Positions 1 through 64,000 of a stretch of 64,000 bases of DNA are shown one piece after another. Positions within the stretch are counted from its first letter, which is position 1, and every line of letters begins with the position of its first letter. Source of the DNA: Bacteroidota bacterium (lineage in GTDB: Bacteria; Bacteroidota; Bacteroidia; Cytophagales; Cyclobacteriaceae); contig CANIVF010000011.1 in assembly GCA_947470895.1 (NCBI GenBank), positions 1 to 64,000 of the forward strand. The letters are read 5' to 3'. The translations under genes were made by a program, and so were the position numbers. The notes under the pieces are model-generated. The model did no database searches. It worked only from the letters and a program-made list of their open reading frames with translations, and was not told where the DNA came from.

Positions 1-172
1 AAATTCGATTTTGTAGTCCATGTTCTTTGTCAGAAAATCAGACCGAATTTAAACCTTCCTATTACAACTTAAAACGCTGATTATCTTATCCTTTCGATCC
101 CTTATTCCTAATGGCCGCCATTAGAACTTTTTCTAATGACAATTCTGGGTTTAAATCTCTTAGGTATATTGC

Positions 173-784
173 TCAAAGCAACTTTTCAAACACAGGAGTA
201 ATCTTATTCGAAATGATCTGGTGGCCTTCAACATTAGGATGGATGCCATCGGGTTGGTTTAGTTTTTCAATACCCCCCACGGCATCCAAAATAAAGGGTA
301 TAAGCGTGGCTTTATTTTTTGTGGCGAGTTCTGGATACACACGCTTAAAGGCTTCGGTGTATTCGTTGCCCATATTCGGAGGCACCATCATGCCAGCCAT
401 TACGATTTTACAGGTAGGATATTTAGCTTTCACTTTATCGATAATGCCTTGAAGGTTTTTACGGGTCTGATCAATGGGAAGACCTCGAAGTCCATCATTA
501 CCACCCAATTCAAGCACAAAAATATCCACCGGCTGGCGTAGTACCCAATCAATCCGGCTCAGTCCACCGGCTGTGGTTTCACCGCTCAGGCCGGCATTCA
601 CTACCTTCACTTTTTTATCTGTTTTGTTCAGCTTTTTCTCCACCAGCGCAGGAAATGCCTCTTCGGGTGAAAGCCCGTAGCCAGCCGTGAGACTATCGCC
701 ATAAAACAGAATCACTTTGGGGGGGGTAGATGCCTGAAAAAACAAGACACATGCAATAAACAATACTTTTTTAGCGACTATCAT
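173..784 (-). CDS. tesA: TesA-like SGNH/GDSL esterase
   Basis: Secreted arylesterase/lysophospholipase of the TesA type (203 aa, the usual size), hydrolysing acyl esters or thioesters in the periplasm. All SGNH blocks are visible: FYGDSLTAGYG near residues 27-37 with nucleophile Ser31, Gly68 in block II, GGND with Asn96, and the DxxH block (Asp179, His182). Residues 1-20 form a hydrophobic signal peptide. It starts at an ATG and is divergent from the ABC transporter gene 84 bp away. Known: in E. coli tesA is likewise divergent from ybbA-ybbP, which supports the name. The physiological substrate cannot be told from sequence. Confidence 0.88.
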   Translation of the reverse strand: MIVAKKVLFIACVLFFQASTPPKVILFYGDSLTAGYGLSPEEAFPALVEKKLNKTDKKVKVVNAGLSGETTAGGLSRIDWVLRQPVDIFVLELGGNDGLRGLPIDQTRKNLQGIIDKVKAKYPTCKIVMAGMMVPPNMGNEYTEAFKRVYPELATKNKATLIPFILDAVGGIEKLNQPDGIHPNVEGHQIISNKITPVFEKLL

Positions 785-868
785 ATTACTAAGTTGGGGC
801 TTATTACAAACCTTGAAACAATTTTACTCATTAATCGATTTATATCTGTATTCATTAACTGAAATATC

Positions 869-1561
869 ATGCCAGAAACCGTTTTGCTTGCAGAAGGCCT
901 AACCAAAATATACAAATCAGCCGATCATGATCTCACCGTGCTGGACCACGTATCATTCCAGGTTGCAAAGGGTGAGAGCTTATCCATCATCGGGCCTTCC
1001 GGAAGTGGAAAGACAACGTTGCTCGGTTTATGTGCCGGCCTCGATGTACCTTCTGGTGGATCGATATCCCTCATGGGGTTAAAACTAAATCTGATGAGTG
1101 AAGATGACCGTGCCTATGTGCGCAATCAGTTTGTAGGATTTGTGTTTCAAAACTTTCAGTTGCTGTCCACCCTCACGGCACTTGAAAATGTGATGGTGCC
1201 ACTTGAACTTCGGGGCGAAAAAAATGTAGCAACCAAGGCAAAAGATTTGTTAGCCCGCGTGGGTTTGTCAGAAAGGTTTAATCATTATCCCTCGCAACTC
1301 TCGGGCGGAGAGCAACAACGGGTTGCCATGGCGCGTGCCTTCATCACATCGCCCCGTATACTGTTTGCCGATGAGCCCACAGGAAACCTAGACGAAGATA
1401 ACGCAAGGCAAATTACCGATCTGCTTTTTAGCATGAACCGTGAGGAAAAAACGACACTGATCTTAGTGACGCATAACCTGGAGCTGGCTGAGAAGACCGC
1501 ACGTATCCTTCAGATGAAGGGAGGCAAATTAATTAACGAACGGATTCTGACCCCAGCATGA
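869..1561 (+). CDS. ybbA: ABC transporter ATP-binding protein (YbbA/LolD type)
   Basis: ATPase subunit (230 aa) of a MacB/LolCDE-like ABC system. Walker A GPSGSGKTT spans residues 42-50, the Q-loop Gln is at 94, the signature LSGGEQQ at 144-150, Walker B ILFADEP at 164-170 and the switch His at 202. The gene overlaps the next one (permease) by 4 bp (ATGA), so the two are translationally coupled. Neighbour tesA on the other strand reproduces the E. coli tesA/ybbA/ybbP arrangement. These transporters act as mechanotransmission or lipoprotein/export machines in the inner membrane; the cargo here is unknown. Confidence 0.9.
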   Translation: MPETVLLAEGLTKIYKSADHDLTVLDHVSFQVAKGESLSIIGPSGSGKTTLLGLCAGLDVPSGGSISLMGLKLNLMSEDDRAYVRNQFVGFVFQNFQLLSTLTALENVMVPLELRGEKNVATKAKDLLARVGLSERFNHYPSQLSGGEQQRVAMARAFITSPRILFADEPTGNLDEDNARQITDLLFSMNREEKTTLILVTHNLELAEKTARILQMKGGKLINERILTPA

Positions 1562-4128
1562 TCGAGTATATCATTAAATTAAAAAGAAAGACCCGTTCCA
1601 TCTTTCAGGACAAATGGGTTTGGAAAATGGCGTGGCGCGATGGCAGGCATAATTTCTCGCGCTTGTTTCTTTTTGTTGCTTCCCTCATCACGGGCATCGC
1701 GGCATTGGTTGCAATTGGTTCGTTGAACTATTCGATGCAGGAAGAACTCAACAAGAATGCAAAAGAATTATTGGGGGCCGATCTGGTTGTTAAGAGCAAC
1801 AAGAAGTTTGAAGGAGACTTCGTTAAATCCATCGACACGGTAAAGAGAAAAATTGCTTACGAGGCCGACATGGCATCCATGGTCATGTTTATGAACACAC
1901 GCCAATCCAGGCTAGTGAAGTTAACCGCCATGCAGGGCGAGTTTCCCTTTTATGGTAAATTGATTACACAGCCGTCTAATGCTTACAGTCTTACCCAATC
2001 AGGAGATTATATCATGCTCGATGAATTGCTCGCCCGTCAGTTTGAAGTGAGTTCAGAGGATTCCATGAAAGTGGGCAACCGAATGTTTAAGGTAGCCGGT
2101 GTGGTTGAAAAGATACCGGGTGGAGGAGGCCTGGCATCAACGCTGGCACCGGCTGTCTATATTTCCATGGCGGCACTGGATTCTACTGGGCTTGTTCAGT
2201 TTGGTAGCCGAATCAATTATAACCTCTTTATTAAAACGACCACTGAACGGGAGACCGAAAACTTACTGGAGCGATTGAAAGCGTCCATGGACAAACTTGG
2301 CTATTCATACGACACCGTAGAGGAGAGTAAAAAGAATCTTGGTGATGGATTTCAATCCGTATATCGATTCTTTTCCTTGCTCGCATTCATAGCCTTGATC
2401 ATGGGTTGCATTGGCGTAGCCAGTTCGGTGCATATTTATGCCCGTGAGAAACGAGAAGAAGTGGCTGTATTGCGGTGTGTGGGCTCATCCGGATGGCAAG
2501 CCTTCAATATATTCTTTATACAGATTTTTGTTCTTGGAGTGATTGGTAGTTTGGTGGGTGCTTCCTTAGGTGTTGGCATTCATCAGATGCTTCTCATTGC
2601 CTTTAAAGAATACCTACCTGTTGAATTGCAATTTGGAGTTTCCTGGGCTGCCGTGGGCGAAGGTATTTTATTGGGATGTATCGTCACCGTGTTGTTTTCT
2701 ATCCTTCCCTTAGTAGCGGTTCGTTTTGTGCCTCCATTATCAGTATTGCGTGCCGATTTTAATCCGGTAGTAACCTTTTCAAAAACTAGGTGGACAGTAA
2801 TCCTGTTGATTATCCTATTCCCCATACTAGTAGCCGCCTACCAGACTTCCAGTTTTCTTTCTGGTTTGATGTTTACCGTTGGATTGTTGTTGGCACTGGG
2901 TGGCTTGACCGGTGTTGCCATTTTATTGTTGTTCTTATTGAGAAAGTATTTTCCAAAGAATGGCTCTTTCATACTCAGGCATGCCATGTCTAATTTATTC
3001 AGACCCAACAATCAGACCAGAGTGCTTGTGATTACCATTGGCCTTGGTGCATTCATCATCACCACGCTCAACATTACCCAGCATAGTTTATTAAACCAGG
3101 TGGAGTTTCGTGGAAATGAAAATGAATCCAACACCATTTTGTTTGACATACAACCATCACAGAAGGACGGTGTGGTTAAATTGATTGACGATCATAAGCT
3201 ACCCCTCAATCAGATTGTTCCGATTATCACTTGTCGATTGACTGAAATAAAAGGTCAGTCCGTTGAGGCATTGCAAGACAATGATTCTATTCGCATTCCA
3301 AACTGGGCACTGCGCAGGGAGTATCGTGTTACTTACCGTGATAGCTTACATCTTTCTGAAGAACTGATCAAAGGGGATATTCATTCATTGAAAAAGAACC
3401 AGAAAGATTCAGTGTGGGTCACCATATCCGAAGGCATGCACGAAACACTCCAGGTAGATGTAGGCGATTCTCTGGTGTTTGATATTCAAGGTGTTCCTGT
3501 CAAAACGTTTATCTCAGGCATACGAAAAGTAGATTGGCCTAATGATCCACCGAATTTCATTTTCGTCTTTCCTACAGGAGTATTGGAAGAGGCTCCACAG
3601 ATTTGGGTAGCTGCCACGCGTGTGGATGACATACAGAAATCAAATCGTTTTCAACAAGAGCTCGTGATGAATTTTGCGAATGTATCGCTAATTGATCTGC
3701 GTCTGATTCTGAGCACCGTCAACCAACTCTTTGATAAGGTAAGCGTAGTGATCCGCTTTCTGGCTTTATTCAGCATCGTTACTGGACTTATTGTTTTGGC
3801 CGGAGCCGTTTTAAATAGCAAGTTTGCCCGCATGAAGGAAAATATTTTATTAAGAACCATCGGTGCCCGTTCGAGACAGATATTAAGCATTACCTTGATT
3901 GAATACAGCTACATCGGCATCATTGCCTCTTTGACCGGATTGGTTTTTTCTTTAGGTGGAGGGTACCTATTAACCCGGTTTTTCTTCGATATTCAGTTTT
4001 CAGTAGATTGGATTGAATTGACGTATATATCATCCGGAGTTGTTTTTCTTACTATTTTAATTGGTTGGTTCAATTCACGGGAAGTAATCAATACGCCACC
4101 ATTGCAAGTATTGCGCAAAGAGAATTAA
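1558..4128 (+). CDS. ybbP: FtsX-like ABC permease (YbbP type)
   Basis: Large permease (856 aa) with the two-unit layout of YbbP-type proteins. It has an N-terminal membrane segment near residues 37-60 followed by a periplasmic MacB-PCD-like region. A first FtsX core of three helices lies at about 270-390, a central helix pair at about 415-460, a second periplasmic domain at about 500-720 and a second FtsX core at about 735-850. It forms the membrane partner of the ATPase encoded just upstream, with which it overlaps by 4 bp. Length and domain order fit the YbbP family rather than the shorter LolC/E. The exported substrate is not deducible. Confidence 0.86.
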   Translation: MIEYIIKLKRKTRSIFQDKWVWKMAWRDGRHNFSRLFLFVASLITGIAALVAIGSLNYSMQEELNKNAKELLGADLVVKSNKKFEGDFVKSIDTVKRKIAYEADMASMVMFMNTRQSRLVKLTAMQGEFPFYGKLITQPSNAYSLTQSGDYIMLDELLARQFEVSSEDSMKVGNRMFKVAGVVEKIPGGGGLASTLAPAVYISMAALDSTGLVQFGSRINYNLFIKTTTERETENLLERLKASMDKLGYSYDTVEESKKNLGDGFQSVYRFFSLLAFIALIMGCIGVASSVHIYAREKREEVAVLRCVGSSGWQAFNIFFIQIFVLGVIGSLVGASLGVGIHQMLLIAFKEYLPVELQFGVSWAAVGEGILLGCIVTVLFSILPLVAVRFVPPLSVLRADFNPVVTFSKTRWTVILLIILFPILVAAYQTSSFLSGLMFTVGLLLALGGLTGVAILLLFLLRKYFPKNGSFILRHAMSNLFRPNNQTRVLVITIGLGAFIITTLNITQHSLLNQVEFRGNENESNTILFDIQPSQKDGVVKLIDDHKLPLNQIVPIITCRLTEIKGQSVEALQDNDSIRIPNWALRREYRVTYRDSLHLSEELIKGDIHSLKKNQKDSVWVTISEGMHETLQVDVGDSLVFDIQGVPVKTFISGIRKVDWPNDPPNFIFVFPTGVLEEAPQIWVAATRVDDIQKSNRFQQELVMNFANVSLIDLRLILSTVNQLFDKVSVVIRFLALFSIVTGLIVLAGAVLNSKFARMKENILLRTIGARSRQILSITLIEYSYIGIIASLTGLVFSLGGGYLLTRFFFDIQFSVDWIELTYISSGVVFLTILIGWFNSREVINTPPLQVLRKEN

Positions 4129-4138
4129 CTTTAGTGTA

Positions 4139-7100
4139 ATGACGCGCTTCGTAGTTTTTCATTATAGATTGTTAGCCCTGCTCTGGCTAGCGACTATTTC
4201 TGTGATGGCACAAGCTCAACAGATAAAGTTCATCGAGAATAAATGTCAGTGGCCTGAGCAGGTTCAATTTGGTGCTTCAGTTCAACAGGTATTTTTCTCC
4301 ATCAATCCAACCGGATTTGCTTACACTTTTATAGATCGTGAGGCGGTGGATGAATTGCACCAGAAAGGTCATGAGCAAGATCAGGAGTCATCCGCTCAGG
4401 CAGGCACCGATGTTTTAATATCGGGCCATCACGTTACCACTACCTTTGTCGGGGCGAACAGGAATGCCAAGGCAGTGCCGTTCGGTAAGCTTCCGGACTA
4501 TTACAATTATTTTTTGGGAAGTGATGAATCGCGATGGAGTTCTGGTGTCTCAGCATTTGAGGGAGTTTTATATCCATCGTATTATTCAGGAATTGATCTG
4601 AAAGTTTATTCACAAAATGAAAATCTGAAATATGAGTTTATCGTAGCACCGGGTGTGGATCCTTCTCAAATCTTATTTCAATATTCTGGTGCAGATCAGG
4701 TTAAGTTGATAGAAGGGGACTTGGTGGTGAAGGCTTCACAATTTTCGTTCATTGAGAAAAAACCCATCGTATATCAAATCATTCATGATGAGATGGTATA
4801 TGTAAGCAGTGAATATCACCTACAGGATGGCAAAGTAAGTTTTGATTTGGCCGAGTATGATTTTTGCTATCCATTAATTATCGATCCGGTTTTGATCTTC
4901 TCTACCTATTCCGGATCTACTGCCGATAATTGGGGTAGCACAGCCACACCCGGTGAGCATGGAACTTTATACTCAGCTGGTGTTACCAATCCAAGCTATC
5001 GGGGAGGAACCTTTCCCGCTACCACCGGAGCATTTCAGATGGCTTATGGTGGGGACTATGACATTGGTATTTTGAAATACGATTCAACGGGTTCACAATT
5101 ACTTTACGCATCTTATCTGGGTGGTTTGGGTCCCGAGTCTCCTCATAGTTTGGTGATGAATAGAGATCACGAGCTACTCATTTTAGGAACTACGGGTTCA
5201 TCCGATTTTCCCACTACTCAAAATGCATTTGATCGCACCTATAACGGAGGCTTTAATGAGAGTAATGTTATACAGTATGGGTCTGGTTCTGATTTATTTG
5301 TTGCCCGAATCAGCGGTGATGGAAAGCAATTGCTTTCGAGTTCATTGTTTGGTGGTTCCGGCAATGATGGATTAAATCCCTCTTCGAGTCCGTTAGTGGT
5401 TAACTATGGTGATCAGCTTCGTGGTGATATTATCTCCGATTCAGATAATAACATTTACATCAGTACAGTAACGTCATCGGTAAATTTTCCGGTGATGAAT
5501 AGTTTTAGTTTAACCTACCTCGGTGGTACTACCGATGCATTGGTTTTAAAATTAAATCCCGACTTATCTCAGATTTTATGGGGAACATTTCTGGGTGGCA
5601 ATGGAGCAGATGCTTCGCATACCATTAAGTTTGATCTTGATGGCAACCTCGTTGTTGGTGGCGGAAGTTCCAGTTTAAATTTTCCAACAACACCAGGTGC
5701 CTATCAACCAGTTCATGCCGGATCAGTGGATGGATGGATTGCTAAGATCAAGAATGATGGATCATCCATCATCGCATCTACGCTTACTGGCACCCCTCAA
5801 TTCAATCAGGTTTATTTTATTGACCTGGATAGTGATGGAAACATATATGCCTATGGGCAAACCAGTGGTGCCTTTCCGACTACACCAGGTGTTTATAAGA
5901 ATGCGAATAGCGGGCAGTTCCTTCAAAAGTTTAGCCCTGACTTAGCATCTCTGATTTTCTCTACCGTGTTCGGATCAGGTATTGGCGTGCCAAATATTTC
6001 GCCCACTGCATTTTTAGTGAATGATTGTAACAATATCTATCTCAGCGGCTGGGGTGGCCAGATAAACAGCGTGTTGGATTTCTGGAATAGCTCCACAGTG
6101 GGAATGCCCACCACTTCAAACGCATTTCAAAAAACCACGAGTGGTTCTGATTTCTATTTTATCGTGTTGACCAGCGATGCCACGCAACTTTTGTATGCCA
6201 CCTTCCTTGGTGGAACTCAATCACGGACGCACGTAGATGGAGGCACAAGCCGTTTTGATAAAAGTGGTATCGTTTACCATGCCGTTTGTTCCGGCTGCAA
6301 GGCGTTGAATGCTACAGGTAATCCAACGTCCGATTTTCCAACCACATCAACAGCATGGAGTAAACTAAACAAAAGCCCCAATTGTAATAATGCTGCATTC
6401 AAATTCGATCTTTCATTACTCAAAGCCAGGCTTCAAACAAACTCTGTAGCTTTAAATCAACCAGGTTTAAATAGACTATGTATACCTGATATAATTGTAT
6501 TTCAAAATAAAAGCACGGGTGGACAATTTTATCAATGGGATTTTGGAGATGGCAATTCCATGGAGAAGACCGATACTTCTGCCATTGTCTATCAATACTT
6601 AAATCCCGGTGTATTTAAAGTTAAGCTAAAGGTTATTGATTTGGGAACATGTCTTGGAACAGATTCTACATCCACCACCATTTTTGTTAACAAAGCAACA
6701 GGCTTTGCCGGAGCAGATCAAACGATGTGTTTCCAGGAAAGCGCTCAACTTGTTGCGGGAGGTGGCGTTCAATACCACTGGACAGTTGCAGGAGATAAGG
6801 TGATTTCCACGCAGGCAACCCCCACAATTAACCCGGATGCGACTACCCGGTATTTTGTTAGTATCACCGATCAAAGTGGTTGCGTAAAGAAAGACACCGT
6901 AGATGTAAAAGTAATTCCGGGTATTGATTTGGATTTTAGATACGTTAAAACATATGATTGCTTTGGAATACGCGATATAGAAGTAGAAAATATAAGTGAT
7001 ACGGATCAGTCTACATTTTTTGATTTTGGTGATGGCACTACTTCTGATCTCACCAAAACTAAGCATGTGTATGACAAAGATGGAACGTATCCCATTCGGG

Positions 7101-7420
7101 TTGTGGGTGTTCGTGAATCGTGTGTCTATGAGAAAAGGATAGACGTTCCTGTGTACGCCCTAATAGTCCCGAACGTGATCACGCCCGATGAATTTGCGGA
7201 AAATAACTTCTTGCAGATTTTTTATGGAGGACAGCCAATCTCAAATACTGCATTAAAAACATCTATTCAGATTTATAATCGCTGGGGCGGACTTGTTTTT
7301 AAAAGTGATTTATATCAAGATGATTGGGATGCCAGTAATGTACAGTCGGGTGTTTACTTCTACGAATTAGTGGTTGAAAATGAGACTACCTGCAAAGGGT
7401 GGGTGAACGTGATTAAGTAG
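4139..7420 (+). CDS. secreted SBBP-repeat/PKD protein with type IX sorting domain
   Basis: Large secreted protein (1093 aa) starting 10 bp after the permease stop. A signal peptide ends near residue 26 (...SVMAQAQQ). An N-terminal DUF7948-like region follows, then many beta-propeller SBBP-type repeats between about 255 and 750, recognised by recurring TFLGG and DFPTT motifs. PKD-like domains lie at about 800-900 and 980-1010 (YQWDFGDG, FFDFGDGT). The last ~85 residues, with VPNVITPD and IYNRWGGLVF, are the CHU_C-type gliding-motility C-terminal domain. Known: that domain directs export by the type IX secretion system (type B sorting). A surface adhesin or structural role is inferred. It ends 10 bp from the convergent MBOAT gene. 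Confidence 0.85.
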   Translation: MTRFVVFHYRLLALLWLATISVMAQAQQIKFIENKCQWPEQVQFGASVQQVFFSINPTGFAYTFIDREAVDELHQKGHEQDQESSAQAGTDVLISGHHVTTTFVGANRNAKAVPFGKLPDYYNYFLGSDESRWSSGVSAFEGVLYPSYYSGIDLKVYSQNENLKYEFIVAPGVDPSQILFQYSGADQVKLIEGDLVVKASQFSFIEKKPIVYQIIHDEMVYVSSEYHLQDGKVSFDLAEYDFCYPLIIDPVLIFSTYSGSTADNWGSTATPGEHGTLYSAGVTNPSYRGGTFPATTGAFQMAYGGDYDIGILKYDSTGSQLLYASYLGGLGPESPHSLVMNRDHELLILGTTGSSDFPTTQNAFDRTYNGGFNESNVIQYGSGSDLFVARISGDGKQLLSSSLFGGSGNDGLNPSSSPLVVNYGDQLRGDIISDSDNNIYISTVTSSVNFPVMNSFSLTYLGGTTDALVLKLNPDLSQILWGTFLGGNGADASHTIKFDLDGNLVVGGGSSSLNFPTTPGAYQPVHAGSVDGWIAKIKNDGSSIIASTLTGTPQFNQVYFIDLDSDGNIYAYGQTSGAFPTTPGVYKNANSGQFLQKFSPDLASLIFSTVFGSGIGVPNISPTAFLVNDCNNIYLSGWGGQINSVLDFWNSSTVGMPTTSNAFQKTTSGSDFYFIVLTSDATQLLYATFLGGTQSRTHVDGGTSRFDKSGIVYHAVCSGCKALNATGNPTSDFPTTSTAWSKLNKSPNCNNAAFKFDLSLLKARLQTNSVALNQPGLNRLCIPDIIVFQNKSTGGQFYQWDFGDGNSMEKTDTSAIVYQYLNPGVFKVKLKVIDLGTCLGTDSTSTTIFVNKATGFAGADQTMCFQESAQLVAGGGVQYHWTVAGDKVISTQATPTINPDATTRYFVSITDQSGCVKKDTVDVKVIPGIDLDFRYVKTYDCFGIRDIEVENISDTDQSTFFDFGDGTTSDLTKTKHVYDKDGTYPIRVVGVRESCVYEKRIDVPVYALIVPNVITPDEFAENNFLQIFYGGQPISNTALKTSIQIYNRWGGLVFKSDLYQDDWDASNVQSGVYFYELVVENETTCKGWVNVIK

Positions 7421-7430
7421 TTGCCCGTCC

Positions 7431-8927
7431 TTAAAATTGAAAATAGATAAAATTCTGAATGGAGGCAGACTTTGTTTGAATGGATAGTATGATCACTATC
7501 AATACCAGAGCAGCTTTCGCGATTAATGGTAAACGGATCGTCCACCGCTCGGCAGCCAGATCAATTGACTGAGGAATGAAATGCAGTATATATCCCAAAA
7601 CAATCAAGGCACAAACTTGCCAGTATCCTTGAATGAATTCTATGAATATTTGAGCGTTGAAGTGATTGAAAATCTGGTTAAGCATTTGCCCGGCATATTC
7701 CATGGAAGGTGCACGGAACAGAATCCAACAGAAGCAGACAAAGTGAAATGTGAGTAACGTGCCCAGAATCGCCTGGATTGAATTTGAATGAGGAATGATT
7801 CTTAGGGTAGCAGCTAACTTTGATTCGCTGAAATATTTATGAATGGCCAACATAACTCCGTGTAGGCCACCCCACAAGACGAAACGGAAGGACGCTCCGT
7901 GCCATAACCCACCCAACAGCATGGTGATGATCAGGTTTATATAGGTTCTTAATTTTCCACGCCTATTGCCTCCCAATGAAATGTATAAGTAGTCACGCAA
8001 CCATGCAGAGAGGCTTATGTGCCAGCGTCTCCAGAACTCGGATATATTTTTTGATTTATAGGGGGCATTGAAATTCTCGTTGAAGTGAAACCCAAGCAAG
8101 AGGGCTAAGCCAATGGCCATATCAGAATAGCCCGAGAAGTCGCAATAGATTTGAAGTGCATACCCATAAACGCCAACCAGATTTTCCAATCCGGTGAAAA
8201 GCGTAGGTGAGTCAAAGATCCGATCGACAAAGTTGGCACTGATGTAGTTTGAGATGACCGCTTTTTTGAAGAGCCCTGCTGTGATCAGGTAAATACCACG
8301 CCCAAACATTTCTTTAGTGACCAGTGTAGGTTTTGATAGTTGTGGTAGAAATTCTGAAGCTCGCACGATTGGACCGGCAACTAATTGAGGGAAGAATGAA
8401 ACAAAGAATGCATAGTCCAAAACATGATCCGCTGGCATAATGTGTTTTCGGTATACGTCAATGGTGTAGCTTAACGATTGGAAGGTGAAAAAGGAAACTC
8501 CAACTGGTAAGAATATATCAAATGGCTGGTAAGGTAATTGAGCAATGTCGCTGAATATTTCATGCAGAAAGTTGGTGTACTTAAAATATACCAAAAGCCC
8601 GAGGTTACTGATTAAACTCAGCGTTAGCAGGGTGCTTCTTTTCCATGGCGTATTGCTTTCCGAGATCAATCGGGCAAGTGTGTAATCGATGCAAGTGGTG
8701 CTAACAAGCAGTAAGAAAAACAACCCGCTTGATTTATAATAAAAGTATAGTGAGAACAGGGTAGCAAAGATCAGTTTTGGTCTATGCGTTTTACTTAACG
8801 GGATATAAATTAATAAGAAACCAACAAATAGAAAAAGGAACAGACCACTGGTGAAGAGCAGTGGTTCGTCAGGCTGATAGCCAAATTGATTAATGAGTTT
8901 TTGAATGTCGATCGAGAACATATTCAT
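7431..8927 (-). CDS. MBOAT-family membrane O-acyltransferase
   Basis: Polytopic membrane acyltransferase (498 aa) of the AlgI/DltB/PatA class, which moves acyl groups across the inner membrane for O-acylation of an extracytoplasmic polymer. The family core is clear: PVGVSFFTFQSLSYTID near 141-157, SEFWRRWHISLSAWLRDY near 296-313, and GGLWHG with the conserved His at 343, followed by another His at 356. About eleven hydrophobic segments are visible. Its start overlaps the end of the upstream SGNH gene by 38 bp, so it is the last gene of a four-gene minus-strand cluster. The polymer acylated is unknown; exopolysaccharide or peptidoglycan are both possible. Confidence 0.9.
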   Translation of the reverse strand: MNMFSIDIQKLINQFGYQPDEPLLFTSGLFLFLFVGFLLIYIPLSKTHRPKLIFATLFSLYFYYKSSGLFFLLLVSTTCIDYTLARLISESNTPWKRSTLLTLSLISNLGLLVYFKYTNFLHEIFSDIAQLPYQPFDIFLPVGVSFFTFQSLSYTIDVYRKHIMPADHVLDYAFFVSFFPQLVAGPIVRASEFLPQLSKPTLVTKEMFGRGIYLITAGLFKKAVISNYISANFVDRIFDSPTLFTGLENLVGVYGYALQIYCDFSGYSDMAIGLALLLGFHFNENFNAPYKSKNISEFWRRWHISLSAWLRDYLYISLGGNRRGKLRTYINLIITMLLGGLWHGASFRFVLWGGLHGVMLAIHKYFSESKLAATLRIIPHSNSIQAILGTLLTFHFVCFCWILFRAPSMEYAGQMLNQIFNHFNAQIFIEFIQGYWQVCALIVLGYILHFIPQSIDLAAERWTIRLPLIAKAALVLIVIILSIQTKSASIQNFIYFQF

Positions 8928-10137
8928 TATACCCTTTTATAATCGCTTCAAAAAGCAGATGCCCTTGCAAATCGTAACCTTTTTTAGTGAAATGTATTCC
9001 CTCCGTTTGAATGAGTTCGTGTTTCCTCCACCAGTCGCCAGCATGATTGCCACCCGCTACTTCATGAAGATTCCAAAACGGAATATTATTGGTGTTGGCA
9101 AACTCTATAATTTTAGTGTTGATCACAGATATGCTGGGGTTTATGCGCGTTCTCTTTTTATAGAAATTGGGTGTTGTAGTCAATAGTATGATTGCATTGG
9201 GATTCACTCTTTTTAATTCAGAAGTCAACGTGCTCAATTGTGAAGTAAACTGGGGATCTATGTTAGGATGTTCTACGGCTTCGTTAGTCCCCAGTGAGAT
9301 GATGATCAGATCGGGGTTTAACGCAGGAGTTTGATTGAGTAGTTCTCTTGCTGCTATAAAGTGTTTGTACTTCGCGCCATTTACTCCAATAATATGATAA
9401 CGAATTCCAGGATTAGAATTCTCAAGACTTACCCCAAACAAAATGAATTGTTTTTGTGTAGCCAATGATTGATTTGTTTCGAACAGGACTTGATTAATCG
9501 AGTAGGGCAGGATCAGTTTCGAGACATTTGGGTATTCCTCTTCCGAAAAGGCTCCGGCCATCGCCAGAGGAATACCGGTAGAATCTTTTACAATAACTGA
9601 ATAGCTATTATAATCCTTTTGAAAGAATAGCGTCATTCGATTGAATGAGTAGTTCTGACTGAGCGATTTTATTTTTATAGAATTTCCGGCAAGCAAGGTT
9701 TTAACTGCCATGCCACCAATGCCCATCGGTAACGGATTTTGCGAGTAGGTTAAGCGACCACCAGTCCATTGGCCTTTGGCTGATGAATAGATGAGCAATG
9801 ATTCATTGGTTCGTGCTATGCGACCAGGAAAAATAAGACCAAGTCCAGCGTTTCCAAATTTTTCTTGTAACAACGTCCGCGTTGATTTCGTAAGATAGTC
9901 GCCCTGAATGTGGGAATCTCCCAAGTGGATGATGTTGATCACACCCATAGAAGTGCTCCTCAATTCCACGAGCTTTTCATAGAATGATTCAAGATATTCC
10001 AGATGATGAATAACATTCATTTCATTTTTGATAAACGAGTATGAAGCAGTGGGCTTATAGGAAATAGTGTCCTGTGCCTGTAAGTCAGCGGCCAGTGCCA
10101 TAAGTAATCCAACAAGAAGTATTAAGTTACTTTTCAT
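8890..10137 (-). CDS. secreted SGNH hydrolase, O-acylation cluster
   Basis: Periplasmic SGNH-fold protein (415 aa from this start). The chosen ATG gives a proper signal peptide (MKSNLILLVGLLMALAADLQ); a 15-residue-longer start is possible but would bury it. The nucleophile block reads HLGDSHIQGD and the Asn block SLGTNE. The final block reads EGIHFT, so Glu stands where the family normally has the catalytic Asp (DxxH). It overlaps the upstream SGNH gene by 11 bp and the MBOAT gene downstream by 38 bp. By analogy with AlgJ/AlgX and PatB it probably transfers or removes acyl groups delivered by the MBOAT protein; this is inference. Confidence 0.82.
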   Translation of the reverse strand: MKSNLILLVGLLMALAADLQAQDTISYKPTASYSFIKNEMNVIHHLEYLESFYEKLVELRSTSMGVINIIHLGDSHIQGDYLTKSTRTLLQEKFGNAGLGLIFPGRIARTNESLLIYSSAKGQWTGGRLTYSQNPLPMGIGGMAVKTLLAGNSIKIKSLSQNYSFNRMTLFFQKDYNSYSVIVKDSTGIPLAMAGAFSEEEYPNVSKLILPYSINQVLFETNQSLATQKQFILFGVSLENSNPGIRYHIIGVNGAKYKHFIAARELLNQTPALNPDLIIISLGTNEAVEHPNIDPQFTSQLSTLTSELKRVNPNAIILLTTTPNFYKKRTRINPSISVINTKIIEFANTNNIPFWNLHEVAGGNHAGDWWRKHELIQTEGIHFTKKGYDLQGHLLFEAIIKGYNEYVLDRHSKTH

Positions 10138-11479
10138 TCTTGTGGAATTCTTCCAGTAGCGCGGCTGCCAATTTTTTTCCAATTTTTTCTCCTCCCAAAT
10201 GGGTCAGATGGGTGTAATCTTTGGCTGCTAATGGAGGTACTGATTCTGTATAGGCTGCAATACTATTTTCGCCTCCCATGGCCTCAAACATATCCCAAAA
10301 GGCGATACCACTTTTTTTGGCAATTTCTCTCTGTATCTCACGAACTCTTGGTATCGACTTCATGGTTATAATTTTGCCATCCTTATTCACTCCCCGATCA
10401 CTTACACTTACTAGCAGAAAGCTGGTTTTAGGAAATATCACTTTTAGTTCGGTAATGATTTTGATCATCTTATTGGTATACCAGGTGAAATCGGTGGAAT
10501 CATTTTCGGATGCCACATTAAGACCATATTGAAGGATGATGAGTTTGTAATCCAGGTACTCGTTGAATTCTTTTAGTAGTGTTGGCGATAATTTAGCTAA
10601 GACTATTCCTGAATTTCCACGCATAGAAAAGTTATCGATGTAGAGTCCAGTATTATTTTCTAAACTCGCTCCAAAAAAAACCACGCTATCTTCTGGTATG
10701 ATACTAAATTGAATTGATTTTATTGCCTGGTGAACGACCGTGAGTTTCTTGATACTGTCCGACCGATCAAAGGCTTCCATGATTTCTTCCTCGTCATTAA
10801 TTTTATAGGCTAGCGAAGCAGATCCTTTATTTTGATAAAATACTTTTACCACCTTAAAGTCTTTTTGCATTGGAAACAAACCCGGTTTGTACTTCACGGT
10901 ATTACCAATTCTAGGAATATAGCTATATCCAGAAATTCCCATAGGGATGGTGGTGTCAGGTGTAGTGCGCAATGAAAGTATTTCCCAATCAGCATGCGTA
11001 TGTTTTAACGATCTTCTAAACCCCGAGACTTCTGTTGCGAGAGGAACAAGGCCAACGCCAGAGCCACCAAAAACATGCTGAAGTGTATCTCTCAGTGTGG
11101 CAGAGATGATGTCCCCTTCAATAAATGAATCGCCAAAGAAAGCAACCCGAACCTGCCTGCAATCGGATTCTTTTAATGCATTAATAAAATGCATTAATGG
11201 TTTCTTGTCACCACTAAAGTCTTCAATCTGTGTTATGGAGATATTTATTTGAGTTGTAACGGTCGGGATAGGTTTTTCCCGAGGAATGCTATCTACTTTG
11301 ATCACCTTTAGGATTGGAGGATCTGGATGTAAATCACTCAGGATATCAATTTCTCTTAACTGGAATGGCCCGATGTTAGTTTCAGGAAGTAGAGCAAGTA
11401 GTAACAGGCTAATGATGATGATTGCCGATACCCATAATGTCTGTGAAAGGAGGTTTTTTTTTATTTCTGTCTGTGGCAT
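10127..11479 (-). CDS. membrane-anchored SGNH hydrolase-like protein
   Basis: Protein of 450 aa with one N-terminal membrane anchor (about residues 15-31) and a periplasmic SGNH domain. Visible motifs are FFGDSFIEGD (nucleophile Ser), LQYGLN in the Asn block, and DYTHLT, which contains the DxxH pair near the C-terminus. The Asn block is looser than in the next gene. It overlaps that second SGNH gene by 11 bp and follows the YdcF-like gene by 9 bp. The two SGNH proteins share layout but little sequence, so they probably act at different steps of the same O-acylation route. Substrate unknown. Confidence 0.8.
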   Translation of the reverse strand: MPQTEIKKNLLSQTLWVSAIIIISLLLLALLPETNIGPFQLREIDILSDLHPDPPILKVIKVDSIPREKPIPTVTTQINISITQIEDFSGDKKPLMHFINALKESDCRQVRVAFFGDSFIEGDIISATLRDTLQHVFGGSGVGLVPLATEVSGFRRSLKHTHADWEILSLRTTPDTTIPMGISGYSYIPRIGNTVKYKPGLFPMQKDFKVVKVFYQNKGSASLAYKINDEEEIMEAFDRSDSIKKLTVVHQAIKSIQFSIIPEDSVVFFGASLENNTGLYIDNFSMRGNSGIVLAKLSPTLLKEFNEYLDYKLIILQYGLNVASENDSTDFTWYTNKMIKIITELKVIFPKTSFLLVSVSDRGVNKDGKIITMKSIPRVREIQREIAKKSGIAFWDMFEAMGGENSIAAYTESVPPLAAKDYTHLTHLGGEKIGKKLAAALLEEFHKNEK

Positions 11480-11488
11480 GCTCTCTCC

Positions 11489-12253
11489 TTAGATGTATCC
11501 AGCCACTTTATAGGAGAGCATTCCTACCCATTCTTTAGTAAGCACCTGCCATGTAAAAATTGATTCCACTTTAGGAATGATCAAAACATCAGGAGTAAAA
11601 ACTCGTTCATTCGAGAGAAAGTCGACACTAAAGGTGTCCATATCAAGCCCTGCTTTTTTGAAGCAGGCTCTTGATCTTCGCATGTGATAGCCGGATGTGA
11701 TGAGTAAACACTCTTCAGAGGTGTAGATTCCATCTATCATTTTCTTCACTGCCACCGCAGATTGATAGGTGTTGTTGGACTGATTTTCGATAAGCAGATC
11801 TTCTTTATGCACGCCCATCATCTGAAGTACCACATATAGTTCATCGGCTTCTTTCGTATTTTCCAGAAGAGTTCCACTTCCTCCCGATATCAGGATCTTA
11901 TTGATATGACCAAGTTTATAGAGTTGAAGTGTATGAATTACTCGATCTGAACTACGTTGAAAATACACGCGGTCTTTCGGACTGAAATTTGTTTTGGTTA
12001 CTCCCGTGAGTAAAACACCAATCTCATACTTCTTTTTAATTTCTGAAAATGGAGTAGGTGGTAGTTCCCACACACGCATCACTTCATTGCTGACAAATTC
12101 ATTAGAGCAAAATAGCAGGCTGGCCATTGCCATAATAAAAAGCCTGCGTTTCCAAACTTTGTTCCTGATCACCAGCGCGGTTATGAATACGAGTATAATG
12201 ACGACTAATGGTCTGGCAAGGTATCCGACAGTTTTTGAAAGGATGAAAAACAT
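11489..12253 (-). CDS. YdcF/SanA-like (DUF218) membrane protein
   Basis: Protein of 254 aa with two N-terminal membrane helices (about 7-27 and 35-52) and a DUF218 domain. Typical motifs are GVLLTGVT, ISGGSG, the ENQSNNTYQSA block and LLITSGYHMRRS. Known family members (ElyC, SanA, YdcF) affect envelope integrity and polysaccharide assembly in Gram-negative bacteria, but no reaction is established. It lies 6 bp after the ABC fusion gene and 9 bp before the first SGNH gene on the same strand. It may therefore be co-transcribed with both, and its neighbours suggest a cell-surface glycan role. Confidence 0.85.
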   Translation of the reverse strand: MFFILSKTVGYLARPLVVIILVFITALVIRNKVWKRRLFIMAMASLLFCSNEFVSNEVMRVWELPPTPFSEIKKKYEIGVLLTGVTKTNFSPKDRVYFQRSSDRVIHTLQLYKLGHINKILISGGSGTLLENTKEADELYVVLQMMGVHKEDLLIENQSNNTYQSAVAVKKMIDGIYTSEECLLITSGYHMRRSRACFKKAGLDMDTFSVDFLSNERVFTPDVLIIPKVESIFTWQVLTKEWVGMLSYKVAGYI

Positions 12254-12259
12254 AATGAA

Positions 12260-15200
12260 TTACATTCGCTTCGGGATCGGATTTGAGATATTGCCAAGTC
12301 CGTCAATTATTTTTCTTAAAATCTCAAAGTATAAAGCGATCGCCAGAACTAGCGTCATCGACCAGATAACACCCAGGTTGAAATAGAGCGTGTCAATATT
12401 TCTGTTTAAGAAATGTTTTGAAGGCATATAAAATTGTGCATCAAAGTCAACGCGGTGTTCCGGATCAGGATCTTTATAGATGGGAAAAATCTTTTGAATG
12501 AGCTTACCATCTTTCTCTATGATACGATGCATCTCACTGTTGTTTTTTACCAGTTCTGCAATCGATTCATTTTGGTAGCTGTTTTTGAATTGCTCAAACT
12601 CTTTTTCTTTTTCAGCGGTATTCGTCATGCTGTTGACCACTTTTTCTTTTTCCGCATCAGCTTTGTTGTATCGGTTGATGTAGAATTTTTTAAGTGCTTC
12701 GAACAAGACTTTTATTTTCTGATAATGTTCGTCACTAAATCGATCAATAACAAATTCATCATCGGATATAAAATCAGCTTTACCGACAAATAGAAGTTCC
12801 TTGCCAATTTCGTTTTGGAGTAATTTTAAATCGTCACTTACCTTTTTGCGAATTTCTTCGGTTTGATTTTTATAATTGAGATTAATAAAGTCAAGTTTCG
12901 TTTCTAAGGTTGGGATAAAATAAATTCGTTTGTAATCGGAATGAGCTTTTATTTTATCGAAGGTATAAAAGTTCTTTTCGAACACGTTGTCTTTATATTG
13001 GGTTACCATACTGGCTTCAAATGCCCAGCGTGAAGCCATAACATCACCAACAAAAGGCACGGAAGCGGTATTGCCAATGACAGGATTCAACTTATCAAAC
13101 CTAACCACGACACCGCTTAAAATTAGCTGTGGAATTAATAGAACGGGTATGAGAATATAAATAGTAACAGCAGAATTAAAGGCAGACGAGATATTCAACC
13201 CCAATAGGTTTGCAAAGCAGGATGTAGAGAATAGAATGGCCCAATAGATTAGGAACATTCCTTTTATTTCTAAAATAGAATTGCCAACCAAAACGAAAAG
13301 TGCTGTTTGAATGGCTGAAATCATTACCAGGATTCCTATTTTTGAAATGATGTAACTGCTGCGGTTGAGGTGCAGGAATTTTTCTCGCTTCAGAATTTTC
13401 TGGTCACGAATAATTTCTTCAGCACTTACTGTTAAACCCATAAAAAGTGCAACGATTACACTCATAAAAAGATAGGCGGGCAAATTTGGATTCTTACTAA
13501 AGATATAACCCGTTTCGAACTGATCGGATATATTATAGTAACGCACGATGAATGCCAGGATAAACGCCAGCACTGGCGCCTCCAGCATGTTGATCAGCAT
13601 ATACTGTGTATTGCTTAGCTTAGAAAGCAGATCGCGCTTTGAAAAAATAATAAACTGTTTTAATCTTTTTGGTATGCGTAAGGTAGAATGAGGTACTTCA
13701 TTTGAAGTAGTTACCAGCTTTGTCTTTATTCTCTCGAGGTAGGATTGGTTCCATTGTTCGGGTGTAAACTTTCTCTCATCGGTGAAGTTTCCGAATTCAT
13801 TAATCACCTTTGTTTCAATGATATTAAAAATCTGTTCTGGATTTACATTTCCGCAGGCATGACATTCTCCCTGGTCGCTATTGATCAGGTTAATATTTTT
13901 TCTAAAGTAGGTGATGGCGTCCACAGGATTACCATAATAAATCTGATATCCACCAGTATCGAGTATCACCAACTTGTCAAACATTTTAAAAATGTCGGAG
14001 GAGGGTTGATGGATTACGGCAAATACCAGTTTACCTTTCAACGATAGTTCCTTCAGCAGGTCAATAATGTTTTCTGAATCGCGAGATGATAATCCTGATG
14101 TGGGCTCATCGACAAATAATACAGCTGGCTCTCTCAGTAATTCCAGTCCTATGTTTAGTCTTTTCCGTTGTCCACCGCTAATGGTTTTACGCAGTGGTGA
14201 GCCAACCGTTAAATCACGTGTTTCAGTAAGCCCCAGATCACTCAATGTATTTTTTACGAGGTTGTCAATTTCCTTCTCAGACAGGTGACTAAAACAAAGT
14301 TTGGCGGAGAAATAAAGATTCTGATAGACAGTAAGATCTTCAATCAGTAAATCGTCTTGAGGAACAAAGCCGATCACACCTTCCACTTTTTTTGGCTGAG
14401 CATAGATGTCAATGCCATTGATGAGTACCTGGCCTTGAGATGGTTTCTCCGTGCCGTTAAGGACATGCAATAAGGTAGATTTTCCTGCTCCGGAAGCTCC
14501 CATCAGAGCAACCAGATTTCCCGACTCTTCCAAAATGGTTACTTCACGTAAGCCAAGTTTACCATTCTTAAACTTATATGAAATTGACTTTGCTTCAAAA
14601 CTGGTTCTGGTTCCTTGATTTGTTTTCTTGAAATTATTTAATATTTCTCCGTAATAAATAGCATCGGCCGCATCCCAACGAATGATGCTTCCGGTGGCAA
14701 GCACATTGACGTTGCCAGATTTTTGAGGAACACCGTTGAGGTACACATCGCTATTACCTACATATTTAAAGAAAAAGATATCAGAGCTTTTGAAGTACAG
14801 AATAGAAACAAACCCGTTCAGATGCTCGCGATATATTTGTGTGCTGGATGATAAATTGTTTTTTTCAGAGCCAATGATCAGAATATTTTGATCATCCGAT
14901 TTTTCCATCGTTTGGCTCAGTACATATTTTTCGATCAGTGCAAGATCAGTCGAGGTTATATTGAATTCTTTGCAGATTATTTCAGCCAGGCTGCGCTCCC
15001 TTTCGGTAATAGTACCATCAGCCAGAACAACGCTCATGAGTTCGATCACGATAACGACCTTTTGCTTCTGTGCAACTTCCTGGTTAATAGAACTACAGAT
15101 TTGTGCAATCAGATCACTTTCTTTGCCGGCACTCATTTTTTCGGAAACCTCCATGGCAAATTCATCGAACAGACGCAGCTGGCTTTCCATTGCTTTTTTG

Positions 15201-15316
15201 CTGAGGTGGTCTGATAGAAACACTTGCACGTGTTCACGTTCTTGTTTGGTGATTAGGTCTTCCTTCGCCACCAAGGCAAACAATCTCATGATGGCATTTA
15301 AAACGGGTTCGCTCAT
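12260..15316 (-). CDS. TerB-FHA-ABCG-type fused ABC transporter
   Basis: Single-chain protein of 1018 aa. Residues about 1-140 are helical and TerB/DjlA-like. About 155-235 resembles an FHA phosphothreonine-binding domain. About 245-480 is an ABC ATPase with Walker A GASGAGKST, signature ISGGQRKRL, Walker B VLFVDEPTSGL and switch motif AVIHQPSSD, which are White/ABCG-type motifs. An ABC-2-type membrane domain begins near 590. A long charged soluble insert follows (about 790-960), then a last membrane helix near the C-terminus. A CHAC cysteine pair sits between ATPase and membrane part. The FHA resemblance suggests phospho-regulated transport. Cargo is unknown. Confidence 0.85.
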   Translation of the reverse strand: MSEPVLNAIMRLFALVAKEDLITKQEREHVQVFLSDHLSKKAMESQLRLFDEFAMEVSEKMSAGKESDLIAQICSSINQEVAQKQKVVIVIELMSVVLADGTITERERSLAEIICKEFNITSTDLALIEKYVLSQTMEKSDDQNILIIGSEKNNLSSSTQIYREHLNGFVSILYFKSSDIFFFKYVGNSDVYLNGVPQKSGNVNVLATGSIIRWDAADAIYYGEILNNFKKTNQGTRTSFEAKSISYKFKNGKLGLREVTILEESGNLVALMGASGAGKSTLLHVLNGTEKPSQGQVLINGIDIYAQPKKVEGVIGFVPQDDLLIEDLTVYQNLYFSAKLCFSHLSEKEIDNLVKNTLSDLGLTETRDLTVGSPLRKTISGGQRKRLNIGLELLREPAVLFVDEPTSGLSSRDSENIIDLLKELSLKGKLVFAVIHQPSSDIFKMFDKLVILDTGGYQIYYGNPVDAITYFRKNINLINSDQGECHACGNVNPEQIFNIIETKVINEFGNFTDERKFTPEQWNQSYLERIKTKLVTTSNEVPHSTLRIPKRLKQFIIFSKRDLLSKLSNTQYMLINMLEAPVLAFILAFIVRYYNISDQFETGYIFSKNPNLPAYLFMSVIVALFMGLTVSAEEIIRDQKILKREKFLHLNRSSYIISKIGILVMISAIQTALFVLVGNSILEIKGMFLIYWAILFSTSCFANLLGLNISSAFNSAVTIYILIPVLLIPQLILSGVVVRFDKLNPVIGNTASVPFVGDVMASRWAFEASMVTQYKDNVFEKNFYTFDKIKAHSDYKRIYFIPTLETKLDFINLNYKNQTEEIRKKVSDDLKLLQNEIGKELLFVGKADFISDDEFVIDRFSDEHYQKIKVLFEALKKFYINRYNKADAEKEKVVNSMTNTAEKEKEFEQFKNSYQNESIAELVKNNSEMHRIIEKDGKLIQKIFPIYKDPDPEHRVDFDAQFYMPSKHFLNRNIDTLYFNLGVIWSMTLVLAIALYFEILRKIIDGLGNISNPIPKRM

Positions 15317-15370
15317 GGCAGGGGTAATTCTGTTTCCTAAATATAAGAAAGATGTTACTTAGAATGCATA

Positions 15371-15404
15371 AAAAAGGGGAGTGACTTACATCAATCCCCT
15401 TTTC
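15371..15404 (-). terminator. Rho-independent terminator after the lipoprotein gene
   Basis: A GC-core hairpin with AAAAGGGGA on one arm and TCCCCTTTT on the other, separated by 14 bases. On the minus strand it is followed by a T run. It sits between the stop of the lipoprotein gene and the start of the ABC fusion gene, so it separates the two transcription units. The flanking A and T runs could let it work on both strands. Confidence 0.7.
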
Positions 15405-15419
15405 ATTTAGCGTAAATAT

Positions 15420-16310
15420 TTATTCAACAATTGATTTTCTTATCTTTTCTACAATGCCAGTTATTTCAGCAAGATGTTTATCAGTTAAAACAAGATCGGA
15501 GCGGTTATTTTTGATTTGCTCTTCGATGTTCAGAGCACGGTAGCTGGCCTGTAATGCCTGGATGTCTGTGTTTAATGTTGCGATCGGTTCAGCTTGATCA
15601 ATAGCGGCAAGCATTTTAGCCATTTCATCTACTGATTTTTCCTGATTTAAAATAACTGTGATCAGCGGTGTTAGAATCAAATTTCTTGCGTCATTAGGAA
15701 GGATATTTTTTGGGTAAGATTTGATTACGCCCGTTGAAATATAGAGACCTTCAATAAAGCTTCCTGTCAATAGCAATGCAGCCAATCTGTTTTTGCTATC
15801 ATCCTTAAGATATTTGTCTGTTGATTTAACGGCTTTGTCCAAAATGCTGGCTAATGAATCTTTGTTGGCGATATTGCTTTCAAAGCTCTTTAACACTTCT
15901 GTATCAAAAGTTCCTACTACGCCTAAGTTGTCTGCCAGTTTCTTAGAGGCATTCAGGTAATCGATAGCTTCTTGTGTTTTATCATAAGAACTCAAATAAC
16001 CGATGTCTGTTGTATACACACCCAGATTAAGGGCAGCCTTGTCGCTACGGCTTGCATAAGAGTCAGCTTTTTTTCTATCGTTAAGCAGGGCCTGATTGAA
16101 TTCTGCACCGGTAGCTTCCAGCAGGTAAGGTATTTCTGAGGGGGAGGGGATATTGTACACCAAATCCTTTATTTGGTCCTTCAAGGAGCCCTCAGCTTCT
16201 TGAAATTCTTTCGAATTTTGACTTTGATCTTCTTTGGAACCACCGCATGACGCCAGGCCAAGAACGGCTAAAAAGGAGAACAAGTAGATACTTAAACGAG
16301 TAAATTTCAT
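15420..16310 (-). CDS. putative lipoprotein of unknown function
   Basis: Protein of 296 aa with a signal peptide and lipobox (LGLASC, Cys23), so probably membrane-anchored. The rest is soluble, alpha-helical and rich in Lys, Asp and Ala, without motifs I recognise as enzymatic. Similar-sized helical lipoproteins are widespread in Bacteroidota. It is a single gene: a terminator follows it and the divergent response regulator lies 145 bp upstream. Role unknown. Confidence 0.75.
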   Translation of the reverse strand: MKFTRLSIYLFSFLAVLGLASCGGSKEDQSQNSKEFQEAEGSLKDQIKDLVYNIPSPSEIPYLLEATGAEFNQALLNDRKKADSYASRSDKAALNLGVYTTDIGYLSSYDKTQEAIDYLNASKKLADNLGVVGTFDTEVLKSFESNIANKDSLASILDKAVKSTDKYLKDDSKNRLAALLLTGSFIEGLYISTGVIKSYPKNILPNDARNLILTPLITVILNQEKSVDEMAKMLAAIDQAEPIATLNTDIQALQASYRALNIEEQIKNNRSDLVLTDKHLAEITGIVEKIRKSIVE

Positions 16311-16455
16311 GGGTTTTATAGTTTAACGTTCAATTTTAGCACATTTTTCGTTTCCACAGAAACCGTTTAAATTTTATTTTCAGAAAATGACTGGAAAATA
16401 AATCAAAGAAGGAATTTTGTGACGTATTTTCACACATTAGTTTTAAATTCAGGAG

Positions 16456-16872
16456 ATGGTTAACAAGGCTACCGTACATACGGCATTTTTAGTTGATGAT
16501 AATGAGGTAGATCTGTTTATACAGAAGAAGTTCATTGAGTTGAGCTCATTTGCCGAGCGTGTGATCACCTTTAGCTCACCTATCAAGGCCCTGGAGGTGC
16601 TCCAATCCATCCACATGAATGATATGCCTTCGCTTATTTTTTTGGATCTGAATATGCCTTTGCTAAATGGCTTCGAGTTTCTGGAAAAAATTAATGCGTT
16701 ACCAAGCTCGATAGCCAGCAAGATTAAAGTCGTTATCCTCACCAGTTCCACCAGTCCGGCCGACCGGTTGAGGGCAAAGGGATTTCCAAATGTGATCAAT
16801 TTCTTTTCTAAGCCGCTGATGTTGCATGGATTGCAATTGCTTACGGAGTCGCTCATACCGGAGCATGGGTAG
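16456..16872 (+). CDS. single-domain response regulator (CheY-like)
   Basis: Receiver-only protein (138 aa). The acidic pair is Asp14-Asp15, the phospho-acceptor Asp64 lies in FLDLNMP, Thr96 is the switch residue and Lys119 lies in SKP. No output domain follows, so it would signal by protein contact or take part in a phosphorelay. No histidine kinase is nearby. It is transcribed divergently from the lipoprotein gene and converges with the DUF5690 gene, 20 bp apart. Confidence 0.9.
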   Translation: MVNKATVHTAFLVDDNEVDLFIQKKFIELSSFAERVITFSSPIKALEVLQSIHMNDMPSLIFLDLNMPLLNGFEFLEKINALPSSIASKIKVVILTSSTSPADRLRAKGFPNVINFFSKPLMLHGLQLLTESLIPEHG

Positions 16873-16892
16873 TCCAAATCGTTCAATTTTTT

Positions 16893-18191
16893 TTATTTTT
16901 GAAGTGAAGCTTCCCACTTTTTGTGTTTTGCCTGAAAGTAAATCAGGGATAGCGTAATCAAAACGCTTCCGGCAATGGACAAAACATATCCGGATTGAAT
17001 GAAGAAGTTAAGCCAGCTTAAATTGGAGTTGCCAAACTGTTTATAAAGCAGAACACCTACACTACACAGGTATCCAAACGAGTCGGCCAGGTATATCAAA
17101 AATCCAACGGTGCTCACATATTTAAATGTGGCAATCAGACGATCAAAGAAAATGCTGTTGAATTGGATGTATCCAAAATAAAGTCCCATGCCTACCAATA
17201 CCATCCACACGGGGGCGCTGATCAGCTCGTGCTGAAAGGCGAAGGTGCTTAATCCAACAGTCACCATACCGATCAAAACAATGATATGATTAACGATCAT
17301 CGCTTTATAGTTATTTTTAATTACCATCAGGCTTCCGATCACGATGAGCACTACAATGGTTACGGGCACTTCAGTTTGAGTAAAAATGGAAGGTTTATCC
17401 CCATAGCCTAATGATTTCCAGATCTCGGCAGAAAAATTATCCCTGAAATCCCGAAAGGCGGTGAGCAGCATATAGGTGAGCACAAGCAGCACGAGTCCTG
17501 GCAGGAAGGTGAGCGTAAAGTGCACTCTTTCCTTACCCGTCATCGGGTGCCGCTTGGTTCGAAGTGCTTCGTCTTCGGGTGTAGGTGGTGGTATTTTATC
17601 AAGGAGCCATAGGAAGAGAAGCAAAGGAGGGAAGAAGAGGCAAGCCGATACAAAAGGCATCCAAAACTCGGATGTGCCCCAGTCAACCATAATAAACCCT
17701 CCAACCGTTTTAGCAAAACCGGCAGAAAAGATAAAGCTTACGGAAAGGCTGGCACCCAGCACTTCGGTATACTTTCTTCCTTCCAGATAGCCAAAGACCA
17801 ACCCCCACACCATCCCCAATGGCAGGCCATTGAAAAAAAGAAAAACGAGGTTGTAAGGTTGTGGTGTAACTGCAAAGAAAAACCATGAAATGGCGGCTAT
17901 ACTGACCAGGATAAGAATCCCTTTGGCTCTTGAATTCGGACCGAGCTCAGAAACCACTTTGATGCCAATAAACTTCGAAAGCATATAACCAACTACCTGG
18001 CTGATCACCATCCAAACTTTGTAGTCAACGCCCCATAGCATGAATCCTTCATAGGTGGCAACACCAAATGTTTTACGCAAGGCAAAGATGCAGGTGTACA
18101 GGCAGAATGCAGAAATGGAAGTATATAATGTAAAATTAAGAGCGTTAGTATGGCTAAGCCAAGTGGTTATTCGGGAAGTACTGGTTTGCAA
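16893..18191 (-). CDS. DUF5690-family MFS-like transporter
   Basis: Polytopic protein (432 aa, about twelve hydrophobic segments) that I recognise as the Bacteroidota DUF5690 family, distantly like major-facilitator carriers. Motifs include FALRKTFG in the first helix, SKFIGIKVVSE and GLPLGMVWGLVFGYLEGR, which resembles the MFS loop motif. The reading frame starts with TTG; no ATG occurs before residue 49, which lies beyond the first helix, so TTG or another non-ATG start is likely. Substrate unknown. The CotH-like gene lies 22 bp upstream on the same strand, so the two may be co-transcribed. Confidence 0.78.
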   Translation of the reverse strand: MQTSTSRITTWLSHTNALNFTLYTSISAFCLYTCIFALRKTFGVATYEGFMLWGVDYKVWMVISQVVGYMLSKFIGIKVVSELGPNSRAKGILILVSIAAISWFFFAVTPQPYNLVFLFFNGLPLGMVWGLVFGYLEGRKYTEVLGASLSVSFIFSAGFAKTVGGFIMVDWGTSEFWMPFVSACLFFPPLLLFLWLLDKIPPPTPEDEALRTKRHPMTGKERVHFTLTFLPGLVLLVLTYMLLTAFRDFRDNFSAEIWKSLGYGDKPSIFTQTEVPVTIVVLIVIGSLMVIKNNYKAMIVNHIIVLIGMVTVGLSTFAFQHELISAPVWMVLVGMGLYFGYIQFNSIFFDRLIATFKYVSTVGFLIYLADSFGYLCSVGVLLYKQFGNSNLSWLNFFIQSGYVLSIAGSVLITLSLIYFQAKHKKWEASLQK

Positions 18192-18213
18192 GGCTATCAG
18201 GTTTGGTCTAAAG

Positions 18214-19392
18214 TTATTTTAATTCCTCCAGAATCCATTTTCTTCTTTTCAGAATAAAATCAAGAGAGAATAAAATGTCATTTTTGGCAAGACTGATGTC
18301 AAAAGGATTTAAGTCAAGAAACAGGGTATTCTCCGCCATGGATTTGTCTGCACTGATGAGTTCTAATTCATGGATGACCTGATGTGCAGATTGAGTTAAT
18401 GCTGTAGAATCGAGCGTGAGTAAAAGTTTCTTCAACACCTTTTCATAGCCGGTATATAATTCTTCATTTCCCGCAATGGCGCGATCGAGAGCTTCTTCTA
18501 AGGAGAATATCTTCTTGTTCGTAAATTCTTTATTTCTTCGTGTGCGCCCTTCGTGAGGCACAGGTTTCAAGATATCATCATAATCCCAGGGGATCACTTC
18601 AAACCATTGGTTTTTGGGTTCGATATAAAGAAAGACTTCATCGGCATAGTCGCCATTCATGACCAGGTAATTGAAGGCCAGAAACTGAAAGTAGTGGTTA
18701 GTGTTTATGGTTTGCTCAAGGTTTTGGGCAAAGGCATTGTGGCTCAATGTGTTCATGCCTGAATAGATAGACTGAAACTGTTTTTTGTATTTTTTGGCAG
18801 AATCCCTATCCTCATCGTCAACGTATTCATCCTGAATGGTATGGTCAGGACCTCTTCGCAGCATGTACGGACTCTTTAGTTTCGATTTTGCTTGCTGAGG
18901 TTTTTCAACCAATAGAAAAATGCCTTGTGGCTGATCGTTGATCCATACTTTGCAATAGGAATTAAACAATGGAAAGATCCCGATCTCCGCCATATTCAAG
19001 TCAGACCACCGGTTGTGCCACAGATGCTTATCCATGACGAGATTGAGCAGGTTGAATTTTTTGAGATGGACTTTTTTACCATCCACTTCGATGATCATGG
19101 TTTTATCCAATTCAACCGATAACGATTTACGTTTAAACTTAAGGCTATTATTTCCACGAGCGTGAATATCCTTAACCAATGCAGTATCCTCGTTCATGAT
19201 CAGCACAGGATTGGTGAGCGCTAACTTATCGCTGTTTTTTTTTTGAAGATTGCTGTACTGGCTTTTTGAAACGTAGATTTTTATTTCCGGAAAGCCGCTA
19301 CGTTCAAACTCATTAGCCAAAGCCTGGCCTGAGCCTGTGATCATGAGGCCCCCGTAAAGGAGGGAAAACAGGTAGAAACGAATTGTTAACAA
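18214..19392 (-). CDS. CotH-like kinase-fold secreted protein
   Basis: Protein of 392 aa with a hydrophobic N-terminus (signal peptide to about residue 25) and a CotH-type domain. Visible family features are an ARGNNSLKFKRKS stretch (nucleotide-binding region in CotH), LLVEKPQQAKSK, and FEVIPWDYDDIL with the conserved acidic residues near the active site. Known CotH proteins are atypical kinases that phosphorylate secreted proteins; whether this one does is inference. The only in-frame start upstream of the signal peptide is TTG. It is divergent from a second, more distant CotH-like gene with a 97 bp shared promoter region. Confidence 0.8.
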   Translation of the reverse strand: MLTIRFYLFSLLYGGLMITGSGQALANEFERSGFPEIKIYVSKSQYSNLQKKNSDKLALTNPVLIMNEDTALVKDIHARGNNSLKFKRKSLSVELDKTMIIEVDGKKVHLKKFNLLNLVMDKHLWHNRWSDLNMAEIGIFPLFNSYCKVWINDQPQGIFLLVEKPQQAKSKLKSPYMLRRGPDHTIQDEYVDDEDRDSAKKYKKQFQSIYSGMNTLSHNAFAQNLEQTINTNHYFQFLAFNYLVMNGDYADEVFLYIEPKNQWFEVIPWDYDDILKPVPHEGRTRRNKEFTNKKIFSLEEALDRAIAGNEELYTGYEKVLKKLLLTLDSTALTQSAHQVIHELELISADKSMAENTLFLDLNPFDISLAKNDILFSLDFILKRRKWILEELK

Positions 19393-19489
19393 TAATGATT
19401 ATGGATGTACGCTAATCAAAGTTATGATTTTTAATAACTTTTAAAGTTGAAATCAATACATTTATCATCGCTTATAAAAACATGAACCT

Positions 19490-20509
19490 ATGAAGTGTCA
19501 CAAGTTGCTCGCCATTCTTCTCTTTATTCCCGGTATTCTTTTCAGTCAGAAGCAGGATGTAGCGAAACTGTTTTTAGATGAAACGCCCTTGGAGGTCAAA
19601 CTCAGTATAGCCGTCAAAGATGTAAAGTCAATTACTACCGATACGGTGTACACGCCTTACATGATGCATTATAAGAAAGGGAATGCCTGGGACTCCATCA
19701 AGATTGAAGTGCGTGCACGAGGTAACTTCAGGCGGAAGGAATGTTATTATCCCCCGTTAAGGGTAAAGATCAAAAAGGAAGATGCCAAAGGTACACTCTT
19801 TGAAGGAAGCAGAAGTTTGAAGTTGGTATTGCCGTGCAAGCAGGTGAAGGAAAATTCATTGATTATGAAGGAATATGTCTGCTATCAGATGTATGAGCCT
19901 ATTACAAAATATACATTCAATTCACGTCTGGCCAATATCGAGTTTACCGACCTGAACAATAAAAAGATTACAGGAATAAAGTTTGCGGGATTCTTTATTG
20001 AAGATGACGATGTGGTGGCGAAACGACATCATGGAAAAGTGGTGGAAGATTTAAAATTGCATCCCAAGTCACTACAGGATAGTAATTCAGTACGGCATGA
20101 TATGTTCCAATACATGGTAGCGAATACGGATTGGTCTACTACGTTTTTGCACAATGCCAAGGTGATTCAATTGAATGAGTCTAAAAAGTATATACCACTG
20201 GCTTATGATTTCGATATGGCAGGTTTTGTCAGTGCTCCTTACGCTACTGCCAATGAAACCCTTGGTATTTCAAGCGTGCGTGAACGATTATACAGAGGCT
20301 TTTGCCGGTCGGAAGATGTGATGCAAGCCATTCGCCAGGAGTATATCAGTAAAGAGCAAACGATCAGAGACGTCATCAAGCGCTATGAAAATAGTTTTGA
20401 ACCCAAAGAGTTTGCCTCGATCATGAAATACATGGACGACTTTTTCATCACATTCAAAAGTGATTCAAGGTTTAAAAACAGCATTACCGATAAGTGCAGG
20501 ACAAACTGA
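19490..20509 (+). CDS. divergent CotH-like secreted protein
   Basis: Secreted protein (339 aa; signal peptide to about residue 19, ...GILFSQ). It has the CotH-like pattern in weaker form: VRARGNFRRKEC, a PPLRVKIKK strand, and IPLAYDFDMAGFV in place of the WDYDD motif. It is therefore probably a remote paralogue of the protein encoded on the opposite strand 97 bp away. Kinase activity cannot be claimed from sequence. Its stop is 3 bp from the end of the convergent DUF5706 gene. Confidence 0.7.
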   Translation: MKCHKLLAILLFIPGILFSQKQDVAKLFLDETPLEVKLSIAVKDVKSITTDTVYTPYMMHYKKGNAWDSIKIEVRARGNFRRKECYYPPLRVKIKKEDAKGTLFEGSRSLKLVLPCKQVKENSLIMKEYVCYQMYEPITKYTFNSRLANIEFTDLNNKKITGIKFAGFFIEDDDVVAKRHHGKVVEDLKLHPKSLQDSNSVRHDMFQYMVANTDWSTTFLHNAKVIQLNESKKYIPLAYDFDMAGFVSAPYATANETLGISSVRERLYRGFCRSEDVMQAIRQEYISKEQTIRDVIKRYENSFEPKEFASIMKYMDDFFITFKSDSRFKNSITDKCRTN

Positions 20510-20512
20510 GTT

Positions 20513-21079
20513 TTAGTTTCCCCAGGCGAGGAAACCTAAAAAGACCAGCACACTGAATACAAAACCGAACATAAACACCTGATACGCATATACCAGTAAA
20601 TTGTATTTACGCTTTAGGATGAGCCCCTGGTTATATAAATCAATGGTCATGTGTTCGTAAAGATCGTTTCCGGATTCGAGTAATTTATTTACTTCATCGA
20701 TATAACCCTGTTGGGAGTAGCTCGCAATAACGCCAAAAAATAACAGGCTGGATTTCTGCATGGTTCCTCCTACGTTTCTGGCTTTGATTAACTTAGGCCG
20801 TGCCGCCTGGATGGCAAAGATTACCGAAACCAGGCACGACAGAATAATCAACACAATGGGAATTAACATTTGAGGGCCATAGGCATCGATCTTACCAGCT
20901 ACCGCTCCGTAGCCCGTAATGGCGATGATCGAGGAAATGATCATCGTGTTTATGCTGATGATGATGTTCGCTTTATTATCAGCCATTTGGATCAGACTGC
21001 TTTGATTTTGATAAGTGGCTCTGAAAAGAGTTTCTCTGCCCCGCTCAGCTTTTTTGTTTTTGGGTTCTTTTTCCTCCAT
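20513..21079 (-). CDS. Pycsar effector-like membrane protein (DUF5706)
   Basis: Protein of 188 aa with a charged N-terminus, then the family motif QMADNKANIIISINTM (about residues 31-46) entering helix 1. A second helix is at about 70-90 and a C-terminal pair-forming helix at about 158-185. I recognise this as the PycTM/DUF5706 membrane domain. Known: in Pycsar anti-phage systems this domain is the effector, opened by cCMP or cUMP to collapse the membrane. No pyrimidine cyclase and no HD domain are encoded nearby, so here it is an orphan and may have a housekeeping role. It may share a transcript with the bestrophin-like gene upstream (70 bp gap). Confidence 0.8.
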   Translation of the reverse strand: MEEKEPKNKKAERGRETLFRATYQNQSSLIQMADNKANIIISINTMIISSIIAITGYGAVAGKIDAYGPQMLIPIVLIILSCLVSVIFAIQAARPKLIKARNVGGTMQKSSLLFFGVIASYSQQGYIDEVNKLLESGNDLYEHMTIDLYNQGLILKRKYNLLVYAYQVFMFGFVFSVLVFLGFLAWGN

Positions 21080-21149
21080 GTAGTTTAAAAGTACCTAATT
21101 TTTGAATTCAAATTAAAGTGTTTGTATGGGTTTCGAAGGAAGCCAGTAC

Positions 21150-21893
21150 TTACGATAGCCGGAAATCATTTAAGCGGATATCATCAAGTCCATGTTGATC
21201 GAATGGGTTCTCCATTTGATCTTGCACGTTGTAGAGTGAAATCAGGATAAAAGTAGAGATGGCGGATAATAGATAGACAATCCAGGATTCATTCAGCGAG
21301 ATACCGTCATGCAATTTGTGATACAGGGCAGGAGTGTAGATGATCGGATACATATAAATAAAAATCAGGCAATAGGCCCTGATCGCGATGGGGGTGCGGT
21401 GGTTATTCACGGCTTCAATGTTGCTAAGACTCTCATGCACGTCTTTCATGAAACGAAAGATTTTGATGGAAGTGCCATTTCCAATTTGTTCGTTGTTTTG
21501 TTTAATGAAGAGAAAGATCTTTCCCACTTCACCATTCAGTTTTTCCTGCGTGCACGTTTTAGGACCAAGATATTCCAGCAGGAAGTCCGGGATCGCTTGT
21601 ATGATCGCTTGAATTTCTATTTTTTTTTCGGTATCAAGCTTTTTGTTTTCCTGAAAACAGTGATCGATCGTAATCAATCCAGCTTTAAATTTAGACAGGT
21701 ATTCCAGGGATTTCTCTCTTCTGCTAAACGCACTTCGTATGGTAAATACCAGCGGGAAGATAATGGCGATACTGATCAGGGCCAGGTCATAGTTATATTG
21801 AAACTCCTGGGCCAGAGTTAGGTACGAAACCAGTAATGAAATTCCAATTGCGAAAAGGGTGCGGCTATTCAGAATAGAGAGGTACTTGTTCAT
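21150..21893 (-). CDS. bestrophin-like membrane protein
   Basis: Protein of 247 aa with N-terminal hydrophobic helices (about 10-30 and 37-55), a soluble helical centre and two further helices (about 170-190 and 203-222). The C-terminal sequence MENPFDQHGLDDIRL resembles the ENPF...DLPL tail of bacterial bestrophins (RFP-TM anion channels), but the protein is shorter than most. Anion channel function is inference from that tail and the topology. It precedes the DUF5706 gene on the same strand. Confidence 0.6.
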   Translation of the reverse strand: MNKYLSILNSRTLFAIGISLLVSYLTLAQEFQYNYDLALISIAIIFPLVFTIRSAFSRREKSLEYLSKFKAGLITIDHCFQENKKLDTEKKIEIQAIIQAIPDFLLEYLGPKTCTQEKLNGEVGKIFLFIKQNNEQIGNGTSIKIFRFMKDVHESLSNIEAVNNHRTPIAIRAYCLIFIYMYPIIYTPALYHKLHDGISLNESWIVYLLSAISTFILISLYNVQDQMENPFDQHGLDDIRLNDFRLS

Positions 21894-22190
21894 GAAATAA
21901 GATAGGGTTAGGGTGTTTCTGTAAATTTAATGGAATAAATCAGTTTCGGGTATTCATCTATTCATCATCGGCATAAGTAGATGAACAATATTGGTTTAAC
22001 CGTGATGGGGATCCGGGTTGTTGATGTACTTGATTGGATCATGGCAATCTCATTTTGTTACCGATTTGATAGGAATGTTCCCAAATTGGGCTGGAATTTG
22101 ATTAGTAAACCTGTTTTTTAGCCTGATTTATCACTTTTTTGTGCTGGCATAGAATTTAAGCATAGAGTGATCAACCAAACCATTATTGTC
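21894..22190. other. intergenic region, divergent promoters
   Basis: About 300 bases between the bestrophin-like gene and the first micropeptide gene. No coding sequence or repeat was recognised. It must hold divergent promoters, but no convincing -33/-7 pair was assigned. Confidence 0.4.
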
Positions 22191-22292
22191 ATGAATACTT
22201 TAAACGCTTACCGCAAATTCAATGAGAAGTTAATCCTTCGTTTAACGATCACCTTTGCTACCATTGGTGCTACTATGCTCTTGTTGCTCTAA
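22191..22292 (+). CDS. 33-residue membrane micropeptide, copy 1
   Basis: Short ORF from ATG to TAA encoding 33 residues, starting MNTLNAYRKFNEKL. It has a basic amphipathic N-terminal half and a hydrophobic C-terminal half ending TMLLLL. It aligns without gaps to the ORF 90 bp downstream: AYRKFNEKL against FYRRFNERL, and ATMLLLL against ITMLVLL. Such conservation between tandem copies argues that it is translated. One membrane helix with the N-terminus probably cytoplasmic is predicted by eye. Function unknown; a regulatory micropeptide or a type I toxin-like peptide are options. Confidence 0.65.
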   Translation: MNTLNAYRKFNEKLILRLTITFATIGATMLLLL

Positions 22293-22381
22293 TCTGTTTC
22301 GGGTAGCCTACCGAAGACCATTTTTTAGTTGATCTTTTTAACAAACCATATTTCTATTTAACAAGTAAACCTATCTCTATT

Positions 22382-22483
22382 ATGGAAAATTTAAAATTCT
22401 ACCGCAGATTTAACGAACGTCTGCTTCTCCAGTTGATTACCGCCTTCGGAATCGTCAGCATTACTATGCTGGTGTTACTTTGA
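22382..22483 (+). CDS. 33-residue membrane micropeptide, copy 2
   Basis: Second 33-residue ORF (ATG to TGA), starting MENLKFYRRFNERL and ending ITMLVLL, a paralogue of the preceding ORF of identical length. Its leader ends ctatctctatt directly before ATG. A strong Rho-independent terminator lies 28 bp after its stop, as expected for a real short transcript. Differences between the copies are mostly conservative (K/R, L/V/I), which suggests protein-level selection. Function unknown. Confidence 0.68.
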   Translation: MENLKFYRRFNERLLLQLITAFGIVSITMLVLL

Positions 22484-22510
22484 TTATCTTACGGCTGATC
22501 ATTTAAAAGA

Positions 22511-22550
22511 AAACCAAAAGGCGATCGGTATGATCGCCTTTTGGTTTTTT
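22511..22550 (+). terminator. Rho-independent terminator after the micropeptides
   Basis: Perfect hairpin with AAACCAAAAGGCGATC paired to GATCGCCTTTTGGTTT around a short loop, followed by a T run. This is one of the clearest terminators in the window. It closes the micropeptide transcription unit. Confidence 0.88.
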
Positions 22551-22670
22551 CCTGTTTTCAAGATCTACGAAGTAGCTGAATTCATTCTTCAGCTTATGGA
22601 TTGGTATACAAGATGTTTGTGATCCTTGAGCCTATCGTGGATCAATGTGAATAATCTTTCCAGGATATCA

Positions 22671-23096
22671 TTACAAATGAATACCAGCGGCCTTACCACC
22701 ATGGTGAATGATGGTGGAGTAGAGCGTGATCATTTTTTTTTCTTCATCGTTTAATTTACCATCAGCGAGTGCCTGATCCTCTAAAAAACTCACGATGTAA
22801 TTCCGGGCCTCATCACTTTGCAGGTTCTTATGCACAAGGGCACACGAAATGGGAACCTTTACATAGATGGATTTCAGACCACCAATGGCCACTTCTTGAG
22901 TGAGGTAATCGTACAACGCCTCGCATTCCTTCCTGGCTTGTTCAGGTGTAATTTGAAACCAGCCAGAGAGCTGTGCGGTAGATGCTTTTAAATCATTCAA
23001 TTCGCCTTCCGTAAAATTGCCGTCCGACATACCGATACAAATGATCGGATTCAAAGCATGTTGAAAGAGCGTCATTTTGAATTGCGGATTTTCCAT
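22671..23096 (-). CDS. TerB-like small protein
   Basis: Protein of 141 aa from the ATG chosen here (a TTG eight codons upstream is the only longer start). It is all-alpha with two similar acidic segments, GMSDGNFTEGELNDL and ALADGKLNDEEKKMI. These match the repeated DG-x-(h)-x-x-x-E pattern of TerB/DjlA-type domains, which carry metal-binding acidic residues. No signal peptide is present, so it should be cytoplasmic. TerB-like proteins are linked to tellurite and phage stress responses, but a specific role here is not supported. Confidence 0.72.
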   Translation of the reverse strand: MENPQFKMTLFQHALNPIICIGMSDGNFTEGELNDLKASTAQLSGWFQITPEQARKECEALYDYLTQEVAIGGLKSIYVKVPISCALVHKNLQSDEARNYIVSFLEDQALADGKLNDEEKKMITLYSTIIHHGGKAAGIHL

Positions 23097-23154
23097 AACC
23101 AGTTTATTTCGAAGAAGCAAAAATAGAAACTTTGACCGGAAAAGTTACGTTCAC

Positions 23155-23262
23155 TTAAACCAGAAGACTTAATACCAAAGAATACATTCCCAGAATAAGT
23201 GATAACATAATTAAGCTCATAAATGCTATGGCTTTTAGTTTGATTTGGAGCATGCGTAACAT
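23155..23262 (-). CDS. 35-residue membrane micropeptide
   Basis: ORF of 35 residues starting MLRMLQIKLKAIAF and ending in a long hydrophobic stretch (LILGMYSLVLSLLV). An upstream in-frame start would give 60 residues, but the shorter ATG is preceded by atctctatt, the same bases found before the second 33-residue micropeptide. The organisation (short basic head, hydrophobic tail) is the same, though sequence identity is low. Translation is plausible but unproven. Confidence 0.45.
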   Translation of the reverse strand: MLRMLQIKLKAIAFMSLIMLSLILGMYSLVLSLLV

Positions 23263-24019
23263 AATAGAGATGTTTAAATTTTGAAACCTTTTTTCTTTTT
23301 TTAACCTTTTTTCCCTCATTGATGATTCAAAAGTCATTGAAATGGCATTCCCATAAAACGGAGTATTCCTGATTTAATCAAAATCAGTACAACCCTGATA
23401 ACTCCAGAAGTTGTTCTTGCGAAGCCGTTGCCTATTATTCTTTCATGGTGGAGTCTCGATAGCTTGCCTGTCGGCTCTCCTCCTGGAAAACAGCCGGAGA
23501 CTCGGCCTGGAAAAACAACACCTATAATGGCTAGATAAATAACCCAAATATTGAGGACGACTAGAGGACAACAAACTGCCAACGAACACGGAATGAATCA
23601 GGTGTCAATATATTTGGGGGAGGCTGGCAATTTGGTAGTCGGGTTTGCATGTTTTTTAAGTCGAAAGTCAATATTCGATTTCCGGGGGGTGAGAAGGGAG
23701 GTTGCACTCAGCCCCGCATTATACCCTTACTATACCCTTACTATACCCTTAGTATACCCTTAGTATACCCTTAGTAAGCCCGGCTTTGTCTAGTCCTAAA
23801 ATTGTAATTACCATTACAAAATTATTTATTACAACCCCCACAAAATTCAGTCGGTATGCATTGATACCGTAATCGGCACACGCTGCAGTCCTGATCTACT
23901 AAATGTGTAAAGGGGGGTAATTGTTGACTGAATGGAAAACAGGCCGAAAACCATTATGGGCAGTAAATCAAATCTTTGGTTATTAATGGTCGAATCACTA
24001 AAATTGCATCCCTAAACAA
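23263..24019. other. long intergenic region before the tRNA
   Basis: About 750 bases between the micropeptide and the tRNA gene. Weak open frames occur on both strands, but their codon use and protein sequence look random. The only clear structure is the 11-bp tandem repeat array described separately. Part of this may be decayed coding sequence. Confidence 0.5.
23720..23774. repeat. five tandem 11-bp repeats
   Basis: Five head-to-tail copies of tatacccttaS, where the last base is C in units 1-2 and G in units 3-5. The 11-bp period equals about one DNA helical turn, so the same face is repeated each turn. No gene is assigned over it. It may be an iteron-like protein-binding site or a simple slippage repeat. 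Confidence 0.85.
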
Positions 24020-24093
24020 GGGCCCATAGCTCAGCTGGTTAGAGCACTTGACTCATAATCAAGGGGTCGCTGGATCGTGCCCAGCTGGGCCCA
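24020..24093 (+). tRNA. tRNA with CAU anticodon (Met or lysidine Ile2)
   Basis: Complete cloverleaf of 74 nt without encoded CCA. The acceptor stem is GGGCCCA/TGGGCCC, the D-arm GCTC...GAGC, and the anticodon stem CTTGA/TCAAG around loop CTCATAA (anticodon CAT). The variable loop is GGGTC and the T stem GCTGG/CCAGC. The T loop is unusual: it reads ATCGTGC, so positions 54 and 58 are A and T instead of the near-universal T and A. Elongator Met and the Ile2 species modified to lysidine both use CAU, and sequence alone does not separate them. Confidence 0.88.
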
Positions 24094-24104
24094 CTTAATA
24101 ATCA

Positions 24105-24134
24105 GGGAGTTACAATTCAGTAACTCCTTTTTTG
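24105..24134 (+). terminator. Rho-independent terminator after the tRNA
   Basis: GGAGTTAC and GTAACTCC form a hairpin around a short A/T-rich loop, followed by seven Ts. It lies 11 bp downstream of the tRNA and ends its transcript. Confidence 0.85.
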
Positions 24135-24413
24135 TTTATCACTTTAACACTTTTTGATAATTAGCTGGCGGATTGGGCATTGTGAAGTTGACTAAGACGA
24201 GTGGTTAAGCTCTCTACCTCACTTTTGCGAGAACAAGGAAAAATCTATTGCCTAATTCCGTTCTAATAGTGGCCAAACTCTTTCTTAAACATAAAAATCT
24301 CCATCAACAAATCATAGCAGGCTTTGTAAACCGGTAAATCATAGTGCAGCGCCATTTCTTAAATTCTCAAAAAAAAATTGCCCACTTCCCGGGACAAAAT
24401 GCAAATAACCAAA
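24135..24413. other. intergenic, nothing recognised
   Basis: About 280 bases between the tRNA terminator and the end of the caspase-FISUMP gene. No coding frame, repeat or RNA was recognised. Confidence 0.4.
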
Positions 24414-25877
24414 TCAATCCCTGACGCAACGCACAGAGAAACCCCAACCCTTATCGGAATACATCCTGCCTGCTCTGCCAGCGTTATGGAAAAGAATGCG
24501 GTTCCAGGCAGTACCAGTCTTGAATTCTGAAGAACTCCACCAGTACCCGAAGTTGCCAAGGGAGTGGAAGGTTGACGATCGATTGGTGATTCTTAAGCCA
24601 CCCGGAAGGCCTGCAATACCGCTGGTGTTATCTCCGTTTCCATTTTTAACCCATCCGCTGGTGCTTTTCATTTTTCGTCCTCCAGTAGTTTCTCCTCCTA
24701 AATAGTTGGTTGTGGCTGTCCATTCTCCATCACTTGGAATATGCCAGCCCTGGGGCGCCAGGCCGCGCGGGTCGTTTACCGCATACCAGTTATAGAGCTT
24801 GCCGTATGTGCGCCCGTTGGTGGGGTCGTTGTTATAGTAACACCAGGCGGATTGTTTGTTTTCGCCTGCGCGCTTCCATTCTTCTTCTGTTTTTGCTTCT
24901 GGTATTACCTCGCCATTGGCAAAATGGTCAACGTTCAAATTTTTGCCCAACCATTCTTGTGTGCCCACAGTAACGGTGCGCGCATCGGCAGTACCGTAGC
25001 CATAGTCGAGTGTAGTTGTAACCGGTGCTATATATACAGGCTCGGTTTTTACAATTGGCTGCGTTGTGGGTTGCGTGTTGGTTGCATCAGTGCCTGGGGT
25101 GAAATAAAAGTCTCCGGTATAATCGGAGGCAATCCAGGGGCGCTGCTCGTTGCCTGATTCGATGGCCACGTCACGGGCAACTTGCTTGAACACTTGCTCG
25201 ATATTAAGGCCTTCGGTATTGATGTATTGCAGTAGCTTGGAAGTGAAAAGACCATTGCGGCCTGTGCCATCACTGGCCACTGAACCGGGCTTGGTCGCAT
25301 AAACTATATAGGAGCCTTGGGGAGTGTCCACCATGCTCAACCCTTTTTCCCCCGAGCGGCTAAAACTGCGGAAGGGGTTGTTGCGGCAGGCATCGAGCAC
25401 AAAGATGTTCAGTCCATTGCCTGCTTCTTGTATGGCGCGCATCACGTAATCCATGTTCACGCATTGGTCGTCCAGGTCGGCTTCAATCTGAGGGTCGGCC
25501 TGGGTTGGTATCAGGTAATTAACACCCTTTACTTGCATGCCGTGGCCGGAGTAAAATACCAGGCCTGCAGCGTTTGGATTGCCCTGTAACAATTTGAAAT
25601 ATTTCAAAATGCCCTCTTGCATAACACGCTTGGTGGCAGGCTCAAATACTTCCACCACGGTGAAGCCCTTCTTTTTGAGGGTAGCGGCCATGTCGCGCGC
25701 ATCGTTGAGCGAGTTTTGCAGAGGGGCAACATGCAGATAGGATTTTACGCCTATGATGAGGGCGTATTTTTGTTGTTGTGCAAGGGTGTGCTGGCTAATT
25801 ACAACGCATAATGCAACCGTATAAAGAACTTTGGTTAATAGGTTTTTCAAAAAAATATTGATTAAGTAGGTTGTCAT
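24414..25877 (-). CDS. secreted caspase-like protein with FISUMP domain
   Basis: Protein of 487 aa. The signal peptide ends near residue 34 (...HTLAQQ). The caspase (peptidase C14) domain spans about 36-255, with catalytic His112 in FYSGHG and Cys164 in LDACRNNPF. After a Thr/Pro-rich linker, residues about 300-487 form a Fibrobacter succinogenes major paralogous (FISUMP) domain, with LGKNLNV, LYNWYAV, GWHIPSDGEWT, YWWSSSEF and the terminal GFSVRCVRD. Both domains look intact. The gene is visibly richer in G+C than its surroundings, which hints at transfer. The FISUMP part is probably a surface or carbohydrate-binding module. Peptidase target unknown. Confidence 0.9.
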   Translation of the reverse strand: MTTYLINIFLKNLLTKVLYTVALCVVISQHTLAQQQKYALIIGVKSYLHVAPLQNSLNDARDMAATLKKKGFTVVEVFEPATKRVMQEGILKYFKLLQGNPNAAGLVFYSGHGMQVKGVNYLIPTQADPQIEADLDDQCVNMDYVMRAIQEAGNGLNIFVLDACRNNPFRSFSRSGEKGLSMVDTPQGSYIVYATKPGSVASDGTGRNGLFTSKLLQYINTEGLNIEQVFKQVARDVAIESGNEQRPWIASDYTGDFYFTPGTDATNTQPTTQPIVKTEPVYIAPVTTTLDYGYGTADARTVTVGTQEWLGKNLNVDHFANGEVIPEAKTEEEWKRAGENKQSAWCYYNNDPTNGRTYGKLYNWYAVNDPRGLAPQGWHIPSDGEWTATTNYLGGETTGGRKMKSTSGWVKNGNGDNTSGIAGLPGGLRITNRSSTFHSLGNFGYWWSSSEFKTGTAWNRILFHNAGRAGRMYSDKGWGFSVRCVRD

Positions 25878-26324
25878 CCAGTAAGGATTTTATAAAAATA
25901 GTTATTTACAATGCAATACAATGCAACCAACCTTTTTTATTCTACTCCTTGCATACAATTTGCATACATTTTGTGAAGTAATCTTCCAATAAAGGAAAAC
26001 AACAGCGGTGCTAATTCTCTAGCTTGTGGGTAATCTTTTAAAACAACATTCCGCTATCTACCTTCTAAAGTACCTTTGGAACATTGGATGATTCCTTTCT
26101 GCTGGTGATCAGACCGCATGCTCTTGATTGAAAAAGCTAAGCAATCCGCAGAAGATTTTTACCCAGTTTATAAAAAGCAGAAGTGAGATAAGGTGTAACC
26201 ACATCCTTACCCATTAAACAGGAAAAAGAATTCCTCCTACCTCGAATCTATTATTAATATAGCATTTATTGGCAAGAGTAAAGACTTAATAGATTCAACA
26301 ATCTTCATTGTCTGAGAACATGGT
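25878..26324. other. intergenic region with an SRAP gene remnant
   Basis: About 450 bases containing the SRAP pseudogene tail described separately and otherwise AT-rich sequence. The plus-strand frame from 26118 (22 residues, MLLIEKAKQSAEDFYPVYKK...) looks protein-like but was not identified. Confidence 0.4.
26041..26118 (-). pseudogene. 3' remnant of a second SRAP gene
   Basis: The minus-strand translation gives LITSRKESSNVPKVL, a stop codon, then KVDSGMLF. This matches the last 25 residues of the intact SRAP protein encoded at 28606-29334 almost exactly, with a stop replacing Glu. The rest of the gene is absent. A second SRAP copy therefore existed here and was deleted. Confidence 0.8.
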
Positions 26325-26486
26325 ATGAAAGCCGTTTACACTTTTATTTTACCCATACTCTATACTACTTTGTTCCCCTCTTGCTGTGGCAGTAATCTTG
26401 CTAAAGATATAGATTACGGTTTGGTAAATGTGCCATCGGAAGGGATTGAACTGCAAATAAAAGACCATACGAAATTCACCAATTAA
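26325..26486 (+). CDS. small putative lipoprotein
   Basis: ORF of 53 residues with a hydrophobic N-terminus (MKAVYTFILPILYTTLFPSCC) followed by a polar tail. It looks like a signal peptide with an imperfect lipobox (FPSC). It lies 33 bp upstream of the MORN-variant lipoprotein gene in the same direction and might be co-expressed. It could also be a truncated remnant; no family was recognised. Confidence 0.4.
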   Translation: MKAVYTFILPILYTTLFPSCCGSNLAKDIDYGLVNVPSEGIELQIKDHTKFTN

Positions 26487-26519
26487 TTACTAGTTTTAAC
26501 AGATTAAGACGAAAGTGGT

Positions 26520-27047
26520 ATGTTAATGAGAAAATCGAATTGGATAGTACTGGGAGTGATTATTGTAATGGCTAGCTGTTCGAGTAATGATTATGCGGAT
26601 GTTAGCGGGCCTGATTTTGCAACCACAGAAAACGTTACCTATTACAAGGGGAAACCTTACAATGGAAAAGGATATGAATTTCATGAAATATGGGGTGCTA
26701 CTTTTGTCGGTTTATACAAGAATGGATTAATGGAGGGCGAATGGAAAAGTTATGCTGAACACGGACGGGTAATGGATATAATAACTTATAAAAATGGTAT
26801 TCAGTCTGGTCTATTTATAAAATATTTTGATGATGGAAAGCCCTTGCTTAAAGGTTCATTTCTAAATGGTTTAGAAGAAGGAAGATGGGAACTTTATTAT
26901 GATAACGGTCAATTAATCGGATATTCTACTTTTGTTAACGGTAAGCGTATTGGTAAACGCGAGGAATTTAAAAAAGATGGCTCCCCATGGTTTACTAAGT
27001 ACTATGATAATGGTGTTGAAGTAAGATGTGAAGGTGATTGTGACTAA
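26520..27047 (+). CDS. MORN-variant (YwqK-like) lipoprotein
   Basis: Protein of 175 aa with a lipoprotein signal (IVMASC, Cys20); an alternative ATG two codons in would serve equally. From about residue 60 it has repeated units of roughly 20-23 residues with the pattern YxNGxxxGxW (YKNGLMEGEWKSY, YKNGIQSGLF, FLNGLEEGRWELY, YDNGQLIG). These are typical of the MORN_2/YwqK family of beta-hairpin repeat proteins. Such proteins are often annotated as antitoxins, but that function is not supported for a lipoprotein with no partner here. Role unknown. Confidence 0.8.
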   Translation: MLMRKSNWIVLGVIIVMASCSSNDYADVSGPDFATTENVTYYKGKPYNGKGYEFHEIWGATFVGLYKNGLMEGEWKSYAEHGRVMDIITYKNGIQSGLFIKYFDDGKPLLKGSFLNGLEEGRWELYYDNGQLIGYSTFVNGKRIGKREEFKKDGSPWFTKYYDNGVEVRCEGDCD

Positions 27048-27214
27048 GGTCAATATTTTTGTAATAATGGCAGACAAAGAAATAGAGTTTCTCAAGGGAC
27101 TCCTAACTTAATGCCTTTAATGCTGTAGTGATTTTGCCATTGATCTGAAAGGAGGGTTAGTTCACCTCAAAACGAGATCACGGGTGCATCAAATCCTACT
27201 GCCGTGGGGTGGGT

Positions 27215-27357
27215 CAGATCATTCCCGGAATAGACGGTACAGTTCAATTCCGAAACAAGTGGTACAGTTCAATTCCGAAATACCCGGTACTGACCCTTCC
27301 CGAAATGAGTGGCTCTGCATTCCCGAAATACCTGGTCAGGCTATTCCGAAATATTCA
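27215..27357 (+). repeat. degenerate ~25-bp repeats, probable IS21-type end
   Basis: Six imperfect copies of a unit around ATTCCGAAATacccGGTAC spaced by about 25 bp. IS21-family elements carry several subterminal transposase-binding repeats at each end, and this spacing and TTCCGRAAT core fit such an end. No istA is adjacent, so it is a relic. Confidence 0.55.
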
Positions 27358-27398
27358 ATTTACAAAGCTTGCTTTGGCTAAACATATCGAAGACAGAC

Positions 27399-27497
27399 AT
27401 GGGAACTCGACTACATGCCGATGCAATCCTGGATCGTTTGATAAACGGATCTCATCGTCTCGATCTGAAGGGAGAATCGTTAAGAAAAAAATCGTAA
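27399..27497 (+). pseudogene. 3' tail of an istB-like IS21 gene
   Basis: The plus frame encodes GTRLHADAILDRLINGSHRL then DLKGESLRKKS and a stop. This matches the C-terminal end of IstB-type ATPases (ADAILDRLVH..HRI.LKGESLRKK pattern). The AAA core is missing. It lies between two repeat arrays of IS21 type and is directly followed by the second one, as in an intact element's right end. Confidence 0.72.
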
Positions 27498-27549
27498 GAT
27501 TGTAAACAAAATCGTTCTATGAGATACTGCTTTTCCACATCACCCCACT

Positions 27550-27772
27550 GAGGGTCAGTATCATGAGAATCCGGACCGAAGGGGGCAACATCGTAAGAAT
27601 AGATCATGATCCAGAGGGGACAGCATCATGAGAATAAGCTTCAGTGGGGGGTCAAGATGATGAGAATCCCATGTTAATAAAACTCGTTCACCCGGGCCCG
27701 AATTTTAAGGGGTCAGTATCATGAGAACTGGGGTGAACATTATGAGAATGAGGGGTCAGTATGGATGAGAAT
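27550..27772 (+). repeat. seven ~20-bp repeats, right end of a decayed IS21 element
   Basis: Seven degenerate copies of GGGGTCAGTATCATGAGAAT begin near 27551, 27584, 27616, 27645, 27709, 27731 and 27749. They immediately follow the istB tail. This multiple-repeat terminus is characteristic of IS21-family elements. The last copy abuts the truncated restriction-enzyme gene, so the element probably inserted there. Confidence 0.68.
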
Positions 27773-28018
27773 ATACAAAAGGCTTATGAATATGTTGTAA
27801 ACGGAAAAAGTGCAATTGAATGGATAATGGAACGCTATAGAGTTACGGTTGATCTTAATAGCAAAGGAGAAGGAAGCGGCATCAAAAACGACCCGAACGA
27901 TTGGGCAACAGAAACAGGTAACCCACGGTACATTCTGGATTTGCTTTTAAGTGTTATAAACGTAAGTGTTCAAACTGTTGATATTGTAAATAATTTACCT
28001 AAAGTAAATTTCTCTTAA
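27761..28018 (+). pseudogene. C-terminal fragment of a type ISP restriction/helicase protein
   Basis: An 85-residue frame whose apparent start codon is created by the adjoining IS end. The sequence AYEYVVNGKSAIEWIMERY, then GIKNDPNDWA and NPRYILDLLLSVINVSVQTV, matches what I know of the C-terminal end of type ISP/III-like single-chain restriction-modification or DEAD-box helicase proteins. Several hundred to over a thousand upstream residues are missing. The following xseA-like frame starts 6 bp after its stop, so the two were an operon. Confidence 0.7.
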
Positions 28019-28024
28019 AATAAA

Positions 28025-28333
28025 TTGCCAACCTCAATACAACATATCCGGTTATCAGAACTGAATAAACAAATTCAGGCAGTAATTGAAAATAAGTTCA
28101 ATGAATTAACCCTTTGGGTCATTGCAGACATTACAAATCATAGCTTCAAGGAAAAAACCAACTATCATTATTTTGATTTAGTTGAAAAAGCAGAGAGTTC
28201 AAATGAGTTAGTTGCAAAAATTTCAGGAAAAGCCTGGGGAACAGGTTCAAGTAAATTAAGAGAATTTGAAAGAATTACTGGCCAAAAATTTACCAACAAC
28301 ATAAATGTACTTGTAAGGGTAAAGGTCAATTAC
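28025..28333 (+). pseudogene. xseA: 5' fragment of an exonuclease VII large-subunit-like gene
   Basis: About 103 residues matching the N-terminal OB-fold of XseA: IRLSELNKQIQAVI, LWVIADITNHSF, YHYFDLVEK, ISGKAWG and VLVRVKVNY. The frame starts at TTG. Homology stops exactly at base 28333, where a terminal-inverted-repeat element begins (TGGATATTCCGGT), so insertion or deletion at that end removed the catalytic remainder. XseA normally joins XseB in degrading single-stranded DNA. Confidence 0.78.
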
Positions 28334-28560
28334 TGGATATTCCGGTCTAATTGACCACCATTTTCCGGAGCAAATTGACCACCTGATTTAAGTTATAGAT
28401 TTATTGAGATCAGTTGACCTAAACAGCTTATTGAATAGGCTAACAAAGCGACTTTTCTAAATCACTATCGATGGCCAACATTTTTTAACTCAGATAATGA
28501 CTTGACTTATAGTGGTTGCTTTACTGCGGAATGAAGTGGTCACGTTAACCGGAATATCCA
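28334..28560. mobile_element. 227-bp element with terminal inverted repeats, copy A
   Basis: It begins TGGATATTCCGGTCTAATTG and ends with the inverted match TTAACCGGAATATCCA; about 25 bp at each end pair with few mismatches. Extra TTCCGG...TTGACCACC repeats lie inside the left end, as in IS21-type termini. No coding capacity. A second, left-truncated copy in the same orientation lies at 30592-30789, and the two flank the SRAP operon. Confidence 0.75.
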
Positions 28561-28605
28561 CCCCTCTAATCAAACTTGTTAGAACAACCCTATCTAGGAA
28601 AGACA

Positions 28606-29334
28606 TTAAAATAGCATTCCGCTATCAACTTGCTCAAGTACTTTTGGAACATTGGAAGATTCTTTTCTACTGGTGATCAGTTTGCTGATTGTGTATGCTT
28701 CCATCTTATCATCATCAAAGGGTTGGCACATGGCCAATACATCGTCTTTGGTTAATTCAGGATTGAGCCAGTCTTTCTCATACATCTTAGGAATAATCAC
28801 CGGCATTCGTTTTTTATTATTGTGAATTCCTTCCATCAACTTATTTGCCTTGGTGGTAAGCACAGAATACGTAAGAAACTCCTGGTCATTTGATTTATCA
28901 GTCCAGGCAGCATAAATGCCAGCCACAGAAAATATCTTTTGATTCTTTAGATAAATATAGTGTGGAGTTTTCTCTTTCCCTTTTGAGTCTTCCCATCGCC
29001 ATTCAAAAAATCCGGTCATAGGTATCAGGCATCTCTGTCCCTTCTTTATTGAGTCTCTGTATGATGGCTTGTCATACATTTCTTCGCTGATACAATTCAA
29101 TGTTTGGTTTCTGAGCTTCAATGCGTCAGGTAATGATTTTATAAACCAAGGAATGAGGCCCCATGAATACAGACTCACAGCATTTGATGCTAATACAACC
29201 GGTGAAGGAATGTGATTGAATCCGTTTTCATGATACATCCGTGACCAATCTTCTTTCAACCGATCTTCAAGATTATAGTGATAATAATTTTCAAGATCAC
29301 TGATTGAGAAGTCTTTGGAATCGTGGTAACACAT
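28606..29334 (-). CDS. SRAP protein (YedK/HMCES-type abasic-site sensor)
   Basis: SOS-response-associated peptidase fold protein, 242 aa. Catalytic Cys2 is directly after the start Met, as required, and the family residues Asn80, Glu111 (GFFEWRW) and His171 (IHNNKKRMPVI) are present. Known: YedK and HMCES crosslink to abasic sites in single-stranded DNA through Cys2 and protect them. It is the last gene of a minus-strand group with three unknown small genes (gaps of 10, 16 and 30 bp). The group lies behind a palindromic operator and is flanked by two inverted-repeat element copies. It is probably DNA-damage related. Confidence 0.92.
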   Translation of the reverse strand: MCYHDSKDFSISDLENYYHYNLEDRLKEDWSRMYHENGFNHIPSPVVLASNAVSLYSWGLIPWFIKSLPDALKLRNQTLNCISEEMYDKPSYRDSIKKGQRCLIPMTGFFEWRWEDSKGKEKTPHYIYLKNQKIFSVAGIYAAWTDKSNDQEFLTYSVLTTKANKLMEGIHNNKKRMPVIIPKMYEKDWLNPELTKDDVLAMCQPFDDDKMEAYTISKLITSRKESSNVPKVLEQVDSGMLF

Positions 29335-29364
29335 AAAAATTGTCGGTTCGGATTATCGTTGGAT

Positions 29365-29727
29365 TTAAAATCTAGATTCTCTCTTCCTATCAGCTAACTT
29401 CTTCCTTACAATATGTTGAAGTATTATGAACCAAGTCTCATCATCTTCTTCCCGAAACAATATTCTCTTTAATGATGGCTCAAAATACTTTCTACCAAAT
29501 CTCGCAAAAATCTCTGTCCTGGAAAACTCTCTACTTGCCTTTAAGAACTCATCTTCAAAAACTTGTTTCCATTTCGCAGTATTCAGGTGAAAGACTTTAT
29601 GCAGAAAAATCCAAGTCAGTTCGATATCATCTTCATCAAATAGCTGCCTGAGTTCTACCGGCATTATGCTCTCCAGTCTAACCCGCTCTGCCTCATATTC
29701 CCTCCTGCGCCTTGCACTCATTCCCAT
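29365..29727 (-). CDS. unknown small protein of the SRAP operon
   Basis: Protein of 120 aa, not recognised. It has a very basic N-terminus (MSARRRREYEAERVR) and C-terminus (VRKKLADRKRESRF) around an acidic, aromatic helical core (ELTWIFLHKVF, WFIILQHIV). The basic ends suggest nucleic-acid contact. It starts at either of two ATGs two codons apart. It is third in the four-gene SRAP operon, with gaps of 16 and 30 bp to its neighbours, so a role with the abasic-site protein is a fair inference but unproven. Confidence 0.72.
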   Translation of the reverse strand: MGMSARRRREYEAERVRLESIMPVELRQLFDEDDIELTWIFLHKVFHLNTAKWKQVFEDEFLKASREFSRTEIFARFGRKYFEPSLKRILFREEDDETWFIILQHIVRKKLADRKRESRF

Positions 29728-29743
29728 TTGACAACCCTCACCA

Positions 29744-30106
29744 TTAACTTCCCTTTACTACATCCAAAATCGCGTTATAATAAACCTGAAGTTCTTCATT
29801 TGTAAAAGCAAATTCAGGATCGAGGTGATCAAGATCAAGCTTTTTATGTACATGCATGATCTTGGCCATTTCTGTCGCGTTCAAATTTCCTTTTTCAATA
29901 AAATAAATGAATCTGTATTCCTTTTGGTCCAGATGTGGATACGTCTCTTTTAAAGTCACCATTGAAAAATGATCATCGGGCTGACACTCCTTCCAAACTG
30001 GCTTAAGGTGTGGTCGTGTATGTAAAATCATTTTTACCAGGCTGTCTCTGAAAATTAATTTCTGTCTTGCTACAGCGGCAAAGAATTCCATAAAGTGCTC
30101 CTTCAT
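29744..30106 (-). CDS. unknown small protein of the SRAP operon, HTH-like
   Basis: Protein of 120 aa, helical, without a signal peptide. Residues about 68-92 (YPHLDQKEYRFIYFIEKG then LNATEMAKIMHVH) look like a helix-turn-helix of the LuxR/sigma-4 type, so it may bind DNA and could regulate the operon. Otherwise no family was recognised. It is second in the operon, 10 bp after the first gene and 16 bp before the third. Confidence 0.7.
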   Translation of the reverse strand: MKEHFMEFFAAVARQKLIFRDSLVKMILHTRPHLKPVWKECQPDDHFSMVTLKETYPHLDQKEYRFIYFIEKGNLNATEMAKIMHVHKKLDLDHLDPEFAFTNEELQVYYNAILDVVKGS

Positions 30107-30116
30107 ACGTTATGAT

Positions 30117-30467
30117 TTATGATTTTTGTTGAGCGAACAATAGGTCGTCTATCTCCTGGAAAAAGATTGCATTATTCAATTTCACCGTTGTCCTTTTTTT
30201 GATCTGCTCAAAAATGGAAGCATAATCAACAAGATCAATATCCTTCTTTTGCAGGGTATTGAGTTTGGCTTTTATTTCCTCTAGTTCATCAGGTGTTGCG
30301 AAAGCGTTATACCTAAACGCTAAATAGTATGGAATATCCTTCAAGAATTTGTTGATGAATAAATCCCGATGCTGGTTGATCACTTGCTTGACTTGAAATA
30401 GTCTTACGTGCTTATCTCTGGCTGTTATTGGAACACTGCCGAGTAGGAGGGATTGGATGGTCTTCAT
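30117..30467 (-). CDS. unknown small protein, first gene of the SRAP operon
   Basis: Protein of 116 aa, soluble and mostly helical (ELEEIKAKLNTLQKKDIDL is a likely coiled coil). No enzymatic motif was recognised. It starts with ATG 34 bp downstream of the ATTAGTATT operator sites, so it leads the operon. Small helical proteins with an SRAP protein suggest a DNA-repair accessory role, but that is only context. Confidence 0.7.
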   Translation of the reverse strand: MKTIQSLLLGSVPITARDKHVRLFQVKQVINQHRDLFINKFLKDIPYYLAFRYNAFATPDELEEIKAKLNTLQKKDIDLVDYASIFEQIKKRTTVKLNNAIFFQEIDDLLFAQQKS

Positions 30468-30500
30468 TTGCCTTGGCGTTTAACGGAAGCAAGTTAGTTA

Positions 30501-30542
30501 AATACTAATATCATTAGTATTAAATCTAAAAATATTAGTATT
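30501..30542. promoter_or_regulatory. palindromic operator upstream of the SRAP operon
   Basis: AATACTAAT-atc-ATTAGTATT is a perfect 9+9 palindrome (30501-30521). A third half-site, ATTAGTATT, starts 21 bp after the second (30513 to 30534), two helical turns away and on the same face. Position 34-75 bp before the first start codon fits a promoter-overlapping repressor site. The repressor is unknown; damage-responsive control is inferred from the SRAP gene. Confidence 0.72.
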
Positions 30543-30591
30543 AATGGTTTGAAAAGTTCATTTTTAAATCAATTTAGAGCTTTAATATAGC

Positions 30592-30789
30592 TTCCGGACA
30601 ATTTGACCACCTGATTTAAGTTAAAGATGTATTGAGATCGGTTGACCTAAACAGCTTATTGAATAGGCTAACTCTGCGCCTTTTCTAAATCATTTTTGAT
30701 GGCCCACATTTTTTAACTCAGATCATGACTTGACTTTTAGTGGTCACTTTGTAACGGTGATCAATTGGTCAGTTTAACCGGAATATCCA
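30592..30789. mobile_element. inverted-repeat element, copy B, left-truncated
   Basis: 198 bp closely matching 28363-28560 in the same orientation, ending with the same terminal repeat TTAACCGGAATATCCA. The outer ~29 bp of the left terminus are missing. Its right end abuts the truncated IS3 transposase at 30793, where it interrupts that gene. Confidence 0.75.
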
Positions 30790-30792
30790 ATT

Positions 30793-31053
30793 GGACCAGA
30801 GTTCCGATCAGAACGTTGTCAATTTTGGCTGCAAAACAATCACATCGAATGGAGTTGTATGCACAAAGGAAAGCCACAACAGAATGCAATCATCGATCGA
30901 TTCAACAAAACATACCGTGTTGATGTGCTGGATGCCAATCTGTTTTATTCCATTGAAAAAGCAGATGAAGTAACCGAAAGGTGGGTAGATAATAATAATC
31001 ACGAAAGGCCACATCAATCAAATCAACGATCGAGCACCCATGGTTTACCTTGA
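30793..31053 (+). pseudogene. 3' fragment of an IS3-family transposase
   Basis: Translation from 30793 reads GPEFRSERCQFWLQNNHIEW, then GKPQQNAIIDRFNKTYRVDV and WVDNNNHERPHQS. This is the C-terminal part of the IS3 OrfB rve domain, from the second catalytic block GPEF to the end, including the final catalytic Glu region (replaced by Asp in IIDRFN). The N-terminal two thirds are missing, cut by inverted-repeat element copy B. Its 3' part overlaps the broken kelch-like gene on the other strand. Confidence 0.82.
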
Positions 31054-31966
31054 AGTTGCTTTCAGTCAAATGCAGCACCAGTTTCCTTTCTTCCGAAACA
31101 TGGAAATTCAGGGTAGAGTCACGCCTATAAATGAAGACTCGGTTATTGTCCACGTCCGCTTGTTGGATGAAAGAATTAATGGCCTCAGATTTTTTTTGAT
31201 TCAATCTCTTAACCTGATTCGAACGATAATCCAGAAGCGTGATCTCCTGTTTATTTGTAGGGTGAAGAAACAATTCGCCCGATGGAAGAGAAAAAACCCT
31301 GCGACCGGTGTTGATTAAAGAAGCCGTTTCTTTGTTTAGGGTACCAAGGATGGACCATTTCTTTTTGTTAAGGTCCAGCTTCCAGGCCCTGAATGTGTCA
31401 GTAAGCCCATCCGAGTATAAATTCTTAGACCAAATCCGAGCATAAGACCTTGCTGGGTAAATGAGGTTGCCATGCTTTTTATTAAACCACAGCGACCAGT
31501 CCATAAGTGGATTATTGATGAGCACGGGCAACTCTCTATTGATTAATTCTATTTCCCAGCCATGCTTATCGGAACGAAAAAATCGCAAATGACCATTGTA
31601 GTTCCAGAATCCATAGCCGCTCAGTGAGTAAATGGTGTCCCTATAGCTGAAAGTATAGGCCCCAAAATTATACCTGGTATAATACGTAGAATCAATGCGG
31701 GTAAATGCACCGGTGCTATCAATCCGATAAACTCTTCCGGTTCCATCTGGTAGGTAATAAAGCTCTTTGCCAGAGGCCACCAGGTTTCCATCTCCTCTTG
31801 AGCCAATCCTTGAATCTATATCTATCGAAAATAAAGGCTCTTTGTAAACACGCCTATGAATCGCGATCTCATCGGCTGGAGTCTTATTGGTTAATAAGTC
31901 GGCAGGAATAGGTGCATTACTTTGTCCATACTTATGAAACCCCGCCATCATGATGATTAAGACCAT
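31045..31966 (-). pseudogene. kelch-like beta-propeller protein truncated by an IS3 relic
   Basis: About 300 residues of real coding sequence from the ATG at 31966 (a TTG 11 codons upstream is open too). It contains propeller-like repeats: LYYLPDGTGRVYRID, DTIYSLSGYGFWNYNG, WKLDLNKKKWSILG and RRVFSLPSGELFLH. The last ~50 residues of the open frame are only the reverse complement of the IS3 transposase fragment, so the natural C-terminus is lost. Such kelch sensors in Bacteroidota often continue into membrane and regulatory domains. Function unknown; probably inactive. Confidence 0.65.
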
Positions 31967-31999
31967 GATGGCATGATCACTCACCGAAAAATAGCCCAA

Positions 32000-32396
32000 A
32001 TTACCGCGACACTACCTGGAGTTCCATGCTCTGTGTTTTGACATCCTATCCAAATTCAATTCTTTAATTATCTCAAAGTATTCAAAATCCTTCTGATTAT
32101 AAAAAAAATTAGGTGAATTAGGTGACTCACGTATTTCCGGTATTTTTTTCCGGGAAAGTATGAGAGGAGAACATGCATTTGTAGTCAACAAACTACTGGT
32201 TGACGTTATTGAACACCATTACCTTCTGCCACTATCTCCATAATCATTTCAAAAATAGTGTAAATAGGTGATTCCGGTATTTTAACTTGATGTGCTTTAC
32301 CTTAATCTTTGCGTTTCACCGGACAATTTTTTGAGAAGCTAAAGTGATGGTATGTTTGAAACATCCTGTAATTTAGAAGTTATAAAACAAAAATGG
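32000..32396. other. intergenic region with dispersed-repeat copy R1
   Basis: About 400 bases upstream of the DUF6150 gene. They hold a degraded copy of the dispersed non-coding repeat (about 32108-32215) and a further short piece near 32255 (AGGTGATTCCGGTATTTT). No gene was recognised. Confidence 0.5.
32108..32215 (+). repeat. dispersed intergenic repeat, copy R1
   Basis: It shares GAATTAGGTGACTCAC, then GTATTTTTTT, then a TTTGTAG...CTAC hairpin and GACGTTATT with copies at 33411, 37236 and 63803. It is the most degraded of the set. Confidence 0.6.
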
Positions 32397-32756
32397 ATGA
32401 GCATACAGGATAACATCGTGGATAAGCGCCTGTTAGCGCTGCTGTTTTTTATGTGTGTGGGTTATGGGTGTCAGGCGCAGAAAGTATATTCGGTCAGTTA
32501 CAGTAATCAGGCCGATGTGAAGGTGTTTGTGGTGGACTATGCCAACCAGGCTGACCTGAAGGTGTATAAAGTGAAGTATGCCAACCAGGCCGAAGGCAAC
32601 GAAGGCCACTGGTTTTTTACGGAGTATGCCAACCAGGCGTATAAGAAGGTTTACTTCGTTGACTATGCCAATCAGGCTGACCTGAAAATTTATTTTGTAG
32701 CCTATTCTAATCAGGCAGGCTGGGTGAATAAGGCTAAGCAGCATTGGCTTTATTGA
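32397..32756 (+). CDS. secreted DUF6150-type repeat protein
   Basis: Protein of 119 aa from the chosen ATG, which gives a clean signal peptide ending GCQAQ; a longer start 15 codons upstream is less likely. The mature part is a tandem array of about seven ~13-residue units of the form (K)VYxVxYxNQADL, broken once by GNEGHWFF. I recognise this as DUF6150, a Bacteroidota family. Regular Tyr/Val/Asn-Gln-Ala spacing suggests a beta-solenoid. No enzymatic residues are visible. Function unknown. Confidence 0.82.
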   Translation: MSIQDNIVDKRLLALLFFMCVGYGCQAQKVYSVSYSNQADVKVFVVDYANQADLKVYKVKYANQAEGNEGHWFFTEYANQAYKKVYFVDYANQADLKIYFVAYSNQAGWVNKAKQHWLY

Positions 32757-32930
32757 TATTGAATGAGGCAACTCCAACAGAAATGAATGAGTACTGCGAT
32801 CTTTATCCTAGCCGAGATTCTTCCGTCTTGTTCCGAGTGGGTAGCTTATACCTTATCCACAAAAAGAAATAGTAAGACAATTTTTGATAATTGGAAGTTG
32901 TGCGACAGCTACTGATGTTATGTGTAGTTT

Positions 32931-33200
32931 TTATCTACTCGCAGCACCTCCGCCAGCACCGCATCCACCTATTCCAATGATATAGCCTAACCAATAAAAG
33001 AATCCCGTATTGTGTTCTGCATAAATACCAATATCAGCACCAGATAACTTTCCAAGTAGGGAAAATACAATTATAAGGCCGTGCCAAATACCTGAAAAAA
33101 ATCCAGCTTCGTTTGATTCATATCCTTGAGGCGCACATGAGGTAAGACTAGTTATACACATTAATAAAATTAGTCCAGTAGCAATTTCTTTTACTTTCAT
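32931..33200 (-). CDS. small lipoprotein, FFSGIWHG family
   Basis: Protein of 89 aa from the ATG at 33200 (a TTG five codons upstream is also open). The lipobox is SLTSC, and the body carries GFFSGIWHGLIIVFSLLGKL and NTGFFYWLGYIIG, ending Gly/Ala-rich. I have seen this short two-helix lipoprotein pattern repeatedly in Bacteroidota, but it has no known function. Single gene. Confidence 0.7.
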   Translation of the reverse strand: MKVKEIATGLILLMCITSLTSCAPQGYESNEAGFFSGIWHGLIIVFSLLGKLSGADIGIYAEHNTGFFYWLGYIIGIGGCGAGGGAASR

Positions 33201-33215
33201 TTTTTTAAGTGTCAA

Positions 33216-33620
33216 TGATTTTTTTACGAAAATTATTCCCCATTAATGTCCATTGGCCTCCAGGCAGATTTGTTGTTACGGTAAATTGGTAATCGTGTAT
33301 GAAAAGATGCACAGATTCCCCTTACCGGTGAGAGTTGTTGGCATTCAACGCCCACACCTATTAAAATTGCATCCTTTGACGTTTCTATTGTCAAATTTTA
33401 TTAACCAAATTCCATTAAAATGAAATGGCTTCCTACAAAAATTAGTGGAATTAGGTGAGTCATGTATTTTCAGGTATTTTTTTTATTGAAACATACCCAG
33501 ATATTACATTTGTGTAGTTTTCAAACTACAGTCAGCGTTATCAAAAAATGACACCTGCGCAAGTCCAAGCAGCCACATCAAATTGCTTACCTTGTATATG
33601 AGCCTGATTGAATAGATCAA
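33216..33620. other. intergenic region with dispersed-repeat copy R2
   Basis: About 400 bases. They include dispersed repeat R2 (33411-33542), followed by sequence duplicated with 37413-37523 up to the nuclease stop. Confidence 0.55.
33411..33542 (+). repeat. dispersed intergenic repeat, copy R2
   Basis: It contains CCATTAAAATGAAATGGC, GGAATTAGGTGAGTCATG, CATACCCAGATATTACATTT and the hairpin TGTAGttttcaaaCTACA followed by AGCGTTAT. The same order of blocks recurs at 37236-37413 and 63803-63960. Confidence 0.72.
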
Positions 33621-34085
33621 TTATCTACTTCGTGCTAATTTTCTAAACTCCCATGGAGCCATGGCATTTGGCTGTAGCCATAATCCTCTCTTACTGTTGC
33701 GCGCATCATTCTCCAATCTTGCCCAGGCAGGATTTTTATCATACGTTTTGTAATGCCAGGCTAATCCCGCTTGTAATAATTTCTCATTGATGTTTGCCCC
33801 ATGAATGAAAACCATACCGATTATTCTTTTGTACCGGTCGGTATTCATCTCGTTCACAGTAACTATTTTTTCAAATATATTATCGGATAGAAATTGCTTA
33901 GCCACCATTCCGAAATCCTGTCTTTTTTCCGGGCAGTCAATACCATGTAACCTGATTTTCATTTGTTTATGGTTAACCAACATGGTGAATGTATCACCAT
34001 CCGCTATAGAAACTACTTTTCCAACCAGTTGGGAAAATGATGCCAGAGGGAGTAGTAAAAGAAGGAGTATTCGAAGTAACCTCAT
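33621..34085 (-). CDS. secreted staphylococcal-type nuclease, copy A
   Basis: Thermonuclease (SNase) family protein, 154 aa from the ATG that gives signal peptide MRLLRILLLLLLPLASFSQ; an upstream extension of the frame is probably not translated. The nuclease core VGKVVSIADGDTF is followed by MKIRLHGIDCPE with the family Arg, Asp and Glu, then TDRYKRIIG with the second Arg and the WARLENDARNSKRGLW end. It should cleave DNA or RNA with Ca2+ outside the cytoplasm. It lies downstream of caspase gene A on the same strand, and the pair is duplicated at 37524-40476. Confidence 0.9.
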   Translation of the reverse strand: MRLLRILLLLLLPLASFSQLVGKVVSIADGDTFTMLVNHKQMKIRLHGIDCPEKRQDFGMVAKQFLSDNIFEKIVTVNEMNTDRYKRIIGMVFIHGANINEKLLQAGLAWHYKTYDKNPAWARLENDARNSKRGLWLQPNAMAPWEFRKLARSR

Positions 34086-34730
34086 AGCGTGTCTGGTGAT
34101 AAGTTTGCAAGATCCTTTTCTTACGGCATAAAACTCTTGGAATGATCTAAAAGAAGAGCCCCGCAAAAAAGGCAGGGTTTTGATTCCAGTCGGGTGAAAT
34201 TAACGCTGGCAGGTTGCTCCTCAGCAGAGCCCGCTTCCGTTCAACAATTCAAAATTTGAATCTATAATCAATATTTATAACCTATCAAAATTCTGAGCCA
34301 TTTACCATGGAAGCTTTGCTGTTACTAACCAAAACGTTGCTTAACTATTAAAACGCTACTTCAAAAAAGATGGGAACGCTAACCTATTGCTCAAGAAATA
34401 AAAATCAGCTTTAAATGATTCTGATTCTTTACGACAATCATAAACGTTGCTTTCATGCTCATGATTTTCTCTTTTAAAAATGCTTACGACTTTGCCAGGT
34501 GCGTATATACGTCTGCTACTCTTTCTCGCTCAGCTCTATTAAAATTCCATACCGAAAAATTGCCAAAGACTCAGCTCAACCCAGGCTCACAACGAACCCG
34601 AGCCAAACACGTGTTATTGTTCATATCTGCTTTCGTGCGTGACTGTGATTCGTTTAAACCTTATATGCTGTGGGGTGGTGGTAAAATCTCCATTTATTTT
34701 CACATTATTTTATGATTCAAATAAGCTTTT
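34086..34730. other. spacer between caspase A and nuclease A
   Basis: About 640 bases with no recognised gene. The 38 bp next to the nuclease start are shared with the second module, after which similarity is lost. Weak open frames on the plus strand look random. Confidence 0.45.
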
Positions 34731-37181
34731 CTAGTCCTTGTAAATTACCAAAGGGAAATCATTGCCAAATGAATAAGATGACGGAAACTGAGGACTTCCT
34801 TTGTATTGTTCAGAAATTTCAGGAACTCGATTTTCGATATAAATACTAAGTTCTTTTATAGTCAATTTCTTGTCCCCATTGCCATCGGCCTTTCCAGAAA
34901 TTCCTTCTAACAATGAATATGTAAAAGCACCATGTCCAAGTTTTTCAAATTCTGTAGCAAACTGACTTGTTCCAGAGGCCGTTATCCAAAATGATCCGGT
35001 ACTTCTTGCTAGTTGGGCGATTGCCTTTTCTTCTTCGGCACCTCGCTGAGATAAAGTTTCGAGAGCTCCAGCGGACTGGCATGCGTCAAAAATAAAAATC
35101 TGCTTTTGAGCATTGATGGTTTGTGACAACTTTTTTAATTCCGAAGCAGATATGGCTTTTTCCTTAAGAGTGTCATCTTTTCCATACAATTGCGTTATGC
35201 CAGTGGGTACAATGTAGAAGTCGCGATCCTGGGCTGTAGGTCCGCTCATTACTCCATGTCCTGCATAATAAAAAACCAAAACATCCTGTTCTAAAGCATT
35301 TTTTTGGATTAGAGTAAAAGCTTGAATAATATTTTCCCTGGTTGCGTATTCATTACGAATATTAGTTACAATGATTTCCTTGAAGAGCCCATTAGCTATT
35401 TGTTTTAAACTATTTTGAAATGCATCAGCATCGGCTTGTGCATAGTTTAAATTGTATTTTGGGTTTTTGTATTGATTTATTCCAACACTAAAAATAAACA
35501 TTCTAGGCTTGTCATCCGTTGAGCCTTTATAGGAAACGGTAAATTTGATCTTTTCGGATTCGATTCCAACTTTACTCTGAGCTGAGATTGAGAAATAGTT
35601 TTCCTCACCAAATGAAGTGGTGAGTTGTACATCGAAGTGGTAATTACTTTTTCCTTCGTTAGGCTTGATTTTTTGAAGTTTGCCATTTTGAAAAAGGCGA
35701 ACTTCAGTCACTTCCGTGGAGTTCTTTGCCACTTCAACGTCTATTCCAATATTTTTTTTGACGGAGGTAATCTGACTTCCAGCTAATAAAGGACTATTAT
35801 CAATTTCATTGATAACAAGTTGTGGGACTTTGTCAATTACGTCATCGGAATTAAATTCCGAAACTTGTGCCATTCGTGTATCATTGATTAATTCAGAAAA
35901 TAGACGAGGAGTAAATCCTATTTCGTAGCGACTATCTAGTAGGGTTCGTTCATTTGATTTTTTCGAAGTCCAATAAACTTTGGATAAAGCATCTTTAGTC
36001 CCATCAATCCTCCCATCGCGCGCGATGACTGAATAATCTTCATTACTGTCAACAAATATATAACCCACTATAGAATTTGATTGTGCATCGTAGATTTGGT
36101 TTATGTTGTTTTTATACGTGTTAATAAAAAATTTGCCACTTTCGCCAATTCTATATATTCTTTCGAAGTCAACCCCAATCTGATCTGTGGAAAACTTCAT
36201 TGTTTTATTTTCTTCTGTGGTTGTAAATACTACATTATTATTTATCAGATCGACTACATCAAAGGATTGTGTAGAGGTCATCAGTAACAATTTGTCATTA
36301 TAACTAAGACCTTGTTGATAGTAAGTAATGTTAGCAAATTGCCCGTCTTTCATGATTTTTTCTGATCTTATCAATGTGATCGGATCGAGTTGGTAAATAA
36401 AAGTTGAATTTCTAAAGGCTATGGCTGCGGCACCTAATGATAAAGTCATGAGTGCGATTTTACCACCTGCCGACTTGATTTTTAAACCTGACGTAATTAT
36501 TCCAGTTCCGTTTGAATTAAAAAAAGCCGAAGTGTAGATTTCCTTTTCTGAGACTGCCAGTAATTTCTTACTTGGTATATCAAATAAGTTCAAAGGATAT
36601 GAGGACTTTGATTCAATTGCGCCAGCTACTATTCGTTTTCCATCTGGACTTAAATCCAAAACCGACACGCCTCCGCCTTTTATTTTAATATTGAAAATCT
36701 CTAAAAGAAGGTCGATATTAAACACCGAAATATGACCATCTTGCATTCCTACTGCGATCAAATTTTGGCTATCAAGAAATGCAGTACGTGTTACTTGCTT
36801 TGAAAGCTCAAAAGATTTTAAAATAGTTTTGTTCCTCCAGTCAAAAACAATAAGAGAAGACTGTGATACAAAAATTATCCTATCCCCTTGATTGGTGAGT
36901 TTGAAGTCATTGAACTGTGCAACAGGGGCTTGAAGTCTAGCGACAAATTTATTGTTGATAACATCGAATATTTTTATGGTTCTGTCCTGAAAGGCAAATG
37001 CTAAATATTTGCCATTTAAAGAAACGGCCATTCCAGTTTGTTTTGAAATCGTTTTGGTACTGTCGTAACCAAGCCTAACCTTATCAACAGTCTGGGAGCA
37101 ACAATAATTATAAGCAAATAAGCAAATTAGAAGAACCAGTAATTTAAATTGAGTTGTCGGGTTAGTGATGTTTTTTTTCAT
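34731..37181 (-). CDS. secreted WD40-like/caspase protein, copy A
   Basis: Protein of 816 aa. After a signal peptide (to about residue 30) comes a WD40-like propeller region (about 35-300) with strands such as KYLAFAFQDRTIKIFDV and VSVLDLSPDGKRIVAG. A beta-rich middle part follows, then a caspase domain (about 565-790) with His642 in FYYAGHG and Cys701 in IFDACQSAGAL. Both catalytic residues are intact. It is a paralogue of the protein at 38185-40476, with the same 174 residues from catalytic His to the end. Secreted nuclease A lies downstream. Likely a periplasmic or surface protease; substrate unknown. Confidence 0.9.
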   Translation of the reverse strand: MKKNITNPTTQFKLLVLLICLFAYNYCCSQTVDKVRLGYDSTKTISKQTGMAVSLNGKYLAFAFQDRTIKIFDVINNKFVARLQAPVAQFNDFKLTNQGDRIIFVSQSSLIVFDWRNKTILKSFELSKQVTRTAFLDSQNLIAVGMQDGHISVFNIDLLLEIFNIKIKGGGVSVLDLSPDGKRIVAGAIESKSSYPLNLFDIPSKKLLAVSEKEIYTSAFFNSNGTGIITSGLKIKSAGGKIALMTLSLGAAAIAFRNSTFIYQLDPITLIRSEKIMKDGQFANITYYQQGLSYNDKLLLMTSTQSFDVVDLINNNVVFTTTEENKTMKFSTDQIGVDFERIYRIGESGKFFINTYKNNINQIYDAQSNSIVGYIFVDSNEDYSVIARDGRIDGTKDALSKVYWTSKKSNERTLLDSRYEIGFTPRLFSELINDTRMAQVSEFNSDDVIDKVPQLVINEIDNSPLLAGSQITSVKKNIGIDVEVAKNSTEVTEVRLFQNGKLQKIKPNEGKSNYHFDVQLTTSFGEENYFSISAQSKVGIESEKIKFTVSYKGSTDDKPRMFIFSVGINQYKNPKYNLNYAQADADAFQNSLKQIANGLFKEIIVTNIRNEYATRENIIQAFTLIQKNALEQDVLVFYYAGHGVMSGPTAQDRDFYIVPTGITQLYGKDDTLKEKAISASELKKLSQTINAQKQIFIFDACQSAGALETLSQRGAEEEKAIAQLARSTGSFWITASGTSQFATEFEKLGHGAFTYSLLEGISGKADGNGDKKLTIKELSIYIENRVPEISEQYKGSPQFPSSYSFGNDFPLVIYKD

Positions 37182-37523
37182 GCTAATTTGAATAAGTTAG
37201 GATAGTTTGTTTGCCCCTTGCGAACAACATTCGTGTAAGCGCATGTTCGTGGCTCCTTTTATGCCAAAAGATGCGCATGTTTCCATTAAGATGAAATAGC
37301 GTTCTTAATAAATCAGCTGAATTAGTTGATTATCGTAGTAGAGGTAATTTTTGTTCATCGAAGTATACCCAGACATTCCATTTTTGTAGCTACGCAACTA
37401 CAAGGAAGCGTTGTTTAACAATGACACCTGCGCAAGTCCAAGTTGCCACATCAAATGGCTTACCTTGTATATCAGCCTGATTGAATAGATCAATTATCTA
37501 TTTCGTGCTAAATTTCTAAACTT
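37182..37523. other. intergenic region with dispersed-repeat copy R3
   Basis: About 340 bases between caspase A and nuclease B, filled by repeat R3 and by sequence duplicated with 33540-33620. Confidence 0.55.
37236..37413 (+). repeat. dispersed intergenic repeat, copy R3
   Basis: Longest copy. It starts GTAAGCGCATGTTCGT and continues TTTTATGCCAAAAGATG, TTCCATTAAGATGAAATAGC, CATACCCAGACATTCCA and the hairpin TTGTAGctacgcaaCTACAA, then GCGTTG. Its 5' half matches 63803 closely. Confidence 0.72.
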
Positions 37524-37958
37524 TCAGGGTGCCATGGCATTTGGCTGTAGCCCTAATCCTCTCTTACTGTTGCGCGCATCATTCTCCAATCTTGCCCAGG
37601 CAGGATTTTTATCATACGTTTTGTAATGCCAGGCTAATCCCGCTTGTAATAATTTCTCATTGATGGTTGCCCCATGAATGAAAACCATACCGATTATTCT
37701 TTTGTACCGGTCCGTATTCATCTCGTTCACAGTAACTATTTTTTCAAATATATTATCGGATAGAAATTGCTTAGCAACCATTCCGAAATCCTGTCTTTTT
37801 TCCGGGTAGTCAATGCCATGTGACCTGATTTTCATTTGTTTATGGTTAACCAATATGGTGAATGTATCACCATTCGCTAGAGAAACTACTTTTCCAACCC
37901 GTTGGGAAAATGATGCTGGAGGGAGTAGTAAAAGAAGGAGTATTCGAAGTACCCTCAT
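37524..37958 (-). CDS. secreted staphylococcal-type nuclease, copy B (shortened)
   Basis: Close paralogue of nuclease A: 144 aa, signal peptide MRVLRILLLLLLPPASFSQ, core VVSLANGDTF, TDRYKRIIG and WARLENDARNSKRGL. The key Arg, Asp and Glu of the IRSHGIDYPE segment remain, although Cys is changed to Tyr and the preceding Leu to Ser. A TGG-to-TGA change ends the protein ten residues earlier than copy A, and the lost codons are still readable downstream. It may be decaying or still active. It follows caspase B on the same strand, with a group II intron relic in the gap. Confidence 0.85.
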   Translation of the reverse strand: MRVLRILLLLLLPPASFSQRVGKVVSLANGDTFTILVNHKQMKIRSHGIDYPEKRQDFGMVAKQFLSDNIFEKIVTVNEMNTDRYKRIIGMVFIHGATINEKLLQAGLAWHYKTYDKNPAWARLENDARNSKRGLGLQPNAMAP

Positions 37959-38025
37959 AGCGTGTCTGGTGAGAAGTTAGCACGATCCTTTTCAAACTTG
38001 ACTAATGAGTATGAAATCAGTGGAA

Positions 38026-38131
38026 TAACGTATCTCCACAACTTAATGAACCGCGGTGTACGAGCCCCGTACGTACAGTGGTGTGAGAGCCTAGCCCCGT
38101 CAGTTACCACTGGCGGGGGGGGTACTCGATT
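38026..38131 (+). mobile_element. group II intron 3'-end relic (domains V-VI), copy 1
   Basis: It contains TAACGTATCTCCACAACTTA, ATGAACCGCG, then GAGCCCCGTACGTACAGTGG and GTGTGAGAG, and ends GGTACTCGATT. This is the standard 3' end of a bacterial group II intron after its maturase gene. No reverse transcriptase is attached. It lies between caspase B and nuclease B. Confidence 0.68.
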
Positions 38132-38184
38132 ATGCACTGTTTTTTTCTTCGCTTGTATGTAGTTCGTCACTACCCACAGAGCAA

Positions 38185-40476
38185 TTACTTATTAAAAATC
38201 ATAATCGGGAAGTCATTACCGAACGAAAAACTTGCAGGATATTGCGGTTTCCCTTTGTGCTTTTGTGAAAGTTCAGGAACTCTTCGCTCAATATAAGAAC
38301 TTAGTTCTCGAATTGTAATAGTTCCATCTACCATTGAGCTTTCATCCTTGCCTTGAAGTACTTCTAGCAAAGAATAGGTAAATACACCATGTCCAAGTTG
38401 TGCAAACTCTGTTGCAAATTGGTCTGAACCTGCTGCGGTAAGCCAAAATGTACCTGTGCTTCTTGCCAACTGTCCAATAGCTCTTTCCTCTGCCGCACCT
38501 CTGGTTGCCACGGCATCCAATGCTCCACCAGAATGACAGGCATCCAAAATAAATATTTGTTTTTGTGCATTAATACCCATTGATAACTTTTTAATTTCTC
38601 CTGCCGATAATGCTTTTTCTTTTAGCATTGCCTCATTCCCATAAAGCTGAGTGAGGTCATTAGGCACTATATAAAATTCACTAAGCGAATTATTTTCACT
38701 CATTGTACCATGTCCAGCATAATAAAAAACAAACATATCCTGTTCTTTAATGACAGTACTCAAGTCAGCAAATGCTTTAATGATATTGCCTTTTGTTACT
38801 TCTCCGTCATATAATTTTTTTGTTACAATAGACTCAAATAATGCTGATTTATTCTTTTCTAATTGAACTTTAAAAGCCTCCGCATCTGGCAAGGCGTAGT
38901 TAAGCTCATACTTAGGGTTTTGATATTTGTTTACACCAATTATCAACGCATACAGTTTTGGTTTTTCAAGAGCTTCAGTTGCATAATTTACCATCAATTT
39001 AGTTTTTTCTGAATCTATCCCATCTGCCGAAGTGGCAATTGCATAGATATAATTAGTTTCACCAAAAACAGAGCTTAGACTAACATCGAATGTATACCTT
39101 GATGTTGAATTGGATTTTTGAAGATTAACCAATTTTTTGTTTTGATATAGTCGCACCTCATTAACCTTGTCTGCATTTTTAGTAACTTTAAAAGTGATAA
39201 TGATATTTTTTTGTTTCGAACTGTAAGGTGTAACGTTTTGATCTGCGATTGCAACTGATTTGCTATTCACATTGTCCAATTCCAAGACTGGTGTATTTTT
39301 TATATCTTCTGATAAATCTGGTAGCGTATTTGTTCCAACATTCTGATGTATGATGCTGTATAATAAACGAGGACTAAAATATTTTTCTAAAGTAGATTCT
39401 AACGTAGAAGTACTAATCAAATTGTTTCCTTGATATTTACGCCATTCTAATTTTTCAAAAGCACCAGCTGTACCATCTACTCGTCCATCTTTTGCTATCA
39501 CAGCCCAATCATCTCGATCAAAAAACAAATCCGCAACTACTTTTCCTTTTTCTGTATTGAATAGATTAACTATACCATTTCCATAAGGAATCAGATAATA
39601 TTTACCGCCAGCTACTTTGAATGGAAGAAATGTTTTTTTAGTTGAATTAACTTTGCTGATATACGTGCCGATATCTTGTGAAATCAGTTTGCCAGTGGCG
39701 ATATCCCATAACATAATATTTCCCATTTTGTTTACCATAATCAATTGGGTTTCAGAGTCGTTTATTTCATAGTAATGATCATCACTGTTAAATTTAAATA
39801 AGCGTTTTCCTTTTGGATTCAGGATACTTACACCATTATTTAATTCACTAACAATAATATTACCATTATTTAATACATGATATATAATCGGCATAAATGG
39901 TAGCTTCACTGACTTTAAAAGTTGCCAATTTTCTACGGAATAAATATGAAGCGACTCTTCCATCATATTTTTTCCATAAAATATTTTGCCATCACGTGAA
40001 ATTTTGGCCATCCCAAAATCAAACTCATGTAAAACGCGAAAACCGGAATCACTTTTTTCTAAAACGATTGTCTTTGACTTGATGTCAGATGACGCTACTA
40101 TATATTTGTCCAAGTATCTGATACTAAAACCTGGATAAAGTAGAAGGACTTTAGATAAGTCTTCCATTGGTTTAGTTTGCTTTACGGTTTCAGAACTATC
40201 AACGACATTAAATAACCCCATATTATTAATTGATCCATATCTTCCAGTGGATAAGTTTAGTATATTATAATACGATCCAGTCTTTAACGTAATGGTATCT
40301 GTTTCCACGTGTACAACAGTAACCATATTATTTGTAATACTTAACTGAAGCATTCCCAAACCATGCCCAGCACCAAATGTTTCTCTATATCCTTTTTTCT
40401 CCAAGTAACGTTGAGTTTGGGAGTACGAGTTTACTGATAGTATGAGCATTAAAATTGATAGAAGATTATATTTCAT
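38185..40476 (-). CDS. secreted propeller/caspase protein, copy B
   Basis: Protein of 763 aa, paralogue of the protein at 34731-37181. The signal peptide ends near residue 19 (...NSYSQ). The N-terminal region is propeller-like but with weaker WD40 signatures than copy A. The caspase domain (about 510-735) has His589 in FYYAGHG and Cys647 in ILDACHSGGALD, and shares GNDFP near the C-terminus with copy A. Catalytic residues are intact. Nuclease B lies downstream. The N-terminal halves of the two copies have diverged much more than the protease halves, so they probably sense different ligands. Confidence 0.9.
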   Translation of the reverse strand: MKYNLLSILMLILSVNSYSQTQRYLEKKGYRETFGAGHGLGMLQLSITNNMVTVVHVETDTITLKTGSYYNILNLSTGRYGSINNMGLFNVVDSSETVKQTKPMEDLSKVLLLYPGFSIRYLDKYIVASSDIKSKTIVLEKSDSGFRVLHEFDFGMAKISRDGKIFYGKNMMEESLHIYSVENWQLLKSVKLPFMPIIYHVLNNGNIIVSELNNGVSILNPKGKRLFKFNSDDHYYEINDSETQLIMVNKMGNIMLWDIATGKLISQDIGTYISKVNSTKKTFLPFKVAGGKYYLIPYGNGIVNLFNTEKGKVVADLFFDRDDWAVIAKDGRVDGTAGAFEKLEWRKYQGNNLISTSTLESTLEKYFSPRLLYSIIHQNVGTNTLPDLSEDIKNTPVLELDNVNSKSVAIADQNVTPYSSKQKNIIITFKVTKNADKVNEVRLYQNKKLVNLQKSNSTSRYTFDVSLSSVFGETNYIYAIATSADGIDSEKTKLMVNYATEALEKPKLYALIIGVNKYQNPKYELNYALPDAEAFKVQLEKNKSALFESIVTKKLYDGEVTKGNIIKAFADLSTVIKEQDMFVFYYAGHGTMSENNSLSEFYIVPNDLTQLYGNEAMLKEKALSAGEIKKLSMGINAQKQIFILDACHSGGALDAVATRGAAEERAIGQLARSTGTFWLTAAGSDQFATEFAQLGHGVFTYSLLEVLQGKDESSMVDGTITIRELSSYIERRVPELSQKHKGKPQYPASFSFGNDFPIMIFNK

Positions 40477-40513
40477 AGTACTTGTTTCTGGGTGCGTTTA
40501 ATTTTAAAATAGG

Positions 40514-40592
40514 GCCTAGTCAAGTAACCCAAGGGAGTTTCACCCTTAGGTTCTCACGGAACCGTACGTGAAAGTCTCCCTTTATACGGCTC
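40514..40592 (-). mobile_element. group II intron domain V-VI relic, minus strand
   Basis: On the minus strand, 40592-40559 is a 34-nt domain V: GAGCCGTATAAAGGG pairs with CACGTACGGTTC around AGACTTT. Domain VI follows as a hairpin AACCTAAGGG/CCCTTGGGTT, then TTACTTGACT. The exact 34-nt length of domain V supports the call. The maturase gene is missing. Confidence 0.8.
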
Positions 40593-40860
40593 TTCCTGTT
40601 CAATCTCAAATGTATTTCTACATTATGGATATACCAACTTCCAGTGCGCGAATAGATCCGGTCTTTCTTCATGCTTCTTCTTCAACCACCGGAGAAAGAA
40701 AATTCTTATTCGCTTGGGTATTCATAAAGATCAAGCCTAGGCGAGGAGCAGAACTCGAATGGGTGGATGGGCAGTAGCCCAAAGCCAGATAATGATGATG
40801 ACTATCACCTTGGCACGGTTTATCAAAAGAGGATACAAATCTATGCTTGACGACTACCTG

Positions 40861-40978
40861 AACGTATCGCCACAACTGAATGAACCGCTATATTAGAGAC
40901 CTGTGCGTACCGTGGTTGGTGGGAGAGGGAGAGGCTACCTTCATCGGTGAAAAACCCGGTGAGACCGTCTATTCGATT
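40861..40978 (+). mobile_element. group II intron 3'-end relic, copy 2
   Basis: AACGTATCGCCACAACTGAA, TGAACCGC, GACCTGTGCGTACCGTGGTT and the closing TATTCGATT match relic 1 at 38026-38131 block by block. The two differ in the domain V loop region. No maturase remains upstream. Confidence 0.62.
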
Positions 40979-41049
40979 GTTCGCTGACCCTTTAATTGAT
41001 TACTGTTCACGTTGTCTTGTAGCCTGATTCTTAATTTTAATATCAGACA

Positions 41050-42114
41050 CTAGTCCTTCGAGAAGCAAGTCAGTACATCAGTTTTGAAATAAGGTTCTTG
41101 GCCTACCCAAAACATATAATTTATCTTCAGGAAGTCTTTGGCGAAGGCGTGCAACAGGGGAACAATATTGTTATGTGCGTTTTTTTTCTTTTCATCATTT
41201 ATATCACCGGTCTCACCAATGTAATTACCGTCTTGTACTGCAATCCCGAGCGGAACCGTGTAATGTCCTTCATGCATCATAGCAAGGGTATGGTTTAGTT
41301 GTCCTTTTCTTTTCACCATTAAGTCAGGACCGCCAAGTCCAACACCGATTTTCTCACCGTATTGATAAATGCCGCGTAGATAGCCTTTGTCATTTCCGGG
41401 TAGCCATTCACCGGGAATGAAATTAGCATAAATCATGGTAGTTGATTTGGGGAAACTCTTTTTTAAGGCAAGCATGTTCTCTTTTAATGCATTAACATAT
41501 TCCAGTTCGGAAAAACTTGGGTCTTTTACTTCGATCGCAGTTTCCTGGAGATTAATACCTTCTATTTTCCCATCAAATTTATCTCCCAATGCTTCAATTA
41601 GTAATTGAAATTGTTTCCTCACTTTCTTATTCCAGCGTTTTGCAACCCAACCACCAAGGCTTTTATCGTCATTGTATTGCATTACAACACCACTATCGTA
41701 TTCCACATTCAATAAATAGTCGGGAACGGCTTTGTATTTGGGGTTAAATGTTACATCCTGAATTTGGATGAATAGCTTCTTATTATAGCTTTTAAGGTAT
41801 TCATAATCTTCTTTCAAAATTGTAAAATCATATTTTCCTTTCTCAGGTTCAAAGTCACGCCATGAGTACATGATTTGCGCTCCCTTGAACATGGGATGTA
41901 AAAGTAATGGGTGATCTTTTATCAATTCCCTGTCTCTGGCGAAATAGACGAAATGTTGAATGTTGTCTTTGGTAACTGGACATGTAGCGCTTAGATATTT
42001 TTCATAAGCTTTAGCATATCGGTCGCTTTGCTTTGGTTCAGTTGGCTGCCCGTGTAAAACAGTCGTCAAGAAGAACAATAGCAACGTCATCAACTTATCT
42101 AAATTCGACATCAT
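41050..42114 (-). CDS. secreted glycoside hydrolase-like TIM-barrel protein
   Basis: Protein of 354 aa with a signal peptide (to about residue 23, ...LHGQ). QIMYSWRDFEPEKGKYDF (about 80-97) is typical of the first strand region of GH42/GH5-like (beta/alpha)8 barrels. INLQETAIE near 200 provides a candidate acid/base Glu and FWVGQEPYF near the C-terminus a second conserved acidic site. The exact family is not recognised, so substrate is unknown. It is a single gene between intron relics and next to the sugar-uptake locus, which makes a carbohydrate role plausible. Confidence 0.65.
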   Translation of the reverse strand: MMSNLDKLMTLLLFFLTTVLHGQPTEPKQSDRYAKAYEKYLSATCPVTKDNIQHFVYFARDRELIKDHPLLLHPMFKGAQIMYSWRDFEPEKGKYDFTILKEDYEYLKSYNKKLFIQIQDVTFNPKYKAVPDYLLNVEYDSGVVMQYNDDKSLGGWVAKRWNKKVRKQFQLLIEALGDKFDGKIEGINLQETAIEVKDPSFSELEYVNALKENMLALKKSFPKSTTMIYANFIPGEWLPGNDKGYLRGIYQYGEKIGVGLGGPDLMVKRKGQLNHTLAMMHEGHYTVPLGIAVQDGNYIGETGDINDEKKKNAHNNIVPLLHAFAKDFLKINYMFWVGQEPYFKTDVLTCFSKD

Positions 42115-42183
42115 TGTTTCGTTTGTCCTTTAATACAAGACCGTTTTGATTTTTTTGTCATCTGTCCGATTGGTACAAAAGGG

Positions 42184-42320
42184 CTTGCGTACAACGTTTT
42201 GCGGCTTGGTGAAGAAGCGGATTTTGAAGCACTAAACTGTTGGTATACCACAAATGTTGATACAAGGTAGAATGTTTAATTAACCAATGACCCCACGTTT
42301 TTGCCAAGCCGCTGTATGCG
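42184..42320. repeat. attC-like inverted-repeat intergenic element
   Basis: It starts GCGTACAACGTTTTGCGGCT and ends GCCAAGCCGC. GCGGCTTGG pairs with CCAAGCCGC across about 110 bases that include ACCACAAATGTTGATACAAG. I recognise this layout from recurrent Bacteroidota intergenic repeats that resemble integron attC sites. Only one copy is in the window. The right end runs directly into the group II intron-like segment. Confidence 0.5.
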
Positions 42321-42640
42321 CCTAGTATGGTGCATTGATATTCCAGACGGGAATGTAGATATATTATCCAGAGAGTGCAAGACTCTTATGTTGAAGCATC
42401 GGTGCGCATTAGTAAGTTGCAAGGTGGTTTGGATTAATCCAAGCAGTGAAGAAAGCAGGTCTACAATGTCCTCTACTGACGAATAGAAACTACATACAGA
42501 GGCACACTTGTTCGAGTGAGTTAGCACAGCTTAACGAAGCACTTCAGGTGCAACAGAGCAAGTATGTAGATGTAGCAGTGATCGATTGAAAGATAAACGT
42601 CTTACCTGGGGAGGTCTCCTGATGATGTTTACATTAAAGG
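42313..42640 (+). mobile_element. group II intron 5'-end relic (domain I-like)
   Basis: It begins TATGCGCCTAGTATGGTGC, close to the GTGCG intron start. It continues with AGTAAGTTGCAAGGTGGTTT, ATCCAAGCAGTGAAGAAAGC, AGAGGCACACTTGTTCG and CTTACCTGGGGAGGTCTC, all patterns of bacterial group II intron domain I and following sequence. The maturase gene and 3' end are absent, although 3'-end relics lie 1.3-4.3 kb away. Confidence 0.6.
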
Positions 42641-42985
42641 AGATGTCAGTTGATTTTCAAATACTTCGGCCTTTTTTCTGGCAAGAATTTCTGGGACCGC
42701 ATTGATATCTTAATTGAAAGTGAGCGATTCATCAATATCAGGAGATTGAGCCACAAACGTGAAGCGGGCCTCTTTCATCAGGTATTGTCTATGCGGACAA
42801 CTGAAAGCGAGAATATGGGGGCGATTGAAATTCATGTTCTTTAGTGGCAAGCCGGGTGTGAGAACAGTATAAAATACACCAGTGACATTGCTGCCATACC
42901 ATGAAGATGGAATCAACTTTATTTTATCTTGACTTTTTCCTATATTTCAAAGGATCGATAAGAAATAAGTTTATATGGACAATTA

Positions 42986-43645
42986 ATGAAGACCCATACA
43001 CCTACGGAGAAAATTCATAAAGACAGCCGTGTATCTGATGAAAACCAGTCTTCTGGCTTTAGTACAATTTTATTTAAATCAAGTACGAGTCCCGATGAAG
43101 TTGATTTTATTGTTTGGACATCTTTAAAGCAAGGAAACCGTAAAGCATTGGATTATATCTTTGAAAAATACATAAGGTTGCTTTATGCTTATGGAGGAAA
43201 AATTTGGAAGGATGGGGCATTTATTGAAGATTCTATTCAAGATGTGTTTGTTGAACTTTGGAACAGGAGGGAAAAACTGTCGGCAACTAATAATATCAAA
43301 TTTTACTTGCTCAAGTCGTTGCGCAGGCGGATAGTGCGAAAACTTTCAAATGAGCAGCGGGAACGGATGCACCTGTCAAGGATATTTGATTATTCTGATG
43401 AAATAGAGTTTTCCATTGAATCTGATCTTATTCATAATCAAAATGTATTTGAACAAGAGGAGCAACTCACGAAGGCAATGGCCCAGTTGAGTAAGAGACA
43501 GCGCGAAGCCGTTCATTTGAAGTTTTATCAAAAATTGACGTACGTGCAATTGTCCGAAGTATTGGAAATAGACCTGAAATCTTCTTATAAGTTGATTGGG
43601 AAAGCCATAGATTCCCTTCGCAAATTGGTTCGGATGGTTCGCTAA
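42986..43645 (+). CDS. ECF sigma factor (FecI-like)
   Basis: Extracytoplasmic-function sigma-70 factor of 219 aa. Region 2 is visible as ALDYIFEKYIRLLYAYGG and DSIQDVFVELWNRREKL, and region 4 as LSKRQREAVHLKFYQKLTY followed by the recognition helix near YKLIGKAIDSLRK. It has an extra ~45-residue polar N-terminus compared with shorter ECF factors. The FecR anti-sigma gene follows 88 bp later and a SusC with an STN domain after that. This is the standard three-part trans-envelope induction unit, so it should activate the susCD operon when substrate binds. Confidence 0.92.
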   Translation: MKTHTPTEKIHKDSRVSDENQSSGFSTILFKSSTSPDEVDFIVWTSLKQGNRKALDYIFEKYIRLLYAYGGKIWKDGAFIEDSIQDVFVELWNRREKLSATNNIKFYLLKSLRRRIVRKLSNEQRERMHLSRIFDYSDEIEFSIESDLIHNQNVFEQEEQLTKAMAQLSKRQREAVHLKFYQKLTYVQLSEVLEIDLKSSYKLIGKAIDSLRKLVRMVR

Positions 43646-43733
43646 AACATATTTTCAAAAAAAACACAACAAAAGAGGGGTAAAAAATATTTGTTGTGCT
43701 TTTACTGAATATGCATTGTCTGCAACTGTTCAA

Positions 43734-44807
43734 ATGAACTACGATATTTTCACAACCGATGATTTCATCAAAGATGAAGTTTTTCAACAATGGGTTTTTT
43801 CACCCGATGAAAAGAGCAATTCCTTTTGGAAGTGTTTCATAAGTCAAAACGCACATAAACAAAATGAAATTGAAGAAGCCCGCCAATTCCTTTTGGTTTT
43901 TAATTGTAAAGACAAGGAAGTATTAGATTCAAAAATAGCCAACCTCAAAAAGCGGATCGATACTGCCTTGGATAGTCCCGATAATGTGGTTAGAGACTAT
44001 AATACCGAACCTCGCCTTAGTGGAGGAAGCAAAAGAATACCTCGCATTAAAGTATATGCCATGGCGGCCAGTATTAGTATATTCCTGGTATACACTTTTT
44101 TGTTTTTTTATGTAAACAGAGAAGGTAAATTATTGGCTACGGGTTCGTATGAACTAATCACCCAAAAAGGCCAACGCTCTTTAATTACGTTGTACGATGG
44201 AACAAAGGTCTGGCTTAATGCCGATAGCCAGTTGAAATACCCTGAAAGCTTTGCAGGAAAGAAATCACGGGAAGTTTATTTGGAAGGGGAAGCCTATTTC
44301 GATGTAGCCGAAAACAAGGATCAGCCCTTCATAGTTACTACCTCCGATTTGAAAGTGAAGGTACTGGGCACGGCCTTCAACATCCGTTCATACAAGAAAG
44401 ACGATATCATCGAGACAACACTGATACGTGGAGAAGTAAAGGTTGAGTCTACCGGCAAGCAGTCCAAAGAGATCACCCTTCGCCCTAATCAAAAGGTTGT
44501 TTTTGAAAAGCATTCAAGAAAACTAATGCTTGAAAACCAAGTTGAAACTGATAAATATACTGCTTGGCGCGAAGGTAGATTAATCTTTGAAGATCAACCC
44601 TTGTCGGAGATTATATCAGCTTTGGAGCGCTGGTATAATGTAACTATCCGCTTGGAAGATACAAGTTCGCTGGATTGTCATTTTTCAGCGAAAGTTGACA
44701 ATAAATCTTTGGAGGAGGTACTCGATCTACTTAAATCTTCAGAAAATATAGATTACACGGTTAATGGAAATGAGATAGTTATAACAGGAAAACTCTGCAA
44801 AGAATAA
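43734..44807 (+). CDS. FecR-type anti-sigma factor
   Basis: Protein of 357 aa from the ATG giving MNYDIFTTDDFIKDE, which fits the family N-terminus; a TTG six codons earlier is also open. Residues 1-100 form the cytoplasmic sigma-binding part, a single membrane helix lies near 107-128 (MAASISIFLVYTFLFF), and the periplasmic FecR domain has ELITQKGQRSLITLYDGTKV and ALNIR-like GTAFNIRSY. The C-terminal DUF4974/STN-like domain (LIFEDQPLSEIISALERWY) contacts the transporter's signalling domain. It controls the sigma factor encoded upstream. Confidence 0.92.
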   Translation: MNYDIFTTDDFIKDEVFQQWVFSPDEKSNSFWKCFISQNAHKQNEIEEARQFLLVFNCKDKEVLDSKIANLKKRIDTALDSPDNVVRDYNTEPRLSGGSKRIPRIKVYAMAASISIFLVYTFLFFYVNREGKLLATGSYELITQKGQRSLITLYDGTKVWLNADSQLKYPESFAGKKSREVYLEGEAYFDVAENKDQPFIVTTSDLKVKVLGTAFNIRSYKKDDIIETTLIRGEVKVESTGKQSKEITLRPNQKVVFEKHSRKLMLENQVETDKYTAWREGRLIFEDQPLSEIISALERWYNVTIRLEDTSSLDCHFSAKVDNKSLEEVLDLLKSSENIDYTVNGNEIVITGKLCKE

Positions 44808-44864
44808 CCTACTTATTTAAAACAATGAGACATTATGGAAACATAATCGCTGAATAAAAAAGAA

Positions 44865-44890
44865 CCGGAAAGTGTTAGCGCACCTTCCGG
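44865..44890. promoter_or_regulatory. hairpin in the fecR-susC intergenic region
   Basis: CCGGAAAGTG-ttagcg-CACCTTCCGG, a 10-bp stem with one mismatch, lies 57 bp after fecR and 84 bp before the susC start. No strong T run follows, so it may be an attenuator or mRNA-processing/stability element that separates low regulator expression from high susC expression. Confidence 0.6.
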
Positions 44891-44973
44891 CCTTTGACAT
44901 GTACTTCAAGGAAGTCCAACATGCGGAATAATAAAATAAAAGTGAACTACTTATTAAACCTAACTCCAAAGTT

Positions 44974-47900
44974 ATGAAAAAAACTTTACTCGGTTGGCCC
45001 TGGCACATGAATGGGCATCATATGCAATTTTTAAAAAGAACCATAATGCTGACACTAATTTTTGCGTCCTTAAGCATTTTTCAGCTTCAAGCCGCTTATA
45101 CGGCAACGAGCAACGGGGAAGACATAACCATTATTTTTAATGAAACCCCGCTGAGAGATGCGTTTTCAATAATAGAAACGAAAACTCAATACCGCTTCTT
45201 TTATAATCATAAAGTAGTAGATACCTCAGTGAAAATCACAAAATCTTTTACTAACGCCACTATTAACACGGTATTGGAAGAGTTGTTCAAAGATTTGGAT
45301 GTGTCCTTTAAAATAAAAAGGGAGCAGATTGTATTGAAAAGGAAGAGTGAAGTAGCGTCCCTTTTGGAACATCTAGTTTTAGGGTCTTCACGTGAGGATG
45401 GAAAAGAGAGCATTACCGAAACACAACAAGCCCCTCCCTTTGCGTTTATAATTACAGGAAAAGTAACCGATGAAAATAACCAAGCTAATCCAGGGGTGAA
45501 TGTAAGTGAAAAAGGCACTAGTAATGGAACATCCACAGATATGGATGGGCAATACAAAATTTCAACCGAAAATGAAAATGCAGTTCTTATATTTTCTTTT
45601 ATTGGATATCAAACAGTAGAAATTCCAGTGAATCAACGGACATTGATTGATGTATCATTGATTCCGGATGTTAAAACTTTGAGTGAAGTTATTGTAACGG
45701 GTTATTCTACACAAAAAACAAAAGACGTAACGGGTTCAGTGGGAGTAGTGAACATGGATGGCTTGAAGTCCATTCCTACAGGTTCCGCTGTACAAGGACT
45801 TCAAGGACAGGTATCCGGTGTAACGGTTATAAGTTCAGGTGCCCCTGGTGGGCGTAATGATATTTTTGTTCGAGGCGTTTCTTCTTTTGGAAATGCACAA
45901 CCTCTTATATTGGTGGATGGTGTGCAAGTACAGGGTGGATTAAATGATATCAATATGAACGATATAGAATCCATTCAAGTACTGAAAGATGCCGGAGCTG
46001 CTGCTATTTATGGAGTTCGGGGATCGAATGGTGTAATTATCGTGACCACAAAAAAGGGAAAATCAGGGCAGCCCACGTTAACCTATGATAGTTATTATGG
46101 AAGTCAGAGGCCTGCCAAGGGTAATGTCTTTGATTTATTGAACCCGGAAGATTATGCCACACTATTTAAAAAAGTAAACCCGGGAACTGTTTTATTTGCT
46201 AACGGTCTTCCTGATTACACGTTTGCGGGTCCTAATGGAGATGGCACTGCCATGGCTGGTGACCCAGCTGTTAATCCAACGAAATATAATTTTGATGCAT
46301 CGAACCCCAGTAACGATTATTTGATTCAGAAGATGAACAAAACCGGAACGGATTGGTTTCATGAAATTTTTAAACCCGCACCGATGCAAAGCCATAACAT
46401 TACGGCAAGCGGGGGAACGGATAAATCGAGCTACCTGTTTTCATTAGGATATTTAAATCAACAGGGAACATTAATTGAAACCTATTTAAAAAGATATTCT
46501 GTTCGCGTAAATACTCAGTATAGCTTAGGAAAAAATATTCGTATTGGGCAGAATGCGTTTTTCTTCTATAAGGAAAATCCTGGGTTTAGTAATCAAAGTG
46601 AGGGTAATGCCATTTCCGTGTCTTATAGAACACTACCCGTTATTCCTGTTCATGATATAAATGGAAATTATGGGGGAACATGGCTTGGACCTGAGCTAGG
46701 AACTACAGCAAATCCAGTAGCAATGCAGGAACGAACAAGCCTTAATAAGAATTCATATTTTGATCTCATTGGAAATGTCTTTGCTGAAATTGATATTTTA
46801 AAGAACCTCACTGCTCGTTCCAGTTTTGGAGGTGTTATGGACAATCGTTATTACTATAATTTTAACTTTAATCAATATAATGATAAAGAATCACATCTGA
46901 GCTCAAATGGTTTCAATGAGAACTCGCAGTTCAATGCCAGCTACACATGGACTAATACTTTAAATTACAAAAACACCTTTGGGAAACATGCATTAACATT
47001 ATTCGTTGGATCAGAAGCTGTTAAATACACTGGAAGAGGAGTAGGCGGAGCGGCAAATAATTTCTTCTCTACAAATCCTGATTATCTTTTTTTAGGCAAT
47101 GGCACATCTAATGTTACAAATTATAGTAATGGTTATAAGAATACTTTGTTGTCAGTATTTAGTCGTTTAGATTATTCTTTTAGCGATAAATATTTGTTAG
47201 GAATGACTATTCGAAGGGATGGGTCATCTATTTTTGGTTCCGAAAAGAGGTACGGGATATTCCCCTCATTTTCTCTTGGTTGGAGGATCATGAATGAGGG
47301 ATTCATGAAAAACGTATCTTTTTTTGATGATCTTAAATTTAGAGGCAGTTATGGTATCTTAGGTTCACAGGCTAATGTGAATGCTGCCAACGCCTTCACT
47401 ACTTATGATTCTGGGTTTGGAACATCCTATTATGATATATCCGGATCAGGTTCAATCAGGCAAGGCTTTTATCAATCTAGAAATGGTAACCCTAATACAG
47501 GATGGGAGCAAAACGTAATTGTTAATGCTGGGGTTGACGCGACCATTCTCAATGATAAACTGGATATCCATGTTGAATGGTATAAGAAATCGATCAATGG
47601 ATTATTATTCCCTCAGCCTTTGCCTGCAACCGCAGGAGGAGCAGGTTCTCCCACCATTAATATTGGGGATATTCAGAATAAAGGTTGGGATTTATCTACT
47701 ACCTACCGTGGTAAAATTAATTCTGATTTACAATTCAGGATTGGTGCTAATATCACTACTTATAAAAATGAGGTTGTGAGTATTCCTGATCCCGGATATT
47801 TTGATGTATCTGGTTCACGTATAGGTAATACCGTTCGTAATCAAGTGGGACATCCTGTAGGTTCATTCTTTGGTTATGAGGTGATAGGATTATTTAGGGA

Positions 47901-48546
47901 TGATGCTGATGTGTTGGCATCTCCGACTCAAACAGATGCAGCTGCCGGCCGTTTCAAATACAGAGATATCAATGGAGACAAAGAGATTACACCCGATGAT
48001 CGTACTTTTTTTGGTAATCCTAATCCTGATTTTACCTATGGGGTAAATATGGGATTCAATTACAAACGTTTTGATCTAACCGCTCTATTTTATGGCTCAC
48101 AGGGAAATGATGTAATTAATTTTGTTCGGTACTATACCGATTTTTTTGGCACCTCTGAAGGCAAAGGAAAAAGTAATCGCCTAAAAGACGCATGGACTCC
48201 TGAAAATTTGGATGCAACAACACCCGTTGCAGAATATGAAAGTACCTTTAGTACTAACGGAGCCTTTAATTCTTACTTAATGGAAAATGGCTCTTTTCTG
48301 AAACTACGGTCATTGATTATTGGGTATAATATAAACCCTGAATTATTAAGTAGATATGGCCTGAAAAAATTTCGATTCTATGTTCAGGCGGCCAACCTTT
48401 TTACGTTTACAAAATATACAGGCCTTGATCCCGAATTACCGGGTAGTTTAGGAGGGACACAATCCAGTGCAAGTTTTGGAATAGACAAGGGTAACTATCC
48501 AAACAATCAAAAGAGTTTTTTGTTTGGTGTTAACGTTTCTTTTTAA
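44974..48546 (+). CDS. SusC/RagA TonB-dependent transporter with STN domain
   Basis: Outer-membrane transporter of 1190 aa. Signal peptide within residues 1-42; secretin/TonB N-terminal (STN) signalling domain about 52-120 (IIFNETPLRDAFSIIE); carboxypeptidase-D-like beta-sandwich about 155-230 (TGKVTDENNQANPGVNV). The plug domain follows, with SEVIVTGYSTQ, LQGQVSGVTV, ILVDGVQV and VLKDAGAAAIYGVRG motifs, then a long 22-strand-type barrel ending NQKSFLFGVNVSF. The STN domain should signal substrate binding to FecR. SusD is encoded 21 bp downstream. The cargo is probably an oligosaccharide or glycoside. Confidence 0.95.
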   Translation: MKKTLLGWPWHMNGHHMQFLKRTIMLTLIFASLSIFQLQAAYTATSNGEDITIIFNETPLRDAFSIIETKTQYRFFYNHKVVDTSVKITKSFTNATINTVLEELFKDLDVSFKIKREQIVLKRKSEVASLLEHLVLGSSREDGKESITETQQAPPFAFIITGKVTDENNQANPGVNVSEKGTSNGTSTDMDGQYKISTENENAVLIFSFIGYQTVEIPVNQRTLIDVSLIPDVKTLSEVIVTGYSTQKTKDVTGSVGVVNMDGLKSIPTGSAVQGLQGQVSGVTVISSGAPGGRNDIFVRGVSSFGNAQPLILVDGVQVQGGLNDINMNDIESIQVLKDAGAAAIYGVRGSNGVIIVTTKKGKSGQPTLTYDSYYGSQRPAKGNVFDLLNPEDYATLFKKVNPGTVLFANGLPDYTFAGPNGDGTAMAGDPAVNPTKYNFDASNPSNDYLIQKMNKTGTDWFHEIFKPAPMQSHNITASGGTDKSSYLFSLGYLNQQGTLIETYLKRYSVRVNTQYSLGKNIRIGQNAFFFYKENPGFSNQSEGNAISVSYRTLPVIPVHDINGNYGGTWLGPELGTTANPVAMQERTSLNKNSYFDLIGNVFAEIDILKNLTARSSFGGVMDNRYYYNFNFNQYNDKESHLSSNGFNENSQFNASYTWTNTLNYKNTFGKHALTLFVGSEAVKYTGRGVGGAANNFFSTNPDYLFLGNGTSNVTNYSNGYKNTLLSVFSRLDYSFSDKYLLGMTIRRDGSSIFGSEKRYGIFPSFSLGWRIMNEGFMKNVSFFDDLKFRGSYGILGSQANVNAANAFTTYDSGFGTSYYDISGSGSIRQGFYQSRNGNPNTGWEQNVIVNAGVDATILNDKLDIHVEWYKKSINGLLFPQPLPATAGGAGSPTINIGDIQNKGWDLSTTYRGKINSDLQFRIGANITTYKNEVVSIPDPGYFDVSGSRIGNTVRNQVGHPVGSFFGYEVIGLFRDDADVLASPTQTDAAAGRFKYRDINGDKEITPDDRTFFGNPNPDFTYGVNMGFNYKRFDLTALFYGSQGNDVINFVRYYTDFFGTSEGKGKSNRLKDAWTPENLDATTPVAEYESTFSTNGAFNSYLMENGSFLKLRSLIIGYNINPELLSRYGLKKFRFYVQAANLFTFTKYTGLDPELPGSLGGTQSSASFGIDKGNYPNNQKSFLFGVNVSF

Positions 48547-48567
48547 TGCAATTAAAATATTTAGTTT

Positions 48568-50388
48568 ATGAAAAATACACATTATAAGCTCATCGTTATA
48601 AGTTGCATATTATCATCTCTGTTGCTGTTATATGCTTGTCAGGATTATTTGGAAATTGCTCCATTAGGTAGTCTTAGCGAAACCACTTTAGCAAATAAGG
48701 CTGGTGTTGAAGGATTATTAATTGGAGCCTATTCTTTACTAGATGGAATAGGTGGCCCGGGCGGGGATACAGGTCCCTGGGTGCAGGGGATTAGTAACTG
48801 GATTTTTAGTGGTGTCGCTTCCGATGATGCCCATAAAGGTTCAGCATATGGTGATGAAACATTTATTCAGGAAATAGAAAATTATTCAGCTACTCCTGTA
48901 AATCCGGCATTCAATAGCAAATGGTTGTCTCTCTATACGGGTGTTCAACGCGCCAATGACGTGCTCAGGGTAATGGCTAAAGTTACAGATGGTTCCATAT
49001 CCTCCGAAGATGAAATTCAAATTAAAGCTGAAGCATTATTTTTAAGAGCAGTCTATCATTTTGAATTATCAAAGTTATGGAGGAATGTTCCTTATTTGGA
49101 TGAGACGGTAAGCTTTGGTAATGGAAATTATTTGATTCCCAACGCTGGACCGATCTGGACACAAATAGAGACTGATCTTCAGTTTGCCGCCACGAACCTT
49201 TCTGAAACAAAAAAAGAAATCGGTAGGGCAAATAATGGGGCTGCTAAATCTTTATTGGCAAAAGTGTATATGTTCCAAAATAAATTTACAGAGGCAAAAA
49301 CTTTACTCACCGATATTATTGCAAACGGTGTGAATGCAGCAGGTCAGAAATATGACCTTGTTAATTTTGCTGATAATTTCAACCCAGCCACAAAGAATAG
49401 TGCAGAATCAGTTTTTGCAGTACAAATGTCTGTTAACGATAATGCTAATGGGGCAAACGGTAATGCGGGTGATGTTTTAAATTTTGCAGCAGGCGGCCCT
49501 GCCAATTGTTGTGGTTTTCATCAACCTTCATTCAGTCTTGTTAATTCTTTTAAAACAGATCCAGCCACAGGTCTTCCCTTATTAGATACCTGGAATAACT
49601 CGGATATTGCTAACGACCAGGGTTTAGCAACTACTGACTCATTCACACCGTATATTGGAACATTGGATCCTCGTTTAGATTGGACAGCTGGAAGAAGGGG
49701 CATACCTTACTTGGATTGGGGACTTATGCCGGGTGCGTCTTGGATTGTTGCACAAGCTGCAGCAGGTCCATACATTCCTATTAAGAATGTATATTATCAG
49801 GCACAGAAGGCAGCAACAAGTGGCACTTATGATGGGTGGGCTTCTAATCAAAGCACTTCAAATAATTATAATATGATTCGTTTTGCCGATGTACTATTAT
49901 GGGCTGCAGAAACAGAAGTGGAGGTCGGCAGTTTGGCACAGGCAGAAATTTATGTGAATATGATTAGGGCACGTGCAGCAAAACCGGAAGGATGGGTAAA
50001 AAGTTACGTGGATGATAACGATCCTTCTAAAGGATTTACCAATACGCCTGCATCCAATTATAAAATTGGTCTCTATACAGGGCAATTTGCTGCCCAAGGA
50101 AAAGATTTTGCACGAAAGGCAGTTCGTTTTGAAAGAAAACTTGAATTGGCCATGGAGGGACATCGTTTTTTTGATTTGCAGCGCTATGATAATGGCACCG
50201 GTTATATGGCAGATGAACTGAACGCATACATTCAACATGAAACCAGTATACCGGGCTACGATTATTTATATCTGAATGGTGCTAAATTCGTTAAAGGCAA
50301 AAATGAACTATATCCAATACCTCAAGCTCAGATTGATTTAAGCGTGGAGAAGGGCGCTTCCGTATTGAAACAAAATCCTAATCATTAA
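48568..50388 (+). CDS. SusD/RagB substrate-binding lipoprotein
   Basis: Lipoprotein of 606 aa with lipobox LLLYAC (Cys24), so anchored on the cell surface as the lid of the SusC channel. TPR-type helices of the family are visible in ALFLRAVYHFELSKLWRNVPY and GAAKSLLAKVYMFQNKFTEA. The C-terminal half has the FERKLELAMEGHRFFDLQRY and NELYPIPQAQIDLS motifs that define RagB/SusD proteins. It is 21 bp after susC and followed by a terminator, so susC-susD is one unit. Confidence 0.95.
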   Translation: MKNTHYKLIVISCILSSLLLLYACQDYLEIAPLGSLSETTLANKAGVEGLLIGAYSLLDGIGGPGGDTGPWVQGISNWIFSGVASDDAHKGSAYGDETFIQEIENYSATPVNPAFNSKWLSLYTGVQRANDVLRVMAKVTDGSISSEDEIQIKAEALFLRAVYHFELSKLWRNVPYLDETVSFGNGNYLIPNAGPIWTQIETDLQFAATNLSETKKEIGRANNGAAKSLLAKVYMFQNKFTEAKTLLTDIIANGVNAAGQKYDLVNFADNFNPATKNSAESVFAVQMSVNDNANGANGNAGDVLNFAAGGPANCCGFHQPSFSLVNSFKTDPATGLPLLDTWNNSDIANDQGLATTDSFTPYIGTLDPRLDWTAGRRGIPYLDWGLMPGASWIVAQAAAGPYIPIKNVYYQAQKAATSGTYDGWASNQSTSNNYNMIRFADVLLWAAETEVEVGSLAQAEIYVNMIRARAAKPEGWVKSYVDDNDPSKGFTNTPASNYKIGLYTGQFAAQGKDFARKAVRFERKLELAMEGHRFFDLQRYDNGTGYMADELNAYIQHETSIPGYDYLYLNGAKFVKGKNELYPIPQAQIDLSVEKGASVLKQNPNH

Positions 50389-50397
50389 GAACAGAAG

Positions 50398-50441
50398 AGC
50401 GGTACGAGAATAATTTTTTGTGCCGCTTTTTATTTTTTTTT
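50398..50441 (+). terminator. Rho-independent terminator after susD
   Basis: AGCGGTAC and GTGCCGCT (one G-T pair) form the stem around an AT-rich loop, followed by TTTTATTTTTTTT. It lies 9 bp after the susD stop and separates it from the oxidoreductase genes. Confidence 0.8.
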
Positions 50442-50590
50442 AGACTTTATGTTTGACATTTTGTCTGTTTGAATAGGCAAGTCAGTGAGTATGTTCATTA
50501 TTTTTTTAATGCGATGAGTGTTCACGTTTATTCAGGTGATGCTGAGTATTTTTAAAGACATTCCTCCTACGATTATTAATTCTAGAAATC

Positions 50591-52270
50591 ATGAAGAACA
50601 ACACGTATGATGCCATTGTGGTAGGCACCGGTATTAGCGGTGGCTGGGCCGCAAAAGAATTATGTGAGAAAGGGCTTAAGACTTTGGTGCTTGAGCGTGG
50701 CCGGAATATTGAACATGTTAAGGACTATACCGATACAACTAAAGATCCATGGGAACTAGACCATTGTGGACGTACTACACAAGAGGATCGCATTAACAGC
50801 CCCATTCAAAGTAAGATATATGCCTGGAATGAAGTTTCGAAAAAGTTTTTCGTGAATGATTTAGAAAATCCTTACGAACAAGTAAAACCATTTGAATGGA
50901 TACGGGGGAATCATGTTGGTGGCCGCAGCATTATGTGGGGAAGGCAATGTTACCGTAGAAGTGATGTTGATTTTGAAGCTAATGCAAAAGATGGTCATGG
51001 TGTGGATTGGCCAATCCGCTATAAAGACCTTGCCCCGTGGTATGATTACGTTGAACCTTTTGTTGGTGTGAGTGGATCTTTGGAAGGACTGTTTCAGTTA
51101 CCGGATGGCAAATTCCTTCCTCCCATGGAAATGAATTGTGTGGAAAAGGAAGTAGCGAAACGGATCAATAGAAAGTTTACTGATGGGCGAAAAATGATCA
51201 TCGGACGAACGGCAAATCATACGCGTCAAGTTGGTAATCGGGGGCCATGCCAATTCCGAAATAAATGTCATGAAGGGTGCCCATTTAGCGGCTATTTCTG
51301 CAGTAATTCCGCCACCTTACCGGCTGCAGCCAATACAGGGAATATGACGCTTCGCCCATTTTCTATTGTACAGGAAGTGATGTACGACAAAGAAAAAGGA
51401 AGAGCCACAGGTGTACGAATCATCGATGCGGAAACATTGGAAACACATGAGTATTATGCTACTATTATTTTCCTGAATGCTTCCACCTTAGGAACCACCG
51501 CTATTTTGTTGAATTCAGTGTCCGATGCTTTTCCTGAAGGATTGGGCAATGGCAGCGGGCAAGTGGGGCACAACCTGATGGATATGCACTACGGCATGGG
51601 GGCATCGGGTGATTATGATGGATTTGAAGATTCTTATACCTATGGCCGAAGACCAACAGGAATTTTTATTCCGCAATTCCGGAACATCAATGAGCAAACT
51701 AAACAAAAAGAATACCTGCGTGGATTTACCTATCAGGGTGGCGCTAATCGTGGCAGGGCCGGTTTGGCCGATGGTATAGGGGTGCAATTAAAAGAACAGT
51801 TAACAGAGCCTGGCAATTGGACGATGGGGATAATGGCATGGGCCGAACATTTACCTTACTATGAAAATAAAGTAACCCTGAATAAGAACAAGAAAGATAA
51901 GTTTGGAATGCCTATTCTTAGTATTGATTGTGAATTTAAGGAAAATGAAAAAGCAATGACTAAAGATATAATGAACTCTGCTGCGGAGATGCTGGAAGAA
52001 GGAGGGGTGAAGAATGTTAAAACCTACGATAATCAATTGACACCGGGATTTTGTATCCATGAAACCGGAACGGCCAGGATGGGCCATGATCTCAAAACTT
52101 CTGTTTTAAATAAGTGGAATCAAATGCATGAAGTGAAAAATGTATTTATCACAGATGGTTCCGCTATGTGTTCATCGGGTTGCACTCCGGGCCCATCCAT
52201 CACCTACATGGCATTAACAGCCCGTGCTGTAGATTACGCTGTTCGTGAATTGAAAAAAGGAAACATTTAA
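50591..52270 (+). CDS. GMC-family sugar oxidoreductase (FAD)
   Basis: Flavoprotein of 559 aa. The FAD site is VGTGISGGWAAKELCEKG (residues 11-28) with LVLERG at the end of the second strand. GGRSIMWGRQ (about 110-120) is the GMC flavin-contact motif. HETGTARMG near residue 500 carries the usual catalytic His. CQFRNKCHEGCPF adds a cysteine cluster seen in this subfamily. No signal peptide of its own is clear, and partner subunit 3 is encoded 17 bp downstream. Known relatives with this partner oxidise gluconate, glucose or the 3-OH of glucosides with electron transfer to cytochrome c. Where the family has NPS/T near the C-terminus, this protein has GPS. Confidence 0.9.
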   Translation: MKNNTYDAIVVGTGISGGWAAKELCEKGLKTLVLERGRNIEHVKDYTDTTKDPWELDHCGRTTQEDRINSPIQSKIYAWNEVSKKFFVNDLENPYEQVKPFEWIRGNHVGGRSIMWGRQCYRRSDVDFEANAKDGHGVDWPIRYKDLAPWYDYVEPFVGVSGSLEGLFQLPDGKFLPPMEMNCVEKEVAKRINRKFTDGRKMIIGRTANHTRQVGNRGPCQFRNKCHEGCPFSGYFCSNSATLPAAANTGNMTLRPFSIVQEVMYDKEKGRATGVRIIDAETLETHEYYATIIFLNASTLGTTAILLNSVSDAFPEGLGNGSGQVGHNLMDMHYGMGASGDYDGFEDSYTYGRRPTGIFIPQFRNINEQTKQKEYLRGFTYQGGANRGRAGLADGIGVQLKEQLTEPGNWTMGIMAWAEHLPYYENKVTLNKNKKDKFGMPILSIDCEFKENEKAMTKDIMNSAAEMLEEGGVKNVKTYDNQLTPGFCIHETGTARMGHDLKTSVLNKWNQMHEVKNVFITDGSAMCSSGCTPGPSITYMALTARAVDYAVRELKKGNI

Positions 52271-52287
52271 AATAAATTAAAAATGTT

Positions 52288-52857
52288 ATGAACAGAAAGG
52301 AAGCTCTATCTCGGGTGGGGTTGTTGTTGGGAGGAGCTTTAGTAGGTTCCAGTATTTTTCTTGAATCTGGCTGCAAGTCAAACCCAAAACAAGTGAATGA
52401 TCTTTTTAACCAGGATCAGGTAAACCTATTTAATGAAATAGCGGAAACCATTTTGCCCGCCACCACCACTCCAGGCGCTAAAGAAGCCAAAGTGGGCGAA
52501 TTCATGACCGTTATGGTTAAAGACTGTTATACAAAAGCAGATCAACAAATATTTTTGGAAGGATTGATTCAAATAGATGAAGAATGTAAAAATGCAACTG
52601 GAAATATTTTTTTTGATTCCAATAGTCAGGAGCGCACCACGTTCCTCGCTCAATTGGACACTCATCAGAAAGCATATATGGAAAGAAAAAAGCCCGAGCA
52701 GCCTTCTCATTATTTTAGAATGATGAAAGAGATAACGCTTTTAGGTTTTTTCACTTCTGAAGTTGGAGCCACAAAAGCGTTGCGGTATGTAGCGGTGCCC
52801 GGCAAATACGATGGATGTGTTCCTTATAAAAAAGGAGACAGGGCATGGGCAACCTAA
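52288..52857 (+). CDS. gluconate 2-dehydrogenase subunit 3-like protein
   Basis: Small subunit (189 aa) of a GMC-type dehydrogenase. The N-terminus (RKEALSRVGLLLGGALVGSS) is a signal-like helix followed by a Cys at 29 that could be lipid-modified. The family core is LFNEIAETILPATTTPGAKE and FMTVMVKDCYT, then LLGFFTSEVGATKAL. Known subunit 3 proteins carry the complex to the periplasm, often through the Tat pathway, and the strict twin-Arg motif is not clear here. It is 17 bp after the GMC gene and is its obligatory partner by analogy. Confidence 0.88.
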   Translation: MNRKEALSRVGLLLGGALVGSSIFLESGCKSNPKQVNDLFNQDQVNLFNEIAETILPATTTPGAKEAKVGEFMTVMVKDCYTKADQQIFLEGLIQIDEECKNATGNIFFDSNSQERTTFLAQLDTHQKAYMERKKPEQPSHYFRMMKEITLLGFFTSEVGATKALRYVAVPGKYDGCVPYKKGDRAWAT

Positions 52858-52972
52858 ACTTGTTTTTAGTAGACACTTGAAATTATTTAATAAATGAAAA
52901 ATAAAGATCATGAAAAATTTTAAAATCTCAGATGCAATTAAGACTTCAGTCACTAATATTTCCTTCTACTTG

Positions 52973-53542
52973 ATGAAAAAGAAGCTATCGGTTTCTTATT
53001 TGTTTATGTCCTTTCTTTTTGTGTATATCTTTTTTCTTACTTATCAGGTAAAAGGAAATCCGCCATACCCAGTTAAATTTTCATTGGCAACCAGGGAGAT
53101 CGTAATTCAAGACACCATAAACCATCCTGAAGTTGTTAACCCCAAACGCGATGGGACTCTTCATTTGCGGGCCGAGATAGCCAAGGCAGTTGGACCGGAA
53201 ATCAAATATATGCCGGAGTGGAAAGCATTTGGTTGGTTTACATCATCCGATCGGGTTGAGTGGGATGTAGAAGTAAGTAAAGGTGGTGAGTATGAGGTTT
53301 ATTTGGAGTGGTCGGTTTCAGATAAAGAAGCAGGGAAGCCTTTTGTATTGGAAGCCGGAAAACAAAGATTAAATGGTATTGTTGGCCGTACCGGATCATG
53401 GGAAACCTATAAGTCAGAAAAAGTAGGAACAATTAAACTTACAACCGGACGACAAAAAATGGTATTCAAACCTAATTCAAAATTTGAAAAAGACGGAGCC
53501 TTGTTGGATTTGCGAGAAGTGAAATTAGTTTTTATGAAGTAA
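52973..53542 (+). CDS. secreted carbohydrate-binding-like domain protein
   Basis: Protein of 189 aa from the internal ATG at 52973, which gives a normal signal peptide/anchor (LSVSYLFMSFLFVYIFFLT); an ATG 21 codons upstream would place it internally. One beta-sandwich domain follows. The segment RAEIAKAVGPEIKYM...GWFTSSDRVEWDVEV then KGGEYEVYLEWSV resembles the CBM6-like domains attached to sulfatases and PVC-type proteins. It has no catalytic motif. It lies between the GMC pair and the first heme protein, 113 bp before the latter, and may help bind the sugar or its polymer. Confidence 0.65.
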   Translation: MKKKLSVSYLFMSFLFVYIFFLTYQVKGNPPYPVKFSLATREIVIQDTINHPEVVNPKRDGTLHLRAEIAKAVGPEIKYMPEWKAFGWFTSSDRVEWDVEVSKGGEYEVYLEWSVSDKEAGKPFVLEAGKQRLNGIVGRTGSWETYKSEKVGTIKLTTGRQKMVFKPNSKFEKDGALLDLREVKLVFMK

Positions 53543-53655
53543 GTATGTTTTAAAGCAAGAAATATTTTTTCACCCAAGAGCATGTTTGAAAAGTTAATTT
53601 TTCACCATTTTCTTTTTGAACAAAGTAGATTTAGTTAACTATAAGAAACTACGGT

Positions 53656-56589
53656 ATGATCAAACTGCGCATTATATTTTTATCAGGATGTATTTTTTTG
53701 TTGATATCCTGTAACCACGACAATAATAAATCGACCTCATCATTTCAAATTGAAGATGGATTCAATCTGGAGTTAGTCGCCAGCGAACCGCTTATTCAGG
53801 ATCCGGTAGATTTAGAATTCAATGAATTAGGTGATGTACTTATTTTAGAAATGCCTGGATATCCCTTGGAAGATAAACAAAGTCGGATTAAGGTTTTGAA
53901 AGATTCCGATCATAATGGAGTGTATGATGAACAGATTTTGTTTGCGGAAAACTTACAAATGGCGTCAAGTATTATGCCATATAAAAAAGGTGTTTTGGTT
54001 GCCGCGCCACCCTACTTGTTATTTCTGAAGGATGAAGATCAAAATTATAAGGTAGAATCTGTAGATACGCTTATGGGGGGTTTTTCTACTGGAAACTTAC
54101 AACATAATTATAATGGACTGACATACGGTTTAGATGGCTGGATTTACGCAGTCAATGGAGGCAATTCCGGCCATCCATTTTGGTGGGGAGATACTACCTC
54201 AGTTATGGATTTGCGAGGCAAGGATTTCCGTTTCAATCTTGATCAAAAAGTTATAGAAAGGCTAGGTAAGTCTTCGGGAGGATTTGGTTTGGGCGTTGAT
54301 GAATACGGACGCCTTTTTGAAACACATAATCTCAAGCACATCTCCCATCTTGTTTTTCCTGATCGCTATTTAAATGGTGCCAGGCTGCTGATGGAGAATC
54401 CGCTTTCGAATATTTCGGATCATGAAGAAAATGGTTTGGCCAGAATTTATCCCATTGGTGAGCAGGAGTCCAGAGTTAATCACCCGGAGCAGTCAGGCTA
54501 TTTTTCAGGTTCATGTGGCATTACTTATTATGGTGGTGGTGCCTATGGTTCTGAATATGAAAATACAATTTGGGTGGCCGATGTAGTGCTCAATCTTATT
54601 CATGTGGACAAAATCAAACCTTTTGGTACATCATTTCAGGCTTCACGTGTTTTTGAAAAAAAAGATTTTCTCGCCAGCAACGATCGATCTTTCAGGCCAG
54701 TCAATATGAGCGTTGGTATGGATGGTGCATTATATGTTATTGACATGCACCGACAGGTTATTGAGCATCCGGAATGGATACCTGATGTGATTGAAAAGAC
54801 CCTTGATCTCAATGCAGGAAAAGATAAGGGGAGGGTATATAAAATAACCCAACAGGGTTTTGAAAATGAGAAATTCAATACTGAGAAATTTAAATCTGTT
54901 GGTGGTTGTGTCGAAAGTTTAAGTCATCCCAATCAATGGGTTAGAAGGACTGCCCACCGACTCTTAGTCGAGCGGGAGTTAAATGAATCGGATTATCAAT
55001 CTTTAAAAAATTCATTGCACTCTAAGAATGAGTGGGCCAAGCTCCATGCCATGTGGGTATTGAATTCTAAAAGACAAATTCAAATTAATGATTTAATCAT
55101 GCTACTCAATGATTCTGTTCCAGCTATTCGTGAAAGCGCGTTAATGGTTGCAGAGGCGCAGATCAACAGTAATGAGAACTTAGTGAAATCGATATTCAAA
55201 CACCTTACTGATGAAAATCAGCGAGTGCGGATGCAGGCCGCATTAACTATTAGTCTCCTGAAAAAGACTTCATTTGAAAATAATTGGGATTCTATCAAAA
55301 AAGGAATTATAGATCAATCTCTAATGCCCACAGACGATTGGAACATAGCTTCACTAACTCTTTCCTCAAGCAATAATCCCATCGATGTTTTCAAGGATGT
55401 TCTGGCCGCTAAGGAAGAACATGGAGATACTAAATTCTTAGAGTCATTGGCTTTGATGGGTTCTGTTGATATTAATGCTACACTAGATTTCCTTAACACG
55501 TTACCAACTGAGAAATTAAAACCTATAGAGCGGGCTTCAATAATACATCACTTGGTGAGCGGTAATGCGAAAGGTCCAGGCAAAACCCTTTTATCAAGCA
55601 TTGAAAAACTGGAGAAGGGAGGCGATCTGGTAATCATTGCAGCATTGAATGAACTTCGTAGAAAGCATCAATTGCCAGCCTCTATAGAATATTTGAGTCT
55701 TAGTAAAGAGGCACTCACCAAAGTGTTGGATAACTCTTTGACGGAACAAGCTCGTTTGGATCAATTGTCGTTGCTGGCTTCATTGCCTTATGCTGCCAAG
55801 TCTGATGCTCTATTTCAGTGTTTAGTTAATGCCCAACCTTTGGCTATTCAGGAGCAAGCCTTACGTCAACTCTCCACCTATCCGGAAATTGGAATTGGTA
55901 AAAAGTTAGTTAACGTATGGAAGGAATTAGGCCCGCAAACCAGGAGATTGGCCAGTGACTTATTGTTATATAACAAAACTCATCACGATGCACTTCTTAC
56001 CGGTTTAGAAAATGAAACTATTAGCATTGGTGAAATGAACTTTGATCTTGAGCGAAGAAGAACTCTTCTTTGGTGGTCGGACAATGAAGAAACTAAAAGG
56101 AGGGCTGCAAAATTATTTTCAGATGTCGGGGTAACCACCCGAAAGGAGGCTATCGAAAAGATGAATGGTGCTCTTAGGTTGATTGGGGATTCTAAAAAGG
56201 GATCAAAAGTCTTTCAAAATGTTTGCAGTCATTGCCACATATTTGGCGATACGGGTAAGGATGTTGGCCCCGTGCTAACTGAAATTAGCAGAAAGAGTAA
56301 AGAAACTTTATTACACGATATTCTAGACCCTAATGCAGCTGCCAATACCCAATATATCAGCCATCGCCTGGAAACGAAAGCTGGAGAAATTCATATAGGC
56401 ATTGTTAAAAATGAAACAGATCAATCCATTACGATTATAAAAATGGGAGGCGAGTCTGTCACCGTTGAAAAGAACAACATTAAAACACTTACATCGCTAG
56501 GAAAATCACTTATGATGGAAGGACTTGAGGGTAGTATGACCCCGCAAGAGATGGCTGACTTATTATCGTATCTGCAAAATCAGAATTAA
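53656..56589 (+). CDS. PVC-type heme-binding dehydrogenase-like lipoprotein 1
   Basis: Lipoprotein of 977 aa (lipobox LLISC, Cys19). Residues about 30-400 are a beta-propeller membrane-bound dehydrogenase-like domain (FNLELVASEPLIQDPVDLEF, NGLTYGLDGWIYAVNGG). About 410-830 is HEAT-like helical repeats. The end is a PVC-type c-heme domain with CSHCH at 857-861 and a downstream Met likely for heme ligation. Known from Planctomycetes, Verrucomicrobia and Bacteroidota; substrates of most are unknown. A paralogue follows 111 bp later. It could accept electrons from the GMC complex or oxidise a sugar itself. Confidence 0.88.
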   Translation: MIKLRIIFLSGCIFLLISCNHDNNKSTSSFQIEDGFNLELVASEPLIQDPVDLEFNELGDVLILEMPGYPLEDKQSRIKVLKDSDHNGVYDEQILFAENLQMASSIMPYKKGVLVAAPPYLLFLKDEDQNYKVESVDTLMGGFSTGNLQHNYNGLTYGLDGWIYAVNGGNSGHPFWWGDTTSVMDLRGKDFRFNLDQKVIERLGKSSGGFGLGVDEYGRLFETHNLKHISHLVFPDRYLNGARLLMENPLSNISDHEENGLARIYPIGEQESRVNHPEQSGYFSGSCGITYYGGGAYGSEYENTIWVADVVLNLIHVDKIKPFGTSFQASRVFEKKDFLASNDRSFRPVNMSVGMDGALYVIDMHRQVIEHPEWIPDVIEKTLDLNAGKDKGRVYKITQQGFENEKFNTEKFKSVGGCVESLSHPNQWVRRTAHRLLVERELNESDYQSLKNSLHSKNEWAKLHAMWVLNSKRQIQINDLIMLLNDSVPAIRESALMVAEAQINSNENLVKSIFKHLTDENQRVRMQAALTISLLKKTSFENNWDSIKKGIIDQSLMPTDDWNIASLTLSSSNNPIDVFKDVLAAKEEHGDTKFLESLALMGSVDINATLDFLNTLPTEKLKPIERASIIHHLVSGNAKGPGKTLLSSIEKLEKGGDLVIIAALNELRRKHQLPASIEYLSLSKEALTKVLDNSLTEQARLDQLSLLASLPYAAKSDALFQCLVNAQPLAIQEQALRQLSTYPEIGIGKKLVNVWKELGPQTRRLASDLLLYNKTHHDALLTGLENETISIGEMNFDLERRRTLLWWSDNEETKRRAAKLFSDVGVTTRKEAIEKMNGALRLIGDSKKGSKVFQNVCSHCHIFGDTGKDVGPVLTEISRKSKETLLHDILDPNAAANTQYISHRLETKAGEIHIGIVKNETDQSITIIKMGGESVTVEKNNIKTLTSLGKSLMMEGLEGSMTPQEMADLLSYLQNQN

Positions 56590-56700
56590 GAATTATTATT
56601 TTAACGATCGGACATAGTGAAAAAAACCTCTGTATTAGATTTAATTTACTTCAAATTGAGCAAATCGAAAGCTAATTTTTTCAAATCAATCCACACTAAA

Positions 56701-59700
56701 ATGAAAACCAGTTTTTTTTATTTCCATCAACTACGCTTCGTTTCTATTTTCATCATCATTCTTCCTTTCGTAGTAGGTTGTAACAATAAATCTGACACCA
56801 CCTTAAGTCCTCAGGATGCCCTTTCAGCTTTTGAGATAGAGTTAGGTTTTAAAATTGAATTGTTAGCGGCAGAACCTCTGATCTCTGACCCTGTTGATAT
56901 GGAGATAGATGAATATGGTCGTCTCTATGTAATTGAAATGCATGGCTATCCGCTTGATCTTGGTGGCTCGGGTAAAATAAAACTGCTCTCCGACACCGAT
57001 GGTGACGGAGTAATGGATAAGAGTACTTTGTTTGCCGAAGGGCTTATCCTTCCCAACAGCATCATGCGTTGGAAGAAAGGTATTCTGGTTACGGATGCTC
57101 CCAACGTTCTTTACATGGAAGACCGCGATGGTAATGGCAAGGCTGAAGTGATTGATACGTTGCTTACTGGATTTGCTTTATCAAATCCACAACATAATCT
57201 TAACAACCCTCTGCTCGGACTTGATAATTGGATTTACCTCGCCCACGAAGGGGCAGTGAAAACCGAAACGTATAAAAAGGAACTTGGAGACCTGGGCACA
57301 GAAATTTATTTTCCGGGCAAACCAGATGCGCCTCGCCTGGGAATAAATGCCACAGGAAGGATGGTGCGTTTTCAACCGGATCAAAATAAATTGGAGATCA
57401 CGTCAAGCTACACACAGTTTGGTCATGCCTTTGATGCATGGGGGCATCACCTCCTGGTAAGTAATGCCAATCATATTTTCCAGGAAGTTGTTGCCCAGAC
57501 CTATCTTAGCCGCAATCATGATTTGTTGGTATCGAACGCTACGCAAAATCTTTCGGATCATGGCGATGCTGCCGAAGTATTTCCCATCACTGTCAATCCA
57601 CAAAATCAACTGCTCACTGATGTGGGTGTGATCACCTCCGCCTGCGGATTAACAACCTACTTAGGTGGTGCCTTTCCGGCTCCGTTTGATGACAACGTTA
57701 CTTTCGTAGCCGAGCCTGTCAGCAACCTGATTCACGTTGATAAATTGAAAGAACAGGGTTCAACTTTTATTGCCAGCCGCATCCTGGAACATAAAGAATT
57801 TCTGGCTTCCACCGATGCCCGCTTTCGTCCTGTTAATATGTATATAGGTCCGGATGGAGCATTGTATGTCATTGACTATTATCGGCAAATCATTGAGCAT
57901 CCGGAGTGGATGTCAGATGATGTAGTCAAGTCAGGTGATCTTTACAACGACTCTGATAAAGGTCGCATTTATCGTATCACCCCCACCAATTCAAAGTCTG
58001 CCGATTGGACCAAGGGACTCTCTCTTGGAGATGCTTCTGTTCAGCAATTAGTAGAGCATCTGGCAAATCCTAACGTATGGTGGAGACAAAATGCACAACG
58101 ATTATTGGTTGACCGTGCGGATAAACAATCGATCCTTTCCTTACTTAAAATGACCGGCAATACAGATTCACCAATGGGCCGGCTTCATGCTTTGTGGACG
58201 TTGGAAGGAATGGGTGAACTGAAACCTGAACAAATTGAAAAGGCTTTGGGTGATCCGGTTTCGGGGATTCGTGAAAACGCCATCAAGCTGGCAGAACTTC
58301 ACTTGGCCGATGCACCACAGTTAACGAAATCATTACTTCTATTGCAGGCCGATACAGACGCAAAAGTCAGGTTTCAATTGCTTTGCACGTTAGGATTTGT
58401 GCCTACCCCGGAAGCAGCAGAGGCTAGGCATAAAATTTTGTTTACCGATATGCAAGACAATTGGGTGCAGATTGCTGCGTTATCGGCTTCCTCTTCAGAA
58501 TCAGAATCTTTACTGGAAGTGATGTTGGAAAATTTCCGAAATGATGTTCCTGCCCATGCTTCCATGGTTCAGCGTTTAGCTTCCATGATTGCCACCAAAG
58601 GAAACACAGCGGCAATTAAAACATTTATCAAAAGTGCTACTCGTCCTGTTTTGGAAAATCAGAGCACTTGGCAAGCGCCCATGTTAGATGGCATTGCCCA
58701 GGGGATTGAATCAATAAAAATGAAAAATCCTGTTACTGAAATGGAAGAGAATCTTTTGGTGCAAACTTTTTTTGAAAGCCCATCCACATCAATACGAAAA
58801 GCATCATTGCATCTTCTCAAAACCATTGGAATAAGCAACAACCCGAAAAGTAATGCAGCGATGGGAAAGGCAATCTCACTGGCAACTAATCAAGATCAAT
58901 CTGATATAAAAAGAGCCGATGGGATTGAGTTCATTGGGCTTCGTAATCCCGCACCTTATGCTTCCATACTGATGCAATTATTCACACCCCAGGAAGAACT
59001 TTCAATTCAACTGGCAGCTTTAAGAACATTGAGTTTAATACCCGACACAACAGTTTGCCAATACCTGATAAAGCAATGGCCTGTTCTTACACCGGATATA
59101 CAAGATGCAGCCGTGAGTACCTTTATGGTGAACATCAAGCGCGTCACCATGTTGTTACAGGCAATCGAATCAGGAAAGATTCAGGTCGCTAGTATCAGTT
59201 GGCCAAGAAAAGTAAGGATGATGGCTGCTTCGGATGAAGCAGTTCGGAACCGTGCCCGTGCACTCTTCACCAAAAATGATGAGCAGGAGGTGAATAAAAA
59301 ATATAAGCAGGCTTTGGCGTTGAAGGGTGATGGAGCTAAAGGAATAAAAGTGTTTGAGCAAAACTGCGCCATTTGTCATCAGGTACGCGGTAAAAAAGGA
59401 TTAGCGATTGGCCCCGATCTTGGCACAGTTCATAATTGGTCAAAGGAAGCGATTATGGCTAATATTTTAGCTCCCAATCTTTCTATTTCTAGTGGTTATG
59501 ATCTTTGGTCGGTGGAGTTACAGAATAGTGAATCATTGCAGGGAATGATTGCAAGTGAAACCCCTGAAGCGATCACGCTGCGTAATTCCGGAAGCGCAGA
59601 TAAAACAGTAAGCCGTAAAAATATTAAATCTATAAAGGCTCTTTCCATTTCGCTCATGACAAGCGGTCTGGAAAATCAAATCAACCAACAGCAAATGGCA

Positions 59701-59733
59701 GACCTGCTGGATTTTCTAAAACAAAACAAATAA
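56701..59733 (+). CDS. PVC-type heme-binding dehydrogenase-like lipoprotein 2
   Basis: Paralogue of the preceding protein, 1010 aa from the ATG at 56701, which gives a lipobox (VVGC); a GTG 28 codons upstream is open but spoils the signal peptide. Domain order is the same: propeller with FKIELLAAEPLISDPVDMEI and LLGLDNWIYLAHEG, HEAT repeats, and a c-heme domain with CAICH at 889-893 (this start). The two proteins share short motifs such as FLAST/SNDxxFRPVNM and YVIDxxRQxIEHPEWM but differ in the propeller surface, so they may handle different partners. Last gene of the plus-strand run. Confidence 0.88.
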   Translation: MKTSFFYFHQLRFVSIFIIILPFVVGCNNKSDTTLSPQDALSAFEIELGFKIELLAAEPLISDPVDMEIDEYGRLYVIEMHGYPLDLGGSGKIKLLSDTDGDGVMDKSTLFAEGLILPNSIMRWKKGILVTDAPNVLYMEDRDGNGKAEVIDTLLTGFALSNPQHNLNNPLLGLDNWIYLAHEGAVKTETYKKELGDLGTEIYFPGKPDAPRLGINATGRMVRFQPDQNKLEITSSYTQFGHAFDAWGHHLLVSNANHIFQEVVAQTYLSRNHDLLVSNATQNLSDHGDAAEVFPITVNPQNQLLTDVGVITSACGLTTYLGGAFPAPFDDNVTFVAEPVSNLIHVDKLKEQGSTFIASRILEHKEFLASTDARFRPVNMYIGPDGALYVIDYYRQIIEHPEWMSDDVVKSGDLYNDSDKGRIYRITPTNSKSADWTKGLSLGDASVQQLVEHLANPNVWWRQNAQRLLVDRADKQSILSLLKMTGNTDSPMGRLHALWTLEGMGELKPEQIEKALGDPVSGIRENAIKLAELHLADAPQLTKSLLLLQADTDAKVRFQLLCTLGFVPTPEAAEARHKILFTDMQDNWVQIAALSASSSESESLLEVMLENFRNDVPAHASMVQRLASMIATKGNTAAIKTFIKSATRPVLENQSTWQAPMLDGIAQGIESIKMKNPVTEMEENLLVQTFFESPSTSIRKASLHLLKTIGISNNPKSNAAMGKAISLATNQDQSDIKRADGIEFIGLRNPAPYASILMQLFTPQEELSIQLAALRTLSLIPDTTVCQYLIKQWPVLTPDIQDAAVSTFMVNIKRVTMLLQAIESGKIQVASISWPRKVRMMAASDEAVRNRARALFTKNDEQEVNKKYKQALALKGDGAKGIKVFEQNCAICHQVRGKKGLAIGPDLGTVHNWSKEAIMANILAPNLSISSGYDLWSVELQNSESLQGMIASETPEAITLRNSGSADKTVSRKNIKSIKALSISLMTSGLENQINQQQMADLLDFLKQNK

Positions 59734-60147
59734 TTTATCTGTGTCAGGATGGAATACATGGATTTTGAACAAACAATCTTGTTTACGACATTTCCTAATG
59801 GTGGAAGTGTTCTAAAAAATGGTAGGTGAGCTTTTAATTGATCCTGCAGAGGAACCAAACCTTACTAGAGACTTACTTGTTAAGTGGATAAGGTTAAATT
59901 TTTACGATAAAAGATGGCTATATATTTTCCTATTCGTCCTTTACTTGGTAAGTCGCATGGCTCTAAAACCATAAGGGGTATTTCCAGTGTGACACTACTA
60001 TTTCAGTTCAGTCAATTTAAAACTTAGAAATTAAAGGAAACATCAAGCGGAAGATGGTTGGACCACCCTATTCCAAATCAGGGTGACAGTAAGATCAGTA
60101 TTATGAATAATTTATTCAATTAATGATTGATTCCTAAAAAGGGACCA
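59734..60147. other. convergent intergenic region, nothing recognised
   Basis: About 410 bases between the second heme protein and the FG-GAP gene. No coding frame of quality, no repeat and no convincing terminator hairpin was seen. Confidence 0.4.
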
Positions 60148-63100
60148 CTACTTCAGATCTGCCGTATCTATACTTCGCGACTTACCTTTTGAATCAATGA
60201 TAGTTAATTTTTTTACACCTTCAGCTATTGCTATTTTCCTTGTCGATTGCGATAGATAACCAGCACCATAATAAAATTCTATTTCCTGTTTTCTGCCATC
60301 CAAAAAGAGCAAGGTTGCGGAAACGTCAAGCGTTTCTGGTTTGAACGTTATTTTGCTTGCTGTGGCTTGAGTGCTGAATACTTTAAGACTATCTTGATTC
60401 TGGGTAGCTATAATCATACTTTTGCCATTAACCATTATTTTCGCTAAGGCTTTACCATCTTGCGGAACATAAAAGCCACTTTTTAAGGAAGGTACTACAT
60501 TGAAAGTTCCCTTTCCATTGCCCAATAAAACCAAACCCGTGCACGCATCATATCTTCCAATAAAAACTTCATTTCCGTAATCATTACCAATTAAAACTAT
60601 GTCTAAGTTGCCATCGGTATCTACATCTATTGACACCATTCCATTTACTGGAGCAACTTGGGCACTTACAGGCAAAGCCGTCATTCTAAATTTTCCGTTT
60701 CCAAGGTTCTCCATATAACTTGACGCCATGTGATTTGCTTCCAATTTAAGTGCGCCCTTTAAGTCATCTTCTGTGAGCAAGCTTTCCAAAGTAGCCGCAC
60801 CATATTGTTTATAGCTATAATATTTTCTTCTGAACTTAGTGCTTTGAGAATTTAATTCTTCCCAAAAATGAACAGGGTATAATTTTTTAATATCACTTTC
60901 CATCGACTCTCTCATATAGCATGCTACGATCGGATCCATGCTTCCGTTTCCATCAAAATCCTTGGCATAGATAGTCAGTGGATATTTATCCGATACCTGG
61001 TAATTACTATTTAATCCTAGATTACCAGCCACGTAATCCATATCACCATCATTGTCAAAATCACCAGAAGAGATACTATTCCACCACCCAATGTATTGTT
61101 GAATTCCGGTAGTCGATAATTTAGTTAGATTAACTCCATCATTTTTAAAAAAAGTAATAGGCATAAACTCACCGACCAAAACGAGATCAGGCTTTCCATC
61201 ACGATCAAAATCAGACCAGATAGCATCAGTAACCATACCAGGTAGCCTTAATTCAGCGCATACCTTCTCGGTTACGTCAGTGAATACACCGCCATTGTTT
61301 TGAAGAATGTAACTACTGGCGGGCAATGGATAACTACCGGCAACCATTCGTCCACCAACAAATAAGTCCAAATCTCCATCAGCATCAAAGTCTGCCGCTC
61401 TTACACAAGAGCCGCTGGCTGTAATCTGTGGTAGAGCAGAGCTATCTACTTTAAAATTCCCTTTTCCGTCATTTCGAAAAAAACGATCTTGATATACTTT
61501 CACGTTAACATCTTCAAGACTTCCGCTTACGATATATAAATCTAAATCGTTATCGTTATCGGCATCAAACAATAACAATCCTTCATCCTCTTCCTTTTTA
61601 TGTTCATCCTTGGATTTTTGGAATAGCCTGTTTTTCCCCTCTGAGAAAGTTCCGTCTGGTTGTTGTAGATATAAAGTGGCATTATAATGTGTTGATCCAG
61701 CAACAACAAAATCATCTAACCCATCACTATTGATGTCGCCCACGCAAATTCCAGGACCTGACTGAGAAAATTTATGAGGCATTGTTCGTTGCAGATTAAA
61801 ATCCACTTTATCCTCTTCAAAGTGTTTATATGACATCTGTATCGCCTTACTTACCTCTGTAAAGTATTTACTTAGAGGAAGCATTCTCTTAGATTTAAGA
61901 ATATTATTCTTTTGAAAAGCAGAACTATGAGGAACGGAAATTACCTGGTTTGTATGAACATTTTTAAGCACCTGAACGTTGCCATCAGGCCACTCAACGA
62001 ATACTGAATCTACCAGGTTACTCGATCCCATTCCAAAATGTGATATACCCTCTACCGTGGAGAGAAAACCCCTATAAACAAAGTTCTCATTATATTGCCT
62101 TCTCCCACTATCATAGAAAATTGATATTTTAGTACCTATGCCAAACCTGTTTAAGGTACCACCTAATAATTTAATTCTAAGAAAATTACTTACGGTTCTA
62201 TCATTCCCTGAACTGTGATCCAAGTTATTTTTATAGACGAAAGCGACTTCGTTTATATTGTTAACTAAATAATCCAAATCTCCATCATTATCAAGATCTG
62301 CAAAGGCGGCACCATTTGAAAAAGATGGCTTATCCATACCCCATTTTTTTGTAACATCACTAAAGGTAAGGTCGCCTTGATTCTTGTAGGCATAATTGGA
62401 AATCTTAACGACTGGTATTGAATCCAGAAGATAACGGATTCCAGCTATGTTCTCTTTATCTGATCTGAAAATCGCAAAGTCCTTATCGGTAATGTCTAAC
62501 GGAAATCCATTTGTAATGAAAAGATCTTTTTCTCCATCATTGTCAAAATCCGCAAACAATGGAGACCAACTCCATTCAGTTTGACTGACTCCTGCAAGTT
62601 GTCCTATCTCGCTAAATTTGATACCGCTACTAAGTCCATTATTAATATGTAACATATTTCTTACGTACTGAAATTCATAGCCAAACTCCTTATTGTTAAG
62701 ATAGTTCTGATAAGTCTTATTGCTAATAGTGGTTTTCTTGCGGGTATTAATTTCAGGAAGCATATCAACGGTAAAAATATCAGACATGCCATCATTGTTA
62801 ATGTCCGCCACATCATTGCCCATGGAAAACTGACTCTGATGGCCGATATAATCTGCAATACGATTTTTAAAAGTGCCGTCTCTGTTGTTGATGTATAAGA
62901 TATCATTCGAGAGATAATCGTTCGAAACGTATATGTCAGGCCAACCATCATTATTAAAATCTGAAATAGCCAAACCAAGTCCAAATCCTTCAATTAGAAT
63001 CCCAGCTTCTTTAGAAACATTTGAAAAAGTACCGTCACCGTTATTTCTATACAGTCTATCATTATTTGGTGATGTGCCATCCACAATTTTAAGGCGGTAA

Positions 63101-63717
63101 CTAGTTGAAAAATTTGGAAGCTTTTGGTTGGTGAGCACATAGAGATCCAAGTCTCCGTCATGATCATAATCAAAAAAAGCAGAGTTAACACTGAACCCCA
63201 TATCATCAATTTTATACTCTGCCGCCTTTTCTGTAAATGTTGGGAACCCTTCCTTATTTAATCCATTGTTGATAAAAAGCATATTTTTCCGATCTAATGA
63301 ATCGGGCTTCATAGTAGCACATACGTAGATATCTGGCCATTCATCATTGTTGATGTCAATGATCGAAACTCCTGAGTTCCATCTCCCAGTCACATTAACG
63401 TTGGCCTCGGCTGTAATGTCCTTAAATTTAAAATCACCTAGATTTAGGTAAAGCCTATTATCAACTTGGTTACCTGTAAAAAAAACATCCTGTTTTCCAT
63501 CATTATTGAAATCCGCTATACCAACACCTCCACCATTATAAATATACTCATAGGTAAGAATGTTAAAACTGTCCGTTGCCTCAACCGAATTAGTGAAATG
63601 GATACCCGTTTCATTTGCTGATAACAATTTAAAAAGAGTATCCTGTTTCTTGTAGCAACTTGCGAATAAAAACAAAACAACGCAGCATAGAATAGCACTT
63701 ACACTTACTTCTTTCAT
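60148..63717 (-). CDS. FG-GAP/ASPIC-UnbV repeat lipoprotein
   Basis: Surface lipoprotein of 1189 aa (lipobox LFASC, Cys21). It contains two series of FG-GAP/VCBS units with Ca2+-loop motifs of type DxNxDGxxD (ADFNNDGKQDVFF, FDYDHDGDLDLYVL, SDFNNDGWPDIYV, ADINNDGMSDIFTV, ADLDNDGDLDYLV), which form an integrin-like propeller. An ASPIC/UnbV domain (about 510-600) separates them: FLRIKLLGG...FGIGTKI then HFGMGSSN and VEWPDG. A second propeller follows. Such proteins are often encoded beside SusCD loci in Bacteroidota and are thought to bind glycans or proteins. Enzymatic activity is not indicated. Confidence 0.88.
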   Translation of the reverse strand: MKEVSVSAILCCVVLFLFASCYKKQDTLFKLLSANETGIHFTNSVEATDSFNILTYEYIYNGGGVGIADFNNDGKQDVFFTGNQVDNRLYLNLGDFKFKDITAEANVNVTGRWNSGVSIIDINNDEWPDIYVCATMKPDSLDRKNMLFINNGLNKEGFPTFTEKAAEYKIDDMGFSVNSAFFDYDHDGDLDLYVLTNQKLPNFSTSYRLKIVDGTSPNNDRLYRNNGDGTFSNVSKEAGILIEGFGLGLAISDFNNDGWPDIYVSNDYLSNDILYINNRDGTFKNRIADYIGHQSQFSMGNDVADINNDGMSDIFTVDMLPEINTRKKTTISNKTYQNYLNNKEFGYEFQYVRNMLHINNGLSSGIKFSEIGQLAGVSQTEWSWSPLFADFDNDGEKDLFITNGFPLDITDKDFAIFRSDKENIAGIRYLLDSIPVVKISNYAYKNQGDLTFSDVTKKWGMDKPSFSNGAAFADLDNDGDLDYLVNNINEVAFVYKNNLDHSSGNDRTVSNFLRIKLLGGTLNRFGIGTKISIFYDSGRRQYNENFVYRGFLSTVEGISHFGMGSSNLVDSVFVEWPDGNVQVLKNVHTNQVISVPHSSAFQKNNILKSKRMLPLSKYFTEVSKAIQMSYKHFEEDKVDFNLQRTMPHKFSQSGPGICVGDINSDGLDDFVVAGSTHYNATLYLQQPDGTFSEGKNRLFQKSKDEHKKEEDEGLLLFDADNDNDLDLYIVSGSLEDVNVKVYQDRFFRNDGKGNFKVDSSALPQITASGSCVRAADFDADGDLDLFVGGRMVAGSYPLPASSYILQNNGGVFTDVTEKVCAELRLPGMVTDAIWSDFDRDGKPDLVLVGEFMPITFFKNDGVNLTKLSTTGIQQYIGWWNSISSGDFDNDGDMDYVAGNLGLNSNYQVSDKYPLTIYAKDFDGNGSMDPIVACYMRESMESDIKKLYPVHFWEELNSQSTKFRRKYYSYKQYGAATLESLLTEDDLKGALKLEANHMASSYMENLGNGKFRMTALPVSAQVAPVNGMVSIDVDTDGNLDIVLIGNDYGNEVFIGRYDACTGLVLLGNGKGTFNVVPSLKSGFYVPQDGKALAKIMVNGKSMIIATQNQDSLKVFSTQATASKITFKPETLDVSATLLFLDGRKQEIEFYYGAGYLSQSTRKIAIAEGVKKLTIIDSKGKSRSIDTADLK

Positions 63718-64000
63718 AACAGACCTTTTTTTATAAAAATACTCAGATACACTCTGTGCGTTAATAGGTTAATCGGTAACTGGAGATTCCGGACAACGTG
63801 CCCGCATGTTCGTTGTTCCTTTTATGACAAAAGATGAGGATCTTTCCATTAAGATGAAACAGCGTCCTAAATTATTTAGCGGAATTAGGTGACTCACTTA
63901 TTTTACGATTTTTTTTTGTTTCCAAATCAAGGCTTCCATTTTTAGCTATGTAGTAATTAGACCACGTGGTTTATTTTATTCCTCTTGAAGACTACAGTAG
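63718..64000. other. window edge, upstream of the FG-GAP gene
   Basis: It contains dispersed repeat copy R4 and no gene start. The region may hold the promoter of the FG-GAP gene on the minus strand. Confidence 0.4.
63803..63960 (+). repeat. dispersed intergenic repeat, copy R4
   Basis: CGCATGTTCGTTGTTCCTTT, TTCCATTAAGATGAAACAGC, AGCGGAATTAGGTGACTCAC and a TTCCATTTTTAGCTATGTAG end match copy R3 in order. It lies some 26 kb from the other copies. Confidence 0.7.

Follow-up and report, generated by a model that had tools for sequence, protein, structure and literature searches.

Small accessory membrane subunits, such as CydX, KdpF, and AcrZ, bind larger inner-membrane proteins and tune them; an obligate subunit is not usually duplicated in tandem or quick to change. 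Tiny peptides of the Bacteroidota include the "smalltalk protein". Ibs and Ldr are, beside ZorO, further tandem type I toxin peptides, and type I toxin messages are usually repressed. In the literature used for comparison, type I membrane toxins are described as hydrophobic, helical and under 60 aa, with cationic residues generally in the C-terminal domain, ZorO is reported to have come out of a search for small hydrophobic proteins duplicated in tandem (PMC8309996), and the "smalltalk protein" is named in a table (PMC10434189).

The twin micropeptide genes considered here lie in a Bacteroidota genome (G000) and share with ZorO/ZorP a length under 60 aa, a predicted hydrophobic helix, basic residues and tandem copies (PMC8309996; PMC3919570). 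Unlike in ZorO/ZorP, Ibs, and Ldr, the basic residues of the twin are N-terminal and its start sites are not clearly hidden by structure. The peptides resemble CydX, KdpF, and AcrZ in being about 30 aa long with one predicted span, and differ from them in being duplicated and having no adjacent co-directional complex genes; like the "smalltalk protein", they are tiny and belong to Bacteroidota. Neither copy matches Pfam or NCBIfam (E up to 1) or PADLOC (E up to 0.01), which sets them apart from the Pfam and NCBIfam models of accessory subunits, from the "smalltalk protein" as far as NCBIfam holds a model of it (the library may lack one), and from catalogued toxin and defence families, where a match is not a defining feature and short toxins are easily missed.

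Both ORFs are found in the intergenic stretch 21894-22670 of the window, i.e., the whole stretch of 64,000 nucleotides that was analysed (Table 1). As the preliminary description had it, they are adjacent, of equal length (33 aa each) and alignable end to end: without gaps, 16 of 33 residues are identical and 22 are positive (BLOSUM62 score 83). Among 365 tandem small-ORF pairs within the window (ATG-started ORFs of 25-60 aa, at most 500 bp apart, both strands; mean score 17.3, sd 5.2), the runner-up to the twin scored 40. With one copy as query, the other is retrieved in a whole-genome search (E 1.0e-4 and 1.1e-4), and a search to E 10 gave no third copy in the same genome. The ORF listing allows copy 1 to be extended to an upstream GTG at 22167 (41 aa); the ATG at 22191 is preferred as its start because the ORF is then alignable with both relatives. 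From their sequences, copies 1 and 2 look like paralogues from one tandem duplication.

Table 1. Features in and around the twin micropeptide locus (positions in the window)
Feature	Position	Strand	Remarks
PycTM-family (PF18967) membrane protein	20513..21079	-	next after the 247-aa gene
247-aa predicted membrane protein, divergent neighbour	21150..21893	-	synteny anchor with G073; no Pfam family above cut-off
AAACC, 9 nt 5' of copy 1 start	22177..22181	+	A-rich start region
Micropeptide gene copy 1	22191..22292	+	33 aa ORF; alignment and pair-score control
Weak terminator-like hairpin after copy 1, detached T-run	22297..22316	+	stability no better than shuffles (z -0.36)
AAACC, 10 nt 5' of copy 2 start	22367..22371	+	A-rich start region
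Micropeptide gene copy 2	22382..22483	+	33 aa ORF; alignment and pair-score control
Strong intrinsic terminator closing the twin unit	22508..22550	+	hairpin and U-run; stem also faces the convergent TerB-like gene
TerB-like gene, convergent neighbour	about 22671..23093/23120	-	Pfam score below cut-off

When 62 genomes of the genus (own included) were searched with copy 1, the two self matches were followed by weak matches, of which the best was in genome G073, yet only at E 0.226. The G073 locus, which is the same DNA as JALOMN010000227.1 of the MAG "Cyclobacteriaceae bacterium isolate Prado052", has a single 37-residue ORF, whose first 33 residues include 12 that are identical and 22 that are positive when aligned with copy 2 (pairwise E 1e-6). 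This ORF lies directly upstream of an orthologue (71% identical) of the 247-aa gene, in the same divergent orientation as in the window, where the 247-aa gene starts at 21893 and points away from the twin. The 339-aa gene, the PycTM-family gene, the 247-aa gene and the micropeptide are contiguous in both genomes. A terminator-like hairpin follows the G073 ORF at about 100 bases, the next gene is again convergent, and no second copy was found in the bases read upstream of the neighbour gene. It is place and reading frame, not the E-value, that identify the G073 ORF as a true relative. The conservation beyond the genome, on which the preliminary description had made its proposal depend, thus holds narrowly, by a relative at the syntenic site in one other species; the identity of the micropeptide to that of G073 is 36% vs 71-77% for the neighbours there.

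The differences between the twin copies follow the reading frame. Of 41 base differences, 10, 11, and 20 fall on codon positions 1, 2, and 3 (stop included), and different codons are used at 10 of the 16 conserved residues (stop left out). Site counting gave pS 0.79 and pN 0.29 for the two copies, 0.94 and 0.41 for copy 1 against G073, and 0.78 and 0.39 for copy 2 against G073, with pS close to saturation, so that the exact ratio is not claimed. The DNA changes being mostly silent in the peptide, both copies have probably been kept as coding since the duplication. Random placement of the same changes on copy 1 created a stop in 9456 of 20000 runs; the observed identity was reached in 1.9% and the observed BLOSUM score in 0.02%. 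Duplication with conserved length had been taken as an argument for function; both ORFs do look coding (pS > pN), whereas the conserved length does not extend to G073, which has one copy of 37 aa.

ORFs arisen by chance, or a non-coding repeat left open by accident, are a very improbable explanation. Profile matches at E ~0.03-0.04 can be pure chance, as seen in two rejected look-alikes that run antisense inside longer frames (L120, 993 aa, SecA by eye; L077, 188 aa), a caution against relying on the G073 match by itself, and the flanks after the two copies align slightly above shuffles (P 0.04), so that some non-coding likeness may remain. Against this stand the third-position excess, the pair-score control and the synteny with G073; a non-coding repeat would not spare the frame, and the flanks before the copies show no alignment above chance (P 0.16 and P 0.15). 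The micropeptide ORFs are considered with high confidence to be coding and homologous.

The basic head and hydrophobic tail noted earlier are borne out: the net charge is +3 in copy 1, +2 in copy 2 and +2 in the G073 peptide, and the most hydrophobic 16-mer begins at residue 18 in all three. The pattern YRxFNExL...TMLxLL, proposed for finding relatives, fails as a general motif, since the third member keeps only M1, L4, Y7, R8, E12, L14, L16, and L18; the residues common to all three peptides give the family head motif M..L..YR[RK]..E.L.L.L, followed by the hydrophobic tail. AlphaFold, with an alignment of three sequences only, returned one helix at residues 2-32 (mean pLDDT 92.1, pTM 0.46), a result that most peptides of such kind would yield. 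A small hydrophobic peptide with one predicted helix is a feature of type I toxins. Hydropathy and the one-helix model together suggest that the micropeptide is likely a single-span membrane peptide.

A relative was judged present in 1 of the 61 other genus genomes. Profile searches with two- and three-member alignments, in overlapping samples of 60 genus, 390 family, 390 order and 395 phylum genomes, gave many weak matches and no other convincing relative. The weak matches that were read lay in or against longer frames, or came without head, start or hydrophobic tail; the remaining ones were dropped on frame length without reading, or left unread. Rejection one by one covered sets of nine loci (+ strand only), twenty loci (L074 among them being the G073 relative itself) and seven loci, and also L148, L077, and ten loci partly overlapping the twenty. 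There was no match for the micropeptide in PHROGs, and no convincing relative in phage and plasmid records (tblastn, copy 2). Back-translated patterns, run on genome and viral contigs, gave 102 and 18 pattern matches, none confirmed at a limit of E 1e-3 that could miss members as diverged as that of G073. A degenerate DNA pattern was found in 7 stretches, and a relative is encoded in just one of them, L108, whose DNA is that of G073; a further search of this type gave 1 stretch, not a relative.

Besides its own locus, 16 loci with orthologues of the 247-aa gene (40-79% identity) were fetched, and 14 were readable upstream; L067, with 4 bases on that side, and L070, at a contig end, were left out. 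A filter requiring a hydrophobic 16-mer plus an aromatic-basic pair within the head leaves one relative in these 14 loci, that of G073. Of 14 other loci examined, 9 have the 339-aa gene near the 247-aa gene, and 2 (G067 and G073) have the PycTM gene beside it. With a relative in just 1 of the 59 other genomes of the genus, the TerB-like gene is placed outside the conserved block.

These neighbours bear on the possibility that the peptides are accessory or regulatory subunits tuning a larger inner-membrane protein, with the 247-aa protein and the PycTM-family protein as candidates. Such a role, which we regard as a tenable minority reading, agrees with the size of the peptides, their single predicted span and the constraint on both copies, with an A-rich start context suited to steady translation, and with the same neighbours in G000 and G073. 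It is opposed by duplication and fast change, and by the lack of constant company with the 247-aa candidate partner, which seems not to need the peptide because none was detected in 13 of the 14 readable loci.

Other genes in the window were recorded along with these neighbours. The 339-aa protein (19490-20509, +) has a below-cut-off match to NA-iREase2 (PF22723). A Pfam scan of 11 proteins from the window showed no nucleotide cyclase. A tRNA-Met (CAT) lies beyond the micropeptide locus in both genomes, at 24020-24094 (+) in the window and at 712-788 (+) of L058 from G073, its orientation relative to the 247-aa gene differing between the two. The gene at 24414-25877 (-) encodes a protein that combines a caspase domain (Peptidase_C14) with a Fib_succ_major domain, and two group II intron matches occur on opposite strands within 40519-42600 (RF00029, 40519-40594, -; RF02001, 42428-42600, +).

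In a tree of 15 loci (247 columns kept), both carriers of the micropeptide fall into one well-supported group of seven genomes, the order inside which is mostly unsettled, and they are sisters in 0% of 200 bootstrap trees. Since the carriers are not sisters, the history must include two or more gains or losses, or else a transfer; loss of the micropeptide gene in relatives, or its movement, is probable. The family is rare, fast-changing and new, and ordinary in kind. Its rare, patchy distribution and low identity would also fit a young or loosely constrained gene with some other membrane peptide role, e.g., a stress-induced envelope signal, a secreted or self-sensing peptide, or a weak lineage-specific product. 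We consider such roles rather unlikely, though still deserving a place among the readings; the constraint seen in three pairwise comparisons indicates that the sequence matters.

The strong terminator that had been described after the twin was confirmed. Its stem is a perfect 17 bp (22510-22526/22532-22548), starting 26 bases past the second stop, and the hairpin, at -28.1 kcal/mol, is equalled in stability by 0 of 200 shuffles. Short ORFs followed by a terminator could suggest leader peptides for attenuation of a downstream gene; the next gene is convergent in both genomes and a co-directional gene directly downstream is absent from both, which leaves this explanation with hardly any credibility.

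The AAACC element before both copies is also present 10 nt 5' of the G073 start, i.e., in 3 of 3 micropeptide ORFs vs 0 of the 34 ORFs in the window with 150 aa or more, a comparison in which the first in-frame ATG was taken as start and the element was short and spotted before testing. In Flavobacterium johnsoniae, A at -14 to -11 is reported as a positive start-region feature (PMC6847099). Start-region folding amounts to -5.4 kcal/mol for copy 1 and only -1.7 kcal/mol for copy 2, and comparison with shuffles revealed no unusual folding in the 72 bases at the copy 1 start or the 89 bases before copy 2. Promoter scans gave no sigma-70 or Bacteroidota promoter match above chance (one further scan had no control), and no Rfam family reached the gathering score in the micropeptide region.

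A near-palindrome, TTCCCAA(A/T)TTGG, occurs in a partly alike stretch (P 0.008) that precedes the start by about 100-130 bases, in G000 (window 22063-22089) as well as in G073 (L058, 1250-1275, reverse strand), and this stretch may be an operator. A regulon search in both genomes with 3 mismatches gave 87 and 49 sites, more than the 35 and 14 of the reversed control. The search is too loose for a regulon to be named, and it missed the window's own site, where the spacing differs.

Pairing between the upstream strand and the start regions, as strong in 2 of 200 shuffles for copy 2 and in 10 of 200 for copy 1, is suggestive; elsewhere, the same scan was equalled by 50 of 200 shuffles for G073 and by 147 and 128 of 200 for two other segment pairs. 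Copy 1 is flanked by a 15-base repeat, AATC(A/T)GTTTCGGGTA, at 21938-21952 and 22291-22305, with no other mismatch-free site in the genome and one more with one mismatch. Its match of 14/15 was reached in 6 of 200 shuffles; with ORF letters masked, as the second repeat begins in the stop codon, the best match is 12/15, and 60 of 200 shuffles reach 13. The segment 21943-21957, which overlaps the first repeat, is complementary to the copy 1 start at 12 of 15 bases (10 of 500 shuffles reach 12), and the duplex of this region with the copy 1 start was matched by 4 of 300 shuffles. Repeat and pairing near copy 1 are a lead to putative RNA control.

In the mechanism favoured, a gene present once in G073 would have been duplicated in tandem to give two paralogous single-span peptide genes. 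Each peptide would form one continuous helix, its hydrophobic C-terminal half (18-33) lying in the inner membrane and its head, basic and amphipathic (about residues 5-17), at the inner face. The peptides would be free-standing and dose-controlled and would act on the membrane itself, like tandem type I toxin peptides, with the dose set by copy number and RNA-level control, and not be a fixed subunit of one complex. Such type-I-toxin-like action, proposed by analogy, is a tentative reading that we hold to be possible; it is only slightly favoured over the accessory-subunit reading, the two mechanisms being close to even. It draws on a unit that stands free of any co-directional partner gene, is duplicated in tandem, occurs patchily and changes fast, and is weakened by cationic residues that are N-terminal here and C-terminal in most type I toxins, and by start regions that look suited to translation (AAACC at -15/-14, weak folding above all at the copy 2 start). 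Less likely still, and on balance doubtful, is the fuller picture of an RNA-controlled type-I-toxin-like tandem locus whose peptide family has no kinship with known toxins and whose start sites would pair with RNA made from the upstream strand.

If toxin-like, the twin would exemplify a kind of system of which a title-level literature search touching type I toxins in the Bacteroidota gave no clear case. Small membrane peptides are easily missed by annotation, and here the sequences of two paralogues and a single syntenic relative are enough to derive a family motif and a coding constraint.
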